A stretch of DNA of 64,000 bases from Pelodera strongyloides (lineage: Eukaryota; Nematoda; Chromadorea; Rhabditida; Rhabditidae). Location of the stretch: the NCBI GenBank assembly GCA_036852015.1, contig JAANDG010000027.1, positions 310,001 to 374,000 of the forward strand, in the 5' to 3' direction. A program made the position numbers and the translations under genes. The notes under the pieces are model-generated. The model saw only the letters and a list, made by a program, of their open reading frames with translations. It had not been told where the DNA came from and searched no databases. Shown one piece after another: positions 1 through 64,000 of the stretch. Numbering within the stretch: the first letter of the stretch is position 1; each line of letters begins with the position of its first letter.

Positions 1-705
1 AAATGTGAAATCTATGCAGAAACAGATAAAAAACAGGTGCGCGGCGCTTTCGCCCAAGCTTCGCTCAGATTTCGCGAAAGGATAGTCAGTGCACGCGCCT
101 GGACGTGGCGAGAGTCCGGCGAAGATTGGGCGAAGTGTGCGGCGAACTCGCTTTTATTCGCTGCGCACCAACCGAGTTTCGTCAGTTAGCATTTTCGATG
201 ATACATTTCTGGGAAAAATATTTGTACATAAATGTTCTCACATCGACGTTCACACGGATAATAGGGAATGCGAATGCTTGGGTTTTATATAGTTGATTTA
301 CATCTCTCATTTGCTTTATGTGACCAAATTTTTCATACATTCTACCGACTTTGAGTAAAAACGATCAAAGTTCAATCAAAGTATGACTATGGTCTACATG
401 AGCATTTTGAATGAAAACCGATTGCCCCGTATCTATTTTCTAGTTTATTACCTCAAAAAAGGCAAATAAAACGAAATGGATTGGTAGTTGTCGATGTCAA
501 TTTATATAGTCGTTTGCGTGAGTAAATAAAGGGCAATTTCACCTTTTCAAATGGGGATAGTTCAATTTTTTCGTATGTAAAAGTGAGTCACGCATTATAC
601 TATTTTCAGTATACTGATTTCTCCTGTAAAAGGACGAAATTTGACATGGGTATAATTTTCCTTTAAAGTATTTTTGGGCACTGGTTTTGCACCAAGGTAA
701 GGCGT

Positions 706-765
706 GTTCAGCGTACCATGGTATCTACCATGGTCCATGGTACGATGGTACGATGGTACCGACCA
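706..765. repeat. Palindromic ACCATGG cluster
   Basis: GTACCATGG, CTACCATGG and CCATGGTACGATGGTACGAT in quick succession form overlapping palindromes. Confidence 0.6.
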
Positions 766-1299
766 GTTAGCTTATTTCTATTTCATTCACCCTTATATTC
801 ATGATGAAACACTATCAGAGTCTCGATAAGACATTCTCTCATCTACTCACTTTCTCAAATAATAACCACACCCAAAAATATGCTTGCGCGCGAGATAGAC
901 GAACCTAGGGAAATAAAATAAGACGCGAAAGAAGTGCGTGAAAACTGTGGTGGAGTGAAACTAATTGTAAGAAAAGGGATGATTATGAGTCTGCTGGCGT
1001 ACGTAATTATTACTATTATCATTTTCAGACATAGACCATACCATACCCATACCAGTCTTATCTAGCCTTATAGTAGACCTTATTAGTCTTCGTGTCGTAG
1101 AGCTTAGTCCATTAGATGTAAGAATACGTGCTAAATGTAGATTAGCTTACAAAAAAAACTGTGATCGCAGGCCCGCAGGCGAACATACGGCCCTACGGCT
1201 ATGCATTGGAAATATATGAGCGAGCTAATTTTAACAGCTCTAATTAATTGATGGTGACTAAGTTTAGCTCAATACAAAATGCATTTCGAAATGGAGAAT

Positions 1300-1675
1300 T
1301 TAGAGAGAGCGAGAGAAAGAGAGGGAGAGAAAGAGAGCGAGAGAGAGAGAGAGAAAAGAGGAAATAGAAATAAACGTTTCTTGTAAACAAAATTCCGCGG
1401 ATTCCTTCTAGAAAAGAGTGCATGTTGATGATGAGTCATTGAATAAGTTGAGAATAGTTGGCTATTCCGCTGCCGGCATCACAGAGAAAGAAGGAGGGAT
1501 AGAGAGAGATCTATAAAAAAGAGAGGTGGAGAGAGAGAGAGGGAGAAAGAGATATCTATGAAAAGAGAGAGAATTGGAGAGAGAGAGAGGAAGAGAAAGA
1601 GGGAGAGAGAGAGAGAGATCCACGAAAATAGAGAGAAGGGGAGAGAGAGAGGAAGGGAAAGAGAGAGAGAATATA
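1300..1675. repeat. GA-rich microsatellite region
   Basis: Interrupted (GA)n tracts at 1303-1355 and 1484-1672. The minus-strand Ser/Leu-rich frames here are artefacts. Confidence 0.9.
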
Positions 1676-1869
1676 TGTGACAACTCGGCTGTCCTCAGCT
1701 AGCATTGTAACGACCATAAACTTAGGGCCGCTGACCAAAAAATTGACAGAGTCCCCAGATGCTGAATCCCGATAACTGCACCACCAACTCCACAAAAAGA
1801 GGCAGCGAAAACAAAGAACTGAAATAAACAAAAAGAAACGAGAATAACTGGGGGATTTACTTAATTTAA

Positions 1870-2040
1870 AGCGGTATGGTACGTGGTTTTGCAACCGTAT
1901 ACATACTGCACAACAATTCCCATGCATTATATGCACGTGCTCACATGTCCTTACCTCACATAATGGAAAACAATTGCACATGAAACAGAGTTACAGAATG
2001 CACTTGCCCTATATTTTCAAAAACCACGCACCACATCGCT
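1870..2040. mobile_element. MITE with AGCGGTATGGTACGTGG termini
   Basis: The ends pair: AGCGGTATGGTACGTGGTTT against AAACCACGCACCACATCGCT. A TTAA-type target surrounds it. Confidence 0.65.
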
Positions 2041-2279
2041 TAAATTATAAAAGCACAATAGGTGACTGGCAATAAAGTGATACAGAAATGATTTGCGAGT
2101 CTATTTGCGCCGACCAGCCACAATATGCAGATTATAGATGTTGATAATGTTGATCTTGCGGTGATTAGGATATACGACAATATATTTCTCTCCTTGAGAA
2201 TCTCCTATTAATATACAGTGAGACGGATAGAAAACTGTGCAATGGACTGTAATATCAACTATTCTTTTAAAAATTTTAA

Positions 2280-2408
2280 AGCGATATGACACGCGTATTA
2301 TGCTATGTAATGTACAGCCGAGAAGTCTCAGCGGGTACAGATATTTGCATATATTAGACGAAACGCAATCATTCAGCATGCATTTTACAGACCACCTAGC
2401 CTACCGCT
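2280..2408. mobile_element. Short MITE, AGCG...CGCT termini, TTAA flanks
   Basis: 129 bp between TTAA copies. Only the outermost bases of the terminal repeats match the larger family. Confidence 0.5.
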
Positions 2409-3044
2409 TTAAAGCTCTTCTTTTAGACTGATCTGGCAATATATAAGCCGCATAGCTAGTGAAGTTTTCTTTTATAGGCATTTGGTAATGTAATATGTAT
2501 ATTCTAGATGGATGGCGTTTGTTCACGGTGAATTAATTTGGGAAATTTAGCTTCTTTGGGAAAGTATTGGAATTTTAAGAATATTTACGATATAAATATG
2601 TTCGTGTGAAAATGAATGCTCTAAACTAATGGTGGAATACAAATTAACTTTTAATTCCTAAACAAACTTTGTCAAGCATGAGGCATACGCTTTTTCAACC
2701 TCTGAGGGAAGTATCTACTACCAGTATAAAAAGGAGTATCGGAGATAAGTGTTGAGCAAGCCAAATCGAATCCATTGCATGATTTTTTTTCAATATACGT
2801 TGCAAACGTTTCACATAAGGAAGGACAACTTTTCACATAAGAACTCATTGTTCCAGCATTTTGAACCTTGAAGTATTGGAGAGTCGCCTCACATAAATTG
2901 GATATAGACATAGATATAGAATAAAAATAAGCAAAAATGTCCTTACTGCTAATAACTACCAACGCATAAGCACACATTAATAGCTCCAAGCAGTGCGTTA
3001 TTGTCTAGCGTTACGCTTTACTTGTGCCAACTTTTTAGCACCGC

Positions 3045-3125
3045 ATAAAGTGTGACGCAGCAGGAATTGAACCAGTGACCTTTCACCTAACAAACAAGCG
3101 CGTTGCCACTGAGCCACAACAATAG
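3045..3125 (-). mobile_element. tRNA-like (SINE) fragment
   Basis: The minus strand has A box TGGCTCAGTGG (3106-3116) and B box GGTTCAATTCC (3063-3073). The stems are imperfect, so it reads as a tRNA-derived repeat. Confidence 0.5.
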
Positions 3126-3473
3126 CAGACGCGGAGTGACCGCCTGTGTCAGTATCTGGACTGATAACGCTTGAAATATAGGTAAAAATAAAACTTGAAG
3201 AGAGAGAGAGAGAGAAATAGATAAAAAGAGAGAGGAATTTCCAGAAATTTTGTTGTCGTTGAGGATTTTGTACTGTGTCGGAGGCGCCGACCAAAGTATT
3301 GGCATTGAAGCCCCCGGCGGAACATCAGAGAACATTGTATTCGATGAGATTCCCGACGTGATTCCCGGAGAGAGTGCAGTATTCTGAGAGATTTTAGAGA
3401 CGGAGAGAGCGGAAGCCTCAAAGGCTGGAAGTTAGAAAAACAAAATTGCTCCTTCCCTCCCCTTTCCCGAGCA

Positions 3474-3495
3474 TTCTCTCTCTCCTCCTCTCTCC

Positions 3496-3535
<40 letters not shown>

Positions 3536-3545
3536 GTCTCTCTAT

Positions 3546-3593
<48 letters not shown>
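3474..3593. repeat. (CT)n microsatellite
   Basis: Nearly pure (CT)n with a few interruptions. Confidence 0.95.
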
Positions 3594-4124
3594 GGGGCTT
3601 TCCTTCTATTTTCTGTCCCCATATAAGAAGACAACAAAATCAACCTTCGCCCGCCGATGTCAACCAAAAAAAAAAGAAAAAAAAAAGAGAGAAAATGAGG
3701 CAATTTCCCTTTAAGCCATTTTCGAACGCGAAATTGGTTTCGCCTAAAATTCCGGGAGAATACAATTACTTCGAGGAATTGTTTTGTGGAAAGGATAATG
3801 GAAAGACGGATAGTTTAAGCATAATTACTCGTCTCGCTGATGATGTTTTCGTGGTGCTACAGAGAAAAAACGCGGTGGCGAAGAAGTCTGTGCGCCAGGT
3901 CATCGCCGCGCTGCTATGTTTGAGCCAGGATATCGCTACGCTCGCCTGTGGCCTGTTTCCTATAAAGAACCATGAGCGTGTTGAGTTTTCGGTTCAGTAG
4001 AAAATTATAAAGGTTCAGAATTTAGGCTGCAGCTCACGCTAGTTCTTTGGTGTCACTAGAATATGTGAACTTGTGAGCCTTATGACAAGCTTGATTCTCG
4101 CTCTTTTCTATCTACATATCTCTT

Positions 4125-4173
4125 CCGTCTCTCTCTCTCTCTCTCTTCTTCCCTCCTGCTCTCTATCTCTCTT

Positions 4174-4207
<34 letters not shown>

Positions 4208-4245
4208 CCTCTCCGTCTCTTTCTCTCTGTCTCCTCAGTCTCTCC
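4125..4245. repeat. (CT)n microsatellite
   Basis: Interrupted (CT)n tract of about 120 bases. Confidence 0.95.
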
Positions 4246-4950
4246 CATCTCTAAAATGGAGAGCGTTATTCTCAGAACAAACAAAGCCTCAGTAATTGAA
4301 ACTAATTTCCCAAGTAATTACGGTGTTGTTGACAAAAACTGTGCTTCAAGTACAGTCTAGGCTTGGTTAGAAACAAATTTCCAAAAAAAAAAATATTTGA
4401 AGGTCATAAAGTCTCTCCTTGTCTATTAGCAAATGAATGCATGTCCGAAATGAGACTGATTTCGTGTGGCATATCACAAAAAAAGTGAAAACACTTTTCT
4501 AATCAGTGCGCTATGAGAAACATATAGGAAAAGGGGAAGCAACCACAAACAACATGAAAATGATAGAACAGAAATGTTGCAACAACTGAACCAAGTCTTG
4601 TACTATGGTAGTCAACGGGGGAGCAGCTAGCTTACTAAAAGCATAATGGGGCAGCCTCATAAACCAAACCTAAAGCACTATTTTGAGGACCTCTGCGATA
4701 GGGTCACAAGGTAAAACATTAAAAAATGACTAAAGTTCTTGCTCCGGGGGAAAGGACTGCCCTTCAGGGGATTAAAAACCCTTACAATTAGTATTAGTAC
4801 CTTAGTTGGTACATGTTGCGTGAAGCAAATAAGTTATATTGGGTCTGTAAATTTGGTCACTAAGTACTCTCTCGTTGCGAAGCGCGAGCTCTTATGGTGC
4901 GCCTTGGTTGACATTCTTTCGTGCGTATTCAACCAATAAACCATTATTAA

Positions 4951-5105
4951 AGCAGTATTGTACCTACTTTGGGAAGGAAGTTTGCATATCATATGATACG
5001 CATGTCCTATGTATCCTATGTTTTGGTGCCGGAACCAAAAATTTGCATAGGATACATAGGAAATGCGTATCAAATGCAAATTTCCCAAAGAGGTACAATA
5101 CTGCT
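4951..5105. mobile_element. Palindromic MITE, TTAA flanks
   Basis: Ends AGCAGTATTGTACC and its inverse, GGTACAATACTGCT. The inner arms contain ATCCTATGTATCCTATG and its inverse, shared with the elements at 19.06 and 42.28 kb. TTAA lies on both sides (4947-4950, 5106-5109). Confidence 0.85.
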
Positions 5106-5285
5106 TTAAGTTAGATGCCGTGTTTTGGATAACACTACCGCTAGAAGTTGGAAATGCTCCCCGGTATAGGGTAAAGAAAATTTGGACGAAATGTAGAGGA
5201 GAACTGCCGATTGAGGTAATGGTCATATCGAATTTCAAATAAAAAGCGTTCGTCTTTACGAAACTCTTTACCTTCTCTGGCTATT

Positions 5286-5366
5286 TCCCCCTCTCTCTCC
5301 CTCTCGCTCCCCCTCCCCTCTCCCTCTCTCCCCTCTCTCCCCCTCTCTCTCCCTCTCCCTCTCTTG
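5286..5366. repeat. CT/CCCTCT microsatellite
   Basis: CT-rich tract with CCCTCT variants. Confidence 0.9.
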
Positions 5367-5454
5367 CAGGAACTTAACCTTCGGTCTAAACGTATCTCAC
5401 CCGTGTGATATGTCGTCCTTTTACGCTTCGGCGCCTTCCCAAGGAATTTGTCCG

Positions 5455-5625
5455 GCAAAAACGGTTGCGGTGATTTTGACGCAAAGGTCACTCCGCGGTA
5501 ATGACAGCTTTTTTCGCGGCAGTGCTGCGGCATGTTTGCGGTAACGTGAAGGTCACGCCGCGGCACAGCCTTTTTTCGGAGCAGCAGGGTTGCGGTTCGT
5601 TTGCGGTGAGAATAACGCAAGGTCA
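5455..5625 (+). repeat. Degenerate tandem repeat, about 58-bp unit, 3 copies
   Basis: Units share GTTGCGGT, TTTGCGGTAA and GTGAAGGTCACGCCGCGG-like blocks. The region is GC-rich relative to its surroundings. Confidence 0.6.
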
Positions 5626-6389
5626 GCGGGGCATGATGGGTAAAAATATGCATATGCCGTGGGTGAGCGGTTTTCGCGATGAGTAAAATTCCTTTGAGAA
5701 GGAAATCCTTGCAAGAAAAACGAAGATGCATAAGGTAATTATATACTAAGAGAATTATGGGGCAATTAAATGATTTATGGTAAACCGTTGGAGGTATTGG
5801 GAGGATTAATCATAAGAACGCTTGAAGATGCAGAGCGTAGTGTCAGAAGCCAATTCAGAGGAGATAATACTCTAATGTCTACGACTACGATTAGGTGTTA
5901 TGCAGTCGGTATCTGTGGTAGTCCGTATGTATACATCTGCAGTAGTCCGTAGGTATGGTATAATCACCATTATTTCTGTGGTTCCAGGAAAAAATTTACC
6001 CTACGTAAGGGTGACCTTATCATCTTCTTATGTAAATGTCATTTACTGCGCGTTACTGAATACTGAGAACACGTAGTTGAATACTAATACTGAGAATGCA
6101 TGATGATAATTCCTTTTAATAAACAAAATTAAGCCAACAAAAAAGTTTAATACTCTCTTTCAAGATGTATGTAGAGGTTATTGGTTTCTATGGAAACTTT
6201 TTTTATATGATTAGATTAGCCGGAAAAATTCAACACTCGCTGATTTTACAAAACGAAACATCTACATATTCCTATAGAATCAGAAAGTATAGCTGGACTC
6301 AACGAAGAGGGAAAAATATACATTGTTGAGCAAGAAAAAAAAGAATTCAAAGATTATATTAGTGAAAGAAACAATGAAAAAGCTGCGAA

Positions 6390-7180
6390 AAAATCAATAT
6401 ATACTAATCGATAATCAATAATGTATTCGCAAAATCAATAACGTACTAGTAGATATGGGTAGGGAGATGGTTGACTAGTTTGAAGTTTTCCAAAAATTGA
6501 GTGGGAAGCAAATGCTTTCTATGCATAGTATTATGAAAACGGTGGTCGGTATAAATATCGATAAAGACAAAAAAATCAATAAATATTAATCGATATAGGA
6601 AGAGAGAGAAATTGAGAGCTGCCAAAAATGAATGGGGACGCCAATTTCTTCTATGAGTGAGAGCTAAAATAAAGACAAAGTGTACCGGGTTATATCAACC
6701 GAATCCGCAAAAACGGTGCACCGGGTCCAGTTCATTTCTGACCAATTTCCAGGCCAATTTTCTCGGGAAGCCGATTTATCTCCACCAAGTCAGAGCTCAA
6801 GAGATGTAATTGAAGCTCTGATTTGGCACACATCTAACTTTGAAAAGCGTATAGCATATTATATCATAGTATATTTCGTATGAAACAGAGGTCCGGAGTC
6901 CTGAGGACGGTTCCAGATCACTAATTTTTCCAAGTTTTCAGACGTAGGTCACGAGGTGCCCACGTATATAATATAATTTAAATCAAAAAATATATAATCG
7001 ATAAGAATTGATAGATTATCCGCGCAAAAAAAAAGAAGTTAAATCCAAGATATATAATCGATAATCAATATCAGCAATCCTCTAATCGATATCGTTAAAT
7101 ATAGAGGGGCTAGGGAATTGGGAGACTCCCAAAAACTGAGTGGGAGGACAAATGCTATCTGGGAGTAGTTTGGGAAGGGT
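6390..7180. repeat. Cluster of ATCGATAA motifs and a degenerate triplicated unit
   Basis: Repeated AATCGATAATCAATA strings alternate with three diverged copies (near 6465, 6600 and 7100) of a unit containing CCAAAAACTGAGTGGGA and AAATGCT.TCT. No coding potential. Confidence 0.5.
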
Positions 7181-7737
7181 AGGCGGCCATCTTTTTCCCC
7201 AATTTCTTTCCAACGGAATGGCTCTGCCGAATAACAGCTGTTCGTGCAATAAATAAGAAATAATTAAAGTGGTGGTGGAACGAAATAGAAAGAGGTGTCT
7301 GCAGACGATGGAGGAATGTTTGTTTGTTTGTTTGTTTGCTATTTTCATTTTCTGTATGCTTAAGTGCACTGATGCACCATTCACCAATAAGGGTGCGTGG
7401 CGAAGATATGGCGCAATAATGGCACACTTTTTGGATGAGATGCGGTGCGCCACTGTTGCGCCAAATTGCCCGTCACTCCCTGACGTGCACCTTTCGCCCA
7501 TAATTGGAATGTTACAACGCTTTAGTTTCTAACATATCATAGTAGGATCAGTGGTCCGATCCACTTTTTACAGTAAATGTTGGGAGAAGTCCAAAGGTTG
7601 TCGTAAATAGTTTACAGTTTGGCTAGTCATGTTTTGAGGAAAACGCGGAGACAATATTATGCACTAAATTCCACATAGCTTTATATTGTTTTTATGAAAC
7701 GTATCACATAGTTTTTCCTGGAAGCGAGGTTCAAACC

Positions 7738-7862
7738 TCGCAGACTGTTGACCAGGTGATGACTGTTTTCAATGAAACTTGGCCACCAAATGACATGGTC
7801 ACGAAGTGGTCACCACGAAAAAGCAGTGAGCCGTCACCAAATGGGTTCACCCATTTCCATTT
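7738..7862. repeat. GGTCACC-type dispersed repeat, copy 1
   Basis: Shares GATGACTGTTTTCAATGAAAC and CCGTCACCAAATGGGTTCAC with the copies at 15.63 and 30.13 kb. Confidence 0.65.
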
Positions 7863-8103
7863 ACGACTTTGCTTGTAGTTTTCCTCTCAGGCTGTCGAAG
7901 GTGGACTGTGGGTTTTTTAAAAGATATTTGAATACCAAAAATTGGATAATGCTGAGGCGATTCTACAAAATACAAAGAAAGGACACCTCAAATACACGCA
8001 ACGAGGGAGATAGAACTACATAGAAGACCTCATACTTGAACGGTTGTCCCACTTCTAGAAAGAGCCGCTCGGGGAGCAAATTTATGACTAATTATTACAC
8101 TTG

Positions 8104-8248
8104 TCCTCCTCTCGCTCTGTCTCTCTCTGTCTCTCCCTCTCTCTCTCCCTCTCTCCCTCTCTGTCTCTCTGTCTCTCTCTCTGTCTCTCTCTGTCTCTCT
8201 CTCTCTGTGTCTCTCTCTCTCTGTCTCTCTTACTCCCTCTCTCTTGTG
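8104..8248. repeat. (CT)n / (CTGT)n microsatellite
   Basis: CTCTCTGTCTCTC repeats over about 145 bases. Confidence 0.95.
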
Positions 8249-8384
8249 CCACATGTAGTACATTGTTTAACGCGATCCATCAAATACACTATGTTTATCT
8301 TGTTGGCAAACAAAAGATGTTTGTCGCGGGAAAGAAACATTTTGAACGTTCAAGGCTTCAAGGAATAAATACAGATATTTTCCA

Positions 8385-8572
8385 TGTACCTGGTGCTCAT
8401 GTACTCGTAAGAAAGCTTACCTCGTGCTCATGTACACGTAAGGACTTACCTGGTGCTCATGCACATGTGAGAACTATTAACTGATGCCCATGTACACGTA
8501 AGAAATCTTACCTGGTGCTCAGCTACACGTAAGAAATCATACCTGGTGCTCACGCACACGTAAGGAATCTTT
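8385..8572 (+). repeat. Tandem repeat, unit about 34 bp
   Basis: Five to six imperfect copies of TACCTGGTGCTCATGTACAC GTAAGAAATCT. Each copy contains GTAAG and TTAC(C), so each has a small hairpin. Confidence 0.8.
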
Positions 8573-9290
8573 TCCAATAAACTGTTCGCATTGACTGTGC
8601 ATCTGCACGAAGTGCGAACCACCCTCGCATACATTATCAGAATATTGATTGAAAGTAAAGGGTTTCTTCATGTATATTGTTTCATTTAATTGTTTATTGG
8701 AGCGGGGCTGGCGCCTTTGGCCTTGGCTCACAGCCAAAAGATAAAGTTTGAAAAGTTGCCAGAGAGGTTCTGATTACGCCTGGCACTTGGAAGTCGGAGA
8801 TGCGGCGTTGTAAAGTTCGAATGGAGATTCACCCCTGGATTGATCTAGCAAGTGTCGGATGTTGCAGGATTGATACTAGATTGATCTAGGACGACGCGGG
8901 ACATTTTCCAAATTGATCCAGCAATTAAACTGAGAAAAATCTCACTTGTTCTTTTCGCAAATGGAAAAAAATGAAAAATGATAGCGATTTGCGGAGATTT
9001 TATTTATCGAGCGGGCACCAGATAAACCGATAAACTGCAGGTGAAAAATAGCATATTGATTGAAACAAAGGACCTTTGCTATTTTTGCAAGTGAGTCTAT
9101 TTCATATTTAAAATTTGCTTCATTTTTCCATTAAACTTTAAAGGTGATATGTTGTGTCTATTTTATTTATTCATCTATTATGGAACATAATACACAGTAC
9201 ACAATGTGTACAACATGCACCGGGATTTAAATGGTAATATGTATATACACGAAATTAACAAAACCGTCACATATCATATAAGTCGTTTAA

Positions 9291-9728
9291 AGGGTGAGGC
9301 CCATGAGAAAAAAGTTGTCCTTACTTTACTTAAACAGGATGTCCGGAATTTTAGAAATACTTCTGTGAAAACCGCATTTCTTTACACCTAGAACTCGCAA
9401 AGTTATTCTCCGGCAAACTGTTCGGCCAGGTACCGTAGTCAGAATTAATTTTTGCGCTTTTGCGCATTACAGTATTGGAAACGCCCTGTTAATATCATAG
9501 GAATGACTTTCATTCGTTTTAACATTACTCTGAAGAGACAGGACGAAAATGAACGGATACAAACCGTAAAAACGTTCTGACTACGGTACCTGGCCGAACA
9601 GTTTGCCGGGGAATAATTATCTTAGTTCTAGGAGTAAAGAGATTCTTTTTTCACAGAAGTATTTCTCAAATTCCGGACATCCTGTGTAAATAAATTAAGG
9701 ACAACTTTTTTCTCATGGGCCTCTCCCT
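9291..9728. mobile_element. Long foldback MITE, AGGG...CCCT termini, TTAA flanks
   Basis: Arms of about 170 bp face each other. The left starts AGGGTGAGGCCCATGAGAAA and the right is its inverted partner, ending TCATGGGCCTCTCCCT. TTAA flanks both ends (9287-9290, 9729-9732). The arms share TGTCCGGAAT and the GTACCTGGCCGAACAGTTTG block. Confidence 0.85.
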
Positions 9729-10079
9729 TTAAATAAATAATAAAAAATACAGTTGCTTTTCCACTTATTCCTTCCAGTGTTCATTAAAAAAAGATAATGT
9801 TCTGAAAACACGTAATCAATAAATCAATAAACCGATAAATCAGTAGATCAATAAATCATTAAAGTAATAAATCAGTAAACAATATATCAATCAATCAGTA
9901 CATATTAATGAATCAATAAATATTAGTTCCTCGGCGGTGCCCGGGCCCACTGCGCACTGTATTGTTCAAAGTAGGTCTTTTGCTCGTTGGCCACCTGAAG
10001 AACGAATGAGTTTATCGTAGTTTTACAAAAAAAAAACAATAATACATTTAATTACCTGACCAGGTTCATCTCTTTAGAA

Positions 10080-10168
10080 GAAAAAAAGAGGGAAAGAGTG
10101 GAGAGATAGAGAGGCGAGGAAGTGTGAGAGAGAGTAAGAGAGAGAGAGAGTGAGAGAGAGAGACAAAG
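10080..10168. repeat. (GA)n microsatellite
   Basis: Interrupted GAGA tract ending in ACAAAGATAA. Confidence 0.9.
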
Positions 10169-10308
10169 ATAAATACTTTTTTTTTGTAAGAATACCACCT
10201 ACCTTCAATGGAACTTTCTTCCCCGCGTAATCGATGAAATGTGTCGTGGATGTGGTATCTGCCGTTCGTATTTCATTACAGCGACCTAAATGTTCTTTAT
10301 TTTTGACG

Positions 10309-10480
10309 GATCGGGTTAGCCTAGTGGGTAGAGCATTCGCCTCCCATACAAGATGTCAGAGGTTCGATTCCGCCCGAGGTTCAATCAATGCGGTGCTTGT
10401 CTTATGTGATAAAGAAATGTTTTATGGGATATTGTCGTGCCCCTGGCCTTCATTAAACTACAAAACATGTCCGAGCTACA
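10309..10480 (+). mobile_element. tRNA-derived SINE-like element
   Basis: A pol III A box, TAGCCTAGTGG (10317-10327), and a perfect B box, GGTTCGATTCC (10361-10371), are spaced as in a tRNA, with GCCTCCCAT at the anticodon position as in tRNA-Gly(CCC). The acceptor stem does not pair and the D and T stems have mismatches, so it is not a working tRNA. A non-tRNA body follows. Confidence 0.55.
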
Positions 10481-10527
10481 AACTACAAAAATATCATCCG
10501 ATCCAATTTAGTCCCCAAGCCAGCCTA

Positions 10528-13500
10528 CTAACCTGTCCACTTGTTCCAAATGTTTGTAGCTTCGTTTTTCAACCTCTGATTTGACATAATTATGAGGAAA
10601 GGAACAACAGAAGTGGCTAGAGCGCAGGTCACATCGAACCCGAAGCCAAACAGCCGGAATAGTAATGCCTCGTCGAAATACACGTAACCGACAAAGAACG
10701 CGAGTCCCAGCACAGTACAGCTTGTCATAATCACAAAGATACGGTAGAGCAGAGACGAAGAGGAAATGTTCTCGCGCACCTGAAAATGGATAAATCAAAA
10801 TTAATAGAAATGGGTGGATAGGCATTGGCGTAAGCTTGGGAATACCCAACGGTCGTGTCGGGTTTGACAAATAGAATATTGCTCATGTTGTACATAATTA
10901 AATTCTGATAAACCCTCTCGTCACTGAAATATACCGAAGCGTATGTTGAAGTACTTCATCCCCATACAGTGAAGTGGGCAATACCATATTTGCCAAAACG
11001 AACATAGACTGTTGGGTATTCTCCTGTTATAATAAAACTGACTTATTTATTTAGAGGCCCTCTCCCAACATCTTTATATAAAATAAAGTTACTTATTAAG
11101 TGTTTTTGGAGAACTGTTTACGAACGCATAGTCTAGGAACATAAAGGGAGTTTATGTGTATGGTTTAGCTACATTTAAACTTAACAGTATCCCTTGCGAA
11201 AACCATATGTAAAGTCTCCGTGTCTCGGCTTTCTCCGAGTCATTTGGACAGTTTTCTCATCACCCCTTTGTGTGCCATTGATTCTCCCTCAAAGACCAGG
11301 GCCCAGGGCCACATGGGTAGGAGAGAGAGCGCAGACACGGCAGAGACACAGGGACACTCTTATACACCCAAACCCAACCACAACGCCCAGGAACATTCCA
11401 TTCCTACTTTAATTCATATTCATATTCCAAAGCCGCGGGCCATCGCACTGATGAGACCCACCCGCGGTAAATCCTCGTATGCGAATAAGGGTCGAAACGG
11501 GGTCTGAGCCTTGCTCAGTCTGCTACACTATTATATTCATCATTCTACTACTAACTAACGCGCGACATGGTGCACTCGTCCAAATGGATGGGCCGCTAAA
11601 AATAATAAGACCCGCGTGGCAGCACTACAACTCTGGAAATTTCATTCTGACGACTACTGAGGAGGCTTGCACTAATGTAAGGTTGGCAACCACAATTTCA
11701 AGCAAGGCAGCAATTGAGTGAGAATAGCGGCAAATAATCCGCTACGACCAATCTACGGTCAAAAGAGCCTCTACAGGCTAAACTTCGGTCACGACGACCA
11801 CAAAGCACGCAGTCCCCGGTACTGGTGCCTAAATCGGCCCACGCAGGCCACAGCAAAGGAACGGAAAGCAACGTTCAAAATTCGAGGCCACGAGCGCCTC
11901 AGAATGATTCTCCTCCGAGCCCTATTGGAAAGATACAACACTGCAAGCCCTCATTTTTCCGAGTTACTTCTATAGCACCGGCACTCCTCGACATCCGGCA
12001 AACGAACGCCGCCCGGGAGTGTCTCGACCTCTTCTCGACCCATAATTCCGAGGAATACATCTTCTTGTCGCCCGGGAGTGTCTCGGCTTTCTCCGAGTCA
12101 TTTGGACAGTTTTCTCATCACCCCTTTGTGTGCCATTGATTCTCCCTCAAAGACCAGGGCCCAGGGCCACATTGGTAGGAGAGAGAGCGAAGACACGGCA
12201 GAGACACAGGGAGACTCTTATTCACCCAACCACAACGCCCAGGAACATTCCACTCCTACTCAATATTAATATTCCATATTCGATACAAAGCCCGGGTCAT
12301 CGTACTGATGAGACCCAACCCGGGCAAAATCCTCGTATGCGATAAAGGGTCGAAACGGGGTCTGAGCCCTGCTCAGTCTGCTACACTATTATATTCCATT
12401 CTACACTGAACAACGCGCGACATGTGGTGCGCCGTAGGAGAGAGAGCGCAGACACGGCAGAGACACAGGGACACTCTTATACACCCAAACCCAACCACAA
12501 CGCCCAGGAACATTCCATTCCTACTTTAATTCATATTCATATTCCAAAGCCGCGGGCCATCGCACTGATGAGACCCACCCGCGGTAAATCCTCGTATGCG
12601 ATAAAGGGTCGAAACGGGGTCTGAGCCCTGCTCAGTCTGCTACACTATTATATTCCATTCTACACTGAACAGCGCGCGACACTCCGGAACCGTACCTGAT
12701 ACCCATGGCTAATTTGCAGAGATCCTCTCCCGGCCACTATACTGCGGTAGTTCAGTTTGTACACGATAGACATGACCACGATTGAGGTAAAATCACAGAA
12801 CGCGTGAACTCCCGCAAATAGATACTGGGTGAATTTGCCTGAACATAAAGTAAAATAAACATTTATGCTTATGACTTGGTCGCAGAGGTCCTGAGCGTTA
12901 AGCGGCAAGTCACATATGACGAATTGCTCGCCGTCATCGGGCTAGGGCCAGGAGCACGAAGACGTTGACCCCTTCGAACTTAGTTATAGGTCACAGGTCA
13001 CTCTTTAGTAAAAAAGGCACTTGAGCCTTCTAGCCTGTGGGACATGGTTATGGTAATTATTTGTTTCATCTTTCTTTCGATGGCACCAACAACACTGAAT
13101 ATCATCAAAAAAAAAATTTTTTTAAGAAATAGAAAAAAAAAGTAAATATCGCCAGTTTAGCAGTGACTTACCGTCCTTGAAGTGAAACATGAGCAGAAAC
13201 GACGTGAACCACTGAAAATAAAGCATGGTTAATTTTTTTATCAGTTTGGGAGCACCTATAACTATAACGCTGATTTAGAAACATATGCATATTCCTTAGT
13301 TTTGCAATTACCCTCGTCACGTCCCCTATCTTCTTTATTTTTACGAACTTTGTGGTACTCTGATGCTCTTCCGTTTCAGAAGTAACAATTAAATAAATTG
13401 ATGTGATGCATGCTCCGTGTGAAGGCATGGTATCGGTATTTCAAAGGTGTGTAGAATCCCAGTCAAGTCAACAGGTTTTGTACCATTTATTGGTATAATA

Positions 13501-15534
13501 AATGGTACAAAACATGTTGTCTTGATTGGGATTACAAGCTCTACACACATTTGAAATTAAATAAATGATGATGTTCCCCTTTATTACATTTCTACTTTCT
13601 ACTACATTTGCACCTTCACTTAAAATTAGCCTTACATCTAATTAAAAGAAAATAAGGAATGATTACAAGTGTATTTATTATCGGGGTTCAAAATTCGAAT
13701 TACTGGTCTCTAGAGACTATTAATTTTGCATTTTTACAGATGAAACGCGCATATATAATTATAACGTAGAACTGGCCAATTATCACTACCATAAGTTCTC
13801 AAAATCACGCATAGTTTTTGCCAAATCCCATCACGGAAAAAAAAGAAAACAGAGAGAAAAGAAATCTTTTGAACTCAAGGGGTAGTGCATTTTAGATTAG
13901 ATTCAAGGGATTTCTTGGGAAAAAAACCATTTGGGTACCGTTTGGCTTGGGTCACTATTCCACTTTCCTTGCGGTAGCTTACCAATTGTCAATTACCGTT
14001 GTCATAATAAATAGTTTATTGAGGATGTGCAATTAACACATCTCAAAAGGTGACCCTAAGATACCACGCTTCACAACGCAGTACACTGACAAGGTAGCAA
14101 ACTACAAATAACACATAAACACTAAACATAAATTTCCCCAAAATACTCACCAAGGTTGCAATGGATCCGTAAACATACGGTGTATGCCTTTCATTTTCAT
14201 AAAGTCGACTTCGGACGGTAGCGACTAATCTTTCCACTGCTAGGAGCAACATATGCAAGCTACCTGAAATGTCGTTGTGCAAGTTTGATGATTCGCCGTT
14301 TTACTGTGCTCTTGATGCAGCGTGTCTCTGGGCGTAACACCTTTTTCTTCACTACAAACGTTTTGTTTCCTCTTAAAAAACTTCCAATGTACTTAACTAC
14401 ATTACATAGTTGTGCGGAATCCCAACGCCACAGAATAGTTACTTGTTGCCTAGATGCCGGCGTGGTCTACTGAATAGCGCGTTTGACTCTCCTACGTCCC
14501 CGCGCGCGCTGCGCACCCCGCATCCAGCCGCGCAGTTTGGAGTGCAGGCGCAGCCAGCCGCGTACCGCGCAGAGGAGGGCGCGACCAGTCGCGTCGCCTG
14601 CAAACTAAGCGGATGGGTACCTTCGATATTAAAATCTGAACTTACCCGCGTACAAACCAGTATCTCTTGCCTTGATTAGGAAATCCTCAATTGAATCGAG
14701 GGTGGAATCAGATTCGACGAACATAAGTTCTAAATCAAACGACATGTTTTATATCGGCTACTTTTCGCTTTATCGCTTTATGCCATGCATACATTATCTC
14801 CCTTTTATTATCATCTACTCCTTCTGACTCTCCCTCTCTCTCTCTCCGCATCTGTCATTCTCCTAACCTTCTGTCTTCTCTCTTGTTCATTTGTCATATT
14901 TTTGTTGTGCAAAATGCAGGATACTGATTTAGACGGTATTACAAATTCCATTACTTAAAAAGTTATACAAGGGTATTAATGTAAGTATATTATGCTCACC
15001 ATCCAAGAATAAAATTGTAAAAGTGCAGAAAAGTGAGCGCATCACAGAAGTGAACACGAAACACCAACAGAAACTGCGCATTATCCGGCGCAAGTTTATG
15101 TGAAACACCTTAAATAGTAGATGATTAAATACATTTTATATAACATGAGATGTATGGAATATGGTAACATGTATAGCAACAGTATTTGTTGAATGTGGAC
15201 CTCTGTCAGCTACCAAAATAACGAGGCACACCAGCATGTATTTTTCTGTATCAATATATGAATTATAAACAATTAACATACGCGACGCAGCCGCTACGGT
15301 GCCGCGACGTAACCGCTACGGTGCCGCGACACAGCCGCTACTTTGCCGCGACGCAGAGGCTGATGCGACACAGTCACTTGTTAAACGCACCTCATGCCTG
15401 TGCATCAACCGTATGAACACGATCGATATTGTGAATCCGAGCAGGTGAACGAGAATCTCAGCAATTAGCATACATCGATAGATCAAATTAACACTGCCGA
15501 TTGACAGCAATTTGTCCGTGAACTCGTAACGCAT
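10528..15534 (-). CDS. Serpentine chemoreceptor, Sra/Srab/Sre superfamily (7 exons)
   Basis: Predicted seven-transmembrane G-protein-coupled receptor of the nematode Sra superfamily, presumably chemosensory. I spliced it by hand: exons 15534-15391, 15108-15000, 14729-14646, 14263-14151, 13211-13172, 12838-12696 and 10779-10528. All junctions are GT-AG and all phases agree, giving 294 residues, the usual length for this family. Exon 1 holds TM1; exon 2 has the family motif FHINLRRI before TM2; exon 4 has AVERLVATVRSRLYE, matching the ER...AT...YE signature after TM3; exons 6 and 7 join as GYQVREN, the conserved motif before TM6. The ATG at 15534 follows a possible trans-splice acceptor (TTATCAG) by about nine bases. 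The last exon ends at TAG, but a donor-like CAGGTTAGT overlaps the stop, so the C-terminus could differ. Intron 6 is enlarged by the ribozyme-bearing LTR element, and intron 4 carries a foldback. The subfamily (srab versus sre or sra) is not settled. Confidence 0.85.
11221..11567 (+). repeat. LTR copy 1 of the retrozyme-like element
   Basis: This 347-bp copy begins TGTCTCGG with a short hairpin (CTCGG...CCGAG) and ends CGCGCGACA. It aligns over its whole length with 12079-12422 and over its last 250 bp with 12434-12681. The ribozyme-like fold lies at 11432-11502, followed by a CTGAGC/GCTCAG hairpin. The preceding five bases are the target duplication CTCCG. Confidence 0.85.
11432..11502 (+). 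ncRNA. Pseudoknotted hammerhead-like ribozyme, copy 1
   Basis: Every hammerhead core residue is present: CTGATGA at 11448-11454, GAAA at 11494-11497, and the cleavage triplet GTA at 11477-11479. Helix I pairs TCGCA (11443-11447) with TGCGA (11480-11484). Helix II pairs GACCC (11455-11459) with GGGTC (11489-11493). Helix III pairs CCTCGT (11473-11478) with ACGGGG (11497-11502). A fourth helix pairs GCCGCGGG (11432-11439) with CCCGCGGT (11461-11468). The strand order is I, II, III, I, II, III instead of the nested order of known types. Predicted cleavage is after A11479. Activity is inferred, not shown. Confidence 0.8.
12079..12422 (+). repeat. LTR copy 2 of the retrozyme-like element
   Basis: This 344-bp direct repeat of 11221-11567 also starts TG and ends CA. 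It is the most divergent of the three copies, with a shorter TA-rich stretch before the ribozyme and several substitutions. The substitutions inside the ribozyme-like fold are compensatory. Confidence 0.85.
12290..12360 (+). ncRNA. Pseudoknotted hammerhead-like ribozyme, copy 2
   Basis: The fold is the same as in copy 1, with independent substitutions. CTGATGA is at 12305-12311, GTA at 12335-12337 and GAAA at 12352-12355. Helix I pairs ATCGTA with TGCGAT, keeping one G-U wobble; helix II pairs GACCC with GGGTC; helix III pairs CCTCGT with ACGGGG. The fourth helix changes on both sides to GCCCGGGT and ACCCGGGC, which keeps all eight pairs. Predicted cleavage is after A12337. Confidence 0.8.
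12434..12681 (+). repeat. LTR copy 3 (5'-truncated)
   Basis: This copy lacks the first 96 bases of the LTR and starts at GTAGGAGAG. It is nearly identical to copy 1, ends GCGCGACA and is followed at once by the target duplication CTCCG. Together with copy 2 it forms a tandem pair whose ribozymes are 259 bases apart. Confidence 0.85.
12549..12619 (+). ncRNA. Pseudoknotted hammerhead-like ribozyme, copy 3
   Basis: CTGATGA is at 12565-12571, GTA at 12594-12596 and GAAA at 12611-12614. Helix I is the full six pairs ATCGCA/TGCGAT, with an AAA linker to helix II. The fourth helix is identical to copy 1. Predicted cleavage is after A12596, which with copy 2 would release a 259-nt RNA. Confidence 0.8.
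13439..13556. mobile_element. Foldback element in chemoreceptor intron 4
   Basis: Arms of about 55 bp: ATTTCAAAGGTGTGTAGA ... TTTTGTACCATTTATT face AATAAATGGTACAAAA ... TCTACACACATTTGAAAT around a 5-base loop. Confidence 0.85.
15283..15356 (-). repeat. 22-bp tandem repeat in chemoreceptor intron 1
   Basis: GACGCAGCCGCTACGGTGCC GC and variants, a little over three copies, about 35 bases from the exon 1 donor. Confidence 0.8.
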
Positions 15535-15624
15535 TTATCTGCACTGATAATTAAAAATGAAGTTACACAGGAAAACGAAATAATTGTCGAAACCACAGAA
15601 AAAACGGTCGTTGGAAAAAAAAAT

Positions 15625-15785
15625 AAGGTGACTGGTTCATGACCATTTAATGACCACCTTATGACGGTTTTCGATGAAACTTGGTCACGAGTTGGTCAAA
15701 TGGTCACCAAAGGGACAGGGACAGGCCCACGAAAAAACCAGTGAACCGTCACCAAATGGGTTCACCCATTTCCTATGTACGGTCG
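15625..15785. repeat. GGTCACC-type dispersed repeat, copy 2
   Basis: Upstream of the chemoreceptor gene. Starts GGTGACTGGTTCATGACC and ends TTCACCCATTTCCTATG. The terminal GGTGAC and GTCACC motifs pair, so it may be a MITE. Confidence 0.65.
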
Positions 15786-16050
15786 ATGATAACTCAACAC
15801 TGTTGCAGCTATTGATTCAAATGAGAGAAAAATATAACAATAAATTCTACAGTAACAGAGCGGGCCGAAAATTGTTGAAATTTTGCAATGTAGGAAAATG
15901 GACAAAAATGGTTCGTAGAAAATGGTTGAAGTTATGGGCTGGGGTGGAAAATGGTGGGCAATTGTAGGGAGAGCTGGAAATGGTTGAAACGTAATCATAA
16001 TAACACTGCTATGTGTGACATCCAGAAGGTTTCTTATTTATTAAACCTGT

Positions 16051-16186
16051 GAAGCGAAATAACTGCTGGTTTTTGAAACGGATAATAACTGCTTTCCCAT
16101 GCATCAGACGCAAATGGAATAAAAATAGAGCTCAGTCGAGTTATTTGAGATACATTTCAAAAACCGGCCGTTATACTGCTTTACTA
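16051..16186. mobile_element. Degenerate copy of the AGCGAAATACCGGCC MITE family
   Basis: Starts AGCGAAATAACTGCTGGTTT and ends TTTCAAAAACCGGCCGTTA; the interior has diverged. Confidence 0.55.
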
Positions 16187-16583
16187 AACGCAGACCTCTA
16201 CTGTTTCAGGCTTATGGACTGAACTGACCGTGTAATATTCTAATATTTCATCCTTGAAGACCCTTGGACTTCGGACATGCATAGTTTAAAGTTACATGCT
16301 ATTCTTCTAAGACTAACAAGATCTTTTGAAGTCATTCTAGCGTCGAGAAACTTCAAAAACTTCAAAAACTACTGGAGAAGTCTCAGGAAAAAATGGAAAA
16401 TGAGCCGAGGTCAAAGGTCAACCCTGGGATCATCGTTTCTTTCATCTAGCATCGGAATATAGGAAATAGGAGGCTCTTTGTCGAAGCAAAGAAAAAAGTG
16501 TGACTAGCAGCCAGGATATTCTGTTTCATGTTCAATTATTACTGCAAGGAAATGCGTACGTCAGGAGAAATGGAGAAGAGAGA

Positions 16584-16586
16584 TAT

Positions 16587-16629
<43 letters not shown>

Positions 16630-16650
16630 GAAAGAGAGAGAGAGAAATCC
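16584..16650. repeat. (GA)n microsatellite
   Basis: (GA)n with few interruptions. Confidence 0.9.
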
Positions 16651-17047
16651 CTCTCTGATAATGTTGCAAAAAGACACAAGGTCTCAAATGAAGCCATGTC
16701 AGTCACAAATTTTCAATAAAATTGAAGATCATGAAACATTTTGCCAAGAGGTATTCTTTGTTGAGAAGAATATTAATTACTAAAAGGCATGTGAAGCCTA
16801 CCTTACCTTGAATACCTTGAAGACCGTTATATCAGCTGTTCGCTCGTGAAACCTAACAAAGGAAAATTTTGTCAATTGGAATAAATACTTTGTTTTAGGG
16901 TGCAAACCAAACTCTGAATCGTGTAGATGAAGTAATAAAAAGTTGCAATGCTATCGAATAGAATGTAAAAGTATTACCTGCCTCTAGCTAGGGAGCAATA
17001 ATATCTTTACACTTTCTTTTACCAAAAGTTTAAGTCCAAAATATTAA

Positions 17048-17219
17048 AGCGAAATACCGGCCGGTTTTTGAACGCGTCGTGGACAACTGAATTCTTACGT
17101 ATTTATGATAAGTTGTTCGAATTTAGCTCGATTTTTTATTCTAATTTATGTTCATGTGCGTAAGTGCATGAGCTTGCAGGTGTACTGGATGTGTTTCAAA
17201 AACTGGCCAGTATTTCGCT
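17048..17219. mobile_element. MITE with AGCGAAATACCGGCCGG termini, TTAA flanks
   Basis: Most complete member of the commonest repeat family here. Ends pair (AGCGAAATACCGGCCGG against CTGGCCAGTATTTCGCT) and the interior carries CAACTGAATTCTTACGTATT and GAATTTAGCTCGATTTTT. Confidence 0.85.
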
Positions 17220-17454
17220 TTAAAAAAACATTTAGCATATTTAGACCTGACGCAACTAACATCATTTCATTGGATTGGGTGTTCTAAAACTGTGCTGAAC
17301 ACCTGGTTATGACTCAAAAAAGTCAATTGATAATTAAGATTTAATGGCCATTTTGCAGCTTTTAAAAGCAAAGTATTAATAAACTAAAGTTCAACAAAAA
17401 TTGGGCTTATCTGAAAAATATGCGCTGAAAATCTTCGAGACTGGAATTTTGGGT

Positions 17455-17640
17455 TTTCAGATCTGGCCAAAACGGCCGCTTACACGTAATGAGGGGCAAC
17501 TGCATTCCCATGTATTTATGCTAAGAAACCCCGAATTGAGCTCGATTTTTATTCTAATCATACTCATTTGCATATGATGCATGCGAAGGTAATTATTTAA
17601 CATGTGTTAAAAGCCGGCTGTTAATGTTTTAAAAACTTTT
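17455..17640. mobile_element. Degenerate copy of the AGCGAAATACCGGCC MITE family
   Basis: Shares CGTATTTATGCTAAG, GAGCTCGATTTTTATTCTAA and terminal CCGGCTGTTA with other copies. Confidence 0.5.
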
Positions 17641-18000
17641 GACGCACACAATGCTGATAATTGCTACTCAAAATAACATCAAATACGCGAACGATCTCTG
17701 TCTTTCATAACGGAAATGGGCATCCGGCGTTGTTCGAGACAATTTATTTAATTGTTACAAAAATATTAATATAATTTTTGGGACAGAATGCGAAAAGTAC
17801 TCGACAGTTTAAAATGATAACCTAGACAAGTTTAAATCTAAGCTAACGATAAACATAAGTAAGTATCCCGCTATATCCGATTAGGTGAAACGGTATGAAC
17901 AATTTTTTTTACTTATGCCGTCCAACGGCAAATTTTCTCGGGAAGCTGATTCACTGATTCACCTTTCCAAGTTATTTATCAATGTTTACAACTTTGGTGG

Positions 18001-18090
18001 GGGTCGGGCAGCCTGGGACCGGAATCGAACCTGTGACGGGCTCGACTCCGTCACAGGCGCAGCTAACCACTACACTACCTACACCACCAG
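18001..18090 (-). mobile_element. tRNA-like (SINE) fragment with extended hairpin
   Basis: The minus strand has A box TAGTGTAGTGG (18067-18077) and B box GGTTCGATTCC (18021-18031). Where the anticodon arm should be there is a ten-pair hairpin (CCTGTGACGG/CCGTCACAGG). The acceptor pairs poorly, so it is not a functional tRNA. Confidence 0.5.
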
Positions 18091-18645
18091 TGCCAATGGC
18101 CACCAGGCTTTTAGTCTTTCCTGGCGGAAATCAACATCCGCCTTTATTTGATACAAATTATTTAATTGTCACAAAACATTTTGAATTTATATTGGTTAAA
18201 AATAAATCTATAATTTTTTAATGTTTAATTCTATAAATTCGGTTTTTTTTACCAAATGATCTACTAAGAATTTGAAAAATACTGGATACCTAAAAGCTAT
18301 GATTGGTTACTTTGAAAATATTCGCATTTTTGTCGTTGAAGCGTTATGCATACCCTGCATACGCACATACGCTGTTAGTTGTTGCATTTAGTTGCAAACT
18401 AAGAAATACTACTGACTATTAACAGATAAGGCGGGATAAAGGTTGCAATTAACTTTTAAAAAGAAAAAAATAATACCCATATATTATGCCCACTGGGGCG
18501 ATAATTATGACATTCTGGCCTAACTATGGTACTAAGCATAACGTAATTACCAATAATTACTATGCATTAGTGGAATAAAGAAACTGCGGGGTAGTGGATC
18601 GATTACCTCAACCTTTCTGGTTTTTGAACTACTATTGAATACTAC

Positions 18646-18782
18646 CGAGGCCATATTCACCACTCAATTCTCCATGGGGAATTCCCTGTCTTTTCCTCTT
18701 CCCCATGGGGAATATTTTCATATTTTCTGTCCCCAGGGAATATTTCCCCGAGGGAATCGGAGTGGTGATTATGGCCTCTGTT
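18646..18782. mobile_element. Foldback element
   Basis: Arms CGAGGCCATATTCACCACTC and GAGTGGTGATTATGGCCTC enclose several copies of CCATGGGGAAT/CCCCAGGGAAT. Confidence 0.7.
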
Positions 18783-19061
18783 CACTAAAATAGGTTAGGT
18801 AAATGGAGTAGTAAAGACAAGGCCCTGGCCCTCTAGTTAGAATTACAAGCTGCAAAGGAACAGCTTCGTCAATAAGGGAATTATTTAAAAAGGTAAATCT
18901 CCATAAAAGAAATCACTTCATGTACATAAACAAAATTGTACGCTTCAAGGGAGCCCACTGCTGGATTGTTCAACGTTTTTCCAAAGTTAAAAGCTTACTA
19001 ATTATTTCGCATTGCTCCCCAGTGTACACCATGATGTTTTATTGAAGAACCTACATTTTAA

Positions 19062-19223
19062 AGCGAAATGCTAGCCCCTTTGTAAAATTTGCATATGATA
19101 AGCAAATCCTATGTATCCTATGCTAATTGTGCACGATCGTCCACGGTAATCGTACAAAATTAGCATAGGATACATAGGATTTGCTATCATATGCAAATTT
19201 TCCAAAGGGGCTAGCATTTCGCT
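19062..19223. mobile_element. Palindromic MITE, AGCGAAATGCTAGC termini
   Basis: A 162-bp near-perfect palindrome flanked by TTAA on both sides. It is almost identical to the copy at 42283-42444; the spacer is about the only part that does not pair. Confidence 0.9.
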
Positions 19224-19904
19224 TTAAAGGTGGAAGCCCTAAGTTAACTAAAACACCGGTAAAGTTCTGCTCTATAAAAGGGGAATATGTATGAAAAATA
19301 ATAAAGTTTAGTAGATGACGCTCAAAAAAGAAAAATGTAAAAATCGCAGTGTCACTCCCGTTTGCGGTACATTTATGGGAGCGATGCTTTATTTTTTCAT
19401 TTACTAATAACTACCCATGGTTCGAATGTTGTACATTTTAGAGTGTGCCGCTTCACACGTGTGCCAAAAATAATTACAAAAATGTATTTTAAAAGGTAAG
19501 TAAGGTGTAAAAATAAAAATTAAAAGTGTAATAATTAAAAGGAAGAAAAACATCAGTTTCCCAAATTATGTATTTTGTAAATCAAATTGTTTATAAATAA
19601 ACACATTAAAAAAAAAGTAAATAAACAAGTATATCTCTCGAATTTTGGGCGAGTTCCTTTTTGGACCCGAAGCCCTACCTAAAGTGCATCTTATCTGAGA
19701 GTTTCTTTCGTGAAAAAGAAGGTAAAAAAAGCACGTAGGGAACATTTTGCGGGGCGCAAATTTGCAATTCTAAACCCTCTCTTCTCCAGTACAACGCGAG
19801 GCCCAATTTGACAAGGTATAAAATATTATGCTGCAGTTGCGGAAGGTGTACGGGAAAATATATTGCAGTTTAAAGCTGAATCGTACGTGTGCTTTTAAAT
19901 GTCA

Positions 19905-19985
19905 AAGCGAAATGCCGGCAGGTTTTAGAAACGCACCGTGGAAAACTGAATTATTACGTATTTATGCTAATGTCGATTCCCTTCC
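19905..19985 (+). mobile_element. Truncated copy of the AGCGAAATACCGGCC MITE family
   Basis: Begins AGCGAAATGCCGGCAGG and runs through ACTGAATTATTACGTATTTA; the right half is missing. Confidence 0.6.
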
Positions 19986-22835
19986 GTAATGCTTGTAGAT
20001 AAATTTGCAGATAATACATTGCAATGCAGTTGCAGCGTACGTTTCAGACCCCAACGCTGCCAATCATCAGAATAGAACGCTGAATCGTCTGTCTTCAAAC
20101 TTCAGGGAACAAAGCTATAGGAATGCTATCGCTCAAAAATCTGCAAATCTAAATGGATACATTTCGCATAATGCTGAAGTCCTGTCCCGCCTCCAACTCG
20201 TGGTTCAAGAAAAAAAAACGAAAAAAGCGACTGTCCTTTTTACAAATAAGAAATATGTTTGGAAAAATTCCCAATAACACTCTTTTCCCGTCACTGTGCA
20301 CTTCAAGCACCCTTCAGCGTGGGTACGCTGTACGCCACCAAAAGACGAGAACAAATTTAAAATTCTCACTTTCCCGCCATCACGTGCCAGGGTGTAAATT
20401 GTAAACACTTGTAGCGATTTTTGCAGTCGATAGCGCTTTTTAAGAAAAAAACAACTGTAGAGCTCAAAAAGTAGCAAACTTATTATTTCATAAAAAATCG
20501 TTTTTTTTTATGAATTTCTAAATAACAAGTGCGCTTTATATACTGAGCAGAACCAGGAACATCTACAAAAAAATCACGATTTTGGAAAAAAAATTAGTCT
20601 CTAGTGAAAAATGCCAGCATTCGTTAGACCATGTGTATTGCATTAACAAAAAACGCCACCCAGATGAAAACGTTCTAGCTTTTCCAGAAATGACAGTAAT
20701 ATTGCGTTTCTAAGTGGGAATTTGAATCACGTGTGTTGAGTCCAATATGTAGACGGCTGACATCTCTTACAATTCAGAAAATACTTGAGAGCAGTCATAT
20801 TGCCTTTTGCAGCTTCCGACTGGCAAAGTGGCAAAGAGAGCCGGAAATAGATGCACTTTTCCGAAAAATGAAAAATTTGTTGAGAAAACGTTTCGTGATA
20901 ATACCTAACAACAGCACTACTGCAGCACAAACCGCACAAGAATGGAATCCCCCAGTGCGTGGCGGACCAAATTTCCTGATAGAGTGCGCAGGACGTGCGC
21001 CAATGGAGCGCATGTTAAACTATTTCTTACTTTAGGCAAAGTTATTACGCAATAGGACTCATTGAATGTGTAACGCGTGCGCCATGTTCTGGCAACGCAT
21101 AATTTTCCCGACTTTGGTGTGCCGCACAATCGCGAAGTTTTACAAGCGTTGGGAGTACTACCTTCTACGTACAACGCAGCAACGTGGATTACTATGAAAG
21201 ACTAGAGACCAATACCATAAGGACTTCAAGAAAACAAAAAAAAAAATAGGAAATGGATACCTTTGGAAGCCACTTGGCTTTTCTGACAATAAGGAAGTGC
21301 ACCACACATGTTTTAATTTAGTTAGTGTCAGCTGCAGGGATGCTTCGGAATAGAGATGGAGAGAATGAGCTTAAAGGCTGCAGAACCATGTTAGAAGGGC
21401 ATTCAGGCGCTATTCTAAAGCAAAGTATAATTAATTTAATACATATGTTGGGTCACGCGCTACTGCACTGACGAAACTCGGGTGGTGAGCGGCGAAACCT
21501 TAGCGCCAAAATTTCAGCGGTGAAGGCTAGGCGCAATGACTGACAAAAATTTGAATTCTCATACATAACCAAATAATAGTGTACGCGGCGACGTCGCCCT
21601 ATGTTAGCCAGGTTTCTGGGCTATGTGCGCGGTGCAGAATTCGCAGAGCAGTATCAGAATTTCGCGTTGTGCCCAAACTCAAAACTCAGAGTGTAGTGGG
21701 TTATTCGCCAAACAAGCTTCTATAATCTTTGGTCAAGACTAGCAAAAGGAAGGAACACTGTTATTGAAATATTAGAACAAAAGTTTTTCACACCCTGTCC
21801 ATTAGCTAATAGACTAAGAAATGTGCGTCACTGCGGAAGCAAAAATCCTGTTGAAAAGGGATATTTGTGTTTATGGAAACCAAATATCTCGATAAATTAT
21901 TCAAGCTTTCTCCGAAGAACATATGACCGGCAGAATAGTGATTTGGTCACTAAGAAATGCAGTGAAAAACGGCCAACATTTGTGATGGTATGAAGAAACT
22001 ATATGTATGTGTTATTATCGTAATTACAGTAAATTGTAGAAATGTCGAAATCGCCCGAAACGCAAAAAAAATACAGTACGATAATTTTCCGACGGCCTTG
22101 TAACTGTGTTTTATTTGTGAATTTCTACAATAGCACTATATTTAGCTCTACTCTTTGTCGTTGACTCATGGGATAAAAAGAAAATACATGCCCGAGACAC
22201 CGAACCCCAACCAAAATATGTTCTAACTAAAAACACTTTAATCTGTAAATGTACTGTACATTAACAAAAGTGGTACTGAATAAATATAAAAGACTCTTGG
22301 AACGATATTATTGACACATTTTCTAATAATATCGTCCGTTCGCATAGCACTCAATCATCTTTGATTGATTGGATAAACGAGCACTGAGTGGGTGAAGATG
22401 GATGGAGAGATTTACAGAGCGATCGAAGAACCGTACTTTTTCTGATACTACGGTAAGCCCCAAATGGGTTATCATCAGTCTAGGGTTATAATCAGTCCAA
22501 GGTGAGCTTTTAGTTAAGTTGATATGTGTACCCCGCCTGAAACGTTTGCCATTGGAGTTATCGAAGAAGAGTAAGCATTTCCCTGATACAGAGGTAAGAG
22601 ACAAAAGTATGTCAAAGCTGACCCGATGTATGAAATACAGTACTTTTTGATAAAAGGGTAATAATCAAGACGTAGCAAATAAAAGACCGCACACTGTCTT
22701 TTCCCCAATTTACACGACACTATGTCTATGTGGTTTCTCGCTACGTATTATTTTAGTATTGTAATCGAAACAAAGCATCGTATGTTGGTTATCCGCTGCA
22801 GCACATATATCACAAGAAATATGTAAGCTCGATTG

Positions 22836-22841
22836 TTTATT
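22836..22841 (-). terminator. Polyadenylation signal of vitellogenin
   Basis: AATAAA on the minus strand, about 57 bases past the vitellogenin stop codon. Confidence 0.6.
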
Positions 22842-22897
22842 TCATTTAAAAAAACTTGTTAAATTATAAAAAAAGCTAAAATGTGAATAGACACAAT

Positions 22898-25800
22898 TTA
22901 ATAGGCCTCGCAGGTCTTGGCCACGGTGATGGGGTGGATGAAGGAGTCCTTCTCGGCGCTCAGGTCAAGAGACTGGTGACGGACCCTGAAAAGTATAATA
23001 TTGGTTACATTGTTGCCAGGTTTTGCCTACCGCTAACTAGGAATACATGCCTGATTGTGAGACAGAAGACAGAACTATTAAGAGTAAATTGGTTAGATGG
23101 TTAGACTTCGTGGAGATTATCCTTCCATGAAATCTAGAGGTTCATACAAAACACAGTACTATCAAAAGTAAAACCCCACATTCTGGTGTACTTCTTGGTC
23201 TCGGGGGCGTTGCGGTCGAAACAGACGAAGCGGGCCTTGACCTGCTCGGTCTCGTCGGTCTCAGAGTTCACACACTCGGGCACGGGCTTCTTGGAGAAGC
23301 AGACACGGTGGGTGTACTCGATGACACGGGTGCGGAGCACGGGCTCTAGAAAGGAGAGAATAGAAGTAATAATTCGGATTACGATTCGACATAGAGTTGC
23401 TATGGAATTAGATTGAGGCAATACCAGAAATCACAATAAAAATACAAACCAACCATCATCACGGGCAACACGGGCCTTCTTTCTGTCGTTCTCCTCGATT
23501 TCGTCAAAGATGTTGACCTCTTCGGAGGAAGACTCCCTCTCGATAACCTTGTAGTGCTTCTTCTCGCTCAGCTTCTGCTCCTCAACCTCGCACTCCTCGT
23601 TGTCGCGGACAAGGAAAGAGCGGTGGAACTCCTCGAGGTCTTCTAAAAACGGGGAGAGTTATAACTGGTATAATCATGACCGAACGACTCAAGAACTTAG
23701 GCAAGAACATTATGCTCCAGATGGAAACATGTCAGTCAATAGAAACAAAAATAACTCACCGGTCTCAATGTTGTCGGCGCGACGGAACTCGTTGTCGCTC
23801 TGTCCGTCAAAGTGTCCGCAAAGTCCGCACTGGCGGTTCTGCATCAGATGGCTCAGCTCAACCTTGGCGGTGTATCCGTCAAAGACAACGGTGGCCTGCT
23901 CCAGAACAATCTTGTACAGGTTCTCGGAAATCTTTCTGATGTTGTGGTTCTCGAGTTGGCTCTCCTTGTGGACCTTGTTGTTGATCTTCACCTCCATGAT
24001 CTCATCAATCAACTGCAGCTCAATGACGCGTTCCTCAGCTACGATCTTGACCTTCTTCTCCTCTCCAAGCTTGGTCAGCTTCTTGAGCAAAACGGCGAAG
24101 GTAGGCTCCTCGCTGCAGTCCTTGGCAATCACGGAATAGCAAGTGGTGATGGGGGTCTTGTAGGTCAGCTCGTCGAAGGTGCGCACCTTGGTGGAGCGGA
24201 CTTCGCACACGGCACGTCCGTACTCATGAACGCGTCTGTCAGAAACATCAGACATCTTGATGATGTTAACCAGGGGAAGACGGTAGGGAAGGCGCATGTC
24301 CTTAACAACCAGACGCTGGATGGGGGTCTCAATGGTGAGGTTGGCAAAGTAGCGGGTCTCAGGCTCAATGGTCAGTTGAACGAAGAGCTTGTTCTCGGGC
24401 TTCTGCACGCGCTCCACATCGTTCTTCCAGAAAGTGTACATCTTGAGAATAGAGAAGAGTCTCTGCATGTACATCTCAGTGTTGGAGTTCAAGTCGTACT
24501 CGGCAGCCAGCTTGTACTGGTTGAGCTCTCCAGCCTCCTCAAGAAGTCCGTAGAATTCCTCGTTGTCGTTCAAAGCAAGCTTCATCCAGTTCTTCATCTC
24601 ACGGTTCTGCTCACCCTGCAGCTTCAGGTTGACAGTCTGCTTGCGTTCGCATCCCCACTCGGCGTAGAGGGTGGCGTGCATCTCACGGTGAACCTTCTTC
24701 ATCAGTTCCTTGAGGGAAGTGGCGCGTTCGGGCATCATGACATCGACGGTGGTCTTCAGCTCCCACTCGCGTCTCTCTCCCATAACGGGGGAGCGGAGCA
24801 TGTTGAGGGCAACCTTGCACACACGCATATCCTGGTCGCAGATGGTGCGGAGTTCAACCTCGGCCTTCTTTTCAGCAGAACGCTTTCCAACGGTCTCAGC
24901 GCGGATGCGGAGACGGTGTCCGAAAGCCTCCTCGGGTCTGAAGTTCTTCAAGTATTCACGACGCTCAGTCTCGTCTTCTTCAATGAGGTCAGACTTCTCG
25001 ACGGTGAAGGAATCCATATTACGCTCGTAGAACTTGTCGAACTTGGGTAGCTCATTGACGCGCTCCTTGAGGAACATCTCCAGGTCGAAGGTGACCTTGT
25101 ACTTGGAGGGAGTCTCAGCGGTGGGCAGAGCACGGACCTCGAGAACCTTGGCAGAGACGAGCATGGGGAGAGACTTGACGTTAGAGACGGCAGAGTAAAC
25201 GTTTCCGGTAAGAGAGAACTCGAATCCAAGAAGGTCATCTCCAAAGGTGGTGTCGATTTCCTTGTTGTAACGGTCGAACTTCTCGGTGAAGACAGTCTTC
25301 TCAGTGGGCTCGGCGTACAGAGAGTTGTCTCTCTCGAACACACGAACAAAGGTGACAGGGCGGGTCTCCAGTCTGACGATTCTCTTCTCCTCCTTGAGGG
25401 CCTTGAAGACGACGTTCATGCTGATCTTCTTGTTCCAGGTCATCTCGGTGATGGTGTCAATGGGAAGGTTGAACTGGACAGAGTTCTGCAGCTTCATTCC
25501 GGTGTGAACAATGGGGGACATGATCTGCACGTGGCTGATGTGGGTAGCGGCCAGAGTAGGCTTGATGTTCAAGTGAATTCTGAGTCCCTCGATCTTGCGG
25601 CCGTTCTTGGGCTCAATCTCGGCACTGATTCTTCCCTCAATGGATGAGACGATGGGGACCTTTGCAGACAGAACAAGGGGCAGTCCGAAGGTGGTGGGCA
25701 CGACACGGGTCATCTCGTATCCGTAGAGTCCGGTGGCGAAGTTGAAGTTGAAGCCACGGGCAAGGATCTCCTCGATCTCGGAAAGGTCGAATCTTCCTCC

Positions 25801-28706
25801 GGAGACGACGTTCTTGAGCATGTTGAAGACAAGTTCCTCATCCATGGGGATGACAGCGTAGTCGTAGTTCTTGTATCTGAGGTAGACAAGAGCATGGGGC
25901 TCCTGCTCAGATTCGGAATGACGGCGGGTGACAATGTTGACCTTCTGGATCAGATCACGGAGCATATCCATGGGACGGGAAAGGACGGAGCGCTTTCCAC
26001 GAACAATGACGTCCTCAATGTTCTTCATGTTCTCAATCTTGGAGAGCACATTGCGGAGAACCTTGTCAATTCCCTGCTGGGAGAAGCCAACCTGCACGAG
26101 GTGCTTGTTCCACTCAGATCCGAGGATAGAGTCGATCGAGGCCATCAGTTCCTTGGGGACAACGCTCTCGTTGGTGAAGAGTGCGGACATGTCAATGGAA
26201 GCTCCAGTCATCCACTCATCGGAATAGACGGAGAAGTGTCTGTAGGTGCTGGCCAGGTTCATGTTCTTCTCGTTGATGAGACGAAGGACAACCTTGACTC
26301 TTCCAGAGAAGGTCTTCTCGCAGGGGTTCTCAGACTTGACGAAGGACTTGAGAAGGCGGATGGTGTAGACGGCAACCTGGGCATTGCGCTCATTGTTGAT
26401 CTGCTCAGCGATTTGCTCAAGAACGGCACGCTCGGGCTGGGTGTGCACGATGTGGAAGAGAGCGTTCATGCGGATCTCGGGCACCTCGTTGTGCTTCTTG
26501 TAGATGGGCATCAGAACGGCCTGGATCTTGCGGGGCATGATGTTTCTCAGCTGGCGGAGGGCATCGATGGCTTGCATGCGGACGATTCTTTCTTCGGTCT
26601 TGTCGTAGATGATCTTCTCGAGCATGTGGACGGACACATCAACTCCGGCGTTGGCAATGGTCTTCAGGACAAGCACCTTCTCGTAACGGTCACGAGCCTC
26701 CTCGAACTGCTTCTTGAGGATCTGAACGTACTTGGTCTTGATCTCACGAGGGCACATCTCATCACGGTCAACAGCCCACTTGTCTCCATGGTGGCCGCAG
26801 AGGCCGTTGATCAGAGCTCCGACGGTGAGGCGGACGGTCTGGAGGAGAGCAGGGTTGCGCTGGCACACGGGCTCCTTCTGGAGGTGGAGCAGAGTGTCGA
26901 TGATTTTCTCGGAGGGAAGACGGAGGTTGACGAGGGTCTTGATCAGGTAGGCGGCTCTGTTGGGAGAAATCTCCTCGTTCTTGATCAGAGTCACGATGTA
27001 TGAGACACAGGTCTTGGTTCCAGCGGTGGCAATGGCGTCAAAGAAGATCTGGCGGAGCTTCTCGTTGTCCTCGGTGATGGTGTGGATCTCTTCGAGCTCC
27101 TTGATGGTGCATCTGCGGAGGATATCAACAAGACGGGCGAACATATGGTTGCTCTCAATCTCGAATCCGTTCTTCTCAGTGTACATCTCGTTGATGTTCT
27201 CGAAGATTTTCTTCACGCTGCGGACCTTGTCGATGGTGGTCTCGGGGAAGGATTCCCTGAGGTACTTCTCCTCGCCGGTCATCTCCCACATTTCGCGGGC
27301 AATGTGCTGTCTCTGTCCGTAGACGAGGGTGGTCATCTTGTCGGCCTCGATCTTGGGAATGCGGGTCTTGATGTCTCCGGACTCAAGAAGAGTAAGCTTG
27401 TTGACAACCTGGGTAGAGATCATCTGGAGTTCAGCCTTCAGAGGAGCGAACACGTACTTGGAAGTGAGCTCGACCTCGCGGATCAGGAAACGTTCCTCGG
27501 AGTTGCGGACGCGGAAACGCATGACAGTCTGGCTCTCCTGGTTGGGCTCGTAGCTGTTCATCTGGGGCTCGGTGCACTCCTTGCACTCTTCTCCGAAGCG
27601 AAGTCCATAACGGATATCGGGTCTGGTGGTGCACTTGTCGAAGTTGATCGACTTGGTGAAGTGCATCTCGTTGGACTCGGAACCATCGACGGAAGTGTAA
27701 GAAACTTCGCAGTTTCCTTCGATCACGTTCTGAAAATAAGCAAAATATATGCATGTGGTTTACTCTTTACATCTCTACTTTAGGTTATGTGTGTTATCAT
27801 CATTCTTTCTTACATGTATGTTCTTTTTCTAACCCAACACGATTATAATTATACTTGCTATATATGCGTTATATAATTATACTTGCTATATATGCTTGCT
27901 ATATATCCGTTTATATTTGAAGATGCAAAAAAGGCATACAGAGTACACTTGCTGCAAAATAAGTCTCTTATACTTATAGTGCAAGAACTTGATACCATCC
28001 GATTGTGAAACGCATCGTGGACAACTGGATTCTTACGTATTTATGCTAATTTGCTCGAATTTAGCTCGATCTTTCATTATAATTTATTGTCATATAGGCC
28101 GCATAAGAATGCTGGTGTACTCGATGTGCTTCAAAAACCGACCGGTATTTCGCTTTAAAGTCATTATATGCATTAGCAAAGTAAACTAACCTCCTTGACA
28201 CGGTAGAACTTGTCAGTATTGTCGGAGTTCTTCTCGGCCAGCTCGACGGGTCTGATGTTGATCTGGAGCATGTTGAGCACGGATCTCTTGATGTTTCTGA
28301 TCCACTCGGGCTCGGAGCGATCGAAGCGGATATCAGAGACGACACCGTTCTCGTAGCGGAAGTAGACGGGCAGTGTGAGCAGATCACGGTGCTCCTCGGT
28401 CAGCTCGAGCTGCTCGAGAGCACGCTCAGGAACGAGGGACTCGGGGTGCGAGAGCTGCTTGTTAACAGTGAAGAAACGGAGGTCACGGAGCTGAATGACG
28501 GCATCACGGTCTCCAAGCTGGAGGTGAACCTTGGCAGAGGCGCGTTGAAGGGACTGTCCAGAGGGAGTGACAGACAGACCGTTGGTCAGCTGAGAATCCC
28601 ACTTCCAGACGTACTCACGGCCGGATTCGAACCATTGAGTGTTGAGGCGGGGAAGTTGGGAGGCCAGGGCCAGACCCAGAAGGGCCACTCCGAGAATCAA
28701 CTTCAT
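22898..28706 (-). CDS. vit: Vitellogenin (yolk lipoprotein precursor), 5 exons, complete
   Basis: Secreted yolk lipoprotein; in nematodes it is made in the intestine and taken up by oocytes. Exons are 28706-28191, 27729-23760, 23642-23454, 23345-23180 and 22985-22898, all GT-AG and phase-consistent. They give 1642 residues, close to the roughly 1600-1650 of known worm vitellogenins. The first 16 residues (MKLILGVALLGLALAS) are a signal peptide. A vitellogenin N-terminal lipid-binding region follows to about residue 700. A basic site RGKR near residue 750 could be a processing site. Near residue 1475 the motif CGLCG marks the von Willebrand type D domain, and the C-terminal exons are cysteine-bearing. 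There is no polyserine phosvitin, as expected in worms. Codon use is strongly biased, which creates long shadow reading frames on the opposite strand. Intron 1 contains a MITE copy. The last 5' splice site (AT|GTGGGG) was chosen because only it keeps the frame to the terminal TAA. Confidence 0.97.
28003..28154. mobile_element. MITE copy in vitellogenin intron 1
   Basis: Runs from GAAACGCATCGTGGACAACT to CGACCGGTATTTCGCT with TTAA to the right. The left terminal repeat is lost. It fills about a third of the intron. Confidence 0.8.
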
Positions 28707-28758
28707 TGTGATGATAGTGAGACTCGATTGGAGGAGTGATGATCTGCACACCACCCTC

Positions 28759-28767
28759 CCTTTTATG
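28759..28767 (-). promoter_or_regulatory. TATA-like box of the vitellogenin gene
   Basis: CATAAAAGG on the minus strand, 53-61 bases upstream of the vitellogenin ATG, in the position expected for a TATA box of a highly expressed gene. Confidence 0.6.
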
Positions 28768-28773
28768 TGATTT

Positions 28774-28849
28774 GTTATCAACTGATGGAAGAACAAGTAA
28801 GTGACATGTAAGTTATTGACAGCTGAGTATTTTTGATAGGGATTTTATC
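28774..28849 (-). promoter_or_regulatory. GATA-factor and VPE1-like sites upstream of vitellogenin
   Basis: On the minus strand, TTGATAAC (28774-28781) lies just upstream of the TATA-like box, TGTCAAT at 28815-28821 is an exact match to the C. elegans vitellogenin promoter element VPE1, and further GATA cores lie at 28834-28839 and 28845-28849. C. elegans vit promoters combine TGTCAAT with CTGATAA (VPE2), bound by intestinal GATA factors. The match suggests intestine-restricted control here too. It is a short-motif argument resting on position. Confidence 0.6.
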
Positions 28850-30127
28850 GGACTGCGAACCGTAGTGATGGACGTGTGAAAATTTCTGGGTACTTTGCGA
28901 TTCTCATGGTGAATATCTGACTTTTTGCACCAAGTAAGGGTGTTTCTTGCAAACGTTAGGCATATACATACTAAGCAGTCAAACTTTAGATGATTAGTGA
29001 TTGTGCAGATGTGATATTAGCCGGATACATATATTGTATCTATGTCCAAAGTGGTATAGATACATCAAGTTTTTGCACTCCCGCAACTCTCTGAGGAATC
29101 ACGGAAACTGGAAGCCGAAATTTTCTTCACAATACCGGATTCACTTGGAGTATATGGTATTTCAATTATCATAACGAGGGCATATATTGAATGGATGTTT
29201 GCCGGCTACTAATGTTTTTCGCTGTAATTATGTAGGATTTTATCACCGCTGTAATTATCACTGCCACTGGTACTACACGAAACTTACAACGAAAGCATTT
29301 CGGTCCAAGACTTTTACTGGTGGTTTTATGTGGTAACATGGTGGTAATGTAATATAATATTGGTTTTACGTTTTGCTTGGAAAAAATTATATCCTCTTCT
29401 ATTCTATTCCATGATAACATTGTATGCGTATGGTATGCACTTCATACTTCGACCACTATTTGAAAGTTTGTGAAATGTGATTTCTGGTCATTATTCCCGG
29501 CTTTTTTGCAAGAGAATTTCTTATCTCCCTCGACAATTTTGAACCACACTTGTGAGTGACACATTTTTTTTATCAGTTTCTGGAAACGCTGCTGCTGGGC
29601 CATTCAATGAAAAAGTCAAAGAAAGTCTAAAGTCAGTGAAAAAATAAGAAAAATGGCACGATTAAAGATAAATATATTTTCTATAACAAATAGTGCTCAA
29701 TAGGAAGAGAATTGCGTAAAGTATGCAACAAAAATTTTATTCAGGAGAAAATAAATCAGTTGTATATTATAAAGACCTTCATTTTCAGTACTTGCTGATG
29801 CTTTGTTTCCCAATAGAACATAAAATAGGAGCGTAACCATAAGAGATCAATATTCTAAATGTGCGCAGATGGCAGGGATAATCAAATTTCTTTCTTACAA
29901 TATGTAAATTCGAATTTCATTCGTATTTTACTGACACAAACAGAATCATGAATCTCATCTTTCTATTAGGTCTCGTATTCTTGTTCTTTATTAATATAAA
30001 TGCCCAAGGTTTGTTTTGCTTTCATATTTACACGCTCGTTGTATTGAAAAGAAACTATAAGAAACTACAGTCACTGGGTGGAACTTACCACGGGAAAACA
30101 AAATAATGCCCAAACCATACAAAAACC

Positions 30128-30303
30128 GTAGTTGGCCGGTCACCAAATGTTTTTTTACCCAAAAACCATTTGGTGACTGGTTAGTGACCACCAGTTGATG
30201 ATGGTTTTCAATGGAACTTGGACCCCAATTGGTCACGAAGAGGTCATTGGCCCAGGAAAAAAAGCAGTGACCCATCACCACATTGGTTCCCCCATTTCCT
30301 ATG
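30128..30303. repeat. GGTCACC-type dispersed repeat, copy 3
   Basis: Contains AACCATTTGGTGACTGG, GATGGTTTTCAATGGAAC and CCCCCATTTCCTATG as in the other copies. Confidence 0.65.
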
Positions 30304-31440
30304 CGTTTATAATGCCTTACAGTGAAGTAATTGCGTTTAGCCAATTGGCGCGGCTGGACCCCTTGTTCGAAATCTTGCGGAATGAATGGCGAACGTTATC
30401 GCGCAAGAATTGACGAGGCAAAGGGGTAAGAATACAGAAATCATAGCGAAGTTCAATATCAAGACCAGGTAAAAGGGTGCGCAGCGAATTCGCCTTAATT
30501 TTCGCCAATTTCCCGCGAAATGCAACTAAGCGATATAGCGAAAACGTCATAAATGTATGTGGAAGGCTGAGATGTTCGCGGCGAGAGTTTGGCGCTTGTT
30601 TCTTTCGCCGCGCACAATGAAAGTTTCAAGCGGCATAAGTACACATGCGACATGCGCCCACTGGTTGGCCGGTGGTGCATCGTAGTGCTAGCCGAAATAA
30701 AACACCTGTAAGTGCATAAAATATTATATAATAAGTCGAGCAATTTGTCATCTGGAACCCCTGAGGCCCTGAGGAACAATCTTTTGGACACTGTATTCAG
30801 CAAGCTTGGAATAAATATGTCGTGAAACGTAAAAGTTTTATTAAGTGATTATTTAAACAACAGCGTGTGTGCATCAAAATTAAAATTGTTTAGATCAACG
30901 TATTTGTTTGTAGGAAACTGTTCGCACAAACCGAGGATTGTCCAAAAACGCCTTGCGTTGGCGACAAAGTTGAGCCCTGTAATAGAAGGGCTGGAAAGCT
31001 TGTCAAGCAAGGAAACGCGACGAAGTGCGAGCCGCATCTACCACCAACTGACAACGAGTTTGATTTATAGAAGAGACATGATATTAATTAAAGAATGGAC
31101 GCGCAATTATTTATAGAATTAGTGCGCAGTGTCAATAAGCGAAGATTACTATTTCATCTTTTCAACATGTATTTTATGTCTTTGTTTGAATCAAGAATAA
31201 ATTGTTCATTGTTTTGTCGTCTGACGTTTTCCATTGGATGCACACACAAAAAAAGGAATCATATATTACCATTCAGAAAACAACTTGGACTAAGAAAAAA
31301 TCCCACTCACTATCAGACACTTGAATTATCATAGTTTATAGTTAGTCATAGTTAATTAACAGTTACCGTTTATTTCGACTGACAGCTTGTGTTGTACCGT
31401 AACAGGGAGCTAGTCTCTAGTGAGACATAAAGTTGTTAGA

Positions 31441-32164
31441 CACGCCACTGGAAGATTTTGCTCCAAAATTGCCGCGATTTTGCCCCAAAAATGCCGGAGC
31501 ACAAAAACCGACTTGCCGTGCGGCAATTTTGGGGCATTTTTGGGGCACACATTTTGCCATGCGGCAATTTTGGGGCAATTTTGGGGCACGACTTCTGCCG
31601 TGCGGCAATTTTGGGGCATTTTTGGGGCACCACTTTTGCCGTGCGGCAATTTTGGGGCAATTTCGTGGCAATATACCTTTGCAAAACAAAAGCATTGATA
31701 AGAATCGAACCTGCCAGTGAATTAGTTTTGCAAATATTTATTTTTTATATTAATTAATATTATATTATATATATTATTTATTATTAGATGTTTTAACATC
31801 TGCAATACACATATTTTGTATGAGTACATCTTTGCAAGACACAAACACTTGGCAAGAATCGAACCTGCCGACATGAATCGACACCTGTTCTGGAACTGCG
31901 CCTTAGACCACTCGGACATAAAGCACATGTTAGACACTGCTAAAAGTTTGGCCATGTCCGGCCGACCGGCAGATATTCAACTAATGCGGAGCGGTGCGCG
32001 TCACGGCGCGGCAATTTTGGAGCAATCTGAAATCTTTTCCCTCTACTCTTTCTCAACACTGTCTCGCTACCCTGGCAATTTTGGGGCAAAATAACCGCGG
32101 CAATTTTGGGGCAACGTTGCAAAACCGCGGCAATTTTGGGGCAAGATCTTCCAGTGGCGCCGTG
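31441..32164. mobile_element. Foldback element with GGCAATTTTGGGGCA subrepeats
   Basis: The two ends are inverted copies: CACGCCACTGGAAGATTTTGC at the left and, on the other strand, CACGGCGCCACTGGAAGATC at the right. Both inverted arms are built from TTGCCCCAAAATTGCCGCG-type subrepeats, with single-base slips. The left arm continues into a 41-bp tandem array at 31513-31676. The interior holds a minus-strand class II tRNA-like sequence (31845-31925: GTCCGAGTGGTCTAAGGC and GGTTCGATTC) and a second partial copy of its 3' end near 31700. It codes for nothing recognisable. Confidence 0.7.
31513..31676 (+). repeat. 41-bp tandem array, 4 copies
   Basis: The unit is TTGCCGTGCGGCAATTTTGG followed by GGCATTTTTGGGGCAC.ACTT. 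Copies differ by a few substitutions. The arrays of similar frames here (CPKNAPKLPHGK-type) are repeat artefacts. Confidence 0.85.
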
Positions 32165-32482
32165 TATTTGGTTTTTTTTTTAAAGAGGTATGCGCACTTT
32201 CGCCGCACACTAGCGAAAAAAAAGTTTCGCACAGATGTAGTTCCGCGTGTTTGCACAAAGAACGCATTTTATTCCTGATTTTTTATTTGTCTTCCGATCG
32301 AAAATAATCGAGCTATTCATTGTCTTTGCTTATTTGCTTTTTATGTTATACTATGTTCTTTTAGCTCTCGCTATTTGCTTTTCGCTCGCTAATGCTTGCC
32401 GTTTATCGGATTAACCTTCCGGTAAATGTATATTATGCTTTATTTTAGTTTACTCCTTGGGTTCCCGATTTGGGCGTCTGTG

Positions 32483-35400
32483 ATGCTGCGAGGTGTGCAC
32501 TGCCTACTAAGGGCGCATGTAGTCCCCGGAACAAGTGTAGCCAACCTTTATATTAGGTGAGTTAAAAAGTTTAATTTTAGAAAAGAAGAGGAAAATGTGA
32601 GTGCTGCTGTACCTGTGGGAGCCAGTAAAATATTTTACTGTTGACTGGTAGGCTTCACAGCTCCGTTGTGGCAATGTAGTCATATTCATGTGAACCTTAT
32701 TTTCAGTCCCTCATTACGGGTTCTTCCTCAAGCGAAACCACACGATGAAGAAATGACAACTCCGGCTGACCAAACACAGCTTTCAAAGGTTTCGGATTTT
32801 TTATTGATTAAATTAATACAGTGCTCATGATCGAGCTCATTTTCGCAACCAAAGTATCAGTGTGTGCAAAATTGTAAATCGTTTGCTTATGATTACATCC
32901 GAGTCGGAAATTAAAAATGTCCATTGAAAAGGCTTCTCATTCATGTGACATCCAATTTATTTTTTTGTTTGAAAATACACTACTCGAAATTTTTTGGGCT
33001 TTGAATTCTTCTTGATGCTAGTACATATATGGCATATGCGCATTTAAGCCTGCATTAAATATGCTCTACAAAACATGAACATTTAGCGTTTGACGGTACC
33101 TCATTTCACGAGGCCTTCCGTCCTTTCATTGGACCGAAAGCCCCGCAAAGCTCGTCCGGAGTTAAATATCGTGTGTAAGTTATTTCAAGACTATAGTTCG
33201 GCTTTGTCTTATTTACAAAAATAAATTTCACACCATTGCAATTCACAAGATAGTAATTCTTAGGATTTGGATTCGGACCGTGCTAAAATTGACTTTGAAC
33301 TTATATATGTACGTAGAGCTAGAGCTGGTAACGGAAATTTTGCTTGCTTTTCTGGTTTTGGCGTCTGGAACGACGTAATATTCCTGGTAATCTTAAGAGA
33401 AACATTTTCTGTATGACTATGGACTTTGACTTTGAAATTTAAACCAGATGGAACTGGTTCAAAGATGCCTGATAGGCTAGAATCAGTTGGTTAGCGCAAA
33501 ATAAAAATGCAGGCTAATATTATTCTTTTCAGTACCGGATACTCATTTAACGGAATGGCACAAGATGGAGGCGAAAGGGCTTCTGAATGCTTATCTTCAG
33601 TTGTCAAAAAGCAAACTCACATTTCTGATCACATCAACAGCGGTTGCCGGGTACGCACTATTTTTTTCGCTTGCTTATAACTCCGCTACAATACAAATCT
33701 TTGTTTATACAAAATCAGCATAGTCGTAGGTGGACTGGAGTTGTTTTCGTTTCCGATTCTTCCGCGAGTGTGAGTGTATATGGGTGCATCGTTAACTGTG
33801 TATTATGACAAGTTGTTTGATTTCGTATAGGCGAAACTAAAACTCGTCGGACCGTGGATTTAACGATGTGTGTATCAATAAACTATTATATAAAGCGTGA
33901 CCTCTTGAGTTTTCTGGCTCCATTGAACAAGTCATGCCAAGTGTTTTTATAATTGTCGTTCTGGGTAATTAGTAATTAGTAATTACTCATTTCCCGTTCA
34001 GTTATATGATGGGCCCTGGATCTGTTGCTCTGGTCCCACTGGCTGCTTGTACAATCGGAACTGCCCTTTTGTCATCCGCTGCAAATTCGTGTAATCAACT
34101 CCTCGAAGCACCATACGACGCCCAAATGAAGAGAACGCAGAGCCGAGTACTTGTTGTTCACAGGTATCGGTTTTACTAATATTTGTAATCGCCGCTGTTA
34201 AAGGAACCATGTTGATTGTTTTAGAGTGCAAAAAGTTGGTGTATTTAACAAATAAATAAATGAACTAGAACTTTATCAATATGCACAGTAGTTGCACGCA
34301 AATATGCAAATTGGAAGTGATTTTACGAGCAGCGCTGTGGGCTATGCGCAACGTTTTTCCCCTTTCAGTTCAATATTTCTTTTAAGATTCTCCCCTCTGC
34401 ATGCTTTGTCATTCGCTGGAATTGCAGGAGCAGCCGGGTTTGGAGTTTTATATGCCGGTAAGTGTTTATTATTTTTATTATCAAGCCTTTACAAATTCCG
34501 TCTCTTTTAAGGCGAACTACCGGCCGGTTTTGGAAACACATCTAGTACACCAGCATTCTTATGCAGCTTATACAAATGAACACAAATTAGAATAAAAAAA
34601 ATCGAGCTAAATTCGAGTAGCATAAATACGTCGGGGTATTTCGCTTTAAACCGTGTTATCTCATTACTTTGTTATATATGTTTTATAATGGATAATGGCT
34701 GTGCTGGACAGTGGCCTGCCTTATGTATTAGATTTTACTTTACCGTATTACTAAGTAGTTTGTATTCTATCACAGGTTTGTAACATTCTATTATTAAAGA
34801 TAATTTTGTTCCACAAAAATAGAATTGAATTAAGTCTCTTTCGTTAATTGTTTTGAACCCATATTTTGATATTTAGGTGCTAACCCGCTGGCCGCCTACT
34901 TGGGATTGCTGAACCTTGGATTGTATGCCGGAGTATACACACCAATGAAGAGAACGCATATTGGGTGCACATGGGCCGGAGCAATTGTGAGTTTTTCATA
35001 TTTTTATTTCTTGATATTGATCTACATCTACTCGTACTCGTAACGTCGATTACGACTCGTACTCGATATTATAGTGGGGTAGTATTGTTGTTCGTTTGTG
35101 AACTATGATATGTATACCCCACAGTCTATGATATGTATACCAACCCACAGTCATATACAGTAAAGTTGGTGTTTTCATTTTTCTTTCAACTTTCAACAAG
35201 TGTTTGTTTGGTTAGGGTGATTAATAGCTTGTGTAATTGTAAATTTTGTTACATTTATATTATATTAGCACCCGGTATAACTCCGGGGCTATGGGTTGCT
35301 TTTACATGTTTTTTATGTTTTATTGGTGGATGCCATATATCGATATGTTTCACTTAGCGTATAAATTTTTTAGAAAAACCTCGGTATTTGTTCTTTCCAG

Positions 35401-37137
35401 ATATTTTTTTTCTAGGTGGGCGCCATTCCTCCTTTGATGGGTTATGCGGCCGCAACGGGGACCTTGGACGCCTCAGCAATGTATGATTTTCCTTCCAGTT
35501 GTCTTTTTTTTTTAATGTATTGTTGACATTATTTCAATTTAAAGCGGAAAACCGGTCGGTTTTTGAAACGCATCGGCATCGTGGACAACTGAATTCTTAC
35601 GTCTTTATGCTAAGCTAAGCTGCTCGATTTTTATTCTAATCTATGCTCTCTTTATGCTAAGCTGCTCGAATTTAGCTCGATTTTTATTCTAATATATGCT
35701 CTTTTGCATAAGCTACTAGCTACAAAAGAATGTTGTGTGCGATGTATTTCAAAAACCGGCGAACGGCCGGTATTTGGCTTTTAATTAATTGTAATTGCAA
35801 ATAATGTATTAGTTCCGTGGTGATTATTTTCGATGACCACTGTAGCCCACGAACTTTCCAGGTTTCAGTTCAAAATAATTAAATAATAATACGTTTAGTT
35901 AATTATATGTTGGTGCTAAAGTGTGTTTTAGGTGCCTGGCAGCGATTTTATATTCATGGCAATTTCCACATTTTAACGGACTCTCATGGAACCTTCGGCC
36001 CGATTACAGTAAAGTTGGTGTTTTCTTTTGCTTTCAACAAGTGTTTGTTTGGGTTTAGAGGGATTGATAATTTCTGTAATTGTAAATTTGGCAATATTTA
36101 TATTATACTAGCTCCCGGTGTAACTTCGGGGCTATGGATTACTTCTTTACACTGTTTTCATGTTTTATTTGTGGATGCCATATATCAATATGTTTCAGTT
36201 AGCGTAGAAATTTTTAGATAAAAACTTGGTATTTGTTTTTCGACGGTATACACAAGTGTTTAATCAACATTGAACAGTATTTAATAGTATTGAAATACAG
36301 GTGAATAGAAGAGTATGCTCTTTGCTCCTTGGACGTAATTTTTAATTAATTATATTTATTTATATTTTACTATGCTTAGGCCGGCTGCCGGGTATCTTAA
36401 AGCATAAAACAGAGAATAACTATCAATTATGCTAGGCCGGCTACCGAGTAATGTGTGTCACGGATGAACGGTTGTGTCGAGTGACATCAATTCGACACGC
36501 AATTTCCCTCGTTGGACTGTGTTCCGTGGCAGCTCCACTCACTGATTTGACAACGATGACTTTTGCACTCGATTCACTGCCGGTTAATGCGTATCTGGTT
36601 AGTTTTTTTTTGTTGTTGTTTCTGTTTCATTACTATTTATTCTATAGGTTTGCGATTAGATTATGGGGGCATGATAGTATGTTTTAGTTTTAAATTTCTT
36701 ACGCTTTACGCTCGCATGTAGAAAATATGTTAGTTATGTTGCGACGAGCACGACGACGGCCCGGAGTCGAAATGCGGTACTCATTTAAATCCATACCCAT
36801 GTAAATACGAAACACCACTCCGTGACCATGGATGGCGAATATTTCTTCTTTGAATGTGGAATGTTTTGGAGTTTTAGATATTTATTTTGTCTAGGTCTAC
36901 TTGTCCTATCAATTCTACCGTGCGCCCGATGCCAAGAACTCGCGAAAGCTTTTCTTCTTCTCTCTACTTTATCTCCCACTCATTATGCTGTTGATGGTGA
37001 TGAGTAATGCGGGAAGGAATGAAGAGCAGAAGAAGACTCTAGCCGAGAAGGCGGAAGGGATCAAGAAGTTTGTTGCGGGACTGACAGCGTCGGCGTCTGC
37101 GACGACCACGACGACGTCCACAGCACCGGCGAGTTAA
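32483..37137 (+). CDS. cox-10: Protoheme IX farnesyltransferase / heme O synthase COX10 (11 exons)
   Basis: Mitochondrial inner-membrane UbiA-family prenyltransferase that farnesylates heme B to heme O, the first step to heme A for cytochrome c oxidase. Exons are 32483-32556, 32707-32788, 33087-33174, 33533-33650, 34002-34163, 34369-34457, 34877-34986, 35416-35480, 35932-36013, 36436-36597 and 36895-37137. All are GT-AG and in phase, giving 424 residues. The N-terminus is an Arg-bearing presequence. Exon 4 begins the core ([12 protein letters not shown]); exon 5 carries the prenyl-diphosphate site [14 protein letters not shown]; exon 7 has the second conserved stretch YTPMKRT; exon 9 has [14 protein letters not shown], diagnostic for the family. 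In exon 5 the usual RPLV after the aspartate motif reads RVLV. The C-terminus ends in an Ala/Thr-rich tail. Exon 3 boundaries were chosen for the strong donor GT|GTAAGT and are the least certain. Introns 6 and 8 hold MITEs; introns 7 and 9 share a duplicated segment. Confidence 0.95.
34511..34645. mobile_element. MITE copy in cox-10 intron 6
   Basis: TTAA-flanked copy in reverse orientation: GGCGAACTACCGGCCGG at the left, ATCGAGCTAAATTCGAGTAG inside, GTATTTCGCT at the right. Confidence 0.8.
35156..35395 (+). repeat. Intronic duplicated segment, copy A (cox-10 intron 7)
   Basis: About 235 bp beginning TACAGTAAAGTTGGTGTTTT, aligned throughout with 36005-36240. Shared landmarks include CAACAAGTGTTTGTTTGG and GGGGCTATGG. 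It ends about 20 bases before exon 8. Confidence 0.9.
35543..35780. mobile_element. MITE copy in cox-10 intron 8
   Basis: TTAA, then AGCGGAAAACCGGTCGG, to CGGCCGGTATTTGGCTTTTAA. An internal duplication repeats TTTATGCTAAGCTGCTCG and the segment after it. Confidence 0.75.
36005..36240 (+). repeat. Intronic duplicated segment, copy B (exon 9/intron 9 of cox-10)
   Basis: Copy of 35156-35395. Its first nine bases are the last nine of exon 9, so the repeat includes the 5' splice site AAA|GTTGGT. Confidence 0.9.
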
Positions 37138-38696
37138 ACTTAGGAGGATAGAAGTTGGTTGCTTAGTTCTTTTCTATAAAATGTTATTGTAGGCACTGTG
37201 GAGTTATGAGTAGGAGTTCCAAAATCCACCCAGTGAATAACTGCTTGGGTACTAGATGTTTCTTTACGCGTATAAGTTTTGCTACTCTACTATGTGAAAT
37301 TCTGCCACCGTTTGAAAAATTCTAATTATAGTTAATGATATTAGAACGATGTTGTAATGCAGAATTCGAAGCAAACCCAAGTTACCTAAGCGTAAATGAT
37401 TCAGCTCAAGTACGGATATACATTAATGTATTTTCGCTACACGCGAAGATCATATCGGTTTTTAATGTTAGTCAGAATGGTTATTCTTTTTTTCCACCAT
37501 AGTCGATTGATCGTTTTGATATTAAACTTGTAGAATTAGTCTAGGCTAGGTGGTTAGGAGATAGGAGTTGATTTCGATTGTTTTGTTGATTTTTTGCAAA
37601 GTTTATTATGTATTTTGTTATTATTTTCAGTAGAGCAGAACAATATTTTCTATCTAACTTCCTTTTTAGTGTTTAGGAGTAGGTCTGCTAGTGATATTTT
37701 GTACCTGGTTTCTAAAGTAATTAAGCGTCAAATTGAAGTGTTAGTTTTGTACATAGATAAAGCATTCGTTGGTAGTTGGTAGAATTCTCGACTTATGTTC
37801 CTTTGAAGTTTGAAGACTATAAATAGGAAATCTATACATTGTAAGGCACTTTGTTGCAAATCAGTTTTCTAGCATTGTGGGTCAAATTGAGTACCGTATT
37901 TGTCTCTAGTTGCAATGTTGTAGACGTAGATGTAGCAGCTGCAGCTCAACTCTAATCTATCAGCCTTTTGTTACTACACTACAAGTTTGTTTGGACTCCT
38001 TTTGATTAAAATTCTTAACGCTCATCCTTTTGTGTACGATAGCACTGAAAAGATTATAGGAATTGTCCGACGAAGGAAGGTTTAATAAAGTTTTTTTTCT
38101 TCTAAATTATTTCGTTTTGGTGATTTTCCTAGTCCGGTTTTGCTACCGTGTATATTGTTGGCAATCGTTTTGTGTTATTTTACTTGGCAGTAACCGTAAT
38201 ATAGCTATTTTGTGCAGTGAGTGTAATATATTCTGTAGTATGTAGTATTCTTTTATTTTTATTAGAAGTTACCCGAACTTTTGTGAATTACGTGTTTCAT
38301 TTTAGAGTTCTGGGCTGGGCGGACGTTTTATACCCAATTGGGTCAGAAAAGATTGGAAAGAATAAGACCTCCTCAAATCCTGGAACAGCTCGTGGGATTT
38401 GGGATTTCATTTTTTATGACAGGTTGGTTTTAAATTATTTTGCTGTTTTAAATGTGATTTTTTCTTACTTGATTTGTTGCTGTGAGCTTTATTATTTCGC
38501 GAGAATTGTTTTTCTTCTTCGCTGACGTGAGTTCGGACTATGCGGAGATATAGTGAGTTAGTATTTTTTCGATAACCCGCGGTTAGCCTTTGTTGCTTCC
38601 TATTATTGAATAACCTTTAATCTGTTCTGTGGCGCTCCGATTGCAACAAACGATGTTTCATGTTGCTAGACTTTCGTTCTTTCGCCCGTAGGCACA

Positions 38697-38866
38697 GTCT
38701 CCCTCTCTCCCTTACCCTCTCGTGGCATGCAGGCCTGTGTCCTGTACCCCCGATTAGTCCTATATTGTGGAACCTACCTCGCTCCTCTCCCTCGTTCTCT
38801 GTCTCTCTCCCCCTCTCTCTCTCTCTCTCCCTCTCTCTCTCTCTCCCTCACTCCTCACTCCCTAAT
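38697..38866. repeat. CT-rich microsatellite region
   Basis: CTCTC tracts, densest at 38800-38855, in the gap after cox-10. Confidence 0.9.
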
Positions 38867-41800
38867 CTGTGGTGATGTATTGTATGTGTGTATATGTAGG
38901 GATGCAACCATGCAACTTTCACTTTCCATGAAAGTGTATGTGTATGCCGAGGATTATATTGGGATTGTGTGCTCATTCTTCTTCATGTGGACCATTCCTT
39001 ATTCCTTTATTTCAACTATTTTTATAAAATTCATATGCGTAATGAATTAAAGTATTCTTTGCATGTCAGTCTCAGTCAGATAAAGTCAAAGTAAGATTTA
39101 AATGCTTCTGGTTATTGCACCGTTTTTTACACTTCTCCGCGCATTCTCAGTCTTTCCAATAATTGCCCTCTCTCTCTCTCCCTCTCTCAGTTCTCTGCCT
39201 CCCTCACCCTCTTCCATATACAAATAATTGAAATTCCTCCATAATGGCACATTCAATGATCTGTCACTAATCATTGCATCTCGTCTTTTATTTTAAAAAG
39301 GAATGCGTCTTGCTCTACACGAAATGAACTAGACTGGTTCTGTGGTTCTTGTCTCCCCTTTCACATATGCTCTGTTCTTAAATGAATGACTTGTGACTTG
39401 TGATTGATGTTGCGGCTAGGCTAGGTAACGACTAGAGACTATGCCTTCTTTGAGTTTTGAATTTAGCGAGCTGTTAGCTGTTAGTATCTGAATCTTATGC
39501 ATACTGTGTACAGTACATTACACTGTGTATCACGCGAGTGCGAGTGAGTGCCGGTTGGTTTGTGAGACTTCGGTTTTTGTATTACTGTGCATCTGCTTTG
39601 CTCCTATCTATTGACTAAATTGGCTTTTTAACTAGCTAATAAATAGCCTTGCCTTCTTTGAAATGATTTAACGATATCCTTTTTTTTCTTGTCAGATTAC
39701 GGGCTCGCGCGATAAAGGGTTTATTATTGATAGATTGACAAGATTGAGCCTGGCTGGAACTAAAACGTATGCTTTCGAAATAAGAGCACTACACTAAATC
39801 AATTGTCTGAAGACTGAAGACTGAAGTATGTGTGAGCGTGAGCCCGTGAGCTTTTTGGCAAGCTAATGTTTTTTGCTCTTTGTCTTTCGCTCCTTAGTGA
39901 TAAGATTGGACGCTAAGGTCGCTAAGGCTCTTTTGCCTTGTGTATCCTCCCTCGCATGTTGCTTCTGTGAGCATAGACAGACTTTAGTCTAGTTTATGTT
40001 TTGGTGGATTTATAAAGTATTTGTGAATTTGTGTATTCGAGTTCCGTAGCCTGTGGCCGCCGATTGAAGTTTTATTGGATTATGAATTCGAATTGTAGCT
40101 GGTTTGTTGCACCAAGCACCAGTAATACTTTTTTAACTTTTAAATGGACTGGATTTACTAAACATCGATTTTGCAGCATAGAATTGCACCTTTTCACAAG
40201 TGAAACCTAAAAGCTGGAAATAGCTAAGTGATTGTGAAGAATGTGGACGTGACAGTGAAGTGAACTAGTCAACAAGAAGAACAGCCGCTTATATTTGCAT
40301 CCTTATCCTTTGACTATTTATCCTACATCTTTTTTTTTGTTGCTATATTTCCCCCTCTCCCTCATTTCTCTCTGCCTCTGTCCAGACTCTCTCTCTTCTC
40401 TCTCTTCTCTCTCTCTCCATTCCCTCTCCACCTTCCACCTTCAACAATTGCAAATGCGGTTTATGCGCTGTTGTGTTTGCGCGTTCGTTCGACGCATGTG
40501 TGCGCGCACCTTGAGGAGTGAGTGGGGCGTTTGCCTTGCGCGGAAATACCTCTTCTATCTAGGTGTGAGGGCTAACGCCTCTTTGCTTCTTAGCTATTGA
40601 CTTTTTCAAAATGATGATTATGTAATTTGTAATGATTAGGTTTTATTCTGCAACACTATTTCAGTTTTCAACCTGTTTAATTTTCGATAATTTATGATAA
40701 GCTTTTGCATGTGTGATAGAATATGGAACACCTCTTTGGTCAGCTATCTATTCACTTTTGAAATTGAAATATTGATTAATAGATGTTATGGTGCGGCACA
40801 GACGTTAAGTATAGTACTCTTTAATATTTATGTTTTAGTCTGTTTGCTTGCTGTTGGTAACTTGGTTAATATGATTGTAGTACAGTGCGTGCAAGTGTAT
40901 TGCCCCTGTTAAATTGTGCGTATCGTGGTGTTCTTCGTTCTTTATTGGTTTGCAAATTAGAACACCCGATTATGAATTATGAATCATGGTCGTTGACTGG
41001 TTGACTCGTTGATCTATATGCGCACATACATTCTAATTCTACATTGAACGAAAACTGTGTAAACGTTTCTCGTTATCAGTTTGTTTTCTTTGTGATTTCT
41101 CTTTTGCGCCACACTCCTAACCAAATAAAGTTTAAGGTTATAAACGAATTTTCAATTTGGAATACATTGAGTGTGTGTGTGTGCCCTGAGCCCGGACGGG
41201 ACAAACTTGCGTGTAATTCTGTTTTCAATTGCGCGGCTTTTTTTGCTTGTGAGGAAATTTCTGGGAAATTTCATTTGTTGCCCATATTTCCCCCGTTGTG
41301 GTCTTTTCCAATGCTTTGGTCATTTGGTCATTTTTCTTACTAGCTTCCGCAACTTCCGCTCTAAGTGTGGTATCTCTGTCTGTCTTTCATTCTGTCTATA
41401 ATTCTTTGCCTCCATTTCTACTCATACGCTCTAGCCCTCTGTATCTCGGTGTCTCTCCATCTGTGATTCTCTCTGATCTGACTGCTTTTACAATTTTACA
41501 TCACTGCTGAAGTTTTTTTTTGGTAGAAGAAAATTCACAGCTCGACAGCTCACTTAGGAGTGGGCGAAGCAGAACATCCCCGAGTTAAGGGATGTGTATC
41601 TCTTGTGTATTTGTAAATTTGTATCTAAATGATGATGATAGACGTCTTGTCTTATCAGATTTATGCTCATTTTCTCGTTGTTCGGTTGATTTGGGTTTCT
41701 TTAGTAGGTCGTTAGCTGTTTATATGTGATACTATTGCCGCTTTTGCGTTTCGTTTAGCTAATTGTGCATTTAAGTTGTAAGGCAATTAGTGTGTGTAGG

Positions 41801-42282
41801 TTTGAACGCTTGAATTTTGAATTCACTTAGCCACAGCCACATATTCTAAATGTTACTGGATAGTATAGGAAGATGTATTATTATATCGTATTATTATATT
41901 TTTTGTCCTCATTTTATTAAAACGATAGTAAACGTGTCTTGTGCTTGTGCCTATTTGAAGTACCACCCAACCAAGTGTCACTTGTCTTTTGTTTGAGTTA
42001 TGAGTTTCTATTTATTTACACTGTTGTATACATAATTACATTGTGACTAATGACATTAGTATTTTGTTTATATTCTTTATTCTTTCCTCTATTTCTCTAA
42101 CTCTCTTGACGTTCTCTCCCTCTTGCACAACGCGATGCATTTGCTATATTGATTCCAATAGGATAGGCAAAGGGTCCATTTTTTGTCCTTTTTCTTCACT
42201 TTCTTGGCTATTTTTCTTTCCTTTTTATGAGGGCCTTTAGGCTTAAAAGCTTCATTCTTCTTTTTGTTTGGGCATACTTTAA

Positions 42283-42444
42283 AGCGAAATGCTAGCCTCT
42301 TTGGAAAATTTGCATATGATAAGCAAATCCTATGTATCCTATGCTAATTTTGTACGATTGCCGTGGACGATCGTACAAAATTAGCATAGGATACATAGGA
42401 TTTGCTTATCATATGCAAATTTTCCAAAGGGGCAGCATTTCGCT
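42283..42444. mobile_element. Palindromic MITE, AGCGAAATGCTAGC termini
   Basis: Second copy of the 162-bp palindrome at 19.06 kb, also bounded by TTAA, lying upstream of the Gly/Ser-rich gene. Confidence 0.9.
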
Positions 42445-43390
42445 TTAAATATGATTTCTTGTTTCTGTGTTCTTTTGGAAGCTTGCGAATACGAATTTTA
42501 TTAATTTTTTTTTACTTTACTGTCTAGCGGAGTGTTTTTTGGTAGTTTAGTTGACAACCCCTCTTTGCTTTTCGATTCGTACACTATTTCACAATACACT
42601 TTACATGTTTGCAATACGCATTATACGTACTTCCACTTTTTAATTAGGTGTGTTTTGTGCGCTGCACAGCTTTGGTCCCCCCCTCCCCCAACCAAAAAAC
42701 ATGGGCAATTGATTGATTTTTGTTAAGTTTGGGTTTAAATTTAAAATGTAAGCACTTATTTTTGTCCCAGGTGTATGTCCAAACTTTTCCTAGGGTGTTC
42801 AATTGTACTACGAACATCAAACTAAATAAAACTAGAGCCTTTACATCTAACCTAACTAACGGTCCTACGCTCTTCCGGACTCCGGACTTGTTGTTTTTAT
42901 GACTCCTGATAATGTTGCTGTCCTGCTTGTTTTGTGTTGTAATTGCTTAAATTTCAGGTTGGTAACCTGATAGTATCCGGCAAGCGCAATCGGACAGTGT
43001 TAAGTTTTCCGCGGAACTGCCGCGGAACTCCCCCATTGCTCGACCAGGTGCGGTTTATGATTTTCTGCTAGAACTCTTATTTTTGTGTGTGTGAAGGGTT
43101 ATTTTTGTATAAGCAAAACCAACAGATTTTCATATCTTATTCTGTAAATACATAAATAGAGTCTTTATGGGATGGGAACAGTTGAAAATTCGGACAACGA
43201 ATAAGGAATAAGACATAGCCAGTAGCCCACGCCCTACGCCTACTTTTACTTTTTCTAAATGGTTTATTATTTTATTTTTTTTAGTTCTGCGGTTCAGTTT
43301 CAGTCTATCGTTTGGATATTGGCTCTTCTTGGTAGAGCGTAGTCCTTTTGTGATCTAGTCTTTATAGTACTATGAATTTAAGGTGTTGTT

Positions 43391-46300
43391 ATGTCCTATC
43401 GACAGTCGTCGACACGTTCCTATGGCCAGAAACAACGAAATGGTCCAGAATATTCGGCCAGAGGTTATCTTGGAGGAGCTGGGTCCAGGTATGCTTAATA
43501 TTCAGTTTAATATTCTATTAAACAAAGCGGTGTGACACATGGTTTTGAAGAGACTGCTTGACAGGTGCGCTACAATGTGCCTTACTTTACGTATTTAAGG
43601 TGTAGAGTGTAGCACAGTTTGCATATGGTACATGTGAAGTAGTTGTCCGGTAGTCCAGCACACGGTTTACAAATCACCCGACATAACGCTTTAAATTGTG
43701 CGTTCTTTTATTTTCGACTCAGCCGCCTATCATTTAAGTACCGTGCGATATACGATTGCTAATGTAGGTGACCTTAGGTCTGCAATAGAGACAACTGTTA
43801 CCACGACAACGTTGACGGTATCGGAAAATACGCGGCATTATCACCGCTTGCCAGACAACAGGTCAAAAGTGTTGGCGTGTGCGCATGAATGAGGAGAGCA
43901 TGAGCGTCCTTCCGTCGTTACTTGTTAATTAAAACCTTTTCAATTTCATGGTTTTTATAATCGGGAATTTTGAATCTGCTTGGTTTAGTTTAAAGCCCCA
44001 GGAAAACTAGTGCGACGTGTTTTGAAATCAAGATCCTAACATCGTGCAGGTTTTAATTACTAGTAACAGTAAGCGTAGGCTGTAGTGCCTGCACAGGAAA
44101 ATGAGTATGCTTTATTATTTTTGTTTGTCGAACAGTATAGTCATTCATTCACTGTATCCAGCATAACATCTCAGTTTACATAACCGACATTTTTGTTCGA
44201 CATGGACGATGGACTCCAAATGTTTATGTGATAATTGTTGTTTTTGTGAAATATTTATATTGTGTATGAGTGGTCCACATAAATTATTTAACCGTTGTTG
44301 TAGTTATAGTTATCTTAAAGCTTAATGTCTTAAATTACTTTTTTTAGGCACTTTGCCGATGAGTACTCCTACCATGAGGAGTTGACATCGGGACCAAGGA
44401 TAGGTGGGTCTTTTCTCTGTTTCCACACTCTTACTTAGCGATGCTAAGTAATATTATGGAAATGCCTTTTGTTTTCTGGGGTTTTCTGAGGTATGTTAGG
44501 TAGATACGCACGCTGAATCCGCTGTAGAGAATATGTACACGTGCCGGGAAAATCGGTATAGTCATAGTGGTCGAGTGCGTGCGTGCGTGGTTGGTGCGGT
44601 GTGTTCATCTCAAGTCTCAAGCGGGACGGGAGAGCGAAGTTGTAAAAAAGACATAGTATTTGCTCCGCGCCATATTTTCACAACAGAAATAGGGCGGATT
44701 GTTTCTCAGCCTAACTAAGCCCTGATCCTAACCATAGCCTAAGCCCGCTGACGAGCTCACCGGCGAACCACCACCGGAATTAGAATATAGCATAAATTTA
44801 GAGGGCTCATGGCTGAACCACCTCCGGAATTAGCATAGAAGGTATGGGAAGCCCGGAGGTGGTACGAGGAAATTATTAGAAACGTATCAGAAACAGGGAA
44901 AATTTCGCGAACCATCTCCGCACTCACCGGCGAGGTTTATGCCCTGCCTAACGCCCCATTCATATGTAAATAATTTTAGAGACGAGCCGTGTAGACTACG
45001 AAGACGTGCCCGAAATAGATTATGGTGGAGGTTACGGTAGAAGTGGAGGATACGGTCACTCGCAGAGTTTTACCGTACTACAACACAACCGTCCGTCCAT
45101 GTCTGTCTCGGGATCCGGGTTGCCGAGAGCTCCGTCAGCACAACATGGTTAGTTTGGTTTTATGTATAGGTTTTCCTCGGTACTTCGTTTGTTTATGGAC
45201 AGTTGTGTGACCTATGAGAGTGTGTAAGCTAGCAGAAACTTATGGCTTTGACTATATGAAAAATGAAAATTTGGACCTTGTTCTCTTTGCTGATGAACTT
45301 GGCAATGATTGTTGCTTTGAGCTATAGTTCGTTAGTTCCCATGATATACGATCGGAGGAATAACCTAATTAATCGAGCAGATTCATATTGCTGTGAGGTG
45401 TTGGTACATCAAGTTTAGTAGGTTTTGCGTCATATGATCATTGTTTTCCAGATTCCCATTCCCGTCCCAGCTCGACTACCGGCCGTCGTTCTATACCTAC
45501 ACATCAGGGCGGTGCAGGAGGCTATGGATTTGGTTCAAGTCCGAGTTATGTGGCTGACCATTCTGATCGTTCCACACCAACTCACCAACCCGGAGTCGGA
45601 GTCTATCGATCGGACTTTGATAGCCGCGGAGCCAATCAATCGATGAATCAATCGATGAATTACAATAATCGATTTATGGCAGACCGGCACAATCAGTCCT
45701 TGCCTGCTTACCCTGCACACTTTGATGATAATAAACTGCGTCATAGTCCCAGTCGAGACGTCCAGCAAGCAGCCAGAGGCCCACCTGGGCGTAGGCCGGA
45801 TTTCGATCAGTATGGAGCCGGAGGGGATGACGGGACTGTTACAAAATCGATAAATAGAGGACCACGCCCGGTGAGGAGTAATAATCAAGGCAGTCCGGGA
45901 TATTCAGCCGCTTCTTATGAGCAACCCCGTCCGACATCTCAATATCAGCAACACGAAGGAGATTCCAGCTATGTTATCCTGTCCGATAGTTCGAGGGTTA
46001 GTTCAATTTTACTCGGATTGAAATTATGGTGATATGCAAATTTTGTGTGCAACAAGCAAGCTCCGATTTTGCCGATCATTTTGTCCGTTTTGTTCGTTTT
46101 TTGTTAGGTGCTCGGTTTTTTTTTCGAGAATTTATATGAGTTGTTGTTGTTTAATACCCAGGGCGCGCTGAGGATGCAGAAAACGAGGTGGAAATGAACA
46201 TGACACATATTTTTTTTTACTCATTTTACTCAAGCTAATCCATAGCAATCACTGATGTACTTTTCGCCAGTGGTAAAGAAAATTTGGTAACGGAGCTATC

Positions 46301-46491
46301 CTGAACGGCCTTTCCGCCGATTCGTTTCGTTTTCTACATGCTGAGCGCGCCCCAATATTTTGGCTTAATGTTTTATCTGTGATTTATTACAGCTTCAAGA
46401 AACGTCAATCTTGGGAGACGATTCGGACGCGGAGGCGGAGGAGGAAAGAGAAATGGTGCTGCGAGGGAGAGGAGGTTTGTTGGAGATTTAG
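43391..46491 (+). CDS. Gly/Ser/Tyr/Gln-rich disordered protein (5 exons), possibly the 5' part of the TBC locus
   Basis: I do not recognise this protein. Exons are 43391-43488, 44348-44403, 44980-45147, 45452-45996 and 46393-46491. The 181-codon fourth exon fixes the frame, and the phases agree back to the ATG, giving 321 residues ending at TAG. The composition is low-complexity: repeated GGYG and GGGYG, SMNQSMNYNN, many Arg-Pro and Gln, then an acidic stretch DDSDAEAEEERE. It has no predicted membrane segment and no domain I know. The last exon has an alternative donor at 46475 (GGAG|GTTTGT). A 21-base phase-preserving microexon at 46628-46648 could follow, so the reading frame might continue towards the TBC-domain exons from 53.5 kb. 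I found no phase-consistent connection, so I leave it as a separate call. Confidence 0.6.
43526..43690. mobile_element. Degenerate MITE in intron 1 of the Gly/Ser-rich gene
   Basis: AGCGGTGTGACACATGGTTT at the left resembles the 1.87-kb element; ACGCT then TTAA at the right. The left TTAA is not intact. Confidence 0.5.
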
Positions 46492-48466
46492 TGAATTGGA
46501 TAACTGAGAGCGTATTTGATTTGGAGAGACGGAAGAGGTAGTGGGATGAGGGATAAAAATGAAATAATTATTATGAATACTATTATGGAACAAGTCTTTC
46601 TTCTTTCTGGACGATTTTGTCGAACAGTGAAACCATGGAGCGGAACAGGTCAGTGATTTTATACGGTTATGTTACTGTACGTATTTTCTGTTCTTTTACC
46701 TGTTACTGTTACGTGCATTTTAACTTGCCTTCATGCCTTTTTTTTATTCGAAAGTTCATCTGGAACTTATAGGTTTTAATCGGTTGTATGTTTGTATTTT
46801 GTATGTGCCCTTTTTACTTCCATTAACTTTCGTAAATGTCCTCTAAATAAGTGTGAGTGCAGTTTAATTACCTTTACATTTTCTGTTTAATTACTTTGTA
46901 TTTCCTTTTTGCTATGTGGGTCCCTGGGCCTCTAGCATTCAGATGTGGTCATTATACTCGGGTCACAGGCTATCATCCATTCTCCCTTTTTTTGATACAT
47001 TATGGGGGCCTTTTTTATGCTTATGAGGGTCTTGTGGTGTGGTTTTCAGGTGTCAGCCTAGAATGGAATATAGAATACTTTCTACTGAAGTGATAGAAGT
47101 TTGCGTTTATTCGTAGCATTTGGGTTTTTGGAATATCTTCTTAAACAATTCTGTGGATTGTAGCATTAAACACGTTGTGTTAAGCGGGTTATTAGGTGTT
47201 GATGAAACATGGGGTTTACTTTTGTTAAATAAGATCGGTTCGGATCAGCGTTCTATTTCTACTGTCTTTTTTTAAGACATAATAATCCAATTAAGCTGAC
47301 GTCATATTGCTACCATAATTTATAATTATTCTTTCTTTTCCTTTTTTTGCGAAAATGCAGGAGTGGCGCTAACTTCCAATTCCAGAAAAGTTCACACATG
47401 CATTATTTGTGTGTGCATGAAAAGAATTTATTTGTATCTGCTTTCTTTAAGATTGGCCATAGTTGACCACTACCCTTTTTCCTAAATATCCATGATAGCA
47501 TTGCTGTGGCCTTATATTTTTTATGTACCAATGGTTAATTAGCATCAATAGGCATTTTGTGACAAACAGACAGACTTTAACGCGAGCTTCCAACATATTT
47601 TGTCTAATTTTTATGGCTTAATGCTTATATCTTCATGGATCTTATGTATGCTAGATTAGATGTGAACCAATTTTTTTCTTATATACGCTTGTGTACTTAT
47701 ACTTTTCGTCGTTGGGGAGGGTCTTTGCGTATAACTAATTAGCGCATATTTTGACAAGGACAAGGACAAGCCTAGGCCCAGGCAGAGTCTATATTCTAAT
47801 TGCGTGGAGCTTTATTCTGCTAATTTATTCTTCTTCTTTTTTTATCTCCGTGAAATTCTTGGAAGTTGTATAATCTGCGCATAGTAAGTTATCTCCCAGC
47901 TAATTTGAGCAAGCAAGCAGGCTTGGAAATTTTAATGATTAGGCACTATCTAAATTGTACAAAGTTCTTTATTCTTATTCTTGAGATCCTTGAGATTCAT
48001 TATTATAGCATACGATGCAAATAATGCATTATTTTCTACTTCTTTCTTCTACTAGACTAGTGATAGCGGAAACTGTCGGAAACCAATTTTCTTTTACATA
48101 GCCTTGTGTGTATTATGAATCTTTCCTTTCGATTTTATATTGATTAAAACTTTTTGTGTTTATATTCCAATTTCCAACGCTTTTGAAGTGCTCTATCTAT
48201 AGTATCGGATTACTTGGTCTAGTTAATGTCGGATCATTATCCATTGTTTCATGCCGTGAAATCCTCATGCCGTGCTGCCCTGTTGTGCCTTTTGTTGCTT
48301 TTGTTACTTTTCTTTTTCGACCTTTTCCCGCTGAAATGGATTACTCTTGGATATGCATTGCATAGGGATTAGGGTATTAGAATTAGACAATTAGGTATCT
48401 TCTCTAAAATTGCGAATTCTCAAATTATTATCAATTTTTCAATTCGGCGTTTTGGATTTTGCTTAA

Positions 48467-48626
48467 AGCGAAAAGCCGGCCGCTTTTTGAAACACCTCGA
48501 GTACCCAGCATTCCTATGCAGCTTATGCAAATGAGCATAAATTAAAAAAATCGAGCTAAATTCGAGAATCTTAGCATGAGTGTGTTAGAATTCAGTTGTT
48601 CACGATGCTTTTCCCGGTATTTCGCT
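48467..48626. mobile_element. MITE copy, TTAA flanks
   Basis: AGCGAAAAGCCGGCCGC at the left and CCCGGTATTTCGCT at the right, TTAA both sides, same interior family in reverse orientation. Confidence 0.85.
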
Positions 48627-49382
48627 TTAATTCTGCAAAATTTTGATTGTTTGTTATATAATTTGGTGTCATTGTTCAATTCGGGAAATTCTGAGCAATT
48701 TTTGAGGCAGTTATGGCCGGTTATTTAATTAAATTTGCAATGGAATATTAACCAAATCCGAGAAATCCTTCAAACAGAATGAGAAAGACAGATATAATGC
48801 AGTTTTCTGAAAATCGTCCTCTCTTATTCACTCTCTGTGCACGTCTGGTTAATGAATTAATTATGCTTGGCTCATCTCGTTCAGCTCAGTTCCATGTAGT
48901 TTGAGTAGTTATTTTCGCTTGACTGACTATTTCAATACATTAAATTTTTTGTCGGCTATTTGAGTTTTGAATTTTTGTATTTCGTATAGTTGTTTAGAGA
49001 ATTGAGAAGGTGAACTAAAAACTTGTGACTCTTTTTCACGCACGATAAAATGTTTTGTACTTATTAGTATTAATTTTTTTACTAGGAATATTTTGTATTC
49101 TGTGTTTTGGACGCTGAAAGTTGAAATATGCTCTTGCTTTTCTGTAGTTTATCATATTATCTTATTGGTCGTTAACTCTTTCATTCATCACTCTTCTGTA
49201 TTATATATTCTAATCTTCTTAATTTCAGCCTTGTTGTATTAGTGTATTTCTTTTTATTTTAAATTGAAAGTTTACTGTTTGTTTGTATTTTTGGCTTTTT
49301 CTTTATAAGATGGCTGATGTCGTGACGCTGGTGCACAAGACGTGGGAAGTCTGAAGAAGAAAAATAAAAAGACTGAATCAAA

Positions 49383-49581
49383 ATGCTGCTCCGGGCTGTC
49401 CTTCAAAAGGCAGCATCGATCGACTGTCCGTCGGGGCCGACGGATCTAACTTCGGATAAGAAGATCAATTCACTTCCCTCGTTGATCCGTCAGTCAAGTA
49501 GAAACGGGAAAATGTATCTAAGATCATCGAATGAACATCTAAAGCGGATAAGTCAGAGATTGTGGATGAACAAGAAAGCGT
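49383..49581 (+). CDS. Possible first exon (alternative 5' exon of the TBC gene?)
   Basis: An ATG in good nematode context (ATCAAAATG), with an in-frame stop two codons upstream, opens 66 codons ending at a strong donor, T|GTGAGT. The peptide is basic and includes NEHLKRISQRLWMNKKA. It matches nothing I know. Its exit phase (1) does not fit the acceptor I prefer for the first large TBC exon, so the link is only a suggestion from position and strand. Confidence 0.3.
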
Positions 49582-50810
49582 GTGAGTTCTTTTTCATGAA
49601 TTTGAATTGTTGGACTTTCTACCCTGGGTTCATACTCGATCATTCGATTATTGTCATGCTTTCAAGGAGATATCAGGTACGTCTTACTTTCAATACTGCT
49701 CAAATTTTGAGGGATTTAGGCTTTGAGTTGACGTAGGTTGAACGTGAGACCCCTTTTAACTGTTGAAATCGATGTCATTTTTATCGTCGTCGTCCAGTGT
49801 TTTTTTTACTGTCTTTCTTTTTTATCATGCTCTGGCTCTGCTCTTTGATCACTAAAGGCTTTAGGTTTTTTACAACTTTTATTGGGACGCAATCCTCGAT
49901 CATTAAGCCATTTATGGGCAACTCTGAGGTAGGCGTATGAGATATTGGGGTCATTAGAGAGAGGTTTTTGACTTGTTGTCATCTTAGGTCCCTAGATCGC
50001 TCGATCCCTTAACCCTTAGCCAGTGAGTCGCCAGTCTTTAAAGTTTGAGTCGTGAACATTTTTGTTATTGTCTTTGATTGGGCCATGATAAATAAGCTCG
50101 TTAATGTGCACTTTTTATGTTCCTTAGTTAGCTGTTAGTTACTTGATTAGATAAACAAAACATCATTATATTTGGTTTAGTCGTTGTTTGTTACAATGCT
50201 AATAGGAACTTCTTTAGTATAGTCAATACGTCAGTCGGTTGTAGTTGTTAGTATCTGTTGTTGTAGTGTAAAATGTCTTGTTTACCCGTTTATTCGTATC
50301 ATAATCCAATCCACCTCTCAGCCAACTGAAGGAATACTCTAAATCTCTAAAGAAGATTCTAATCGGTATCTAGGCGACCGCGCTTTTCGCGCTTCCTATT
50401 TTTTCCGCAATCAAGCACGTCCTGAGGATATCTTGTGATTTGTTTTATTGTTTATATTCTTCTATATTTGATTAATCTATAATATTATGAGCATGTGTTG
50501 CATTTGCTGGTATCTGTAAGGGTACGGTAACTATGTCGGCATCTGAGCTGTTCTGTGCACAATACCTTTTTGATACCTGCGGCCTGCGAAGGCAACGACG
50601 TGAAGTCTTGTGTTTTTCACGGATTCCGGGCCCCAGTTGAAATCGCATTTTGCCAAGTAAACGCGAACGCCCCACCTGACCTGGCCACTTTGAAAGGAGT
50701 TCCAGACTCCAGATCCCGACACGGGCATCGTTAATTTGTTTTCTTCATCTGAAAGTTGGGTGTGTGGGGGGGGGGGCGCCTTGGAGTTTTGGAACCCAGG
50801 TGAAGCTCTT

Positions 50811-50932
50811 TTTCTCTCTCTTTCTCTCTCTCTTTCTCTATCTCTCTCTCTCCATATCTACCTCTCTCTGTATTTTGAAGCTATCATCTCTCTCCCTCTC
50901 TCCCTTTCTTTCTCTCCATCTCAGGTGGTCTC
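50811..50932. repeat. CT-rich microsatellite
   Basis: (CT)n and CTTT tracts following a run of nine or more G at 50767-50775. Confidence 0.9.
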
Positions 50933-53474
50933 CCCTACCTTCTATTCCAAATAAGCTATTCTATTCAAATTCTTTGCAAACGAATTCTATTGTTCTTGGG
51001 GCTCGGCTCTCTTTCGATTTTTTGAACGAAACTATTTAGGATTTGTTTCGCTCTTACTATTTTTCCCGTTTTTTTATACCCCAAGACCTCGGGCGTTCGC
51101 AAATTGAATTTTGTTCCTTTGCTTAATTATATCAGCTTTTTAATGAACTGGCGTGTCAGTACTGGACATGTCAGCTTCTACTCTACTCTGGTTGTTTTTC
51201 TGAGGATACATATTCTCGATCGCGTTTTTGGAGACTCTAGGCATATTTTGGCGTTTTGGCAATTGAGTGTCGTTTTTTGGCAGAGATATATTTATATTCC
51301 ATCTTGTTTATGCAACGAGCTCTAGCCCTCTAGAGGAAATATGATATTGATATTGGTATCTTTAATTGGAGTTGCGCACGCTTTTGTTTTCTGAACTGTA
51401 GATTTGTGACCATTGACCTGGTTGACTGATATTTTCGCCGTTTTTTTATGTCAAGCGTGAATCCAAATTCTAAAGTGTCATAGTTAATCCAAATTATGAA
51501 ATGTCCTGAATGTCATAATTGTCATATACTCAAATGTCATTGTTCTTTTGTACGACAAGGACCAGGCGTGGTGATTTCAGTGATTTTTTTGCATAGTCTT
51601 TGAATTTAGGAAATTTAGGATGAGTCAACTATAAACGAAGTGAGCACTTAGGGACGCTTACAAAGGCCATCTCCCACGCCTAAGTTTTGGCATGCTTGAT
51701 ATAGTATTCAGCGGGAGGGGCGGTTAAGTTGTAGACCAGGTGACCAGACAAACCAAAAAGGGTTAATAAAAGATAAAGTACAGCATGCCATAACCAACTT
51801 AAGCCTCCCGTTGGCCAATCTGCTCATCACGTTCCATGTCCGAAAACGTGAAACGTGGTGCTGAAATCTATGAACTGTGAATTTATGCAACGAGATTTAG
51901 CTATTGTTTTCCGTTTTTCCGTGAAAGAGTGATCAAAGGCCAGGCCGTAACCGTAATTAACAATTCTTTATCTTTGCGAGCATCGGTGAAGCCGTAAAGT
52001 AGATTCTTTTTTGTTTTGCGTATATTGAAGTTAATTGAGATTAGGTGAGACGCCTTTTTATTTGCGGTTGCCTTTCCTGGTTCTAGGGCTGTATTTGATT
52101 GGCTAATTGGCTTCCTTTTTGATTTTCTTTCTGAAAGGTATTGGTATTATCTTGACTTTCAACAAGGCTTATCGTGTATTTATCCCGGTTTTCTTTTTTT
52201 GTTTTCCCTGAGAATATTTCCAGTAAGTTCGATTAATTCTTGGGATGAAAACTATTTATTCAACTTTTGATTTAGATCCGTAAAGATTAGGTGGCTTATC
52301 TGTAATTCTGTAAGTAGTACCCACTTACGCCCCCCGGGCTCCCTTAACATTAAATCGTATTAGTTAATCGGTACTAATTACTAATTGTTGAGTCCAGTTC
52401 GTGATTCTCAGTTCTACTACATTATTCTACTGACCGTAGGGCATACGGTTGTCATATACATACTTGTTGCTGTCGGTAATTAAATTGCTATTATTTACAC
52501 CAGTCTTGTTTTGTCTGAGACACTATGGGATTGGATTAGATTTTATTGCATCCCAATTAAAGTAATTGACAGATAGAAAATGAGATGCGAAAATTAGTTG
52601 TTCTGCGATCCTTGTTCCTTCATATTGGACTTAAGCGACCTACGCTACTGTTTCTTTGCTTCGTAGTGCTTCTTGTGGGGTATTTTATGTAAATGAGTGA
52701 ATTCTGATCCTTATTTCTTTCGTTCTTGAGCCTTAGACTCTTAGGCTCAAGAAACACGCGCTTTTTCTCGAGAAGAAAGAAAGGAATGAATTACAAATGA
52801 GGAAGCCAATAAGGCGACCATTTGTGGGAGAAAAGTTTGGCATTTGTGCGTGTTTCGTTGGATTCGCCTTTTTTGGTCACGTATGGTTTTTTTTACATTT
52901 CGTAACGTAACCAAATCAACAAGTCTGTGTTATTTTGAAAGTGAAGATTTTCAAGCAAAGCAGTCTAATTTGGTATTTGCTACCTGATGTGCTGGATCAC
53001 GCTGATTGGTTGCGTTTGAGCTTGAACTAATTTTTGCTAGGATTTTCGCTTCTTTTTTCGACTTCTTGAGAATTATTTTGTAATCGTATCTAGGCGACTA
53101 TGAGTACAAATTGGATCTCTGCAAATTGTTGTGAGAATTATAGGCCAAATTATCCAGAATTAGCCTTGGGGCGTTGGCTTGAAATAGTTGAATTTTCCAT
53201 TGATTTGTCAAGTACGAACTTCCTCTTTCCTCTTACGTACGTTTGTAATTGCTGCGTTGGTAGTGGTCGTAAACATGTTTGTACTTGGCTTTCTTCCACT
53301 TTTTAAGTTTGTGACTTTCTATTGCAGCCATTAATTTCGTATATTACTTGCTCGCTCATGATTATTTATCGTCTTTTTTCTCTCACTAATAAGGCGTCCG
53401 TCCCACGCATAGTTCAATTATAGAATGACTAGGGGTCTAAACCCTTTACCTTTTTACATTTTAATGTGTTCCAG

Positions 53475-56400
53475 TCGACTTTCGCCTTGCCAATGTTGTA
53501 TGCTGAAATGTGCCCTTCGATGGTGTATTTGCTTCGCTAAGCATAATCAAATTGTTCCGGTTGATGTGCTCGAGCAGTCTTCCGAGTATCAAGGAGTAAT
53601 TGAGGATTCTGTGCTTCCGGAACTAAGGGAGGAGATTATTCTGAAACCACTGCAAGGCTTTCCTGCAGTTTCGTACGAGGCGTACAAGCCATTGGTTACA
53701 CATTTGGTGTCTGGAAGTGCAGCTACTGATATCCAAGCGGAGACTGTCGGAAATAGAGGGAGATTCGAAACTGCGAGACCTGTAAGGAACGCGACCGACA
53801 AAATGGTCATCACTATTGTACCACAGATCACCACACATGTGGACACTCCAGAAGTTGAGAACCCTGATAGTGATGGTGGTGGATCGTCCTCGGAAGGATC
53901 ACGTACACCTATTCGGCGAAGACGCCAGTTTATTTTGGATGACAATGGATCAAGGCGTGATATTTCCAAGAATGGTACCCCGGATACCAATGAAAATCCG
54001 GATACCAGTCTTAATTCAGCCGCTACAAAATTCCTGAATACCCTGGGTAGTGGCACGAGGCAGAGGTTGTCGTCGTCGTTCAGAGTGCCCCGTTCAAAGG
54101 AGGGTTCTACTAATGGTCGAGATGATAAGTCTGAAGAGACTGGTGACCAATTAACCGCGATGGAGATGAAGCCGCTCTTGAGAAGTGTGAGTCTCAGAGT
54201 GAAACAACAACTACAGAACTCTCTGAGTGATCCACTGAAGAGAAGAGCAGATATGCTAGGAGCCGAACTCAAACACAGAAAGAAGAGAGTTCAAAATATA
54301 TCCAATAAACTAACAATGCCGAAATTCTTGAAAGCGAGCAAGAATAGTCTAGGTGAGTGAGATTTAATAGATTTGATAGGGGAACGTGTAAATCCGTCCC
54401 TCTTCTGGTGTGGTGTCTCTTTCCCTCGTACTTGGTCGCGTGTGTCTACAGTATTTATTACGTACAAACAGTTCCAGAGTACAATGTAAGACGTAACTTT
54501 AAAAAGGATAAAAGCTAGGACTGCATGTATTGTAAATTTGTAGTATAGAATGACGTTAAGATGTATACTAAAGCAAAAAAAAGACCATCTTGTCTATAGA
54601 GTTTATAAGAGGCTTACAAGAAGCTAAGTCGCTAAATTACCTTTTAAATATTAGTTTTCTCTGTTTTAGTTTCCGAAGATGTGCCGGGTGGTTCTTCAAG
54701 TGAGGACGACTTTGACGATCCGGAATTTTTGGAACAACAAGAAAGGGACAGAATCATACAGATGTATGAGACGGTGAGCGAACGTTTCATTTAAATAAGT
54801 GGTCACTCTGTCTGTAGTAGATTTAGTTTTAATAATTATCTTCTATGCCTTGAGCATGGTGGATGTTGCATCGCTCTTGTCACTATGTTTGTATTACTAG
54901 TTGGATATTATTTGACAAAATGTGCGTAATATATTTGAATGTCAGTTATGTCGATACGGATCAAAGTCCCGACGATATTTTACATTTTTGTTGAACCCTT
55001 TTCAGGGTCCCGAAAATAAAGACATTGACTCGTGGGAGAATCCCGATTTTGATTTGTACAAGAAATTGGATCGATACGGATTTGTGCAGTAAGTATTTTG
55101 GGTCTTAGACTTAATTAATTGTTCCTTGGTTATTCTATGTAGTAAATAAGCATACACATTGTGTGCTGGTTGAGCTTAGCATCTTGACGTGGTACCTTAG
55201 TAGTAATATTGCCTAAGAAACGAGCATGATTCTTGTTTATGTCATAGGATTACAGTGTTGTCATTACTTATATAATTACCCTCTTTTGTAGTAAAGACGG
55301 GTCTCCTGCTTCCAAAGCCGAGGTGGATCAGAGACGGAGAGTGGAACGAGAGATCAGACGGGAAAAGAAATGGTTGGCCATGCTGCGACAGTGGGAGAGC
55401 AGGAAACCAGTGAAGAAGTTTGAGGAACGAATTTGGAAGGGAATCCCCGAGAAACTGAGGATTACGGTAGGATTTTGATTTTTGAAGGTTATTTACCGTT
55501 TTTTGGAGTGTGTAGTTTCTTTTGTCCCTGAACTTACGGTAGTTTTACTTGCACAGGGTTACGGTAGTTCTACGTGCACACTTGGCTTGATTTTGCGTTT
55601 TTTTTTATTCGATTTTGTGAATTTTCTGCGATTTTTTACTGGAATGATTCGCATAAGCATGACCGTTCTATGCGCTACATTGTGACGTTTCTGAGATTTA
55701 TGCAAAATTTACGAATTTGAAACTTAAAATGCTCACAATACAGTTGAATAAAAGAAGAGGAGAACAGAATTTGTTGGAAGAAAAATTGTGGAGCGGACTC
55801 TCACAGAAGAGACGGGAATTTGTAAGAAATACATTGATTTTTACTTAAGACTTATTTACATTAAATACATGTCACATAGAAAGAAACACTACACTACGCA
55901 CAAAACATAAGCACTAAACACAGAAACAGATCCAGTTATAGCCCAGTTATAGCACAGAAACAGATCCGTCCTGTATCAACACGAAGTATATTGGGGCTAG
56001 CCCTTTTTGGCTCTTCTACGAGGTTTTCCCGGACCTTGGAGTCAATTAATAGCACAAAAACTATTACGCTTTTGCTTTGAAATATTATCTTGTAGGTGTG
56101 GCCGCGATTGCTCGGCATTGAGGAGTTGAAGAGGCAAAGCAAGGGAGAGAAGGTAAGGATATTCATATTTTGTTTGATTATATTTTGTATTTCTTGGATA
56201 TGTCGTATCAGTATAGTTGGTGATTAGTAGTTGAAGGTTTTGAATGTGTGATTGATTAACATTTGATTGATGAATTTATGTATGCGAAGAATGGTAGGGT
56301 TATACGTTTTCAGACGATGCATTCCTTTCCTGTGGTCTTTTGAAGTTGCTGCAGAATTTCGATATTTAGGTGTATTTTACATACAAAATGTGTTTAGGTC

Positions 56401-59400
56401 TACTCGGAGTTGTTGGTTAGGGCTCGGCTCGTCAGCAAGGACATTAAGCAAATTGATTTGGATATCAATCGAACGTATCGGGATCATTTGGCATTTCGAA
56501 GGAGATATGATGTCAAGTTGGTTTTTTATTCTGATTATGGATTTCTTCATTGTATTGATTTTCCACTTTTTGTTAGTTACTTCTTGTAAAAATCAATAAG
56601 ATTTATCTTTAGATTTAGACTGTCTCGTTTTCTATCCTATATCGTTACCACTCCATGCCACACGCTCCTTGTTTGTTTTTCTATTCAGGTTGTATATATG
56701 ACCATGTAAAAAAGAGCTTTATGTTCTGGAGTGAAATTAAGAAAAGAGCGAATAATTGCGTAAATGATCTTAAAGGGACAAGCCCATCAAAATAAACCTA
56801 TATTTACTATACGTTCATAATGACTATCAAGCATTTTTGTTACACGAATAAATGTGAAATTTAGTTCGTATATATTGTAATAAAAATGCTTGATAGTCAT
56901 TATGAACGTAACTTGAACGTAGGTTTACTTTGATGGGCCTGTCCCTTTAAAGACTTAGTTCCCACATGGGATCGCTTTCCCGATTGACGGAATTATTAAT
57001 TGGGGTGTTAGGCTACCGCCAGTCAGTTTATTAATGCCACCTTCGCTTGCTTCAACTCAGTATTCTTACAGACAACAATCATTGCTGAATGTGCTCGCCG
57101 CCTACTCGATGTATAACACGGAAGTCGGTTACTGTCAGGTATGTAAATGTACTACTCGATTTTTTTTTGTGAGCTGAGTGAGTGAGCTCTATGGTATGTA
57201 CTGCAGTTTCTCACGTTGTGCCTTTATATTTTGAGTATTTCTTTGTATCTATTGTAACGTAACATAACATAACATTTATTACGACAACAAAGTATCACGC
57301 AAGTCTTGAAAGGAGAGTTGGAGGGACGGCTTAGCCTCGTTTATAGCTGTAGTACATCCAGGGGTACAGGCTGGTGCGTAAAAACACGCACGAACCACCT
57401 CCGGATTGGTTTTGACCACCTTCGGAGACAATTCGAAATTTATATATTTGACCGAAACGTGGTGTTTTATTAAAACAGTCTACCACTAAGCTAAAGAAAC
57501 CACCCCCAACCACCTCCATTAACGCACGGAAATTATTCCCTGAGTACATCTAGAGTATTAGTAACACGCTTCCTTTGTATCAATATTGGTTTCAGGGAAT
57601 GAGTCAAATCGCCGCCCTATTTCTCATGTATTTGGATGAAGAGGACGCATTTTGGTGCATGCACTCGTTGATGGTTTCTCCGAAACACGCTATGCATGGT
57701 GAGGGGAATATTTTTGTTAGCATTTGAGTTTTTTTTTTTTGAATATTTCCGACGTTACGGTGAATTTCAATTTTTTTAACTACAGTAGGATGCAGCACCT
57801 TAACTTTGTCCTCTTCTGATTTGTTATATTGTGTATATTTTCCCTGTTTTGTTCATCATTTACTATAAAAACATTATATTTCAAGAAAACTTTTGTGAAG
57901 GGCGGTGTTTGATTTTGCGTACCTATTTATGCCAAGCTGATGTATAGCTATCCACTTTTTAGGTTTCTTCGTGCCGGGTTTCCCTAAGCTACAACGATTC
58001 GAAGCCCATTTCAAGAAGGTGTTGAAAAAGTACAAACCGCGGGTCTACAAACACTTGGTAGGCTAATTTCTTTTTGTGTTGTATCAGTGCGCGTACCTAT
58101 TAGCCGTTGTGAGAATAGGAAGCGGAACGTAAAGATTGTTTGCGATGTTGGGATATCCTGCGCATGAAACATGTTGTTTGATTTTTTTAGGTTTCCAACA
58201 TATTTTACTTTACTGCCCTTTTTACACAAACATGAAATGTATGTTATTATCTAATTGTTATTGAAGTTGCGCTTTTATGATACATTTATTGTGTGGCTTA
58301 TGTCGTAGTAGTTTGTAGTTTTGAAAGTTATTTATGTAGATTATGCTGTAAAAGCGCAGCTTATTCTTCTTCTTCTAGTTTTTTCTCTCAATGTTTTATT
58401 TTCAGGATAAGCAGGACATTCCGTATATTTACTTGACAAAATGGTGGTTTGGCTGCTTTCTGGATCGGGTTCCATTTTCATTGGCGTTGAGGTTTGTTTT
58501 CCAGTTTTGAGTAGTTTTTAGTCTCGAGCCGTTTTTCCAGTTTTCTTTAGTTTGTTGCCAAATAATGTGAGGTACTATTTACGGTACTTACCGTAAATAG
58601 TAGTTTTATTTTTTGTTTTGGTACTACTACAAGAGGTTTGGTCGTCTGACCACACACAACCCGTGTTATGTTGATTTGACCCTTGGCCCTTGCCTTGAGT
58701 TTAAGCATTTGAGGTTAGAAGGAGTCGAATTGTGCTTAACCTTTTCATGTGTTTCTTCCAGGTTATGGGACACCTTCCTGTTGGAGGGTGATGTGATCCT
58801 TACCGCGATGGCGCTCAACATTATGAAAATGCACGAAAGTGAGCTTATCTTATTTAAAAAAATTGCTTTGCATCGCCGTTTAATATCGACACCTGATTAC
58901 TTAATATGAACGAATGAATAAAACCGAACACTTAAAAACTCTTTTTTTTTCGACCAGAGCGACTCGTCTCGTGAACTTATGCGCGTTCCGTAACACCCCG
59001 CCAAATACGGACGATCACCTCCCAATCCATGATGCATTATGCAAATTAGCCTAAATCACCTCCCCAAAATTTTGACATGCGGACCTAATTTGTCTTGTGG
59101 TTTCGTCTTTCGGTTCTTTTGTGTAGACAGTATTGTTGTCTGTAAGTCTGTATACGGTCTACACGTCTATATTCCAGAATCCATACGAAAGCTGGGCATC
59201 GAGAATTTTATGGAATTTATCCAGACGTCAATCGCTAACGATTTCGGGTACCCGGACGATGTGACGATGAACAGTTTACGGGAGGTGCTCACCAAGTTGA
59301 GGGTGGGTCTTTGTTTATTTGGCTTAGTTGATCGTTCCGTTTTTACTCTATCCTACGCCGCCGCGATGCCCTAAAAGTGTCCCACGGAACTTCTGTACCA

Positions 59401-62400
59401 GTGTTGCCCACCATCCACCCACTACTATAATAATAATAATAATTTATTACGCACACATAAAATTCATGAGAAAAATATATGCAACGTACAGTTTTGTCGA
59501 GTAAAGCAACAGTCAACAGTAGCACAAATACAAAAATGAAGAATAAATAAAGTGACACATTATACAGAAATCTATGAAGCTAAGTGCGGAGTTTCCTCAA
59601 TCATAATAGAAGTTCTATGTACAAATGAATGCCTACGAACCATTTTAGTTGCTCTGGGAATAACGATCCTACTCCTGCCCCTACGGGAAGAGTAAGCAAA
59701 GGGTCTGAACTTGAACATTCTCTGCAAGCTCGCACCACATTTCCCAGCTAAAATTTTTCGTAGCATTTTAGCATCTGCTCTTTTTCTACGATTCACAAGT
59801 AAATCTAATTTCAAAGCGTCATTTCTTACACTGGGAGGGGGCGTATCAGCATATCTAAGTAAATGAGATCGCATAAAAACACGCTTGGTAAACATTCGTT
59901 GAATTCTTTCTAAGGCTAATTTGTCTCTCTGCTTGTACGGGTTAAATACAACGGAACCTGATTCGAGAATAGACCTCACATATAAACAATAAGCTAGAAC
60001 AAGGATCTTTGCTTTGTGAGTTTTTAGTGTACGAAAAAGGGCAAACATCCTCTTTCGAGCCTGGTTACAAATAAACGACACATGCCTAGAAAAACTAAGA
60101 TTTTCGGTAATAAAAAAGCCTAAGTCCTTAACTTCAGTTACCTTCGAAATTACAGTACCATTGCAAATATAGTCTGGTTTGGGATTTCGAGCACCAATAT
60201 ATAGTGCTTGACACTTGTGAGGTGCCAACGGCAACTGAAAGCTAACCGACCACTCATAAACAAAGTCTATTGATTGTTGCAAGTGAACAACATCATTCGC
60301 TGATTTGATTACTCTATAAATCTTAATATCATCAGCATACATGACAAAATGAGTACCAGAATTTCGTAAAACCGAAGCAAGATCAGATGTAAAAAGAGAG
60401 AACAGAATAGTTTTAACCCTAGTTCCAAAGTTTCTGGATCGTTGTCCCAATCGAAGAAGCATCGTTTACTTGTATTTTTAGGCAGATCGTGAAACATTGT
60501 GTCATCGCTAACCTAACATTTTAATTAGTGTAAACTGGTGAACATTTGTAGCTCAGGTCTGTGACGATGTTGGATCTTGCCTAACCTTTCCTTGTAGTTT
60601 ACCTTAACTGTAGGATCACATATTACATTTCTAGAGTGACCGACTCCATCGACCGCCGCCTCCAGACCCGAAAGATCTTCCGGAGGTGCCCACGAAGATC
60701 TTCGGCCCAGTCTTGGCCAAGAGTATGGCAGACATCCGATCACATGTGGCCGAAGTGCACAGTCGATGTAGTAGAGCTAACTGTGAGTTGGAAATTTTTT
60801 AATCTTGGGATGAGGGAACTATAAATAAGGAGGAAAATAGAAAAGGTATAGAGGTGCGAGGTGCGAGGTGCGAGGTGCAATTATCGCACATTACAGTATA
60901 ACTATTCATAAGTTGGTGTTGGATCAAGTGCAAGTGCTTATGGTGGATATCGAGCAGGGTAGCGAACATTTTATTTTGTTGACGCAAGATTTCTTCAGCC
61001 TTGGAAGAAAGAGACTGCACTTGGTCAATTTATTATCGCTTGATTTACGAAAGGACTTACATGAAAATGAGAAAAACCGAAGAGATAATGTGAAACAAGA
61101 AAATTTGAAAAATATGAGAGAAATTGTGAAGAAAAGAAGAACTTGTTCCAAAATTCAGGATTGAAATTAGACTCGTCACAGCTCTTTTACTTATTTACTC
61201 GTTTTTTTTCCACAGAATAAACTGAAATCTAGGCCTCTGTTTTGGTTTGGTCATAATTCGTTTGTAGAAATTATTATAATCAATAAGGAAGTTTGATGTA
61301 TTAGACTTGGAACATGGTGGCATTTTCCATATGGACGCGTTTTATTTCGGAAAACCCGGACTACGGTATTTCAATAGCTCACCTCAAGTTCCAAGAAGTA
61401 TTTTCGAATGGGTAAATGGGAATGTACCTCATAGCATACTGATGAGTGGCTCGTTTTTTTTGCGGCAAACTAACAAATTGAGGTTGTCTAACTTTATTCA
61501 TTGTTAGAAAAGAAAAGCATACTGCGGTATTGAAACCTTATGAATTATTTATCTAAAATCTCATTTCGCGTAAAGCACGTGCCTAATCCATTGTAGATTA
61601 CAATAGTGTTGTTCTATTTCTGTTGTAGCGGTGGCTACTGGTCGAACGCCTCAGACACGCCGGCGTGCAACAAATCGTGCCCCGCCCTCACCGACACCGT
61701 TGAGGACACCGTCTAGAAGTAAGTTGTGCTATAGTGCTATGCTTAAAGCGAAATAGCAGCCGGTTTTTGAAACGCATCTCAAATATCTGCATTCTTATGC
61801 GTTATGCTAATTCGGGTAGAATTGGGGTCTATTTTTTATTCTAATTTATGCTCCTTTGCATATGATGCATAAGAAAGGAGAGGTACTCGATGCGGTTCAA
61901 AAACCGGCCAGTATTTCGCTAGTTTATTTACTCCCTATTTTCTATATCTGTGGGTAGAGGATAGAAAGTTGTAGGTTGTAGAAATATGTGTAGGATTCGG
62001 CACCGACTTCTACAAGATATTCGGGGTTCAGTGTTTCTTCTTATTCCGTTCCGGCTTATAGGTTTATGAAAGTTAGACCCTTCATGATCATCAACAGAGA
62101 AGAGCAATTTGATTGGTTCCGTGCCGGAAGCCGGAATACGCATTTTTTTTTCTTGTAATTGTTAAACACTGAACATATTACAAAATAGGAAATGTCGAAG
62201 AGGGAGGCGGCTAGTTTAATCACGGGACAAGTTTTTGGATGTTCTTTGGTAAGTATCGTATGCATAATCATTAAAAAAATTTCAGCTGACAGCAACAGTG
62301 CAGTGAATCGTATGCGAAGCGACCCGAGTGCCGGGATGAGACCGGTGGAAAAGGAGGTTCCATTTGAGGTACGGTAACGGTGTCTAACTTTTGTATTTTA

Positions 62401-64000
62401 TGTTTACAGCCGGGCGTAAGTTACGCATTTACATAGAATCAAGCAATCAAGCACGTAGGCTATTTCAAGTGTGTGTTTTTAGTGAAACCTAGAGCATCCA
62501 AACGTTTTGAACCATTCGCTAGTCAGACTAACTTCATTCACTCGTAGGATTTAAAGCGAAATACCAGCCGGTTTTTGAAACATATCGAGTACACCAGCAT
62601 TCTTAAGCAGCTTATGCAAATGAACATAAATTAGAATAAAACATCGAGCGTAAGAATTCAATTGTCCACGATGCGTTAAGCAAACTTTTTTCAAAGAATC
62701 CAATAAACATTCTCTGTAATATATAAAATCGTCCTACTGTTCTCGTTGGCCGTTCCCTTATTTGTATTATTTGTATAGCGTGTGAATGTTTGCGTTTCTG
62801 TGCGCCGCTTTGCAATAAAGCACTTGACCACTTGAACGTGTTAGTGTGAGCCGAGTGTGGAGTTTGGTGTGAGAATGCGAAGCTTTAGAAGTCTTGCATC
62901 GGTGGACAGTTGTTTGATTCACAAATAATTTTTGTCACTATTACCTGCACATTTTCTTTATATGATTTCCAAACCCAGCTCAATTACTTTATATTAAACA
63001 CTGTGTGAGTGAGAAGCTGAGCCTATTGAATGTGCTCAGCCTGTGTGTGTGCTTCGGTGCTTCGCTTTTCCATTCAGTTTATCTGGAGGATTTTTTCTTT
63101 CAACTTTCAATGACACGACGTATGTACGTAGTAATCAGTTGTTAATTTCCATATTTACCATCTAGGATGTTTGGAAGGTTGACTTTCCAGCACAGTTTCT
63201 TTGTTTCTTATCTTTTTGTTTCTTTGTTGCAGGTGCCCCTCCGACGCACTCCCTCGGATAAAAAGCACTGGCCGTCGACACCACCACCTGATCCGAGACA
63301 GCCAACCACGATGACGACCACCACGGCAGGACAGCAATATGGGTGAGTTTTATTTTTCATTTTGTTGAATGTCTTCATTCCTTCGTTGTCTGCGTTTTCG
63401 CTTGCTCTGCCTTGCGCTTCCCGCCTTTTTGTGTGTTCTTTGGCGTCGTGTGTGGGAGTCACTAGTCATCAGAAGGTGTCAAACTTTCCGAGATCAGTGT
63501 GGGCCTAATTTACGTCGAATTAGAAGTGAAGTCTTTTATTACTGCAGAGGCGGTCGCCCTGCAATGGGTGTTCCGGCGGCTGGCATCCTCTCGCAACAAT
63601 ATCAGAATCAGAATTCGCCGAACAGACAACAATCGATGTCAAATAGGTACGGATTCAGGTTTCGTTGGGTTGGGTCTACTGTTATTTAATATTCTTCTGA
63701 ACCCTTCATCTCTAGGGAAAGTACATGATATGCACGGAAAAATCTATGACGTCATCGTATTTTCGATCCCAAGTCGTTTTCTTGTTATAACCGTACCCCA
63801 GCTACGGTTACAGTATACTAGCCTAATTGCCTAAGACTTAGCAACTGGCAAATTAGCCTCTAGCGGTAGCTGCTGCTGCGCACTTATTATTTACTCACAC
63901 TCGGTATAGTCACAATAATATTGTATGTTGTGAATTTACTCATTTTAATAAATTTGTACCAATTTCAGTGCTCCATCATCCACAAATAAGTCGTTCACAA
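53475..64000 (+). CDS. tbc-17: RN-tre/USP6NL-like TBC-domain Rab GTPase-activating protein (3' end beyond window)
   Basis: RabGAP that stimulates GTP hydrolysis by Rab GTPases in endocytic or secretory traffic. Exons: about 53475-54352, 54670-54773, 55006-55088, 55292-55466, (55744-55821), 56096-56152, 56398-56516, 57072-57138, 57596-57698, 57963-58057, 58406-58491, 58762-58838, 59178-59302, 60635-60782, 61629-61718, 62286-62368, 63233-63342, 63548-63646, and 63969 onward. An acidic, Ser-rich N-terminal region precedes the TBC domain. The domain opens with [11 protein letters not shown] and [11 protein letters not shown], has the arginine-finger motif IDLDINRTY in 56398-56516 and the glutamine-finger motif YCQ|GMSQ split across two exons, then FFVPGFPKL and [15 protein letters not shown]. 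These match the human USP6NL subfamily closely. A Pro/Arg/Thr-rich tail follows. The first exon boundary is uncertain (CAG at 53474 or AAG further in). The symbol rests on remembered C. elegans synteny with cox-10. Confidence 0.93.
55744..55821 (+). other. In-frame extra (probably alternative) exon in the TBC domain
   Basis: A 26-codon segment, phase 0 at both ends, is bounded by TACAG and GTAAGA. Its end, [15 protein letters not shown], parallels the end of the preceding exon, [15 protein letters not shown]. Both would splice to VWPRLLG in the next exon. Including it places two copies of the WxGxxxxxR element in a row; skipping it gives the canonical TBC sequence. Confidence 0.6.
56774..56946. 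mobile_element. Foldback MITE in a TBC-gene intron, TTAA flanks
   Basis: Left arm AGGGACAAGCCCATCAAA; right arm is its inverted copy ending TGATGGGCCTGTCCCT. A nearly perfect inner palindrome surrounds GCTTGATAGTCATTATGAAC. TTAA flanks both ends. Confidence 0.85.
57257..57300 (-). mobile_element. Possible 3'-terminal fragment of a related non-LTR element
   Basis: On the minus strand the sequence reads CGTAATAAATG followed by tandem TTATG/TTACG. The CGTAATAAAT followed by a short tandem repeat is shared with the 3' end of the reverse-transcriptase element at 59.4 kb. The match is too short to be certain. Confidence 0.3.
59426..60462 (-). mobile_element. 5'-truncated non-LTR retrotransposon (reverse transcriptase remnant) in a TBC-gene intron
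   Basis: A 296-codon minus-strand frame (60462-59572) encodes the C-terminal part of a LINE-type reverse transcriptase. It has a decayed [10 protein letters not shown] block (motif 4 region), the catalytic MYADDIKIY (Y/FADD box), then HKCQALYIG and VKDLGFFI, as in jockey/CR1-like elements. A typical long C-terminal thumb region follows. The 5' half, including the endonuclease and RT motifs 0-3, is missing. After the stop, about 110 bases of 3' UTR end in CGTAATAAATT and a (TTA)n tail near 59426-59450, which is typical of CR1-like 3' ends. It lies antisense in the intron between 59302 and 60635. The frame is open, so the insertion may be fairly young. Confidence 0.85.
61747..61920. mobile_element. 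MITE copy in a TBC-gene intron
   Basis: AGCGAAATAGCAGCCGG at the left and CCGGCCAGTATTTCGCT at the right. The left TTAA is intact; the right flank has mutated to AGTT. Confidence 0.8.
62555..62675. mobile_element. Truncated MITE copy in a TBC-gene intron
   Basis: TTAA then AGCGAAATACCAGCCGG, to CAATTGTCCACGATGCG; the right terminal repeat is missing. Confidence 0.75.

Follow-up and report, generated by a model that had tools for sequence, protein, structure and literature searches.

A type-CSG hammerhead ribozyme motif within the long terminal repeats of a small retroelement in the nematode Pelodera strongyloides

A 71-nt motif on the forward strand of a Pelodera strongyloides contig carries what look like all the parts of a hammerhead ribozyme in an unfamiliar order, which raises the questions of whether the fold is real, whether the order is new, and what such a motif does in an animal genome. 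We analyzed a 64,000-nt stretch of this contig (assembly GCA_036852015.1, JAANDG010000027.1, positions 310,001 to 374,000; here called the window, with position 1 as its first letter). A preliminary description of this DNA had proposed a hammerhead core at positions 11432 to 11502 with helices of 5 to 6, 5, and 6 pairs, a reversed strand order that makes helices I, II, and III cross each other, and a fourth helix that joins the far ends of helices I and II through linkers of 1 to 4 nt. Direct reading of the sequence bore out each of these points, and we refer to the motif at this position as copy 1 of a type-CSG hammerhead. From 5' to 3', its strands read UCGCA-CUGAUGA-GACCC, then CCUC-GUA-UGCGA, and then GGGUC-GAAA-CGGGG. 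This is the block order C-S-G in the notation of Eckert et al. 2023 (PMC10085705), where C is CUGAnGA, S is the cleavage site, and G is GAAA.

Helix I has 5 pairs between UCGCA (11443 to 11447) and UGCGA (11480 to 11484), and a sixth pair is present in two further window copies that start at 12290 and 12549. The CUGAUGA core lies at 11448 to 11454, and helix II has 5 pairs between GACCC (11455 to 11459) and GGGUC (11489 to 11493). Helix III has 6 pairs, one of them G-U, between its 3' strand CCUCGU (11473 to 11478) and its 5' strand ACGGGG (11497 to 11502). The GAAA core occupies 11494 to 11497, and A11497 also belongs to the 5' strand of helix III, the rest of which is 11498 to 11502. Helix IV has 8 pairs between GCCGCGGG (11432 to 11439) and CCCGCGGU (11461 to 11468), and an A-rich linker (11469 to 11472; AAAU in copy 1) leads from it to helix III. 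The linkers in copy 1 measure 3 nt from helix IV to helix I, 1 nt from II to IV, 4 nt from IV to III, and 4 nt from I to II. Every pair of helices crosses except III and IV; helix IV crosses both I and II. The GUA triplet is at 11477 to 11479, which places the predicted cut between 11479 and 11480, as had been proposed. The core residues (the G-C pair closing helix II, A15.1-U16.1, and UH at the site) are complete in the window copies.

The expectation that nested models would miss the motif held, since an Rfam scan of the window gave nothing at gathering cutoffs. With lax filters, Hammerhead_1 scored 19 bits in the window against a cutoff of 34, and Hammerhead_3 scored at most 15.7 bits against a cutoff of 48.5. 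Searches of the genome with the ordinary hammerhead families RF00008 and RF00163 gave no match, and the control genomes gave none either. Duplex-model energies, with loop costs left out, were −6.0, −7.1, −6.9, and −16.0 kcal/mol for helices I, II, III, and IV, respectively. The best nested fold of 11432 to 11502 has a minimum free energy of −25.1 kcal/mol and competes with the pseudoknotted fold.

The preliminary description had also held that no hammerhead with this strand order had been described, but the order was already published as type CSG, and a new ribozyme topology is ruled out by that report (PMC10085705). Eckert et al. found noncircular permutations of the three blocks, among them type SGC, with 583 predicted sequences and with disrupting and compensating mutants tested; type GCS, with one sequence; and type CSG, with two similar metagenomic sequences (PMC10085705). 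Both of the latter cleaved at the expected site, at 0.004 and 0.026 per minute, and the 77- to 78-nt RNAs are cut at the corresponding position while being transcribed in vitro (PMC10085705). Their discoverers rated the evidence for biological relevance of type CSG below that of type SGC (PMC10085705). As described there, CSG-1 and CSG-2 share with our motif the block order, the core residues, and the helix between stems I and II, and their fragments, a 5' fragment of 48 to 49 nt and a 3' fragment of 29 nt, agree with the 48 nt from 11432 to 11479 here (PMC10085705). That type rested on two metagenomic sequences, whereas here there are about 300 matches in one animal genome, in mobile elements and with many versions of the helices; this comparison is by description and not letter by letter (PMC10085705). 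Type SGC has the same circular strand order and the I-II helix, differs in its linear order S-G-C, and was first found in metatranscriptome contigs together with hairpin ribozymes (PMC10085705). In titles and the openings of abstracts, a range outside which most subscription papers and all preprints lie, there was no recognizable report of type CSG in an animal or a retroelement.

We searched the whole genome (159.9 Mb in 1171 contigs) for the motif. A core pattern gave 275 matches versus 0 for the reversed pattern, and a broader core pattern gave 315 matches versus 1 for its reversed control; at least one match among the roughly 100 of the 315 that were listed, at C72:322329, resembles chance. 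The window itself holds two more copies, at 12290 to 12360 and 12549 to 12619. The stricter of the two patterns found at least 119 stretches in bacterial and archaeal genomes and 10 in viral contigs, and when the helix test was applied to these 129 loci, one place passed, with odd spacing. The genomic counts against their controls, the covariation described below, and the single pass among 129 foreign loci rule out a chance origin of the motif. The topology itself is known; what is new is the count of about 300 pattern matches, the host genome, and the mobile-element context. The sole passing locus among the 129 belongs to Bacteroidales and is probably chance. As a separate observation, SL1-type RNA genes matched at 32 places in the genome with E values up to 7.7e-4, all below the family's own cutoff, and two SL loci that we inspected contain the 22-nt SL1 sequence of nematodes, in keeping with a nematode host.

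We aligned 85 distinct copies with MAFFT and scored the alignment on the pseudoknotted structure against shuffled and slid partners. To be included, a copy had to have the CUGAUGA core, a site motif, and GAAA and to form 9 or more of 15 pairs across helices I to III; the C-S-G order was itself a selection criterion, and the percentages paired in helices I to III are partly due to selection, while helix IV lay outside the criteria. Among 1950 cells, 88.4% were paired versus 83.0% with shuffled partners, a level reached by 0 of 500 shuffles, and 31 to 48% with slid partners. Cells with a double change numbered 127 versus 60.2 shuffled and 16 to 42 slid, and the covariation score was 0.196 versus 0.115 and 0.020 to 0.042. 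Two other measures showed no excess over shuffling: 10 pairs had a double change, a count reached by 89 of the 500 shuffles, and there were 33 pair types, a count reached by 200. By helix, double changes occurred in 3 of 5 pairs in helix I, 0 of 5 in helix II, and, against the commonest pair, 0 of 6 in helix III, with 94.8, 94.6, and 96.5% of cells paired, partly by selection. Pair 4 of helix III is U-G in 73 copies, U-A in 6, and C-G in 3, a double difference between families. In helix IV, double changes occurred in 7 of 7 pairs, and 70 to 74% of cells were paired, a figure that is too low owing to a one-column shift in some families. Of the four-helix covariation that the preliminary description had anticipated among homologs, the joint signal above shuffled and slid controls stood and is carried by helices I and IV; helices II and III hardly vary.

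The variation in helices I and IV was also visible in the strands themselves. Fully paired versions of helix I (n = 86) were UCGUA/UACGA in 38 copies, UCGCA/UGCGA in 19, UCAUA/UAUGA in 5, UCACA/UGUGA in 3, and UCUUA/UAAGA in 2. A harsher test counted only distinct strand combinations from 86 copies. Helix I was then paired at 0.781 versus 0.736 shuffled (82 of 2000 shuffles reached it), helix II at 0.787 versus 0.804, and helix III at 0.818 versus 0.826, with all shuffles reaching the values for the last two. Most combinations in this test occur once, the common ones are fully paired, and the single ones are probably decayed copies. Helices II and III lack double changes against their commonest pairs and do not exceed shuffled partners on distinct combinations, so the case for their pairing is complementarity plus the established hammerhead core. 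For helix IV, the mean longest complementary run in 57 distinct strand pairs was 5.98 versus 4.25 shuffled (maximum of 4.82 in 1000 shuffles), and the run was at least 6 in 59 of 86 copies. Unrelated perfect versions of helix IV include CCACCGGGG/CCCCGGTGG and GCTGTGGT/ACTACAGC, and in window copy 2 this helix is GCCCGGG/CCCGGGC, compensated relative to copy 1. These results support the pseudoknotted structure. Since helices I and IV stayed paired while their sequence changed, selection on the fold in an animal is very likely.

The cleavage triplet (n = 85) was GUA in 49, GUC in 31, GUU in 1, and other in 4, so that 81 of 85 carried GUA, GUC, or GUU. The A15.1-U16.1 pair was A-U in 83 of 85 copies. 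Helix II was closed by G-C or G-U in 75 of 85, and the remaining 10 include 7 rows from families with an extra U. A strict core test was passed by 56 of the 85 distinct copies; decayed copies are therefore common. In 67 of the 85 distinct copies, the linker from helix IV to helix III read AAAA with U or C as the next base. This linker was better conserved than the neighboring helix IV, and it may make a tertiary contact. Spacing between blocks in 86 distinct copies was 21 to 27 nt from C to S and 11 to 21 nt from S to G, within the limits of the search range; in the L235 family, C-to-S spacing was 28 to 30 nt and the stretch between helices IV and III was longer. The extra U is found in two multicopy families (L041, L055, L216, L217, and L225; L235 to L237), which read CUGAUGA-U-GACCCC, and several of their members have a perfect helix IV.

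The preliminary description did not include the setting of the motif, which is inside the long terminal repeats (LTRs) of a mobile element. On the forward strand of the window, LTR 1 (11221 to 11567; 347 nt) starts with TGTCTCGG, ends with GCGCGACA, and holds copy 1. It forms a direct repeat with LTR 2 (12079 to 12422; 344 nt), which is 89.8% identical to it and holds copy 2 (12290 to 12360). A truncated LTR 3 (12434 to 12681) holds copy 3 (12549 to 12619). The 511-nt interior (11568 to 12078) starts with TGGTGC, which resembles a primer binding site, and has no long open reading frame (ORF); stop-to-stop ORFs of at least 80 codons that touch it measured 85 to 133 codons, the longest of which runs into LTR 2. 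Directly after the first LTR, most loci that were read have TGGTGCAC, which likewise looks like a primer binding site. We looked for the corresponding tRNA with a single acceptor-stem pattern; it hit 4 places (each on both strands), none of them readable as a tRNA, against a control of 53 per strand.

The LTR ends are TG...CA, and the element is flanked by identical 5-bp target site duplications, CTCCG at 11216 to 11220 on the left and at 12682 to 12686 on the right. Matching 5-bp flanks were found for 10 of 12 insertions with both ends readable: CTCCG in the window, GATTC at L009, GCATA at L010, GATTT at L012, ATATC at L016, AAAAT at L019, TACTG at L022, GACAG at L026 (a solo LTR), AATTG at L030, and CCTAG at L031. 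The duplication was absent in the other two of the 12, an insertion on contig C5 (L044/L045) and a three-LTR array on contig C22 (L059 to L061). The LTRs with TG...CA ends, the 511-nt interior, and the 5-bp duplications identify an LTR-retrozyme-like element. On four other contigs (C22, C5, C33, and C48), two or three ribozyme copies lie 893 to 901 nt apart. LTR pairs were 100% identical at L016, L030, and L044 and 99 to 100% identical in several cases, and these insertions are therefore recent. The C22 array (G000:C22:428001-429852) has three copies 900 nt apart in the order LTR-interior-LTR-interior-LTR, as if a circle had been copied more than once. Elsewhere in the window, positions 9286 to 9733 are a separate dispersed repeat that is shared with L034 and whose outer parts are mutual inverted copies, and positions 8387 to 8571 hold six copies of a 31-nt tandem repeat near a CT-rich tract.

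The same motif also occurs in larger elements. On contigs C62, C13, and C101, ribozyme copies on the same strand lie 4.8 kb apart with genes in between. Between two C62 copies (L068) lies a GIY-YIG ORF (PF01541; E = 1.5e-5), followed in a different, overlapping frame by a second ORF with 62 to 67% identity over 118 to 158 residues to ORFs at L042, L043, and L053, which match the Pfam reverse transcriptase family PF00078 (E = 1e-9, 7e-10, and 2e-12, respectively). The L068 reverse transcriptase ORF had no Pfam reverse transcriptase match of its own, and neither of the two ORFs between the C101 copies (L069) had a Pfam match; all three were named through 43 to 67% identity to relatives. At L069, regions related to the final part of the GIY-YIG ORF and to the first part of the reverse transcriptase ORF stand in one frame across the junction. 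In four other loci (L042, L043, L050, and L053), the reverse transcriptase ORF ends about 500 to 600 nt before the ribozyme, and at L049, the ribozyme is followed after about 1.4 kb by the first 27 codons of a GIY-YIG ORF. When the reverse transcriptase ORF was used as a protein query, it retrieved 147 relatives; among the best 120 of them, three carried PF01541 and some carried PF00078, and almost all were unnamed. The GIY-YIG ORF gave one match to a solved structure (E = 0.2), which we took as chance. By their sequence, the carriers of the L068/L069 type are Penelope-like elements with GIY-YIG first, arranged in tandem units with pseudo-LTRs. A GIY-YIG domain ahead of the reverse transcriptase is reportedly the permuted domain order of the Naiad/Chlamys group. 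Penelope-like elements with minimal type I hammerheads share with these carriers GIY-YIG and reverse transcriptase domains, tandem units, and a ribozyme in the pseudo-LTR (PMC11167929, PMC7761336). The carriers here differ in having a type-CSG ribozyme rather than type I and in having GIY-YIG before the reverse transcriptase, where canonical elements have it after.

A third setting is a tandem array, L206 (G000:C463:17500-19200), in which a 187-bp unit is repeated 7.2 times with 96% matches and holds 7 motif copies, one of them with a broken helix III. This array is a candidate satellite-type retrozyme and resembles the satellite-type retrozymes of animals. With LTR, Penelope-like, and tandem-array carriers, the settings of ordinary eukaryotic mobile-element hammerheads thus recur with type CSG. 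The LTR element is built like the plant LTR retrozymes, which also have short ribozyme-holding LTRs, a noncoding interior, and a start resembling a primer binding site; their units are about 700 bp versus 858 nt here, and they carry a type III hammerhead, in contrast to the type-CSG motif and animal host here (PMC7761336). The same review describes animal retrozymes as lacking LTRs, a primer binding site, and a polypurine tract (PMC7761336).

The most likely explanation, in which we place considerable confidence, is that the motif is an active type-CSG hammerhead housed in the LTRs of a small retroelement that lacks long ORFs. It would cut the element's RNA after the GUA at 11479 and at the equivalent site of the other LTRs. 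We infer active cleavage and a circular RNA from the sequence. Cuts in two successive LTRs would release an 858-nt unit (11480 to 12337), which a host ligase may close into a circle, the route taken by plant LTR retrozymes. If such a circle were reverse transcribed, copies longer than one unit could arise, which would fit both the LTR-interior-LTR arrangement and the arrays with an extra LTR; circularization and multiunit reverse transcription are borrowed from the retrozyme model (PMC7761336). In tandem Penelope-like elements, the same ribozyme would cut multimeric RNA to unit length. Its role there is putative because in vitro a lizard Penelope-like element could insert without its hammerhead, which cleaved only in the presence of protein (PMC11167929). 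Within the motif, helix IV and its short linkers would keep helices I and II next to each other, as loop-loop contacts do in other hammerheads. Helix IV would have to turn back, since the far ends of helices IV and III are connected by a few linker nucleotides, and the discoverers of type SGC raised the same geometric question for some of those RNAs (PMC10085705).

The same three blocks could instead act across neighboring units, with the GUA arm of one LTR joining the CUGAUGA and GAAA of the next into an ordinary nested hammerhead, although we consider this improbable. The strands would then run III3'-GUA-I3' ... I5'-CUGAUGA-II5' ... GAAA-III5', which is the type III (SCG) order, and all helices would be identical to those of the CSG fold. 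Units do stand in tandem, at 858 nt in the window, 4.4 to 4.8 kb in other families, and 187 bp in L206, and type I hammerheads of animals reportedly cleave as dimers when their helix III is weak (PMC7761336). However, helix III here has six pairs, which makes a dimer unnecessary, and helix IV and the A-rich linker, both of which act within one copy, are conserved. The three blocks also stay close together in very different families (within the limited search range), a closeness that is unnecessary for a long-range fold. Cleavage of the published type-CSG RNAs occurs in transcripts of 77 to 78 nt, which may themselves form dimers (PMC10085705).

A fold within one copy could also belong to a dead or dying ribozyme, active while the elements spread and idle now, whose conservation reflects shared descent only. 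Many copies have broken pairs, and the strict core test fits such decay, but several multicopy families each have their own fully paired helices I and IV, which indicates that pairing was kept, and in some families many copies have exactly the same motif sequence, and some LTR pairs are 100% identical, which points to recent insertion. We give this account the same low probability as a fold across units. Much less probable still is that the motif is not a hammerhead and consists of nested hairpins, with helix IV closing a CAUC/GAUG hairpin beside a helix III hairpin, serving, for example, in packaging or priming. The minimum-energy fold of all three window copies has that shape. This structure leaves the covariation of helix I unexplained, its CAUC strand is missing in intact families such as L047/L207/L208 and L206, and the core residues that lie outside its helices are those of a hammerhead.

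An active type-CSG hammerhead in these elements would give a nearly orphan topology a genome-wide home and a context. Type CSG gains a possibly culturable host, a likely job in processing the RNA of retroelements, and a wide natural range of variants for structural study. One question for such study is how helices IV and III can be accommodated when only a few nucleotides join them, and the extra-U families may offer a natural test of the tolerance of the core, if they cleave. The LTR-retrozyme architecture is now found in an animal, where the review had described retrozymes without LTRs (PMC7761336). A broader reading, whose chances we judge to be about even, is that in one animal lineage type CSG took over the whole job of the hammerhead through circular RNA, in Penelope-like elements, in satellite-type retrozymes, and in true LTR retrozymes, the first in an animal, and that the two metagenomic CSG ribozymes came from such nematode elements.
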